NCBI GenBank assembly: GCA_030041985.1
Contig: JASIAM010000117.1
Span: 1 to 32,773 of the forward strand
Origin: Bryobacteraceae bacterium
GTDB lineage: Bacteria > Acidobacteriota > Terriglobia > Bryobacterales > Bryobacteraceae
Direction: 5' to 3'
DNA length: 32,773 nucleotides
The translations under genes were made by a program, and so were the position numbers. This document shows, in pieces, positions 1 through 32,773 of this stretch. The notes beneath the pieces were generated by a model, which ran no database searches, was not told the DNA's origin, and saw only the letters and a list, made by a program, of their open reading frames with translations. Within the stretch, counting starts at the first letter, position 1, and each line of letters starts with the position of its first letter.

Positions 1-39
1 AGCGCGACGTCAAGGGCAGTCAACTCAAAAATACAATTA

Positions 40-420
40 TTAATTTACGCAATTAAGCACTAGAATCAGGCAATACTCAAGCGCCGTCGCCGCTATCATT
101 CCATCGGTCACGCCAAGAGGGCGACCCGCAGCCTGGCGCTGGGCATCTAGGACCCCCCATCGGTCAGCAATGGCTTGCGTCACCGGAAGTACGCGCCGGC
201 CAAACCAGCGCGGGACGGTGACTTCAATAAATTGCTCCAGTTGTGTCCGCCGCGCGCCCTCCGAAAGAAGGGTTGTGCCCCGGCGAATTTCGCCAATGGT
301 CACCACGCTCAGAAATTGGGACTCCTTTGCCTGGCGCTCCAGCCATGCGGCAACGTTGGCGTCCGGGAGAGGACGCAGGGTTTCTGACAGAACGTTGGTG
401 TCGAGAAGAAAACCGCTCAC
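40..420 (-). CDS. VapC-type PIN-domain toxin, C-terminally shortened
   Basis: This is a PIN-domain ribonuclease, the toxin of a type II toxin-antitoxin pair; family members cleave RNA and are held inactive by the partner antitoxin. The N-terminal FLLDTNVLSE motif supplies the first acidic residue (D7), E44 sits in a GEIRRG motif, and D106 lies before the IAATA helix, so three of the catalytic acids are present. I chose the GTG at 420 because it overlaps the antitoxin stop as GTGA and gives a usual VapC N-terminus; a GTG at 438 is also open. The protein stops after LILVLNCVN, where relatives continue with roughly TRNVxDF and about 10 more residues, so the tail is missing. The DNA there is unusually AT-rich. 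Activity is therefore uncertain. Confidence 0.8.
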   Translation of the reverse strand: MSGFLLDTNVLSETLRPLPDANVAAWLERQAKESQFLSVVTIGEIRRGTTLLSEGARRTQLEQFIEVTVPRWFGRRVLPVTQAIADRWGVLDAQRQAAGRPLGVTDGMIAATALEYCLILVLNCVN

Positions 421-677
421 GACAAATCGATCGGGCACGCAGTTGAAGGGTTGCGCCGAAAGATGGTGTCAATTTCCTCGTTCGCAAGTAAGCCTCGCAC
501 CGGTTCGGAAAGCTCCATCAGATTCTCGGCGGAAGCCCTAGCAGGGAGAGTGCCGGGAAGATGCACAGCCTCTTCGAGCAAGTCCGCAGCAACCGCCTCA
601 ATCGCCCGTCCCTGCACGGCAGCTTGGCGCGCGAGTTCGGCCTGCACTTCAGGCCTGATGTCAACCACGATAGTCAT
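417..677 (-). CDS. VapB-like antitoxin
   Basis: This 86-residue protein lies directly upstream of the PIN toxin and overlaps it by four bases, the usual antitoxin-first order. Its N-terminus (MTIVVDIRPEVQAELARQA) followed by an alpha-helical stretch ending LLEEAVHLP resembles a ribbon-helix-helix DNA-binding region. The C-terminal part, with ENLMELSEPVRGLL and IDTIFRRNPS, would wrap the toxin. The ATG at 677 is preceded by AAGGA at a spacing of seven bases. An upstream TTG at 695 is in frame but has no ribosome binding site. Antitoxins of this type usually repress their own promoter, which would lie in 678-866. The family assignment comes mainly from context. Confidence 0.7.
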   Translation of the reverse strand: MTIVVDIRPEVQAELARQAAVQGRAIEAVAADLLEEAVHLPGTLPARASAENLMELSEPVRGLLANEEIDTIFRRNPSTACPIDLS

Positions 678-866
678 GTCCCATTCCTTGGGCAATTGCA
701 GGATACCTTACGACCGATCGGCCCGCTTTGTCACGTCCAATGAACTCTGTCTGCCGCCAGCCGCCGCCGGTCTGTCAGGCGTAATTGATCCTGGCGCATG
801 CTATTGCAGGGTTCTAAACTAACTTTTCGGCGTGATGCCCATATTATTCTGTAACGAGGAGGCTGA
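678..866. promoter_or_regulatory. Divergent intergenic region with possible plus-strand promoter
   Basis: These 189 bases separate the toxin-antitoxin pair (leftward) from the TIGR03435 gene (rightward) and must hold both promoters. On the plus strand TATTAT at 842-847 is a reasonable -10 element, and GAGGAGG at 856-862 is a strong ribosome binding site for the ATG at 867. I see no convincing -35 element. No coding potential stands out. Confidence 0.3.
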
Positions 867-1619
867 ATGCCACGCTTTACGCCTGCTGCCCGGTTCGTGT
901 GGGCTGGGTTGGTCGTTACCGCTGGCGCCTTCGTCCAGGACGCCGCTTCCCTACCACGTTTCGAAGTGGCTTCGATCAAGTTAAGCACTTCAAACGACTC
1001 AGGGTCGCGAAATGACTTCGGTGGCGCGAATGTTGTGTTCCGCAACTATGTGCTCAGCGGCATCCTCCAGAACGCCTTCATGGTGGATTGGCTTGCCCTG
1101 GAAGCGCCGGCTTGGCTATACGACGAGCGGTTCGATATCACGGCCAAAGTTCCGGACGAAAAGGCGAGCTTGGACCAGCGCCGCCAGATGCTCCAAGCGC
1201 TGCTGATTGATCGCTTCGGCCTTGTCTTTCATCACGAGACCAAAACGCGCGCAGGGTTTGCGTTGGTGGTCGCCAAGAACGGCCCGAAGATCCAGCCGGT
1301 TCCAGATGTTGGCAGCCATAACAATGACAACCGGCCTGGAAAGATACAGCGACAGCGCACGACAATCGGCGATTTCGCTTCGGCCCTCTCGTACCTTCTC
1401 CGGCAGCCGGTCGTTAACCAGACCAACATGGAAGGCCGGTACAACGTGGTGCTGACCTACACGCCCGAGCGCGGTCCCGATTTGCCGCCCGACGCCAACG
1501 ATGGACCGTCAATCTTTACCGCGCTGGAGGAACAGCTTGGCCTGAAGCTCGAGCCGCGTAAAGTGCCGGTGGACATTTTTGTCGTCGATCATTGCGAGAA
1601 GATGCCAACGGAGAACTAA
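867..1619 (+). CDS. TIGR03435-family secreted protein
   Basis: This 250-residue protein belongs to the TIGR03435 family, found almost only in Acidobacteriota and often in many copies per genome; its function is unknown. A short hydrophobic segment near residues 10-27 looks like an export signal. The mature part begins with the family-typical FEVASIKLS. It continues with a DERFDITAKVP segment, RQMLQALLIDRFGLVFHHETK, and ends with FTALEEQLGLKLEPRKVPV and a final IFVVDH, all of which match the family pattern along its full length. The ATG has an excellent GAGGAGG site upstream. Unlike many copies it is not beside an obvious BlaR-type peptidase or sigma factor. Confidence 0.85.
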   Translation: MPRFTPAARFVWAGLVVTAGAFVQDAASLPRFEVASIKLSTSNDSGSRNDFGGANVVFRNYVLSGILQNAFMVDWLALEAPAWLYDERFDITAKVPDEKASLDQRRQMLQALLIDRFGLVFHHETKTRAGFALVVAKNGPKIQPVPDVGSHNNDNRPGKIQRQRTTIGDFASALSYLLRQPVVNQTNMEGRYNVVLTYTPERGPDLPPDANDGPSIFTALEEQLGLKLEPRKVPVDIFVVDHCEKMPTEN

Positions 1620-1747
1620 GTCGTGCTCCGAGTTTCTTGAGATTGCACTCCAGTACCGGCCGCCAGAACCAGTCACTTGGTTGTAGACATCTCAAATTTA
1701 TCGGAGCAAACCGCAGAAAAACTCCACCGCGTACTACAATTTGTCCG

Positions 1748-2974
1748 ATGGGTGTTTCGCCCACGAGTCCCTCTCCGGCCCCCGAATCAGCATTGCCGGC
1801 GCCTCATTCCGCCGGCAGAACTCTCGCGGGTTTTTTGTTATCCGGTTTTTTGATGGCCTTGCCGGGCGCAATCTTACCGGTGTGGGGTTTCTATCGTGAC
1901 CCGCCACGTTTCGTCACGGCAGGAAATTATTTCTTGAGCCTCGCTGGTGGGATGGCGCTCTCGCTTCTGCTGGCCAGGCGTCTCCTCTCGTGGCGGGGCG
2001 CTGGTTTTCTTTTGGTCTTCGCCTGCTGCCTGTCGTGCGCGGCATTAGCCAGCCTCGCGCTCGTCTCGCCCCTCTCGTCAGCGTGGTGGCGCGTTCCGGG
2101 GCTGTTCACCACCGGACTGGGGGCTGGTTGGCTCAACGTGGGATTGTTCCATGTCATCTCGCGGTGCGATTCGCCGGATGCCGCTCGAAGCGTGAACCGC
2201 GGCGGTGTCTGGTACGGGCTGGGGTGCGTGGCGGTTACTCTGCTCGCCGCGGTGACCTTCCCGGCATTCGCCGCGCCATTGATCGTTTTGTTGATGGCCA
2301 TTGTTCCCGGTATTTTTGCGGCCGTTTACCGGCGCGCGACCGCTCCCGAGCCTGCCCTGCCTCCCACGGATGCGCCACGGCGCGATGCTCCGGCGGACTC
2401 CCGCGGGGCTGATTTCCCGAACCTGGGAGCAGTCCTGTTCGCGCTGCTGCTATTCTTTCAGTTTGGTTGCGAGTGGTCGATTGCCGGCTGGCTGCCTCTG
2501 TTTCTCATCCGCCGGGTAGGCCTGAGTCCGGCCGCCGCACTGCGTACTCTGGCGGTTTATTGGTTATCTCTTCTGCTCGGCAGATTGCTTGCGGTGCCAG
2601 CGCTATCGGTCGTCCGCCGTGGATTGCTGCTCGGGGCGAGCGTGGTGGGCGCCCTGTTCGGCTGTCTCCTGCTCTTCGTCACCAATAATATGTTTGGCGC
2701 ACTGACCGGAGTCCTGCTGGTGGGAGGAGGCTATGCCAGCATCTACCCGCTGGTAGCTGAGGCGATCGGACATCGTTTCCCCTACTACCATCCCGGCTTC
2801 TTTAGCCGCGTTTTCGGCCTCGCCACCTTGAGTGGTTTGCTGGCGCCAGCCATCTTGGGATTTGCCGCATCGAGATTTGGTATCGGTGTGGTCATGGGGA
2901 TACCGCTGCTCGGCACCTGTATAGTGCTGGTGCTGCTGGTTTCGATTTGGGTGGAGTCGCGCCTGGCTTTATGA
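1748..2974 (+). CDS. MFS transporter
   Basis: This 408-residue integral membrane protein is a major facilitator superfamily transporter by its alternating hydrophobic segments: about six before and six after a polar central loop (roughly residues 190-220, rich in Ala, Pro, Asp and Arg). The segment FFQFGCEWSIAGWLPLFLI starts the second half, as in sugar-type MFS proteins. The substrate cannot be read from the sequence. I chose the ATG at 1748 because the 52 codons before it in the same frame are polar and lie in the gap after the TIGR03435 gene; the ribosome binding site is weak. Its stop overlaps the dacB start as ATGA, so the two are probably co-transcribed. Peptide or muropeptide transport is possible from context but unproven. 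Confidence 0.75.
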   Translation: MGVSPTSPSPAPESALPAPHSAGRTLAGFLLSGFLMALPGAILPVWGFYRDPPRFVTAGNYFLSLAGGMALSLLLARRLLSWRGAGFLLVFACCLSCAALASLALVSPLSSAWWRVPGLFTTGLGAGWLNVGLFHVISRCDSPDAARSVNRGGVWYGLGCVAVTLLAAVTFPAFAAPLIVLLMAIVPGIFAAVYRRATAPEPALPPTDAPRRDAPADSRGADFPNLGAVLFALLLFFQFGCEWSIAGWLPLFLIRRVGLSPAAALRTLAVYWLSLLLGRLLAVPALSVVRRGLLLGASVVGALFGCLLLFVTNNMFGALTGVLLVGGGYASIYPLVAEAIGHRFPYYHPGFFSRVFGLATLSGLLAPAILGFAASRFGIGVVMGIPLLGTCIVLVLLVSIWVESRLAL

Positions 2975-4443
2975 GATTTGGCCGCACCAGCTTCGTTCTG
3001 GCCCTTGCGATCGAACTCTCCGCGGCAACCTTATCGCAGAAGATCCCCTTCCTGATCGAAGCATCGCCCGCCGCCCGCAGTGCCTTCTGGGGCATCCAGA
3101 TTTTCGACCTTTCTACCGGCAGAACGCTCTATTCCCTCAATTCTTCCCACCTGTTCCTCCCGGCTTCGAATGCCAAGCTGTTCACCGCCGCGCTGGCTCT
3201 TGACCGCCTCGGGCCGGATTTTCGCTTCCGCACACGCGTTCTCTCCCAAACTGCGCCGGATGAAGCGGGCGTGATTCACGGGAGCATCCGTCTGGTGGGC
3301 GGCGGCGACCCCAACCTCTCTGCTCGCGCAGTGCCCTATCGCGTGGGGCCTGCAACCGGCGACCCGCTCGTACATCTGGAGGACCTGGCCGATCAGGTTG
3401 CCGCCCACGGCGTGACACGAATCGAAGGCGGCATCGTGGGCGACGACACCTGGTATGTCTGGGAGCCTTACCCTGATGGCTGGGCCGTTGACGACGCTCA
3501 CTACGATTACGGCGCTCCCGTTTCCGCCCTCACCGTCAACGACAACTCTTTTACTTTGACCCTGCATCCTGGCGAGCGGACGGGAGACTTGGCGGACCTG
3601 GACCTCTTACCGCCGGTGGAGTATTACGCCATCGATAATCGCGTGCGCACCGCGCCGCCAGGCGGAGCGCCGAAAATCTGGCTCGATCGGCAGCCAGGCA
3701 GCCGCCAACTGCGGCTTTGGGGCGCCCTGCCCGTGGATGGTCCCGCGCAAGCCCTCGTGCTAGCCGTGGATGATCCCGCCGCATACGCCGCGCGCGCGTT
3801 TCGCGCGGCGCTCGAGAACCGCGGCATCGTGGTCGAAGGCGGAGTAACCGCGCGTCACCGTTTCCCCAATGAACCGGCGATGAGTGAACCTGATGACTCC
3901 TTTGAACTGGCCAGCTACGAATCCGCTCCCCTAATTGACGACCTCGGTATCACCGCCAAAGTCAGCCAGAATCTACACGCCGAACTGGCCCTGCGCGCGG
4001 TTGCCCGCGCTCGCGGAGGAGTGGGTAGCCGCCAGGAGGGTTTGGACGAAATGAAGGCGTTTCTCGAGGAAATCGGCATTAGCGGGAACGCATACAGCTT
4101 CAACGACGCTTCCGGCCTGGACCGGACTGATCTTGTCACCCCCGCGGCCGTGATCAAGCTGCTCCGCCACATGTACGCGTCGCGTGAGCACGAAAGCTGG
4201 ATAGCCCTGCTGCCCATAGGCGGACAGGACGGCACGCTGAGCGCGCGCTTCCCGGATGTGCCCGGGGCCGCCCGGATTCATGCCAAGACCGGCAGCCTCA
4301 CGCATGTCGCGGCGCTCTCCGGCTATGCCCAGCGCAAGGACGGCTCCTGGATCGCGTTTTCCATTCTGGTGAACAACTACAATGGGCCGGCGGCCGAGAT
4401 CCGTAGCGTGATCGATCGCATTTGTACTTTAATATTGGAATAG
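2971..4443 (+). CDS. dacB: D-alanyl-D-alanine carboxypeptidase/endopeptidase (PBP4 type, peptidase S13)
   Basis: This 490-residue periplasmic enzyme trims or cleaves peptidoglycan cross-links. A hydrophobic N-terminal signal (about residues 7-20) is followed by the three penicillin-binding motifs in the expected order: SNAK at 66-69 with the nucleophilic serine, SQN at 332-334, and KTG at 439-441. The long insertion between the first two motifs is typical of the S13 family, as is GGGDPNLSA. I chose the ATG at 2971 because it overlaps the MFS stop (ATGA) and gives a good signal peptide; an in-frame start at 2947 would lie deep in the MFS gene. FmdB begins ten bases after its stop. Length and motifs indicate an intact enzyme. 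Confidence 0.92.
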   Translation: MRFGRTSFVLALAIELSAATLSQKIPFLIEASPAARSAFWGIQIFDLSTGRTLYSLNSSHLFLPASNAKLFTAALALDRLGPDFRFRTRVLSQTAPDEAGVIHGSIRLVGGGDPNLSARAVPYRVGPATGDPLVHLEDLADQVAAHGVTRIEGGIVGDDTWYVWEPYPDGWAVDDAHYDYGAPVSALTVNDNSFTLTLHPGERTGDLADLDLLPPVEYYAIDNRVRTAPPGGAPKIWLDRQPGSRQLRLWGALPVDGPAQALVLAVDDPAAYAARAFRAALENRGIVVEGGVTARHRFPNEPAMSEPDDSFELASYESAPLIDDLGITAKVSQNLHAELALRAVARARGGVGSRQEGLDEMKAFLEEIGISGNAYSFNDASGLDRTDLVTPAAVIKLLRHMYASREHESWIALLPIGGQDGTLSARFPDVPGAARIHAKTGSLTHVAALSGYAQRKDGSWIAFSILVNNYNGPAAEIRSVIDRICTLILE

Positions 4444-4453
4444 GAACAATGCC

Positions 4454-4687
4454 ATGCCAATCTACGAATACCTCTGCGAAGACTGTGGGACGAAGTTTGA
4501 GAAACTGGTGCGCCGCGCTTCTCAGGCGTCCGAAGTGGAGTGCCCCTCTTGCGGGCAGAACCATCTCCGGCAGGAACTTTCCACCTTTGCCGCCCATGCC
4601 AACGGCAGTTCGAAGGCCGAGGACGCGCCCGTCTGCCCGAGCGGGCAATGCAGCAACCCCGGGATGTGCGGCATGAACTTCAACTAA
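4454..4687 (+). CDS. FmdB family zinc-ribbon protein
   Basis: This 77-residue protein is a member of the FmdB regulatory-protein family. It begins MPIYEYLCEDCG, the family signature, and carries two CxxC knuckles (CEDC near residue 8 and CPSC near residue 31) that would bind one zinc ion. The C-terminal tail has further cysteines (CPSGQC and a final MCGMN). The original FmdB was linked to formamide/amide gene regulation, but most members have no established role. It follows dacB by ten bases and is probably its operon partner. A perfect hairpin directly after the stop may end the transcript. Confidence 0.88.
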   Translation: MPIYEYLCEDCGTKFEKLVRRASQASEVECPSCGQNHLRQELSTFAAHANGSSKAEDAPVCPSGQCSNPGMCGMNFN

Positions 4688-4692
4688 GTGGG

Positions 4693-4710
4693 GCCGGGCT
4701 TCTGCCCGGC
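4693..4710. repeat. GC-rich hairpin after fmdB-like gene
   Basis: GCCGGGC at 4693-4699 and GCCCGGC at 4704-4710 form a perfect seven-base stem with the loop TTCT. It lies five bases after the fmdB stop, between converging genes. No T-run follows, so it may be an RNA-stabilising or REP-like palindrome rather than a classic terminator. The rest of 4688-4868 shows nothing else I can name. Confidence 0.55.
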
Positions 4711-4868
4711 GCTCCCGGTTGCCGGCGTGCACTTCTGCGCTCCAAGTTTCTCCAGTGGGCGCGACGATATCCGACAGAATCTCGACGGTCCTCTTCATTC
4801 GGCCAAGCAGCGACGTAGTGTTCTGTTTAGCGCGTGCGGCTTTTCTATTGGACTGCTCAGCTTGGCAT

Positions 4869-5456
4869 TCACTCCAACGGAATCTCAAAATAAAGCAGCT
4901 CCTTACCGGAACTCGCTTCCGTGAGGCCGCTCAAATAGATCACCGATCCCCGCTGGAGGCCGGTCTGAAAGTAGAAAAATCCGCTCGCGGAATTTCCCGC
5001 CGGCAGCATTTTAGCCGCAAACGCGCGGCCTTCCACCTCCCAGACATTGAGCGGGTTCTTCGGCCGTCTCACCGGCACTGGACCATTGGGCAGCGGCGGC
5101 GCGTCGGGGCCGTGAAGATATTTCACATCGCTCGCCGGGGTTGCGTCCACGTGGTTCTCATTGGGGCCAACGTATTCCGCTTTCAGATTCTCCAGCCGGA
5201 TGGCTTGCGCCCCATCGTTCTGAATCACCACCAGGACCGGCAAAATTCCGCGCTGATACAGGTCCAGCTTGCCAAAAGCGGTCTTCTCTTTGTCCGCAGT
5301 ATGATACGGATCCACGCCGATGGTCACTGCGCCATTGGTCTGGTGGTGGTCATAACTGGCAGCGGGCCCCGGCCGGAAAGACTGCGTCTGCTTGTCCGCT
5401 GCAAACGCCACAGATATACTCAAGATAAGAGCCAAACGTTTGAAAATAAAAGGCAT
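4869..5456 (-). CDS. Secreted protein of unknown function
   Basis: I do not recognise this 195-residue protein. It starts with a clear Sec signal peptide (MPFIFKRLALILSISVAFA, cleavage expected before ADKQ), so it is periplasmic or exported. The mature part mentions no cysteine or known motif. A segment LPVLVVIQNDGAQAIRLENL resembles the edge strands of an immunoglobulin-like or other beta-sandwich fold, and the C-terminus (GFFYFQTGLQRGSVIYLSGL and KELLYFEIPLE) also looks beta-rich. Its ATG at 5456 lies inside the start of the divergent waaA-lpxK gene, so the two overlap head-to-head by about 17 bases. It converges on the fmdB-like gene. Confidence 0.75.
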   Translation of the reverse strand: MPFIFKRLALILSISVAFAADKQTQSFRPGPAASYDHHQTNGAVTIGVDPYHTADKEKTAFGKLDLYQRGILPVLVVIQNDGAQAIRLENLKAEYVGPNENHVDATPASDVKYLHGPDAPPLPNGPVPVRRPKNPLNVWEVEGRAFAAKMLPAGNSASGFFYFQTGLQRGSVIYLSGLTEASSGKELLYFEIPLE

Positions 5457-7821
5457 TTACTTCCTCTACCGCTCCCTTCAGGCGTTTGGATTACCGCTGG
5501 TCCTATTGTATTTCCTGTGGCGCGGCTTGCGGAACCGGGCGTACTGGAAATCCATCCCCGAGCGGTTTGGCTTCGTTTCGCATCTTCTCAAACAGACCGG
5601 TCCCGGCGCCATCTGGTTGCATGCCGTTTCGGTGGGAGAAATTCTGGCTGTGGTGGAACTGTTAAAAGGACTACGGCGCGAATTCCCCCGAACAAAATTT
5701 TTCGTCTCCACGGCAACGGTTGCTGGACGATCTCTCGCCAACGAAAAGCTTTCTGCCCTGGCGAACGGCGTCTTTTTCGCTCCTGTAGATTATGTATGGG
5801 CGGTGCGTCGCGTCCTGCGCACGCTCCAGCCCTCTTTGGTTCTGATCGCGGAAACCGAAATTTGGCCCAACCTGTTCCGGGAGGTGAAGCGCACCGGCGC
5901 GGGCCTGGCGATTCTCAACGGCCGCATTTCCGACCGCGCGCTGCCCCGTTACCGGGCATGGAACTGGCTGTTTCGCGCGGTTCTCCCCGCAGCGGATTGT
6001 ATTCTCGCGCAGACGGATTCCATGCGCGAGCGCTTCGTCAGGCTGGGCGCACCGCCCGATCGCGTCCGCACCGCCGGCAATCTGAAATTCGATTTTGAGC
6101 CACGGCCCGCCCCGCCCGATTCACCCGTATCCGCCCTGTTGAAACGTCTCCAACCCGCCCAAATCTGGATTGCAGCCAGCACCATGCCGGGGGCCTTCGC
6201 AGGAGATGTGGATGAAGACGATGCAGTCATCATCGCTTTCCGTTCCGTTGCGGCTCATTTTCCCGGCCTGCTGCTGATCCTCGCGCCGCGCAAACCGGAA
6301 CAGTTCAGCGTAGTCGCCCGCAAACTGGACGCGGCGGGAGTCCCTTACTTGCGCCGCTCGCGGCTCGAAGAGCACCAGGGCACCCCGCGCGTATTGCTGC
6401 TCGATTCCATTGGCGAGCTGGGCGGCCTCTTCTACGCCGCCGACGTGGTATTCCTCGGCGGCACACTCGCCCACCGGGGAGGGCACAACATCCTGGAACC
6501 GGCCTTCTTCGCCAAGCCCGTGATCATCGGCCCGCACATGGAAAATTTCCAGGCGATCGCTGATGAATTTCGCGCCGCGCAAGCCTGCGTCGAGATCCGC
6601 GAAACTTCCGAACTGGCTGCAGCAGTCGAGCGGCTCCTCTCCGATCCTGCCGAGCGATGCGAACTGGGCCGCCGCGCCCTGGCCTGCGCGCAATCAAAGC
6701 GCGGCGCAGTGGATCGGGCACTCACCGCAGCGCGCGAATTGTACGAGGCGCACGTGCCCGGGTTCCGTCCCGCTCAGCCTTGGCTCACGCTGGGCTGGCC
6801 CCTCGAGCGGCTTTGGACATGGTTTGCCCGGCGGCGCGCGCGCGCGATCGGCCGTCGTCTCCCCATCCCGGTTATCAGCATTGGCAATATCACCATGGGC
6901 GGCACCGGAAAAACGCCCTGCGTGCTGCATCTCGCCGCTGCCTTGCGGAAGCGCGGGTGGAAGCCCGGCATCCTCACACGCGGTTACGGGCGCACTTCGC
7001 TAGAACCGCGATTGCTATTGGCTGCAGGCGCCAAGGCAAGTGCGGAGCGTACGGGCGACGAACCCCAACTTTTTCTCCGTTCCGGGCTTGCTCCGGTGGG
7101 AATCGGCGCTGGCCGCTTCGCCACCGGCACGTTGCTGGCGCGCGAATTCGGCGTCAATGTAGCTCTGCTCGATGACGGTTTGCAGCACCGTAAGCTGGCG
7201 CGCGACGTCGATATCGTGCTGATTGACGCGCTGAATCCCTTGGGAGGCGGCCGCGTCTTCCCGCTGGGCCGCCTCCGCGAGCCGCTCACCGCACTCGCGC
7301 GCGCCAGCATCTTCCTGATCACTCGTTCCGATCAGAGCGATCTGCCAGCATCCATCGAGGCCCCGCTTCGTTCCCATAACCCGCAAGCGCCGATCTTTCG
7401 CGCGCGCCTGGAACCGCGGGCCTGGGTGAATTGCCGCACCGGCGAACGCCACTCGCTCCATGAGCCGCCTTTCGAGCGAGCCGCGGCTTTCTGCGGCGTA
7501 GGCAATCCGCAGTCGTTCCGGCGCATGCTCGAATCTCTCGGTGTGCCGCTGGTAGACTGGCACGAATTTGGCGATCACCATCGCTACCGCCCTCATGAAA
7601 TGAAGCGCATTCGGGCTCATGCCTTAGCGAAGGCTGCCTCGGCTCTCGTTACCACGGCCAAGGATGCAGTGAAACTGGAAGCTACTGCCGAACTGGCAGC
7701 GCCTCTGTCCCTCTACTGGCTCGATGTGGAGTTTGCCATCGAACACCAGGATCGCTTCATGAGCGAGATCGCGAAGCGCTTGTCCCGCGAGGCCAGTTCC
7801 GATATGCGCGGACCAGGTTGA
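5440..7821 (+). CDS. Fusion of Kdo transferase (WaaA/KdtA) and lipid A 4'-kinase (LpxK)
   Basis: One 793-residue reading frame carries two lipid A enzymes. Residues 1 to about 430 match WaaA, which adds Kdo from CMP-Kdo to lipid IVA at the inner face of the inner membrane: an N-terminal anchor, HAVSVGE with the likely catalytic E67, ETEIWPNL at 138-145, and GGTLAHRGGHNILEP from 340. From about residue 450 the protein is LpxK, which phosphorylates the lipid A disaccharide using ATP: IPVISIGNITMGGTGKTP with the Walker A lysine K491, then LLDDGLQHRKL with D578/D579. The join is a short Trp/Arg-rich linker that replaces the usual LpxK membrane helix. I chose the TTG at 5440 because it lines up with WaaA N-termini; no strong ribosome binding site is visible. 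In the pathway LpxK acts just before WaaA. Confidence 0.9.
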   Translation: MKIKGIYFLYRSLQAFGLPLVLLYFLWRGLRNRAYWKSIPERFGFVSHLLKQTGPGAIWLHAVSVGEILAVVELLKGLRREFPRTKFFVSTATVAGRSLANEKLSALANGVFFAPVDYVWAVRRVLRTLQPSLVLIAETEIWPNLFREVKRTGAGLAILNGRISDRALPRYRAWNWLFRAVLPAADCILAQTDSMRERFVRLGAPPDRVRTAGNLKFDFEPRPAPPDSPVSALLKRLQPAQIWIAASTMPGAFAGDVDEDDAVIIAFRSVAAHFPGLLLILAPRKPEQFSVVARKLDAAGVPYLRRSRLEEHQGTPRVLLLDSIGELGGLFYAADVVFLGGTLAHRGGHNILEPAFFAKPVIIGPHMENFQAIADEFRAAQACVEIRETSELAAAVERLLSDPAERCELGRRALACAQSKRGAVDRALTAARELYEAHVPGFRPAQPWLTLGWPLERLWTWFARRRARAIGRRLPIPVISIGNITMGGTGKTPCVLHLAAALRKRGWKPGILTRGYGRTSLEPRLLLAAGAKASAERTGDEPQLFLRSGLAPVGIGAGRFATGTLLAREFGVNVALLDDGLQHRKLARDVDIVLIDALNPLGGGRVFPLGRLREPLTALARASIFLITRSDQSDLPASIEAPLRSHNPQAPIFRARLEPRAWVNCRTGERHSLHEPPFERAAAFCGVGNPQSFRRMLESLGVPLVDWHEFGDHHRYRPHEMKRIRAHALAKAASALVTTAKDAVKLEATAELAAPLSLYWLDVEFAIEHQDRFMSEIAKRLSREASSDMRGPG

Positions 7822-7964
7822 GAAACGGCTTCGGCCGCCGTCTCGCAGCCCCGGTATTCAGAAAACCCAGGTGCACACGCGCAGCCAGCTCGTCCGTATC
7901 GCCCTCGAAGGCTCGCTCGGCCCCTTAAGAAAAGGTTAACCGCAGTAGCGCACAGGACAGCGCG

Positions 7965-8013
7965 GCGTGTCCCTTTCTCCGCGGGCGTTGCGCCAAGGAC
8001 ACGCGCTTCTTTT
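7965..8013 (+). terminator. Probable terminator after waaA-lpxK
   Basis: GCGTGTCC at 7965-7972 and GGACACGC at 7997-8004 form a perfect eight-base stem around a 24-base loop that contains a further GCG/CGC pair. The stem is followed by gcttctttt, a modest T-rich tract. It sits in the 348-base gap (7822-8169) between the fusion gene and the propeller operon. A second small hairpin overlaps the waaA-lpxK stop at about 7820-7844. Confidence 0.45.
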
Positions 8014-8169
8014 GCCAACCTGATTATTCTTGAACCGGATCGCCGTCGGCCCTCCGCATGCCTTCCCCATCGCGTGCCGCGCTGCCTGGCCGCCCGATAC
8101 TTTGTGGCTCGACGTTTTGAGGCTCAACCTTTGAGCGAAGACGCGCTGCGCACTATTCTGGAGAAACAT
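8014..8169 (+). promoter_or_regulatory. Upstream region of the four-gene operon
   Basis: This stretch must hold the promoter for the 8170-21176 operon. The only eye-catching element is an 11-base palindrome, TTGAGGCTCAA, at 8117-8127, with a third TTGAG copy at about 8131-8135, which could be an operator. I see no confident -35/-10 pair. GGAG at 8160-8163 is the ribosome binding site for the ATG at 8170, at a spacing of six bases. Confidence 0.3.
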
Positions 8170-10128
8170 ATGCGCCTCTCTTGGTGCTGGTCCCGCCGAT
8201 GGCACTCGATCCTCGCCGCAGGTTTCGCAGTGCCTCTGTGCGGCGCAACTTTCATTGTCTGGAAAGCTTCTCACGCGCGGGAACAGGCAGCCGCTGATCT
8301 TGCCGCAACGCGCCAGCTCGGCTTTCGCCTGCTCCCCGTCAATCGCCAGATTCCGCCCGGCATCGATCTGGTCTCGGCCAATCCCGATTTTCAGGATGCC
8401 GCGATCTTCGATGGGCGCCTGGTGGTGAGCGCTCGCGCCGGCCTGTTCGTTTATGACGCGAGCGGCGCCTTGCTCCACTGGTACCGCGCCGGACTCGAGC
8501 TCCCCTCTGCTGCATTGGGTCCCATGTCTACAGGCCTTGCCGCAGGTTCGGCGCGGCCCGAGTTGTTTATCGCCACGCATGGCGCTGGCGTGCTCGCCTT
8601 CGATGGCAACGCCTTCCGCCAAATCCTCCCCGCGGACCCCGATGCGCGTTCTATCACGGCCGTGCTGGCGCTCGGCTCCGGCCGCCTGCTCATGGGCACT
8701 GAACGGAGAGGTTTGCTGGTTTTCGATGGCCATGTCTTGTCCGCTTTTGCTGACAAATTGAGGTCCGCTCACATCACTGCCCTCGCCGGCTGCGATGGCG
8801 ACCTGTGGATCGGCACGCTTGCGAACGGCGTCTTCCACGATCACTCCGGCGAGTTGGACAATCTGGCCTCCGCTCTGCCCGATCCCCAGGTCCTTTCGTT
8901 GTATGCCGAGCCGGACGCTTTTGAAAACAGCCAGCGTGCCTGGGCCGGTACGCCGCTGGGCGTGGTCGAGTTCCGCGACGGCGCTCGCGCGCGGTCTCTT
9001 GCTGACGGCTTTTTCGCCAAGTCCCTGGCGCGTAGCGCCAGTTCCAACACGCCGCGTACGGGCGACTCGCTTGCCATCGGCACAGAAGATGAAGGAGTAG
9101 TTCAGCTACCCCTTGCCTCCGCCCGCCCCAGCCGTCTGCGTTTGGACACGCAGAACTCTCCCGCTTCCATCACCCGCGTATCGACCCTCTCCGGTGATCT
9201 CTATGCGCTCTCCGCCAGCGCCATCTTCCGTTTCGATCGCTCCGAAAGCGCCTGGCGCTCTGTCGCGGCCATCAGCGCGGCGCTCACGGATCGCAATATT
9301 TCCGCCCTCGCGGCCAGCAATGGACGCCTCTGGGTGGGCTATTTCGATCGCGGACTCGACGTGGCGGAACCGAAGCTCGAACACGCCGCGCATCAGGAAA
9401 GCGACACCTTGTTTTGTATCAATCGCATTCGCTCCGATCCCGATGGCACACGAACCGCCGTCGCCACCGCCAACGGTCTGGCGCTATTCGATGCAGCCGG
9501 CCAAATGCGCCAGGTGATGACCAGTAAAGACGGCCTGCTCTCCGATCAGGTCACTGACGTGGCTTTCCGCGAAGACGGCATGGTGATTGCCACCCCCGCT
9601 GGCCTCTCTTTCGCTGATCGCTCCGGCGTGCGCAGCCTGTATGCTTTTCACGGGCTGGTGAACAATCACGTCTATACCGTTGCCACCTGGAACCGGCAGA
9701 CACTGGCGGGCACTCTGGGCGGCATCTCGCTTCTGGATGACGACATCGTGCGCGCGAATTACACCACCGCCAACTCGCACCTGAAGCACAATTGGATCAC
9801 AGCACTGGTTCGCGCCGGCGACGACTGGCTTGCAGGCACCTACGGCGCAGGCGTCATGCGGCTCGACTCCCAGGGCGAGTGGCATTCCTTCCCCGATCTC
9901 AAAACCGGCTTCATGGTGAACCCCAACGCCATGCTAGTCGCGCAAGGACGCGTCTACGCCGGCAGCCTCAATCAGGGCTTGTTCATTCTCGATCTCGCCT
10001 CCGGCCGATGGACTAATTGGAGCGATGGCCTGCCCTCATTCAACGTTACGGCGCTTGCGGCCGATAGCAACTTCCTCTACATCGGCACGGACAACGGCCT
10101 GGTGCGGGTTTCCCAAGGAGCGCTCTGA
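8170..10128 (+). CDS. Membrane-anchored beta-propeller (two-component-regulator-propeller-like) protein
   Basis: This 652-residue protein has an Arg/Trp-rich N-terminus and one hydrophobic segment (about residues 12-33, HSILAAGFAVPLCGATFIVW), so it is anchored in or exported across the inner membrane. The remainder is a series of short beta-rich units of the type seen in two-component regulator propellers, for example KDGLLSDQVTDVAF, HGLVNNHVYTVAT and DGLPSFNVTALAAD, each followed by a phrase such as LYIGTDNGLVRV. Propellers of this kind usually sense ligands or hold partners outside the membrane. No kinase or output domain follows, unlike hybrid sensor kinases. The ATG at 8170 has GGAG upstream. 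Its stop overlaps the next start as TGATG, indicating translational coupling to the VIT/vWA gene. Confidence 0.8.
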   Translation: MRLSWCWSRRWHSILAAGFAVPLCGATFIVWKASHAREQAAADLAATRQLGFRLLPVNRQIPPGIDLVSANPDFQDAAIFDGRLVVSARAGLFVYDASGALLHWYRAGLELPSAALGPMSTGLAAGSARPELFIATHGAGVLAFDGNAFRQILPADPDARSITAVLALGSGRLLMGTERRGLLVFDGHVLSAFADKLRSAHITALAGCDGDLWIGTLANGVFHDHSGELDNLASALPDPQVLSLYAEPDAFENSQRAWAGTPLGVVEFRDGARARSLADGFFAKSLARSASSNTPRTGDSLAIGTEDEGVVQLPLASARPSRLRLDTQNSPASITRVSTLSGDLYALSASAIFRFDRSESAWRSVAAISAALTDRNISALAASNGRLWVGYFDRGLDVAEPKLEHAAHQESDTLFCINRIRSDPDGTRTAVATANGLALFDAAGQMRQVMTSKDGLLSDQVTDVAFREDGMVIATPAGLSFADRSGVRSLYAFHGLVNNHVYTVATWNRQTLAGTLGGISLLDDDIVRANYTTANSHLKHNWITALVRAGDDWLAGTYGAGVMRLDSQGEWHSFPDLKTGFMVNPNAMLVAQGRVYAGSLNQGLFILDLASGRWTNWSDGLPSFNVTALAADSNFLYIGTDNGLVRVSQGAL

Positions 10129-12449
10129 TGAGCATCGCGCTACTGCCTTTCCGTGCCGCATCGTTTGTCGTCTGTGCCGCATCGCTTGCCTTCGCCAACG
10201 CGGGCGTGCTTCTGCCCGGCGATAAAGAGCAGCCCGATCCCGCAATCTTTTCGCTGAATGAAATGACCGTCGAGATCGTCATCGATAACGGCACGGCCCG
10301 CGTCCAGATCCATCAGATCTTCGAAAACCACACGGCCCTTCCACAGGAAGGCACTTACCGCTTCGCGCTCCCCGCCAAGGCCACCATTTCCGATTTCGCC
10401 GTGTGGGAAGATGTCACACGCATCCCCGGTGTGATTCTGGAACGCCGCCGCGCTGGCGAAATCTACGAGGAGTCCAAAGCGGAGGCCATCGATCCCGGGC
10501 TGTTACAAATGGGCGAGCGCGATGCCGATGAAGCCAGCCGCAGCCAGGAATTCTCCGCCAAAATCGTTCCCATCCCCGCGTTCGGCACCAAGCGCATCGA
10601 AATCGAATACCAGCATCCCGTAGCTGTCGAGAATTATCAATCCGAATTGGTGGTCCCGCTCAAGCCCGATCTGTATGGGGTGCAAACGGCTGGACACCTC
10701 TCCGTCACCTTCGAGCTGCGCTCCGGGCATCCGCTCGCGGACTTCCGCGCCATGGCCAAATCCTATCCACTCCAAATTCGCGAGCGAACGCCCAACCTCG
10801 TGAAAGCCGATTTTTTCGCCGATAACATCCCGCTACGAGAGGATCTGGCCGTTCGCTACACGCTCGACCCCGCGGCTGCCGATACCTTGCGCGTGATCAC
10901 CGAACGCGAGGCGCCGCAGGAACCGGGCTTCTTCCAAGCCGCGGCCCTTTTGCGCGGCGGAACCCCGCAGCCACAAGCTCCCCAGGCCACACGCACGATC
11001 GTGCTGCTGTTCGACAATTCCCTGTCCATGCAATGGGACAAGCTGGAGCGCGCGTTTGCCGCTTGCGAAGCCGCGCTGCGCCGTTTGAAACCGCCCGATT
11101 CCTTCAACGTCCTCTTATTCAATTCCGAAGTGACCGCATTCGCGCCGCAACCGCGCCCGGCGATCCCTCAGAATATCGAGCAGGCGCTCGATTTCATTCG
11201 CAACAGCCGGATTCGCGGCGGCACCGATCTGCAAAAAGCGCTGGGCGCAGCCCTCACGCAGTCCACCTCGGGCGACCCCTACCTGCTCCTCATCAGCGAT
11301 GGCGGCGCGACTGAAGGCGCAGTGCAGAATGCAAAGCTCGCCGCATGGTATACCGCCGAGTGGCGCAAACATCCGCTCGCGAAACGGCCGCGCACCCTGG
11401 TCTTCGGTGTGGGCGATGATGCCAATCAACCGCTGCTCAAAATGCTCGCCGCAAACAATGGCTTCTTCGAATGGGTCCGCTCGACCGAACCGATCGAGTT
11501 CAAGCTCAACGCCTTTCTGGATAAGATCGGCCGCGAGCCGGTGAAGAATCTCGGCCTGACTCTCACGCCCGCCGCCGATTTCGATCTGGTGTATCCGCTC
11601 GAAGACGTGCGTTTCCCAGGATCTGTGGCCTCCTGGGCCGGCCGTTACAAAAAGCCCCTGGCCGATGCAGCCTTCACCGTGCGCGGCGTGTCCGGCCGCT
11701 CGCCGCTCTCGATCTCCACCAAAGCAGCTCTGCCCGAAACCTCCGCGGACCACCCCTACCTTCCGCGCACCTGGGCCAAAGCACGCGTGGATGCCTTGCT
11801 CGAAAAAATCGAGCGCGATGGGGAAGACCGCGCCTCGATTGATGAAATCATCCGCCTCTCCAAGCAGTACAAATTTGTAACGCCCTACACTTCGTTTCTG
11901 GCCGTACCGCGCGCTTTGCTGCGCCCCCGCGTCATTCGCCCCGGAGATCCCGTGCTACGCGTCAAGACGGACGAATCCATCGTCTCGGTCATTGCCTTGT
12001 TCCCCTTCGGTCTTATCAAGCCCTTGCGGTATCTGCAAGCCGAGAACACCTGGCAGGCGCGCTTCCTCGCCCCCGCCGATCTCGCCGATGGCGCCTATCA
12101 AGTCCGGCTGATTCTGCGCGATCACGATGGCCAGGTGTACCGCGAAACAAAGAGCTTTGTAATTGCAAGCAAAATTCCCACGGTACGCGCCCGCCTGGAT
12201 AGGGCACGCGTCCGCCCCGGAGACACCGTGCGCATCGCGGCCGAGGTTTCTTCCAACGCGCGCACCATTACCGCGCGCCTCTACGGAACACTGCCCATTC
12301 AACTTCACTGGAACAGCGCCGCCCGCGCCAACATCGGAGATCTTGATGTGCCTCCGAATCTGCAGCCCGGCAAATACGCCATTCACATTACCGCCGAAGA
12401 TATCGCGCACAACATCGGCACCGAGGAGGTTTCCCTTGAAGTCTGGTAA
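10128..12449 (+). CDS. VIT and von Willebrand factor A domain protein
   Basis: This 773-residue exported protein starts with a signal peptide (about residues 1-24, ending AFANA). A VIT domain follows (about 35-175), with the typical VEIVIDNGTARVQIHQIFEN and a YRFALP segment. The vWA domain begins near residue 290; its metal-binding MIDAS motif is D296-N-S298-L-S300 and a GGTDL motif supplies the threonine. After about 470 come a helical stretch and two likely immunoglobulin-like beta domains at the C-terminus, ending in IGTEEVSLEVW. VIT+vWA proteins in bacteria are extracytoplasmic and are thought to bind proteins, but few have a proven role. It overlaps the propeller gene by one base and the TPR gene by 14 bases. 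Confidence 0.88.
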   Translation: MSIALLPFRAASFVVCAASLAFANAGVLLPGDKEQPDPAIFSLNEMTVEIVIDNGTARVQIHQIFENHTALPQEGTYRFALPAKATISDFAVWEDVTRIPGVILERRRAGEIYEESKAEAIDPGLLQMGERDADEASRSQEFSAKIVPIPAFGTKRIEIEYQHPVAVENYQSELVVPLKPDLYGVQTAGHLSVTFELRSGHPLADFRAMAKSYPLQIRERTPNLVKADFFADNIPLREDLAVRYTLDPAAADTLRVITEREAPQEPGFFQAAALLRGGTPQPQAPQATRTIVLLFDNSLSMQWDKLERAFAACEAALRRLKPPDSFNVLLFNSEVTAFAPQPRPAIPQNIEQALDFIRNSRIRGGTDLQKALGAALTQSTSGDPYLLLISDGGATEGAVQNAKLAAWYTAEWRKHPLAKRPRTLVFGVGDDANQPLLKMLAANNGFFEWVRSTEPIEFKLNAFLDKIGREPVKNLGLTLTPAADFDLVYPLEDVRFPGSVASWAGRYKKPLADAAFTVRGVSGRSPLSISTKAALPETSADHPYLPRTWAKARVDALLEKIERDGEDRASIDEIIRLSKQYKFVTPYTSFLAVPRALLRPRVIRPGDPVLRVKTDESIVSVIALFPFGLIKPLRYLQAENTWQARFLAPADLADGAYQVRLILRDHDGQVYRETKSFVIASKIPTVRARLDRARVRPGDTVRIAAEVSSNARTITARLYGTLPIQLHWNSAARANIGDLDVPPNLQPGKYAIHITAEDIAHNIGTEEVSLEVW

Positions 12450-15400
12450 ACACGGTGCGGCCGCACTGGGAGCCGTCCTCTTCGCCGCCGCCGTCCTGCA
12501 TAGTCAGGTTCCTTCGTGGGCCGAACGCGTGCCCGCAGGTGCCATGCTCCGCGCTCTGTTTCGCAGCGTTCCCATGCCGGGAGGCGCAGTTTTCATCCGC
12601 CGTCCGCCCGTCGAAACGCGCCACGAGATCACTGGCCTGATTGCATCCCAGCCGCGCGGTGCTGAACTTTACCGCGCCCGCGCCGAGGAAGACGAGCTGG
12701 CGCTCGATTTCGCGGCTGCCGAGGCCGACTGGAAAACCTACGCTCAAGACGCGAGCAATGCCTACCAGGCCCAAGTCGAGCTTGCCGATTTTTATCATCG
12801 CCGCATACGCCCGCGCGATGAAGTGGTGGCACTCACCGCGGCAGCGCAAGCGAAAGACGATCCTCTGAAGCCCGCCACCGCGCAGCGGGCCTGGCAGGCA
12901 TTCGAACGCATGGCATCGGTAATCGAAGGTGATGGGCTTCCCGTGTTCACGGCCATTTCGGTGTATCGCACCTGGGCTGCGCGCTATCCCAATGAACCGC
13001 AGGCCGGGCAGCGCCTCGTTACGTATCTAATCGATCACCGCCAGTTCGCTGCCGCCGAACGCGAAATTTCCCGCTACGCCGCAACTTTCCATGACGGCTT
13101 GTACGCCGTTAGGGAGCGTGCCGAGTTGGAGTTGCGCCGCGGCTTGCCCGATGCCGCCATCCGCGTCTACGATGCCGCGTTTCAACCCCTCTGGCCCGAT
13201 GACATGGCCGCTGCCTATTTCAAGCTGCTCGAAGATCAGGGCCAACTGCGCGAATTCGTGGGCAACGCGCGTACCGCGCTTGCCGCCAACCCCACAGATC
13301 TGAACGCGGCCGCGCGCCTGTATCACTACTTCCATTCGCAAAACAACACCGCCGCCGCCCGGCGCGTGCTGCTCGAATATCGCGCTGCCAAAGACTCACG
13401 CAAAGAAGTCTGGAGCGCGAGCGATCTGGAGACGATCGCGCAATTATTCGCGCTTCTGCCCGACGTCAACGAAGCCGCCCGCGCTTACTATGCCCTCTAC
13501 AGCGTGCCGCCGTCCTCGGGAGAGCACGTCCAACGCGCGCTCGCCGGCATAGCCAATTTGCTACTGAACTCTTCCTCCGCCCCCATCGCGTTCGGTTCGG
13601 GCGATCTGTCCTTTTACAAAGACATCGCCACTATCGACCTCTCTCCCGGGTTCCTGAACGGCATCCTTTCTCTGCTATTCAACGGCACCGGGCCACGCTC
13701 GCAATATCTGCAACAGAACCAGAAGGCGCTGGCGTGGTTTCATCAGGCCGCCGCCAGCCAGGTAGTGGCGCTTCTCGAACAGCGATTCCCCAACTCCGCG
13801 TACCGTGATGGCCTGCGCGCCCGGCTCATTTCCGCGTACGCTGCTTATGGCGACGACGATGAAGTCATTCGCGCCGGCCGCGCTTATTTGCGGGCCTTTC
13901 CCCGGTCCGCAAACCGCTTGAGTGTAGCCCTCGAAATGGCCGACGCGCTCGCGCGGAAAAATCAGGTCTCGGAAGAGTTCGCCCTCTATGATCAGTTCCT
14001 CCGGGAACTGGCGTCGCAGGCTTCCGGTGTGCCGATCGGCGGGGGCATCGTCAAAGGAGAAGCTCAGGCCCGTTCGCCCGATTATGTTCGCGTGCTCGAT
14101 CGCTACCTCTCGCGCCTGGTTGCCAGTAACCGCATCGTGGATGCCCTGCAGGTGTATCGGACCGAGCTCGATCGCAACTCCAACGATCCCGGTTTGTATG
14201 AACGCCTGGCCGCCTTCCTCGAGCAGCACGGCGCGGCGAGCGATGTGGCTGCTATCTATACCCGCGCCATCGCCAAATTTCCCGATCGCTCCTGGTATCA
14301 CAAACTCGCGCGCTGGTATCTGCGCACGCGCCAAGCGAGCGAATTTGAAGCCATCAGCCGGCGCGTAGTTTCCATTTTCTCGGGAACCGAACTGGAGCAG
14401 TACTTCGCCGAAGTGGTTTCCCAGACCGCGCCCGATGCGGCACTCTACCGCCAACTGAACCTCTACGCACACCAGCGCTTTCCCCAGGACTTGGTATTTG
14501 TGCGCAACCTGATGGCGGTTTACGCCCGCAAAGAAACCTACGACGCCGCTGCTTCCGGCCGTCTTCTGCGCGAGTATTGGTTCTACGATCCATCCCTGCG
14601 CACACAGTTTTTCGCCGGATTAGCACGCCAGCGGCGCCTCTATACCGAACTGGCCGCGGTGCGCAAGGCCAATCCCGATATCGTTGCCGGGCGCTTCGAC
14701 CGCGTAGCCGCCGCCAATCCCGCCGCCGCCCAGTTCGCCGCCGAAGCCGAAGGCTGGCTGTCGCATTTCGAAGCCGCAGCCCCGGCCGCTCGCGCGCTGG
14801 CCACAGCCTATCCCGGCAACCGCGAATACACGGGGCGGGCCGCTTCGCTCTACCGGTCGCTAGCCGCCTACGATTCGAGCAACACGGAAATAGCAGCCAC
14901 TCTCGCCCAATCCGAGTACCAGGCCCAGCCGCGCGATGCCGAGGGGCTCGCCAAAATCGGCGACATTTACGCCGACCGGCGCGACTACGCGCGCGCCCGT
15001 CCCTTCTGGAACCGCATGCCGGATGCCCAGCCCGGCAAAGCCGAAGCCTACCTCGACGCAGCCACCGTCTTCTGGGACTATTACCTGTACAACGATGCGC
15101 TCCACATGATTCGGACCGCGCGGAAAAAATTCGCGCAGCCCGCTCTCTTCGCATATCAGGAAGGCGCTATCGACGAAAACCTCCGTGATTACCGCGCTGC
15201 CGTGGACGCTTATGTGACTGGTGCAATCGCGGGGGACATGCAATCAGAAAGCCGTCTGATTCACCTTGCCGCGCGAACCCAAACGCGCGACCTGGTGGAA
15301 CGCGCCACAGCGCAAGCCGTCTCTACGGACTCCGCCTGGCCTGCCTTGTCCGTGCGCATCGCCGTCCTCGAAGCCCAGCGGCGTCGCCCCGAGTTGCAAT

Positions 15401-18400
15401 CCCTTCTCGAGTCGCGCATCCCCGTGGAGAGCTCGGCCGCCGATCTGAACCGTATCGCAGAAGCTGCCGCCCGCAATGGCTTCGATACAGTGCAGGAAGG
15501 CGCTACCGAGCGATTAGTCGCCATCACCAACGATCCGGTCGACAAAATGCGGCTGACGCTCGACCTCGCCCGCCTTTACGAATCGAAAAAAGACCTCGTC
15601 CGCGCCGGGGCAACGGTTGACGCTCTCTACCGCGCCAACCCGGCAATCCTTGGAGTAGTCCGCGGCGCGGTCGATTTCCATGTCCGCAATCAGCAATATG
15701 CTGCAGCCATCGCCATCCTGCTCGAGGCCGCCGGGCGCGCCCGTCCCGACTACGCCGGCCAGTTCACTCTCGAAGCCGCGCACACCGCCACCGATGCCGG
15801 CGAGTTCAATCAGGCCCGCTCCATCCTCGGCGGCTTGCTCGCAGCCGATCCCTACCGTCCCGAATACCTCTCTGCCATGGCCGACACCTATCTGCGCGCG
15901 CAGGACGACCGCGGATTTCGCGATTACCAGCTCTATGCCATCGGCCGCATGAAGCAGTCCGGTTTGCCTCCTGCCACCGAGACAGCCGCAATTGCCGGCA
16001 TGCGCCGCAGCCTCATTCCCGTCCTCACGCGCATGGGCGATTTCGCGGGCGCAACCGAGCAGTACATCGAAGTCTTGAACCGCTACCCCGAGGACGAAAC
16101 GCTAACCAAGGAAGCCGCCTCCTACGCCGTCGCTCACAACCGCACCGCGCAACTGGTGAGTTTCTACCGGCAAACCATCAACAACGCCCCGCGCGATTAT
16201 CGCTGGCCCATTGTGCTCGGACGGATCGAAACAGTTGCCGAGAATTACCCCGCTGCCATCGATGCCTACGAACAGGCTTTGAAAGCGCGGCCCGACCGGC
16301 CCGACGTGCTTCAGGCCAAGGCGGGGCTGGAAGAGCGCCTGTTGCGTTTCCCCGAAGCCACAGCCAGTTACCGCCGGTTATACGACCTCACCTACCGCGA
16401 CCCGCAATGGCTCACCAAAGTAGCTGAGCTCGAAGCCAGGCAGGGCCAGTCACAGCAAGCCGTTCGCGATTTGCAAGCTGCCATCATCGGTGCACGCAGC
16501 GAGACCACCGAAGCCGACTTCTCGATCGCCGGCTACCTGGAATCGTGGCATCTGTTACGCGATGCCGTCAGCTTTGCGGATCGTGGCGCGCGTCTGGCAA
16601 GCAAGCTCGAAGGCGATGACCTGATAACGTATACGCGCATCCTGATGCTCGCCCGGCGCGCGGACGACGTCCTTAGTGGGGTCAGGGCTTCGGCTCTGCC
16701 GCAGGGCTTCGGCCCGGCGTCTACCGCCGGAGAAATCGTCGCCACCTACTACACGCCCGAAGAGAAGGTGCGCTTCGAACAGGCCCTCGTCGCGAAAGCC
16801 GCCAGTATGCAACGCGTCGAACGGGATCAGCTTCTGCTGCCGCTCGTCTCCTCCGCCGGGCTCGCAGACCTGGAATCGCGCTGGCGCTACGAGTCCATGG
16901 CGGCCACTCGAATCGTCGATCCCCGATTCGTCGAACTCGAATCCGCGCGCGCCACCTACGGCGATCTGGGCCGCCAGTTGGAACAATTCGCTGCGCAGAA
17001 CGCCGGGCGCGAAGCGCAGTCGGGCGCATTCAATGCGGCCGCCCAAGCATATTTCGACGATAACGATTCGGGTGGCCTGTCGCGCGTGCTACGCAGTGGT
17101 CTGGCTTCCGGACCTCAGCTCGATCGTTACTTCGCGCAGCTCGCCGCGGGCCGGCCGCAGGAATTGATGGACATTATCCGCACTACGCGGTTCCGCACCG
17201 TAGCCGATCGCGCCATTGAGGCCGCAATCGCCACTGACCATCCCGATTTGGCAATCGCCGCCTTGCGCGAGAGCGGACGTTCCCTCGGCCCTCTCTGGAC
17301 CAATGCCTATACGGCCCTGACCGGTGTGTATTTCGACGACCGCAGCGCCCCCGTCGCCAATGCGTTTACGGGCATTCTCGATACGCGCACCATCGGTGAG
17401 CGCCTGCGGACGCCGCCCGCTCGCGATCAAATGCTGACGGGACCGGTGTGGTTCTACTACGCTGCGCGATTCGGTGAGTACCTCGAGCGCGCCTCGAATG
17501 CCGATGCCCAAATATATCTGCCGGCATCGCTCGAAGAAGCTCCCGGCAATGCCAACGCCTACCTCGCCCTGGGAGATTTTTACGCGCAGGCTGGACAATC
17601 GGCCAAGGCCATCGCGTCCTACGAAGCCATGCTCCAGTTTGATCGCGATCGCGGCGATGCTTACGATCACCAGGCGCGTGTGCTGTGGACCCAAGGGCGG
17701 CGCGCCGATGCCATCGCCCAATGGCATTACGCCTTCGCTGCTTTCTTGCGCGTCGAAACCCGCGGCGTTCGCGTGCCCGACGCTTTCTGGCGTCAGTTCG
17801 CCGAGACCGTTACCGATCTTGGCCAGCGGCGCGTCCTCGCCGATTTGCGTCTGGATATCGAAAATCTGCTCCGGCAGTACATCCGCATCAACGGCGATTA
17901 CCGCCTCGCCGAATTGCTCGAGGCCACGGCGCGCGCTTCGCTCAATTCCGGCGACGGCTTGGACTGGCTGCTCGCGCTGGCTCGCGCTACCGATTCGAGC
18001 GACCAGGTGATTTTCGCGGTCATGCGCCTTCCCAACTTGACCGCTGCGCAACGCATCAGCCTGCGGCGCGCGGAAGTCACAATCGCCGCCGAACGGGCCA
18101 GCGCCGCCTATGGCCCGCAGCGCGAATACCTGGAGGGCAACGAGGTGGCCCAGCGCGTTCAGTTGATTTCTCTCCTGCTCGACGCGGGTGATGTAACCGC
18201 AGCGACGGCGGAGTGGCAGAACATCCCGCAGGCATTCAAAGACGAGACCAATCCCAACCGCCGCATGTTGGACGAGGTGGAGATCCGCCTGGTCGCGAAA
18301 ACGGGGACGCTCTATCGCTTGCTCGAACGCTATCGGGCAAAGCCGGACGCAGCGCCTCCCCAATCTCTTCTGAGCGACATCGCACTTCGCCTTCGCCAGA

Positions 18401-19422
18401 ATGGAGATCCGCAAACTGCGCAGGCACTGCTCGATTTCCTCTACGACCGCGAACTGCAGCGCGGCAACCTGAGCGCGGCCAATTTTCTGGGTCTCGCCGA
18501 AGTGCGGCTCGAACAACAGAATGCAGCACAGGCCGTGGCGCTGCTGAATCGCATGGTGCTGGTCACGGACAATGCATTTGACACGTTCGTGCCCGCGGCG
18601 GAACTGCTCCAGAAATACGGCCGAACCGCGGAAGCGCGCGATTTTCTGACGAGGGCCGTGCGCGCCATCCCCTGGAATGCTCCTGCGCGCGTTGAACTCG
18701 CTCGCCTCGAACCAGCTTCGGAGCGCGAACCGCTGCTTGCAGCCGCCCTCGCCGATTCGCAAGCGCCCTATTCCGAGAGAGCGCGCGCCGCACGTCTCTA
18801 CCGGAGCCAGCCGGTGGCGGCCGTCGCCGGCACGGAACTGGCTGTGCTGTCCTCGCCCAACATCAGCGCGGCTGCCGCCCGAAAACCGTATTTTGTCGAA
18901 GCTCGCCTGGCCGCTGCTGCTGCAACATCCGATACCGCCGTTCGCCTGGCGTTATTCCGCGAAGTCTTGTCCATTTCGCCGGAAGACGAGCGGGCACGCC
19001 TCGGCGCGGTCCAATCGGCGATCGCATCGGGGCGCGATAGCGTCGCGCTGGCGATGGCCCAAGCCTTGCCCTTCATCAGAGGACAGCAACCCAACGTATA
19101 CATTCGGCCTGGAAGATTCTATAGACCTGTTCGACGCCCCATCACTTCGGTACAACCGATAGAAGCGGACCAAGCTTCTCTATTGGAGTCGCTCTCCACG
19201 GCGGCCGAACGCCTTGGCGATTTGCCGACCGCGCAAAACTATCTGCGCGCCGCCATCAACCTGCTGCCGGCGAACCAGCGCGGTGAACAACAAACCAAAC
19301 TGAAAGCAATCGCCGCCGAGCAATCGCGCCGCGCCGCCAATACCGCGCGCAGGCCCATCATTCAGCAATCGGTCGAGCAGAGACAGGTTGTCCGGCCTGA
19401 AATCCAAAGGAGCGCACAATGA
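12436..19422 (+). CDS. Giant secreted TPR-like repeat protein
   Basis: This 2328-residue protein starts at a TTG (12436) six bases after GGAGG and inside the end of the VIT/vWA gene. Its N-terminus (KSGKHGAAALGAVLFAAAVLHS) is a signal peptide or anchor. Nearly all the rest is helical repeats of the tetratricopeptide kind, recognisable from units such as NANAYLALGDFYAQAGQSAK, YPAAIDAYEQALKARPDRPD and PEYLSAMADTYLRAQDD, with many more degenerate copies. TPR arrays form extended superhelical scaffolds for protein binding, so a periplasmic or surface scaffold is the likely role. The C-terminus is basic and rich in Arg/Gln. No enzymatic motif was seen. The next gene overlaps its stop as ATGA. Confidence 0.85.
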   Translation: MKSGKHGAAALGAVLFAAAVLHSQVPSWAERVPAGAMLRALFRSVPMPGGAVFIRRPPVETRHEITGLIASQPRGAELYRARAEEDELALDFAAAEADWKTYAQDASNAYQAQVELADFYHRRIRPRDEVVALTAAAQAKDDPLKPATAQRAWQAFERMASVIEGDGLPVFTAISVYRTWAARYPNEPQAGQRLVTYLIDHRQFAAAEREISRYAATFHDGLYAVRERAELELRRGLPDAAIRVYDAAFQPLWPDDMAAAYFKLLEDQGQLREFVGNARTALAANPTDLNAAARLYHYFHSQNNTAAARRVLLEYRAAKDSRKEVWSASDLETIAQLFALLPDVNEAARAYYALYSVPPSSGEHVQRALAGIANLLLNSSSAPIAFGSGDLSFYKDIATIDLSPGFLNGILSLLFNGTGPRSQYLQQNQKALAWFHQAAASQVVALLEQRFPNSAYRDGLRARLISAYAAYGDDDEVIRAGRAYLRAFPRSANRLSVALEMADALARKNQVSEEFALYDQFLRELASQASGVPIGGGIVKGEAQARSPDYVRVLDRYLSRLVASNRIVDALQVYRTELDRNSNDPGLYERLAAFLEQHGAASDVAAIYTRAIAKFPDRSWYHKLARWYLRTRQASEFEAISRRVVSIFSGTELEQYFAEVVSQTAPDAALYRQLNLYAHQRFPQDLVFVRNLMAVYARKETYDAAASGRLLREYWFYDPSLRTQFFAGLARQRRLYTELAAVRKANPDIVAGRFDRVAAANPAAAQFAAEAEGWLSHFEAAAPAARALATAYPGNREYTGRAASLYRSLAAYDSSNTEIAATLAQSEYQAQPRDAEGLAKIGDIYADRRDYARARPFWNRMPDAQPGKAEAYLDAATVFWDYYLYNDALHMIRTARKKFAQPALFAYQEGAIDENLRDYRAAVDAYVTGAIAGDMQSESRLIHLAARTQTRDLVERATAQAVSTDSAWPALSVRIAVLEAQRRRPELQSLLESRIPVESSAADLNRIAEAAARNGFDTVQEGATERLVAITNDPVDKMRLTLDLARLYESKKDLVRAGATVDALYRANPAILGVVRGAVDFHVRNQQYAAAIAILLEAAGRARPDYAGQFTLEAAHTATDAGEFNQARSILGGLLAADPYRPEYLSAMADTYLRAQDDRGFRDYQLYAIGRMKQSGLPPATETAAIAGMRRSLIPVLTRMGDFAGATEQYIEVLNRYPEDETLTKEAASYAVAHNRTAQLVSFYRQTINNAPRDYRWPIVLGRIETVAENYPAAIDAYEQALKARPDRPDVLQAKAGLEERLLRFPEATASYRRLYDLTYRDPQWLTKVAELEARQGQSQQAVRDLQAAIIGARSETTEADFSIAGYLESWHLLRDAVSFADRGARLASKLEGDDLITYTRILMLARRADDVLSGVRASALPQGFGPASTAGEIVATYYTPEEKVRFEQALVAKAASMQRVERDQLLLPLVSSAGLADLESRWRYESMAATRIVDPRFVELESARATYGDLGRQLEQFAAQNAGREAQSGAFNAAAQAYFDDNDSGGLSRVLRSGLASGPQLDRYFAQLAAGRPQELMDIIRTTRFRTVADRAIEAAIATDHPDLAIAALRESGRSLGPLWTNAYTALTGVYFDDRSAPVANAFTGILDTRTIGERLRTPPARDQMLTGPVWFYYAARFGEYLERASNADAQIYLPASLEEAPGNANAYLALGDFYAQAGQSAKAIASYEAMLQFDRDRGDAYDHQARVLWTQGRRADAIAQWHYAFAAFLRVETRGVRVPDAFWRQFAETVTDLGQRRVLADLRLDIENLLRQYIRINGDYRLAELLEATARASLNSGDGLDWLLALARATDSSDQVIFAVMRLPNLTAAQRISLRRAEVTIAAERASAAYGPQREYLEGNEVAQRVQLISLLLDAGDVTAATAEWQNIPQAFKDETNPNRRMLDEVEIRLVAKTGTLYRLLERYRAKPDAAPPQSLLSDIALRLRQNGDPQTAQALLDFLYDRELQRGNLSAANFLGLAEVRLEQQNAAQAVALLNRMVLVTDNAFDTFVPAAELLQKYGRTAEARDFLTRAVRAIPWNAPARVELARLEPASEREPLLAAALADSQAPYSERARAARLYRSQPVAAVAGTELAVLSSPNISAAAARKPYFVEARLAAAAATSDTAVRLALFREVLSISPEDERARLGAVQSAIASGRDSVALAMAQALPFIRGQQPNVYIRPGRFYRPVRRPITSVQPIEADQASLLESLSTAAERLGDLPTAQNYLRAAINLLPANQRGEQQTKLKAIAAEQSRRAANTARRPIIQQSVEQRQVVRPEIQRSAQ

Positions 19423-21176
19423 AACGCACCTCGGCTCATCGCCCAGCCACCGACTCCCGGCCTTTGGCCTTTGCCCTGAAACGCGCCATCGTGCTTTTGA
19501 TTTTGCTGCTGGCCATCGCCGGGTATTTCTTCCTGCAAACGCAGACCCGGCAAAACCTCGCTCAGTGGATGCCCGGCGGCGCGCTGCTGTATCTCGAGTC
19601 GCCCGATTTCGGAAGCCTCCTTCGCGAGTGGAATGCTTCGAGCGTGAAATCCGGCTGGCTGGCCAGCGCGAATTACGAAGTTTTCAGCCGCACCAATCTT
19701 CTGACAAAGCTTTCGGAAGTTTACCAGCAATACGGCACAGCCGCCGGCTTCCTTCCCGATCTTCAGAAAACGCTCGGAATTGCCGGCACGGAATCTGCAT
19801 TGGCCTTATACGAAATTCGCGAAGTGGAATTTCTGTACGTCACCAAAATAGGCGAAGCGCAACTCGCCAAAAGCCAGCTTTGGGCGCTGCGTGACCGTTT
19901 CGAGCAACGCCAGGCGGGCGGTGTCCCCTTCTATCTCCGCCGTGATCCCGAATCCAAACGCACGGTGGCGTTCGCGTTCACCAAAGGGTACCTCTTCCTC
20001 GCCACCAGAGACGACCTGGTCGCGCGGGCACTCGCTCTGGTCGCGGGAGGGCAGGACCCCAGCATCTTTTCGGAGCGCTGGTATCACGAGGCCACCGCAG
20101 CAGCGGGTTCCGCAGGCGAGTTGCGCCTCGTACTGAACCTCGAATCGCTGTTGAAGAGCGGCTACTTCCGGTCGTACTGGATTCAGCGCAACGCTTCCTC
20201 CATTCGCCCCTACTGGACCGGAATTGCGGACGTTACGCGCTCGCGCACCGCAATCACGGAAACGCGCGTCTTTCTGCGCGATTCAGAAACTGAATCGGCC
20301 GCGCCACTCGAAGTCTCGAATCTCGTGGGACTGGTTCCTCCGGATGCCGGCCTCTACCGGTTTTCCATTCGCCCCGCTCCCTCTGCTGCGGCCGCCTTGA
20401 TCGTGCAGAAGCTGATGGCTTCGGCCACAACGGCGCCAATCGACGAGCGCTTTGCCCCTGTTGCGATCGCCTTGGATGCGCGCGCAGGAAGCGAAGCAGA
20501 TCTCGAAACCCGCATCGACGAACCGCCGCTTCCGGCTGAAGACGCGCGAGGCGCGGCAGCCGCCACACTCCAAGCCATGTTGGAGAGCAACCGGCCCGTC
20601 GCGATGCTGGAACTGCAATCGAGCGTTGCCGCCGGTGGCACGTTCGTACAAACTCCAGCGGTCCTTGTGTTCGAAGGACCGGCCGAATGGGGTGCGAGCG
20701 TAGTGCAGCCGGCGCTCACCGCCGCGGTAGCGCCTTTGTGGACCAACTCCGGCTTGGGCGCAGCTTGGGTGCCGGCAACCGTGGGGCGCCAATCCGTCGA
20801 GCGCCTCAATGGTCTGGGAACGCTGTTGTACGCCATCCGTGGAAAGCTGCTCTTCATCGGCAATGACCCAGTACAACTCGCAGCAACACTCGATCGCATA
20901 GGCGCGGGCACTCAAGCCCCTGCCGGCCTCACCTACGCGGCAGGCTTCCACCACGCGCGCGAAGCGGCCAATTTCGAGCGCATCATGAACGCGCTGGATT
21001 TTTCCACGCCTGGCGGGAATCAATTCTTTCCAGTTCGCGAAAACGGTCCCGCATTTTTCTCGGCGAACCTCGCCAGCTTGAGCCGTGTTCTGTCTTTCGT
21101 GACCGGAGTAGCGGTCAACGAAGAGCAGTCCGGTATTTATACCAGGCAGCAAATCGTATATACAGCAGTGCCTTGA
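19419..21176 (+). CDS. Single-pass membrane protein, DUF3352-like
   Basis: This 585-residue protein has a short basic cytoplasmic start, one strong transmembrane helix (about residues 24-41, IVLLILLLAIAGYFFL) and a large extracytoplasmic part. The start of that part, WMPGGALLYLESPDFGSLLREW, and later stretches such as YLFLATRDDLVARALALVAG resemble DUF3352-type proteins; I am only moderately sure of this link, and the family has no known function. It begins four bases inside the TPR gene (ATGA) and is the last gene of the operon. The coupling suggests it is made in fixed ratio with the scaffold and may be its membrane partner. Confidence 0.7.
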   Translation: MKRTSAHRPATDSRPLAFALKRAIVLLILLLAIAGYFFLQTQTRQNLAQWMPGGALLYLESPDFGSLLREWNASSVKSGWLASANYEVFSRTNLLTKLSEVYQQYGTAAGFLPDLQKTLGIAGTESALALYEIREVEFLYVTKIGEAQLAKSQLWALRDRFEQRQAGGVPFYLRRDPESKRTVAFAFTKGYLFLATRDDLVARALALVAGGQDPSIFSERWYHEATAAAGSAGELRLVLNLESLLKSGYFRSYWIQRNASSIRPYWTGIADVTRSRTAITETRVFLRDSETESAAPLEVSNLVGLVPPDAGLYRFSIRPAPSAAAALIVQKLMASATTAPIDERFAPVAIALDARAGSEADLETRIDEPPLPAEDARGAAAATLQAMLESNRPVAMLELQSSVAAGGTFVQTPAVLVFEGPAEWGASVVQPALTAAVAPLWTNSGLGAAWVPATVGRQSVERLNGLGTLLYAIRGKLLFIGNDPVQLAATLDRIGAGTQAPAGLTYAAGFHHAREAANFERIMNALDFSTPGGNQFFPVRENGPAFFSANLASLSRVLSFVTGVAVNEEQSGIYTRQQIVYTAVP

Positions 21177-21182
21177 TCTACT

Positions 21183-21300
21183 AAAAAAAGCCGGACCGAT
21201 GATCCTCCGACACACCGATCCGGCAGTGTCCACAGGGAGGAAGCTCCCCGATCGGACACCCTTCCAGGGCACGCCTTGTGCCACAGTAGCTCAGGCAGCA
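21183..21300 (-). ncRNA. Candidate small RNA with intrinsic terminator
   Basis: Read on the minus strand, three hairpins follow one another. The first pairs GGCAC with GTGCC around AAGGC (21282-21268). The second has an outer GTGTCC/GGACAC stem enclosing a perfect GGGAG-CTTC-CTCCC hairpin (21259-21226). The third is a 12-pair stem (21224-21190) followed by seven T (21189-21183), a textbook intrinsic terminator. Two of the 12 pairs are G-U on the minus strand but would be C-A mismatches on the plus strand, so the minus orientation is favoured. An extended -10 (TGATATAAA) at 21315-21307 predicts a start near 21300 and an RNA of about 118 nucleotides. No open frame is apparent. I could not match it to a known family. 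Confidence 0.6.
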
Positions 21301-21306
21301 AGCCGT

Positions 21307-21315
21307 TTTATATCA
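21307..21315 (-). promoter_or_regulatory. Extended -10 promoter for the candidate small RNA
   Basis: On the minus strand the bases read TGATATAAA, a TGn extension followed by a near-consensus -10 hexamer. No -35 element is present at the usual distance (GAGAGC is found there), which extended -10 promoters can tolerate. Transcription would start around 21300. Confidence 0.4.
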
Positions 21316-21366
21316 AGTATTCTCCTGCAGCTCTCCACCTTTCCCGCGGCTGGCCGCGCGCCACGT

Positions 21367-21396
21367 TGTGTCCATTCTGTCAACTTTGTGGACACA
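21367..21396. promoter_or_regulatory. Inverted-repeat operator candidate before the GAF-AAA+ regulator
   Basis: TGTGTCCA at 21367-21374 and TGGACACA at 21389-21396 form a perfect inverted repeat with eight-base arms and a 14-base spacer; the arm centres lie 22 bases (about two helical turns) apart. It ends 29 bases before the regulator's ATG and just upstream of a TATAGG -10-like hexamer at 21405-21410. This geometry suits binding by a dimeric Fis-type regulator, possibly the gene's own product. Confidence 0.45.
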
Positions 21397-21425
21397 TGAC
21401 ACACTATAGGGTTAGACTCGCGAGC

Positions 21426-22970
21426 ATGGGAGATCTGGCGCAGGCGGACATTTACGGTAAGCTGCCTGAAATTTTGGCAATTTCGCAGAAGATGAATTCG
21501 GAGCGGGACCTGGGGCCGCTGCTCGACCTCATGGCGCGCGAAGCCACCAGTCTGCTCGATTGCGACCGCGCCAGCATCTTCCTCCTGGATCGGGAAAAGC
21601 ATGAATTATGGTCGCAAGTTGCGCTGGGCAGCGACCAGATTCTCCGCTTTGATGCGCGCCTCGGGGTCGTGGGGCATGCGGTCACTACAGGGGAAACCGT
21701 CAATGTGGGGGACGCGTATCGCGACCCCCGTTTTTATAATGCCTTCGACGATACCAGCGGCTATCGCACGCACAGCCTGTTGGCGGTGCCGGTACGCAAC
21801 CAGCGTGGGGAGATTGCCGGCGCCTTCGAGGCCCTCAACAAGCATTCCGGAACGTTCACCTCGCGCGACGAGGCTTGCCTGGCGGCGCTGGCTTCGCAAG
21901 CCGCTGTCGCTATCGAGACGGCCCAGTTGGTGGGATCGCTCCGCCGCAGCCAGGACGAGCTGACCCAGCAGAACGGCAATCTTCTGCGCGAAGTGGAACG
22001 GCACTATTCGACCCACGGCATCATTTGCGCCGGTATGCGCATGCAGCAGATCGTCCGGCTGATCGAGCGGATTCGCGACAGCTCGGTCAGCGTGCTGATC
22101 ACGGGCGAAAGCGGCACCGGAAAGGAATTGGCGGCCAAGGCGATTCATTACTCGAGCGCGCGCTCCCGCAAAACGTTTGTGGCCTTGAATTGCGCGGCCC
22201 TCCCGGACATGCTGATCGAAAGCGAACTGTTCGGGATTGAAAAGGGCGTGGCCACCGGCGTGGAATCGCGCATCGGCCATTTCCAGAAAGCCGATGGCGG
22301 CACTTTATTTCTGGACGAGATCGGCGATCTAAGCCTTCCCGCCCAGGCCAAGATTCTGCGCGTGCTGCAGGAACAAGTGGTGGAGCGGGTGGGCGGAAGG
22401 TCCTCCATTCGGGTTGATGTGCGCGTGCTGGCAGCTACCAATAAAGACCTGGTGGCGGAGATCGGCAAGGGCGCCTTTCGCGAGGACCTGTTTTACCGCC
22501 TCAACGTCATCCACGTTCACATGCCGCCTTTGCGGGAAATTCGCGAGGAGATTCCGCTATTGGCGAATCATTTTTTGAGCGAATACGGAAAAGAATCAGG
22601 GCGCGGGCCCATGCGTTTCGCCCCGGAAATGGTGCGCAGCCTGGCTGCCAGGGATTGGCCCGGCAATGTGCGGCAATTGCGGAACGAAGTGATGCGCCTG
22701 GCCGCTTGCAGTTCCGGTCCGGTGATTGCGGATGATTATTGGGAGGGCCAGTGGCAAACCGTTCCTCCTCCTGCGCGCAGGCCCGAACCAGCGGCTGCGC
22801 CATCGCCTGTGCCACGCGGAACCCTCAAGCAGGCAATAGATGATCTGGAGCGGCGCATGATCGTCGACGCGCTGCAAACCACCCGCAACAACCAGCTTCA
22901 AGCCGCGCGGCAGCTCGGCCTGAGCCGCCAGGGCCTGATTAACAAAATGAAGCGCTACGGTTTGGGGTAG
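21426..22970 (+). CDS. GAF-AAA+-Fis transcriptional regulator with altered GAFTGA loop
   Basis: This 514-residue protein has the layout of a bacterial enhancer-binding protein. A GAF sensor domain occupies about residues 10-165 (LLDCDRASIFLLDREKHELW, then VGHAVTTGETVNVGDAY). A AAA+ domain follows, with Walker A GESGTGKE at 227-234 and Walker B FLDEIGD with D297/E298. A Pro/Ala linker leads to a C-terminal Fis-type helix-turn-helix ending QAARQLGLSRQGLINKMKRYG. The loop that normally reads GAFTGA and touches sigma-54 is GVATGV here (residues 274-279), lacking the key phenylalanine, so it may not act through sigma-54. The ATG at 21426 is preferred; a start at 21396 is also open. No receiver domain or partner kinase is nearby. 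Confidence 0.88.
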   Translation: MGDLAQADIYGKLPEILAISQKMNSERDLGPLLDLMAREATSLLDCDRASIFLLDREKHELWSQVALGSDQILRFDARLGVVGHAVTTGETVNVGDAYRDPRFYNAFDDTSGYRTHSLLAVPVRNQRGEIAGAFEALNKHSGTFTSRDEACLAALASQAAVAIETAQLVGSLRRSQDELTQQNGNLLREVERHYSTHGIICAGMRMQQIVRLIERIRDSSVSVLITGESGTGKELAAKAIHYSSARSRKTFVALNCAALPDMLIESELFGIEKGVATGVESRIGHFQKADGGTLFLDEIGDLSLPAQAKILRVLQEQVVERVGGRSSIRVDVRVLAATNKDLVAEIGKGAFREDLFYRLNVIHVHMPPLREIREEIPLLANHFLSEYGKESGRGPMRFAPEMVRSLAARDWPGNVRQLRNEVMRLAACSSGPVIADDYWEGQWQTVPPPARRPEPAAAPSPVPRGTLKQAIDDLERRMIVDALQTTRNNQLQAARQLGLSRQGLINKMKRYGLG

Positions 22971-23004
22971 GTAATTGCAAGCCGCCGGAAACGCAGCCGC
23001 TACA

Positions 23005-23952
23005 ATGGAACCAGTGCTTGATACGCCAGGGCTTGTTACGATCGCCCAGACCGGTGCTCCGCTTGGGCCGCGGCCCCAATGGCTGCGGGCGCCAGCGCCT
23101 GTGGGGGAGAACTACCGCGAGTTGAAGGATCTGATGGGCCGGCTGCGGCTGCATACGGTTTGCGAGAGCGCGGCTTGTCCTAACGTGGGGGAGTGCTGGA
23201 ATCAGCGCACGGCCACGTTCATGATCCTGGGTAACGTGTGTACGCGCCGGTGCGGGTTTTGCGCGGTGTCCAAAGGCGCGCCGCTCGCGGTGGATTACGA
23301 TGAGCCGCGGCGCGTAGCGGAAGCAGTGGCCGCCATGGGGTTGCGCTTTGCCGTGATCACCAGCGTGAACCGGGACGACCGCAAGGATGGCGGCGCGGAA
23401 CTATTTGCCCTCACCATTCGGGCCATCCGGGAACGTGTGCGCGGGTGCGGTGTGGAGGTCCTGATTCCCGATTTTCAGGGCAGCCGCGAAGCTCTGCGAA
23501 TTGTCATGGACGCCGCGCCCGATGTGTTGAACCACAACACGGAAACGGTGCCCCGGTTGTACCGGCAGGTGCGGCTGGGCGCGCGCTACGAGCGTTCGCT
23601 CGACATTCTGGAGGCCGCCAAACAGTTCGCTCCCGAACGGCCCACCAAATCCGGGCTCATGCTGGGGTTGGGAGAGACGCTCGATGAGGTGTTGGAAGTG
23701 ATGCAAAATCTGCGCGCACGCAGGGTGGATATTCTGACATTGGGGCAATATCTCCGCCCTTCGCCCAAGCACCTGCCCATCGTGCGCTATGTGCCGCCGG
23801 AAGAGTTTGCGGCGCTCCGTGCGGCGGGTTATGACATGGGTTTTCCGCATGTAGAAGCGGGGCCGCTGGTGCGCAGTTCGTATCATGCGCGTGACGCAGC
23901 CGAGGCGCCGCAAGCAGTGCTGCCGTACGGCCCTGCCCTTTCCCAGAGATAA
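23005..23952 (+). CDS. lipA: Lipoyl synthase
   Basis: LipA is a radical-SAM enzyme that inserts two sulfur atoms into octanoyl groups on E2 and H proteins, giving the lipoyl cofactor of pyruvate and 2-oxoglutarate dehydrogenases and glycine cleavage. The auxiliary cluster cysteines are C53, C58 and C64 ([12 protein letters not shown]), the radical-SAM cluster cysteines are C79, C83 and C86 (CTRRCGFC), and the C-terminal RSSYHA supplies the serine ligand of the auxiliary cluster. Its 315 residues fit the family. I chose the ATG at 23005; a TTG at 22975 is in frame and would add ten residues. It follows the regulator by 34 bases and may be read with it. No lipB is in the window. Its stop lies four bases from that of the converging BON gene. 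Confidence 0.95.
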
Positions 23953-23956
23953 AAGT

Positions 23957-24271
23957 TTAAGAGGCCGGCGGCGCTATTTGCAAATTATCCACCACATGCT
24001 TCACGTTGGATACGCTTTGGGCGATCTCTTCGGCTTTCGCCTTGGTGGCTGCGGAATCCACTGGTCCGGAGAGCGTCACCACGCCGTTGGTCGAATTCAC
24101 GGAGATATTGGGCACTGAGGATAGTCCCAACTGGGATGCCAGCTTGGATTTGACCGAAGCTGTAATTTTCAAGTCGTTGACCTGCGCGGCGGGCGTCTCG
24201 TTGGTGCGGCATCCGCCGAGCATCAGGCCGCTGAGAATCATCGCCGCAAACCACGATGGAAATGCTTTCAT
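23957..24271 (-). CDS. BON-domain lipoprotein
   Basis: This 104-residue protein has a lipoprotein signal (MKAFPSWFAAMILSGLMLGGC, lipobox LGGC) and a single BON domain: an ITASVKSKLASQLGL helix, then VNSTNGVVTLSGPVDS and an amphipathic helix ending VSNVKHVVDNLQI. BON domains are thought to attach proteins to membranes, and small one-domain forms are often stress-related envelope proteins, as in OsmY or Kbp. The ATG at 24271 has GGGGGAG directly upstream, so I prefer it to an in-frame start at 24328. It is the third gene of a minus-strand run with the toast_rack-like and FAH genes. Confidence 0.87.
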   Translation of the reverse strand: MKAFPSWFAAMILSGLMLGGCRTNETPAAQVNDLKITASVKSKLASQLGLSSVPNISVNSTNGVVTLSGPVDSAATKAKAEEIAQSVSNVKHVVDNLQIAPPAS

Positions 24272-24324
24272 AACTCCCCCGCTGTGGTATTGCAAACAGA
24301 AGCGCACCGTGAGACGCCGCACTC

Positions 24325-25047
24325 TCACTCCGCGATAAGGTCGATCTGGCCGATCCCGCCTTCCACCTCAACGCGCACTTGCGGCCTCGCGGAATCGTAC
24401 CAGTGATTCACCCAATGCCGGCCCTCCCGCCGCAGACCGTGCACCTGAATTTCCCCAATACCTCCATGGGCTGTGGCGAAGATGCCTGCGTCCGCCGGCA
24501 GGAACACCTTAGCTTCTCCCACGCCGCCGTGAATACGCGCCTCGTAGTCGCGCTGCGGCCTGCCGCGAAGGTCCATCTCGATGTGACCCACTCCCATCTC
24601 CACCTCGATACTGCGCAGATTCAGACTTCCCAAATTCAGGTGCGCATCGCCCGCGCCGAAATGCAGCAGGAAATCAATGGGAATTTCGTTGTTCAACCGC
24701 AGATCCCAGTCGCACTTCGTGTGTGCAGCGAACACGCCCTCGAGGTGGTCCGCGGGGGCTTGCCGGATGGACAAATCGGCCCGCCCGGCAAAGCTGTGAT
24801 ACCGCACCGCAGGCCTCCAGGCAGGCACACTATAGAGAAAATCCGCCTGCATAAGATCTTGCGCGCCGCCGTTGACCCGCAACTCTCCCGCACCCATTTC
24901 GAGATCGATGCGCGCCGTGTCAGAGGTATCGCGCTCGATGCTGCGTGTCTCGTGCCTGGGCGGGCCGCTTACCGTGTCGATTGCGCAGCCGCTCGAACAC
25001 GCGCATACCGCGAGCACGAAAAAGGATCTGGCATTCATTGCGCTCAT
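24325..25047 (-). CDS. Toast_rack-like lipoprotein
   Basis: This 240-residue protein has a short lipoprotein signal ending in SSGC (lipobox) and then a repetitive beta-rich body. Repeated phrases such as LEMGAGELRVNGG, HFGAGDAHLNLGSL, VEMGVGHIEMDLRG, HGGVGEAKVFL and HGGIGEIQVHG place it with toast_rack/adhesin-type beta-helix proteins, in which each turn contributes a G-x-G-x motif. Such proteins are envelope-located; a specific role is not known. The first ATG is at 25047 and another lies at 25038. It sits 35 bases after the FAH gene and 53 bases before the BON gene, on the same strand. Confidence 0.75.
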   Translation of the reverse strand: MSAMNARSFFVLAVCACSSGCAIDTVSGPPRHETRSIERDTSDTARIDLEMGAGELRVNGGAQDLMQADFLYSVPAWRPAVRYHSFAGRADLSIRQAPADHLEGVFAAHTKCDWDLRLNNEIPIDFLLHFGAGDAHLNLGSLNLRSIEVEMGVGHIEMDLRGRPQRDYEARIHGGVGEAKVFLPADAGIFATAHGGIGEIQVHGLRREGRHWVNHWYDSARPQVRVEVEGGIGQIDLIAE

Positions 25048-25082
25048 CCGGGAAATACGCGTGCGAAGGAAAAAATGTTCCT

Positions 25083-25841
25083 TTATACTACCGGGCTGCG
25101 GAGCACGCCGACGTTCTCTACTTCGACCTCCACCACGTCACCCGGGGAAAGCCGCCGCGTGGCGCCGGGCGTGCCCGTGTACACGATATCTCCTGGCAGC
25201 AAGGTCACCCAGCCACTGATCCAACTGAGGAAGGTGGCGCAATCGAAGATGAAATCGGAGGTCCGCTCGCGCTGCACAGTTTCGCCGTTCAGCCGGGTTT
25301 CGAGCAGCAAATTATCCGGGTCAAGACCCGTCACAATGGCCGGTCCGGCGGGGGCAAAGGTATCAGAACCCTTGGCGCGCCACCATTGCACGTCGCGCTG
25401 TTCGCCGTATTGCCAATTACGCTCCGTGACATCGTTGCCGCAAGTCACTCCGAAAACCGCGGCCAGCGCCTCTTCAGGTGCAGCCTGCTTCAGCCGCTTG
25501 CCGATCACCACTACCATTTCGCCTTCGTAGTGCACTTCGGTTGCATCCCGCGGAATCACGATCGGGCTATCCGGATCCTGGAGGGCGGTCAGCGGTTTGT
25601 AGAAAATCTCCGGATGCCGCGGATGTGTCCGGTTGCCGAGGTGACTTTTGTAATTCCTGCCGACGGCAATCACCTTACTCGGCTGGCACGGATTGAGTAG
25701 TTGCAGGCCCTCTAGCGGACCCGCAACTTCAGTTTCACGATGCTCACCGAAGAGATCGCCTTCTATTGCGCAAACAATACCGCCCTCAACAATGCCATAA
25801 CGGGAGGACGAATCCTGACGGTAACGGATGTATCTGGCCAC
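25083..25841 (-). CDS. Fumarylacetoacetate hydrolase family protein
   Basis: This 252-residue cytoplasmic enzyme belongs to the FAH superfamily of metal-dependent hydrolases, isomerases and decarboxylases that act on C-C bonds of oxo-acids. Core motifs are present: KVIAVGRNYKSHLGN, EIFYKPLTAL, VHYEGEMVVVIGK with the two metal-binding glutamates, GVTCGNDVTERNWQ with the metal-binding aspartate, FAPAGPAIVT, and a C-terminal GDIVYTGTPGA. The exact substrate cannot be told; oxaloacetate tautomerase or acylpyruvase activities are common. It starts at a GTG (25841). No tyrosine-catabolism genes are nearby, so a role in that pathway is unlikely. Confidence 0.88.
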   Translation of the reverse strand: MARYIRYRQDSSSRYGIVEGGIVCAIEGDLFGEHRETEVAGPLEGLQLLNPCQPSKVIAVGRNYKSHLGNRTHPRHPEIFYKPLTALQDPDSPIVIPRDATEVHYEGEMVVVIGKRLKQAAPEEALAAVFGVTCGNDVTERNWQYGEQRDVQWWRAKGSDTFAPAGPAIVTGLDPDNLLLETRLNGETVQRERTSDFIFDCATFLSWISGWVTLLPGDIVYTGTPGATRRLSPGDVVEVEVENVGVLRSPVV

Positions 25842-25938
25842 GTTTGGCTATTGTATCCAACGCTACTATTTCGCCGCCAGCAGCACAAGATAGAAAACCC
25901 ACGAGTCCCAGGAGCATGATCAGAGCTCCGGTGTGCCA

Positions 25939-26070
25939 CTATGCCTGGGCACTCTCCGCTTCTGCGGCGTCCACGCCGTTGAACAGAGGCAGCACGTTAT
26001 TCACGTGCGCAACCTGAAGCAACACCCGGACCCGCTCCGAAATATTAACGAGGGCGAACTTGAGATGATT
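25939..26070 (-). pseudogene. C-terminal remnant of a STAS-domain (anti-anti-sigma factor) gene
   Basis: On the minus strand these bases encode NHLKFALVNISERVRVLLQV followed by AHVNNVLPLFNGVDAAEAES and a stop. This matches the last third of anti-sigma-factor antagonists (STAS domain), whose usual ending is close to LKLVNVSERVRxLLxxTGLxxVLxxFxSxxEA. The phosphorylatable-serine region and the N-terminal half are absent: the frame upstream has no STAS similarity. It is therefore a gene tail left after a deletion or rearrangement, abutting the ECF sigma remnant in the other orientation. Confidence 0.6.
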
Positions 26071-26106
26071 CCGTTGGCAGGAGGCAAACGCGCCGGGAGA
26101 ATCCAA

Positions 26107-26238
26107 TGTGAGAACCGAACCCATTTCTTTGCGCTCTGCGCGCAAATGATCCGCCGGATTTTGGTGGACCATGCGCGCCGAAGGAGGAGTGCAAAGCGTG
26201 GAGGAGATGCGCTACACGTCCCACTCGATGAGGTACTG
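26107..26238 (+). pseudogene. Core fragment of an ECF sigma factor gene (TIGR02999 type)
   Basis: These bases encode ENRTHFFALCAQMIRRILVD followed by HARRRRSAKRGGDALHVPLDE. This closely follows the characteristic NRAHFFxxAAxxMRRILVDHARxxxxAKRGG block of the ECF sigma factors common in Acidobacteriota and Planctomycetes. Region 2 proper on the N-terminal side and the whole of region 4 on the C-terminal side are missing, although the frame stays open from 25933 to 26484. It is a remnant, not a working sigma factor. Confidence 0.65.
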
Positions 26239-26369
26239 CAAGACCGTTCCTTTTTGGCACGGCTCCCCGAAAAGGACCTACAGGTGCGTTCCAAAATGAA
26301 ACCAGCAGCGATCGTTGCCGCGGAAAATGAAGCACTTACGCGCGGAAATACGCGTGCCTTCCCTTATAT

Positions 26370-27455
26370 GTGCGCCGATACCTTTTCATCATTCTCCTGG
26401 CAACCGTGGGATCAGCGATGGTCTCCGCCGGAACCGCGACGAGCAGTGAAGAAAGCCGGATTCCGCTGCGCGGTTCCTTCCTGATGTTTGATCGAGAGTT
26501 GCCGCAAGAACTGTGGGCGAAGGAATTCGACTATATGCAAGCAGTCGGGATGGATATGATCGTTGTGCTGGCGGTGGGCCGCCTGCGGTCCAACTCCGCG
26601 GATCCGCTGGGGTATAGCCTTTCGGCGGACGGGCTGCTCTATCCGAGCATGTGGGCGCCGGCTCCTAACGCTCGGGCCGGCGACCGGCTGGATATGATCC
26701 TCTCGCTTGCTGATCAGCGCAGGATGAAGGTGTATATCGGCTCACTGCAAACGGAGTCGGATTGGACAAGCGGAAAGGAATTCGCCGCTCTTCGCGAATA
26801 CAACAAGCGTATAGCGACAGAAATCCTGGAACGCTACGGGACCCATCCGTCGCTTGCCGGTTGGTACTTTCCCCAGGAGCTTTGGATGAATTGGGTAAAG
26901 TACTACGGCCGCGATTACTACGGCACCGCTCTTCTTAGAGACTTCGTCACCGACATGAAGAGAATCGATCCTCACAAGATCATTGCAGCTACGGTGGTGT
27001 TCAAGAGGGATCAGGATGGTTTGATGCCACCTTTGACAGCCGGCAATCTTGAGAGCGTCATGACCAACTTCCTTCAGACCACTCGTGTTGATATATTGAT
27101 GCCTCAGGATGGCATTGGCGCTATGGCCGGAGCAGCGCCGATTACGGAGCTTCCCCGTTACTTTGCGGCCATGGAGAAGGCGCGCAATAAAGCGGGAGTG
27201 GGCACCGTCCTCCTGGCGATCATCGAGACTTTCACTGCGGTGCCGGGTCTCAGCAGCGATCGTTATCCACCCGCCAGCATTTCCCGAGTCGAAGAGGAGT
27301 TGAATGCCGTTCGTCCTTACGTCAGCGGATCTGTGAGTTGGGTCTTCGGTCACGACATGTCGCCCCAGGCAACGTACTATCCGGGAGCAGCCGCCGCGCT
27401 ATATCGGGAATATCGTGCCCGGTATGCGAGCACTGCTACCGCACGCGTGGATTGA
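26370..27455 (+). CDS. DUF4434-type glycoside hydrolase-like secreted protein
   Basis: This 361-residue protein starts with a signal peptide (RRYLFIILLATVGSAMVSAG). The mature part resembles DUF4434, a TIM-barrel-like family related to glycoside hydrolases: GSFLMFDRELPQELWAKEF, then VGMDMIVVLAVGRL, GLLYPSMW, LDMILSLADQRRMKVYIG, YGTHPSLAGWYFPQELW with candidate acidic residues, and VDILMPQDGIGA. Activity on sugars is likely by fold but untested. The start is a GTG at 26370 without a clear ribosome binding site, next to the gene-remnant scar, so the true 5' end may have been altered. Two hand-counted 60-base lines inside it are 48% and 52% GC, lower than the flanking genes, which hints at acquisition. 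Confidence 0.65.
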   Translation: MRRYLFIILLATVGSAMVSAGTATSSEESRIPLRGSFLMFDRELPQELWAKEFDYMQAVGMDMIVVLAVGRLRSNSADPLGYSLSADGLLYPSMWAPAPNARAGDRLDMILSLADQRRMKVYIGSLQTESDWTSGKEFAALREYNKRIATEILERYGTHPSLAGWYFPQELWMNWVKYYGRDYYGTALLRDFVTDMKRIDPHKIIAATVVFKRDQDGLMPPLTAGNLESVMTNFLQTTRVDILMPQDGIGAMAGAAPITELPRYFAAMEKARNKAGVGTVLLAIIETFTAVPGLSSDRYPPASISRVEEELNAVRPYVSGSVSWVFGHDMSPQATYYPGAAAALYREYRARYASTATARVD

Positions 27456-27503
27456 CATATTCACTGCTAATGTAGTTCCACGAAATGGCTGGACAAAAAG
27501 CTG

Positions 27504-27573
27504 CCGCGCTTCGCGCGGTTGGCAGGCGGAAACGCCTGCCCCACCAATTGCCAAACGCCTGGTCAAACAGGCG
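27504..27573. repeat. Cluster of three perfect hairpins (REP-like)
   Basis: Three palindromes lie in a row between converging genes: CCGCGC-TTC-GCGCGG at 27504-27518, GGCAGGCG-GAAA-CGCCTGCC at 27521-27540, and CGCCTG-GTCAAA-CAGGCG at 27556-27573. The second has a GNRA tetraloop and its arm core (CGCCTG) recurs in the third. This resembles the short palindromic elements scattered through Solibacter-type genomes. It may also end transcripts from both sides. The remainder of 27456-27666 holds nothing I can identify. Confidence 0.6.
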
Positions 27574-27666
27574 CCCGCCAATGTCAGTTCTTCGGCAATG
27601 CCTTCGAGACTCGCGACAGGCTGCCAAAGCGATTGGCTATCAAAAGCATCACTGCAGTGAGAAGGC

Positions 27667-28893
27667 TTAGCTGTGTAATGCGCCGGATGGCCGGAAGCGA
27701 GAGACACAGGTAATATACACAAGGCAGAGGAGCGGCACAGCGAAGGAAGCTTGCACAGAGTGCAAGGAGTCCGCCACAAGGCCCATTACCGGAGGCAGTA
27801 CGGCGCCGCCGGCGATTGCCATGATCATGAGGCCTGAGAGCGCGCTGGACTGCTCCGGGAAAGCGTCGATGACCATGGAAAAAATCAGCGGGAAGATATT
27901 GGCGAATCCCAAGCCGATAGCGAAGAAGCTCGCCACCGCGGCCGCCGCGCGGGGCACAAATATGCCGGCCAGTCCAAATAACGATAGCGCGCAAGTGACG
28001 CGCAGGAAGGCGCGCGGGGCGATCCAATTCAAAATCACACCGCCCGAGAAGCGGCCGATGGTGAGAGCGAGGAAAAACAGGCCGGTGCCCAGAAGGCCGA
28101 TGCGGCCGATATCAACTTGAAAGCGATCCTTCAAATAGAGAGGGATCGCCGAGCTGACTGAGACCTCAGCGCCTACGTAGAGAAACAGGGCCACGACCAT
28201 GGTGGCGATGTATCCGTGCTTCAGTAGCCGCAGGCAGGAGGCGATGGTAGCTGGCGCGGGAACGGGGCACTGGGGATTGGGGGCTGGCGCAGGGATGCGG
28301 GCGGCTGCGAGCAGTGTCACCAACACCGCGCCGCTGTAGATCGGAAAAATGACATTCCAACCTGCGCCTGCAATGCGTGCCGCGAGCACGGGAATGAGCG
28401 GACCGGAGAGCGATCCGATCGCTTTCACGAATTGACCCAGAGAAAGGTTGCGCGCGAATTTTCCTTCCGGAGATACGTCGCGCATGATGGGGTTGCCGGC
28501 CACCTGCAAAATAGTTGCGCCTGCGCCCAGCAGCAGGATGGTGAGCAGGAAAACGGGAAAGGTGGAGAGTCCGAAGAGGGTGGAGATGAGGAGGCCCGCC
28601 AGCATGACGAAGAGGCCGAGCAGGAGCACGAATTTTTTTCCGCGCCGATCCTGGTAGACGCCCATCGGCACAGAGAGGATGCCGAACATGAGGAAGCCTG
28701 CGAAGGGGATCAATTGCGCAGTGAAATTGGACAGGCGGAACTGGTCGCGCGCGAGCCCGACGAACGGACCCACGGCGTCGCCAAAACCCATGGCAAGGAA
28801 GACCAGAAAAACTGGCGCGAGGGCTGAGATAGATCCAGGAGCCAAGGGCCGGGAGCCAGGGACCGGCGTGCTCTTGGAAGCGGTGGCGTTCAT
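27667..28893 (-). CDS. MFS sugar transporter, FHS (FucP-like) type
   Basis: This 408-residue integral membrane protein has 12 likely membrane helices in two halves separated by a Pro/Ala loop. The first half carries GVYQDRRGKKFVLLLG (MFS loop 2-3 motif) and LQVAGNPIMRD followed by LSLGQFVKAIGSLSGPLIPV, the pattern seen in the fucose/glucose-galactose:proton symporter family. Sugar uptake is therefore likely, but the sugar is unknown. I chose the ATG at 28893; a GTG at 28908 is in frame. The central loop (PAPAPNPQCPVPAPA) is encoded by a G-rich near-repeat, as is the N-terminal PVPGSRPLAPGS. It converges on the DUF4434 gene; a carbohydrate link between the two is possible. Confidence 0.82.
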   Translation of the reverse strand: MNATASKSTPVPGSRPLAPGSISALAPVFLVFLAMGFGDAVGPFVGLARDQFRLSNFTAQLIPFAGFLMFGILSVPMGVYQDRRGKKFVLLLGLFVMLAGLLISTLFGLSTFPVFLLTILLLGAGATILQVAGNPIMRDVSPEGKFARNLSLGQFVKAIGSLSGPLIPVLAARIAGAGWNVIFPIYSGAVLVTLLAAARIPAPAPNPQCPVPAPATIASCLRLLKHGYIATMVVALFLYVGAEVSVSSAIPLYLKDRFQVDIGRIGLLGTGLFFLALTIGRFSGGVILNWIAPRAFLRVTCALSLFGLAGIFVPRAAAAVASFFAIGLGFANIFPLIFSMVIDAFPEQSSALSGLMIMAIAGGAVLPPVMGLVADSLHSVQASFAVPLLCLVYITCVSRFRPSGALHS

Positions 28894-28931
28894 AGGATGG
28901 CGAGCCACTGACTAGGGGAGCTTTCTCCCTG

Positions 28932-31187
28932 CTACCGGGCGGAAGGCGAACCGCGCTCTGGCGCGAGCAGCGCTTCCTGGGAATTGGTGGCGGCCGACCC
29001 GGACGCCCGCACGCGCCGATAATACAGACCATCGGCCTGCATCGAGCGCGCCTTTACGTTGTCGGCCAGGTATGTCATCAGGACGCCGTCCAGCAGGCGC
29101 CGGATCATCTCCGGATCACGAATCGGCGCCAGTATCTCCACGCGGTGATCGATGTTGCGTGGCATCAGGTCGGCGCTTCCGATATAGACTTCTTCATCGC
29201 CTCCGTTGCGGAAGTAGTAAAGGCGGCTGTGCTCCAGAAAGCGGCCCACGATGCTGGTGACTTCGATATTCTCACTCACTCCGGCGAGCCCCGGCCGCAG
29301 GCAGCAGATGCCGCGCACCAGAAGCTGGACCTTAACGCCCGCGCGGGAAGCTTTGTACAGAGCGCGAATCATGGGCGGGTCCACCAGCGCGTTCATTTTG
29401 AAAATGAGCGCCGCCTCGCGCCCCTGTTTAGCATGGTGGATCTCCCGTTCGATCAGCGCCGCCAGGCGCTCGCGAAGATTAACGGGCGAAACCAAAAGCC
29501 GGCGGTAGTCGGATTTTCCGGAATAGCCGGTTAGATAGTTGAACAGATCGCTGGCATCAGCGGCCACATTTTCGTCGGCTGTAAGAAGGCCGATATCGGT
29601 ATACAAGTGAGCCGTCACAGCGTTGTAGTTGCCCGTAGACAAATGCACGTAGCGGGCAATGCGGTCCTGTTCCCGCCGCACCACCAGCGCCACTTTGGAA
29701 TGAATTTTTAGCCCGGGAATGCCATAGACCACGTGGGCGCCCACTTTTTCCAGTGCGCGCGCCCATTCGATGTTGCTCTCTTCATCGAAGCGCGCCTTGA
29801 GTTCCACCAGAACGGCCACCTGCTTTTCCTCCTCGACCGCTTCGAGCAGCGCTTCGACGATCGGAGAGTTGCGGCCGACGCGGTACAGACAAATCTTGAT
29901 CGCTAGAACCGCGGGATCGTGAGCCGCCTGGCGCAGGAATTCTACTACCGGTTGAAAAGAATCAAAAGGGTGATGGACCAGGATGTCGCCGCCCCGCATG
30001 CGTTCGAACGTGTCCTCCACACCGGCCGCGGGACCGTCCGCCAGAGGCTTGGGAACGGAAGGCACGAAATTGCCGTACTTGAGATCCGGGCGATCGAGAT
30101 GGTACAAAGCGAACAATCGCTTTGGAGATAGCGGCTGCCAGCCACGATAGACTTCGCTGTTCCCGACTTCCAGGTTGGTCTTCAGAATATCGAGGATATG
30201 CGACGGCATGTCGCGCGTGACAATCAGCCGGACCACGCTGCCGAACTTGCGCTGCCGCACGCCCTCTTCGATAGTCTCCAGCAGGTCTTCCGCCTCCAGT
30301 TCCTTAATGGCGATGTCGGCATCGCGCGTCACGTGAAAGGGATGCGATTCGAGGATCTCCATTCCCGGAAACAATTCCGCGAGGTGAGCGGCAATCACGT
30401 CCTCAAGCCACACCAATTCGGTGCGGTGGGTACGCAACCGCTTGGCGCCGGCTTTCCGCACACCGATCACCGGCACCAGCTCGGGCAGCGAGTTCGGCAC
30501 CTTGACGCGCGCAAAATGCTCCTTCCCCTCGGGGTCACGGATCATCACTGCCAGATTCAGGCTGAGATTAGAGATATGAGGAAACGGCCGCCCCGGATCG
30601 TTGCCCAGCGGGGTGAGCACGGGGTAGACCGTCTCCGTGAAATAGCCGGCAAGCCGATTCTTCTGCAAATCGTTCAAGTCGGCGTATGCGCGGACGAAAA
30701 TGCCCGCCTCGTTCAAAGCCGCCATCAGGCTTTCGCAGCATTTGCGCGCATCGCTCAGAATTTTCTTGATTTCACGGCGTATGGAAACGAGCTGGGCGCG
30801 CGGACTCATGCCGTCGGGTCCCACTTCCAGGCTGCCGGCATCCAGTTGCGCGGCCAATCCCGCCACGCGCACCATGAAAAACTCATCGAGATTGGAGCCG
30901 ACGATGGAGAGAAATTTCACCCGTTCCAAAAGCGGGTTGTTTTCGTCTTCTGCTTCTTCGAGAACACGCCTTTGGAAGGCCAGCAGACTAAGCTCCCGAT
31001 TGATATATAAATCCGGGTCCTCCAGGTTGATGGCTTCCTCGGTCTGGGCGGTTTCGTTCACAAGGTTCCTTTCGTGCCCCGCAACAAGCCGCGCCGCCTT
31101 TACCGCGAAGCTGCTGCCGCGATCTCTTTTTTTGGGCATCGCTCGACTCATTGTAGTGGGCTCAGCTAATCTTGGACGAAACGTCAT
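28932..31187 (-). CDS. ppk1: Polyphosphate kinase 1
   Basis: Ppk1 reversibly makes inorganic polyphosphate from ATP. The protein is 751 residues long. The N-terminal domain starts INRELSLLAFQRRVLEEAED, followed by SIVGSNLDEFFMVRVAGL. The autophosphorylated histidine is H496 in LKIHSKVALV, and the second catalytic histidine is H653 in LEHSRLYYF; their spacing of 157 residues equals that of the two active-site histidines in the E. coli enzyme (H435 and H592). STGNYNAVTAHLYTDIGLLTADE and GSADLMPRNIDHRVE are also family signatures. The ATG at 31187 has GGAAG ten bases upstream; ATGs at 31151 and 31139 would give shorter, more usual N-termini. It is divergent from the PiT transporter with only 46 bases between starts. 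Confidence 0.95.
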   Translation of the reverse strand: MTFRPRLAEPTTMSRAMPKKRDRGSSFAVKAARLVAGHERNLVNETAQTEEAINLEDPDLYINRELSLLAFQRRVLEEAEDENNPLLERVKFLSIVGSNLDEFFMVRVAGLAAQLDAGSLEVGPDGMSPRAQLVSIRREIKKILSDARKCCESLMAALNEAGIFVRAYADLNDLQKNRLAGYFTETVYPVLTPLGNDPGRPFPHISNLSLNLAVMIRDPEGKEHFARVKVPNSLPELVPVIGVRKAGAKRLRTHRTELVWLEDVIAAHLAELFPGMEILESHPFHVTRDADIAIKELEAEDLLETIEEGVRQRKFGSVVRLIVTRDMPSHILDILKTNLEVGNSEVYRGWQPLSPKRLFALYHLDRPDLKYGNFVPSVPKPLADGPAAGVEDTFERMRGGDILVHHPFDSFQPVVEFLRQAAHDPAVLAIKICLYRVGRNSPIVEALLEAVEEEKQVAVLVELKARFDEESNIEWARALEKVGAHVVYGIPGLKIHSKVALVVRREQDRIARYVHLSTGNYNAVTAHLYTDIGLLTADENVAADASDLFNYLTGYSGKSDYRRLLVSPVNLRERLAALIEREIHHAKQGREAALIFKMNALVDPPMIRALYKASRAGVKVQLLVRGICCLRPGLAGVSENIEVTSIVGRFLEHSRLYYFRNGGDEEVYIGSADLMPRNIDHRVEILAPIRDPEMIRRLLDGVLMTYLADNVKARSMQADGLYYRRVRASGSAATNSQEALLAPERGSPSAR

Positions 31188-31233
31188 TCAATTGTAACTT
31201 CCGCTGGTTAGACTGTCACAACCAGAGGAAAAT
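31188..31233. promoter_or_regulatory. Shared divergent promoter region of ppk1 and PiT gene
   Basis: Only 46 bases separate the first possible ppk1 start from the transporter ATG, so the promoters must overlap or lie within the 5' coding end of ppk1. CTGTCACA at 31213-31220 matches one half of a PhoB box, but no second half lies 11 bases away. AGAGGAA at about 31223-31229 is the ribosome binding site of the transporter gene. Confidence 0.35.
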
Positions 31234-32773
31234 ATGGCAGCACCAGCCGCAGCCACTTCGGCAATACAGTCCAAGCTCGACCGTAAACCGGGGAAGATTG
31301 GCATGGCCATCTTCGGATTGGCCTTGATCATCGGATTTGTTTATGCAGGCATGCATTTCGCAGAAGACATATCCACTGTCCATTCCACATCTATCTACCC
31401 CTTTCTGTTATTGGGTTTTGCCCTCCTGATAGCGCTCGGGTTCGAATTCGTCAATGGATTTCACGACACCGCAAACGCAGTGGCGACCGTGATTTATACG
31501 CACTCGCTCGAACCACACATAGCGGTGGTCTTATCGGGGACCATGAACTTCATTGGTGTGATGGTTTCCACCGGAGGAGTGGCGTTCGGAATCATTTCCC
31601 TCCTTCCCGTGGAGCTGATACTTCAAGTGGGCAGCGGTTCCGGGTTTGCCATGGTGTTTGCCCTGTTAATCGCAGCGATTTTGTGGAACCTGAGTACCTG
31701 GTATTTTGGCCTTCCCTCCTCGAGTTCTCATACCATGGTCGGCTCTATCATTGGGGTGGGCATCGCCAATCAATTGATGTCGGTGCGTAGCGGAACGAGC
31801 GGCGTGGATTGGGCGCAGGCGGGTGAAGTGGGCAGGACTCTGCTGGTGTCCCCGCTGGTGGGTTTCTTCTGCGCGGCAGTTCTGTTGCTGATTGCCAAGA
31901 TGGTGCTGCGCGATCCGCGGCTCTACAAAGCTCCCGTGGGCGATGCGCCACCGCCTTTCTGGATTCGCTGCCTTCTCATTCTTACCTGCGGCTCGGTAAG
32001 CTACGCGCACGGCAACAATGACGGGCAGAAAGGCATGGGATTGATTATGCTCATCCTGATCGGCACAGTCCCCACTGCCTACGCTTTGAATCACGCGATT
32101 ACGCCTGGCCAGACCCAGGATTTCGTGGCCGTCTCGCACCAGGCCGAAGATACTTTACGCAAATACGTTTCGCCTTCGGCAGTGGTCGGCGATCCGCGCA
32201 ATGAAGTCAGCACCTATATCGCCAGCAAGGAGTTCAAACCCTCCACCATGCTTGGGCTGGAGCAACTGGTCAACACCATCGCCGGAGAAGCTGCTCTCTA
32301 CAAGCAATTGAAGAATGTGCCCGCCACGATGACCCCCAATCTTCGCAATGACATGTACGTTGCCAGCGAAGCTCTCCGCCTGATGAAGAAGCCCGGCAAT
32401 CCGCAATTGGCTGCCCAAGACTGGAGCGTTCTCGACAATTATCGCAAGCACATCGACAATGCCACCAAGTTCATTCCCAGTTGGGTGAAGGTGGCAGTAG
32501 CGTTGGCCCTGGGTTTGGGAACCATGGTGGGGTGGAAGCGAATCGTGGTAACGGTGGGCGAGAAAATCGGCAAAACACATCTGACCTATGCCCAGGGCGC
32601 GGCCGCCGAAATCATCGCGTTCGGCACCATCGAGGCGGCAAGCCTGATCAGCCTTCCCGTAAGCACCACTCACGTGCTGTCGTCGGGCGTAGCGGGCGCA
32701 ATGGCCGCCAACCACTCGGGCCTGCAATGGGGTACAGTCCGTAGCCTGCTGATGGCTTGGGTGCTGACCTTGC
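31234..32773 (+). CDS. PiT-family inorganic phosphate transporter (3' end beyond window)
   Basis: This gene runs off the right edge; 513 codons are present. It encodes a low-affinity, cation- or proton-coupled phosphate transporter of the PiT/PHO4 family. The duplicated signatures are visible: FVNGFHDTANAVATVIYTHS in the first half and SYAHGNNDGQKGMGLIMLI in the second, with SSSSHTMVGS and VSTTHVLSSG in the paired re-entrant regions. A long hydrophilic stretch of about 150 residues (VSHQAEDTLRKYVSPSAVV onward) lies between the two repeats, as in larger bacterial members. The ATG at 31234 has a good AGAGGAA site. Divergence from ppk1 ties phosphate uptake to polyphosphate storage. Confidence 0.93.
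   Translation, partial: MAAPAAATSAIQSKLDRKPGKIGMAIFGLALIIGFVYAGMHFAEDISTVHSTSIYPFLLLGFALLIALGFEFVNGFHDTANAVATVIYTHSLEPHIAVVLSGTMNFIGVMVSTGGVAFGIISLLPVELILQVGSGSGFAMVFALLIAAILWNLSTWYFGLPSSSSHTMVGSIIGVGIANQLMSVRSGTSGVDWAQAGEVGRTLLVSPLVGFFCAAVLLLIAKMVLRDPRLYKAPVGDAPPPFWIRCLLILTCGSVSYAHGNNDGQKGMGLIMLILIGTVPTAYALNHAITPGQTQDFVAVSHQAEDTLRKYVSPSAVVGDPRNEVSTYIASKEFKPSTMLGLEQLVNTIAGEAALYKQLKNVPATMTPNLRNDMYVASEALRLMKKPGNPQLAAQDWSVLDNYRKHIDNATKFIPSWVKVAVALALGLGTMVGWKRIVVTVGEKIGKTHLTYAQGAAAEIIAFGTIEAASLISLPVSTTHVLSSGVAGAMAANHSGLQWGTVRSLLMAWVLTL

Follow-up and report, generated by a model that had tools for sequence, protein, structure and literature searches.

Csr/Rsm RNAs such as CsrB and RsmZ carry repeated GGA motifs exposed in hairpin loops, and the usual motif of CsrA is ANGGA. 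In Pseudomonas, the enhancer-binding protein CbrB controls CrcZ, an RpoN-dependent small RNA (sRNA) that titrates an RNA-binding protein. In the Vibrionaceae, the sigma54-dependent sRNA Qrr1 lies opposite and adjacent to the gene of the enhancer-binding protein LuxO in 20 of 21 taxa, with two activator sites (PMC10162802). For Desulfovibrio vulgaris, the targets listed for enhancer-binding proteins likewise include noncoding RNAs near the activator gene (PMC4641369), and Acido-1, Acido-Lenti-1 and Solibacter-1 are described as noncoding RNA candidates of Acidobacteria (PMC2864571).

Here we analyze a locus within a window of 32,773 nucleotides (the whole stretch of DNA that was analyzed) from a Bryobacteraceae bacterium. 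The computation supports an RNA structure and its strand, a promoter motif, a palindrome, and synteny; expression, activation by the neighboring regulator, and action in trans are what we infer. We consider it likely that the locus encodes a sigma54-dependent RNA of ~77 nucleotides (nt) under the control of the adjacent activator; the sRNA family is probably new, though its kind of regulation is known.

The likeness to LuxO-Qrr1 lies in a sigma54 motif before the RNA and an oppositely oriented neighboring enhancer-binding protein gene, both present here in the sequence; the candidate activator sites here are recurrent palindromes upstream of the promoter. In contrast to LuxO, which carries a receiver domain, the activator here is a one-component GAF protein with a GVATGV loop, and the Qrr Rfam model gave no match at its gathering score in the window or at 20 relatives' loci. 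CrcZ has CA motifs for Hfq/Crc, whereas the RNA here has GGAG loops. The resemblance to the Csr/Rsm RNAs consists of GGA predicted to lie in exposed loops, repeated here in some copies; the differences are a CGGAGG rather than an ANGGA context, control by sigma54, and retention in three genomes without detectable CsrA. The D. vulgaris RNAs, from another phylum, are alike in their layout near an activator, as judged from their description. Acido-1 and Acido-Lenti-1, which the earlier note on this DNA had named as families to compare, were not matched in Rfam; Solibacter-1, for which the table of PMC2864571 gives no Rfam accession, lay outside the comparison. Among the matches listed in a literature search that left subscription journals mostly outside, no sigma54-controlled sRNA was reported in Acidobacteria.

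RESULTS

A 77-nt RNA is predicted on the minus strand

A leftward sRNA had been proposed for this intergenic region in the earlier note. Three findings favor this proposal, namely, a strand bias in folding, compensatory changes among relatives, and a minus-strand sigma54 motif, and a minus-strand sRNA predicted at 21183-21259 is very probably real; it is shorter, and under a different promoter, than first read. Its parts are as follows.

21183..21259, minus strand: predicted sRNA, 77 nt, with its start at 21257-21259 and its 3' end at the U run (from the fold and the syntenic RNA in relatives)
21226..21259, minus strand: 5' hairpin of the RNA, GUGUCC...GGACAC (from the fold of the 77-nt RNA)
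21190..21224, minus strand: 3' hairpin, which is the terminator stem, with 12 pairs plus 3 above a bulge (from the fold)
21204..21209, minus strand: loop CGGAGG, in the model a GGAG tetraloop with a C-G closing pair (from the recurrence of GGAGG in relatives)
21183..21189, minus strand: U7 tract, intrinsic terminator (from the sequence)

The RNA start was placed by the spacing of sigma54 promoters, at which transcription begins ~12 nt past the GC of the -12 element. From this predicted start to the U run, the RNA folds at -45.8 kcal/mol with a z score of -5.74, which none of 200 shuffles equaled. The longer stretch originally proposed (139 nt folded) reached -63.9 kcal/mol on the minus strand (z of -3.8, 1 of 200 shuffles equal) and -46.3 kcal/mol on the plus strand (z of -3.0, 0 of 200 shuffles equal). 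The 12-pair stem followed by seven U's is present as claimed, at 21190-21224 and 21189-21183 of the minus strand. Since a simple terminator scan found 1 site where 0.8 was expected, the terminator feature alone is at chance level, which both the fold and the comparative data exceed. The stretch had also been said to hold no open reading frame, which does not hold literally: a stop-free minus-strand frame of 333 amino acids (20283-21284) crosses it, beginning upstream of the predicted RNA start and largely forming the antisense shadow of the gene at 19419-21176.

Rfam gave no match in the whole window. A relaxed search of 21100-21450 returned five hits at an E value of ≤10, the best at 0.17 and all far below their cut-offs (Acido-1 and Acido-Lenti-1 were not among them); suhB/mmgR scored 15.4 of 41 bits and SorX 16.6 of 46.6 bits, both under the gathering cut-off. 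At 20 relatives' loci, Rfam found one tRNA and nothing else.

Related predicted RNAs lie upstream of orthologous regulator genes

Orthologues of the adjacent regulator were collected by protein search (E ≤ 1e-170) from 25 of 237 genomes of the family, in 13 of 76 genera. A similarity search with the intergenic DNA returned many short, high-E pieces, of which only the piece pairs from genomes G002 and G004 were seen as syntenic; the core CGATGATCCTCCGAtcCACCG is common to these two and the window. Read on the minus strand, most upstream regions have the same order: palindrome(s), AT-rich block, sigma54 motif, and RNA. The relatives' RNA comprises an outer stem, AUCGGAGGC unpaired or partly paired, and an inner hairpin with the loop UCGGAGGA.

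The window copy, which looks like the most reduced of the family, has neither the outer stem nor the first GGAGG; it consists of two tandem hairpins, the inner one turned into a terminator with U7. This 3' hairpin is the counterpart of the relatives' inner hairpin, with a 21-base core common with G002 and G004 (2 mismatches). By eye, the U tract that directly follows it is absent from the relatives' sequences inspected and so seems peculiar to the window. The window copy matched the covariance model described below only partially (14.5 bits, E of 0.13), and a family-wide scan with the model missed it as well as the G002 and G004 copies. Because the outer stem and the first GGAGG are absent, its membership in the family rests on synteny and the core common with the two same-genus genomes.

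Sequence-only MAFFT alignments misalign the stems, and the covariance model (R1) was built from the inner 67 positions of seven sequences and tested on 18 held-out orthologous regions. Ten of these were found at an E value of ≤0.05 and four more at 0.10 to 1.3, all in the expected place and on the RNA strand; the held-out regions L065, L070, L071, and L072 gave no match at an E value of 5. Matches elsewhere start at an E value of 0.56. The family-wide scan matched 23 genomes, and the inspected set omits the weak matches in G001, G026, G065, G079, G137, G173, G181, G207, G209, and G233.

A copy in G247 (L089), found by the model alone, adjoins a cut-off regulator copy, accompanied by two palindromes and a sigma54 site with a score of 8. 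G254 has, besides its first copy, another one (L092 1463-1562, contig C200) with a score-7 sigma54 motif, beside an apparent remnant of the regulator gene; there, the RNA looks like it has outlived its decayed neighbor. Records of a Candidatus Solibacter metagenome-assembled genome (MAG) and a Terriglobia MAG (L103 and L104) also carry the RNA; since their model scores match those of L061 and L062 exactly, the genomes are probably identical or nearly so, and the two records were not treated as separate cases.

A second structured domain was seen ~100 to 220 nt past the predicted start, on the RNA strand, in 9 of 22 regions (L058, L059, L062, L066, L050, L069, L070, L073, and L074) and not in the window. 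By eye, it has interleaved helices (an H-type pseudoknot) with a constant CGGGCC/GGCCCG, followed by a GC-rich hairpin; the other helix varies yet stays paired (GAGGATG/CATCCTC, CGGAAGAT/ATCTTCCG, and CAGGGAATG/CATTCCCTG). Each instance is weak singly (1 to 7 of 60 shuffles were as good), so recurrence is the argument for this domain. Separately, in region L063 of G161, the sigma54 motif is separated from the RNA by a long inverted repeat rich in GC (GGTAGGCCTCCCGGCC..., RNA strand).

GGAGG recurs in the predicted RNAs

The 23 RNA stretches counted (all but those of G062 and G030, which were also omitted from the fold z scores) hold 43 copies of GGAGG, compared with 10.1 in shuffles (maximum, 20). 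Each has one to four, mostly one or two, and mostly in the context CGGAGG: at least one copy is present in 23 of 23 and at least two in 14 of 23. In 21 of the 23 RNAs, the GGA of one copy is unpaired with a probability of ≥0.7. The loop is recurrent rather than invariant, since G252, G195, and G005 lack the apical-loop copy and keep the internal one alone. This pattern suggests either a site for a CsrA-kind protein or a site for pairing with CCUCC.

The mode of action that we favor, at somewhat less than an even chance, is that the RNA titrates a GGA-binding protein, of which CsrA is an example. The organism's own genome encodes both Hfq and CsrA. CsrA was found in 22 of 25 RNA-bearing genomes (G030, G247, and the 23 above), compared with 147 of 212 others, and thus in 169 genomes in all; these are raw counts whose excess is phylogenetically confounded, and the co-occurrence supports titration weakly. 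G161, G250, and G030, which are 96 to 99% complete and keep the RNA (in divergent form in G030), had no CsrA over the cut-off in results listed to an E value of 10, so that CsrA is not the sole partner if those RNAs work.

The same sigma54-driven RNA could instead act by base pairing of its CGGAGG loop with CCUCC(G) in target mRNAs, helped by Hfq, a tentative possibility that the persistence of the RNA in genomes without detectable CsrA and the Hfq gene would both suit. Hfq-dependent sRNAs end in a U tract, as the window RNA does with its U7, and the recurrent hexamer is long enough to serve as a seed. Against pairing, a C-G pair closes the tight tetraloop in which the recurrent letters sit, and the occurrence of at least two GGAGG copies in more than half of the RNAs is as expected for a protein site.

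A sigma54-type promoter motif precedes the RNA

Two elements upstream of the predicted start bear on how the RNA would be transcribed.

21268..21283, minus strand: sigma54 promoter motif TGGCACAAGGCGTGCC, scoring 9 of 11 (same interval in relatives)
21305..21316, minus strand: AT-rich block, the extended -10 of the earlier note (TTGAAAATAAA-like in several relatives, by eye)

The scan required GG and GC within 111 to 171 bp of the regulator start, an interval picked after the motif had been seen. Minus-strand scores of ≥7, ≥8, and ≥9 were obtained in 23, 20, and 13 of the 25 orthologous regions, respectively, compared with 5, 3, and 1 on the plus strand of the same interval and with means of 3.4, 1.0, and 0.15 (maxima of 11, 5, and 1) in dinucleotide shuffles. 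In G030, a site scoring 7 and followed by a GGAGG hairpin lies farther upstream, outside the scanned interval; G062, which has the regulator and a one-mismatch palindrome, showed neither a sigma54 site nor GGAGG within 500 bp. The window motif, TGGCAC-N5-GTGCC, is nearly palindromic and scores 9 on the minus and 8 on the plus strand, so the window alone leaves its direction unsettled, while the relatives settle it as minus. RpoN is encoded in the organism's own genome.

Three consecutive hairpins had been read in this stretch. Two are in the RNA, whereas the 5'-most (GGCACAAGGCGUGCC) coincides with the sigma54 motif that recurs in relatives and is thus probably promoter DNA rather than RNA. 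The extended -10 sequence (TTGATATAAAAC at 21305-21316) is also present as described, but scanning the minus strand for sigma70-type promoters gave no hit. A sigma70 transcript of ~118 to 130 nt from this element, as first envisaged, would draw on TG-A-TATAAA on the minus strand and on the recurrence of the AT-rich block in several relatives by eye; given the negative scan, the prevalence of the sigma54 motif across the regions, and the less distinct fold of the longer RNA, we find it improbable. The AT-rich block is possibly a bending or IHF site.

Folding and covariation favor the minus strand

The minus-strand fold beats the plus-strand fold in 22 of 25 regions, the exceptions being G004, G195, and G062, and the mean z score is -3.0 on the minus versus -1.8 on the plus strand (minus more significant in 20 of 23). 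Two pairs of the window's terminator stem are indeed G-U on the minus strand and mismatches on the plus strand, and the strand argument built on them holds. Across relatives, alignment A5, which was fitted to the minus-strand model, contains 34 G-U cells versus 18 A-C cells.

Compensatory base changes in homologous regions, proposed earlier as a check, were found: across 18 RNAs, both partners change in 16 of 20 pairs, compared with 8.9 in shuffles (0 of 500 as high) and 8 to 10 with slid partners, in an alignment that was fitted to the model and contains related sequences, the window copy not among them. Alignments A5 and A7 omit L047 (the window), L051, L053, L065, L068, L070, L071, and L072, whose model match was weak or absent; L050, a partial match, is in A5 and left out of A7.

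A plus-strand cis element, i.e., a leader or attenuator of the regulator mRNA, would account for the conserved position upstream of the regulator, but it is highly improbable: plus-strand folds are worse in most regions, G-U pairs become A-C mismatches, and the element is separated from the start codon by promoter-like sequence.

The adjacent regulator and its candidate site

On the plus strand, a gene series ends with a gene of 585 amino acids at 21176 and is followed by the intergenic region, the regulator gene, and a lipoyl synthase gene. The elements of the regulator are as follows.

21426..22970, plus strand: enhancer-binding protein of 514 amino acids with GAF, sigma54 AAA+, and Fis-type helix-turn-helix domains (domain analysis)
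21389..21418, plus strand: sigma70-type promoter of the regulator gene, TGGACA-18-TAGACT (promoter scan; alike in relatives by eye)
21378..21394, no strand: palindrome TGTCAACTTTGTGGACA, candidate regulator site (upstream activating sequence; recurrence in relatives)

In 15 of 15 aligned orthologues, the sigma54-contact loop of the AAA+ domain is GVATGV, not GAFTGA, a departure that might weaken the sigma54 contact. The one precedent found for this loop in the literature search, D. vulgaris DVUA0100, is predicted to use sigma54 promoters (PMC4641369).

The palindrome consensus TGTCNAC-N3-GTNGACA was sought within 160 bp of the regulator start in the 25 regions: 13 have 0 mismatches, 21 have at most 1, two have two, and two have three. 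Second, weaker palindromes (≤3 mismatches), whose counts were read from the listing without a shuffle control, occur at a distance of 39 to 40 bp in nine regions and of 21 bp in three; three more regions have other spacings. The palindrome is probably the regulator's binding site, and its overlap with the regulator's own promoter means that the regulator probably controls itself too.

The organism's 6.0-Mb genome holds one perfect palindrome, that of this window, and six with one mismatch. Since the only perfect copy lies beside the RNA, the RNA and the regulator itself are the most obvious targets. The six one-mismatch loci gave nothing better than an E value of 0.41 with the RNA covariance model, and at four of the six, a sigma54-like motif with a score of ≥9 is either absent from the 300 bp downstream or wrongly placed on the other side. 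One further observation is that the one-mismatch palindrome at L185 293-309 (contig C38 of the same genome) has a score-10 sigma54-like motif 252 bp away and is a possible second target of the regulator.

The position of the RNA beside a regulator and a large operon had been taken to mean that it could act on one of them. The link with the regulator is strong, with the direction more likely that of the regulator acting on the RNA. The link with the operon was not borne out: two same-genus relatives, G002 and G004, keep the RNA and the regulator downstream of it with other sequence upstream, which argues against the operon as a partner. In G002, a different contig carries the homologue of the last operon gene, and none was found in G004. 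The last gene ends at 21176 and the hairpin starts 14 bases later, at 21190, yet a terminator or 3' stabilizer of the operon is the least probable explanation, the plus strand having no U run after the hairpin and the element staying with the regulator in both relatives. Elsewhere in the window, a stop-free frame of 2,419 amino acids (12163-19422) contains tetratricopeptide repeats and is lined up with frames for VIT/von Willebrand and propeller-type proteins.

DISCUSSION

The mechanism that we propose for the sigma54-dependent RNA is as follows. The GAF domain of the regulator would sense a signal, and a regulator hexamer would bind the palindrome at 21378-21394; in 12 of 25 regions, a second, weaker palindrome lies 21 or 39 to 40 bp away. 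The DNA between palindrome and promoter would loop, allowing the AAA+ ring to remodel sigma54 polymerase at 21268-21283. The RNA would be transcribed leftward, in divergent orientation to its own activator's gene, starting at ~21258 and ending in the U run at 21183. The regulator would also control itself through the palindrome overlapping its own promoter. Exposed GGAG(G) loops would then let the RNA act in trans; the likeliest mode is titration of a GGA-binding protein (CsrA, for instance), and base pairing to a CCUCC-containing mRNA is nearly as likely.

More speculatively, the RNAs may form a new sRNA family of Solibacter-like Acidobacteriota that is the near-sole output of the GAF/GVATGV activator and titrates a GGA-binding regulator. 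As part of that same tentative reading, such an RNA-activator pair could be a one-protein, nonproteobacterial counterpart of both LuxO-Qrr and Gac-Rsm.

If the proposal is correct, the regulator, promoter, binding site, and RNA would form a ready-made unit, and the activator-plus-sRNA switch would exist outside the Proteobacteria with an unrelated RNA. The locus would test whether activators with GVATGV, as opposed to GAFTGA, function with sigma54, and it would offer a route to finding what GGA-binding proteins or sRNAs act on in this phylum of soil bacteria.
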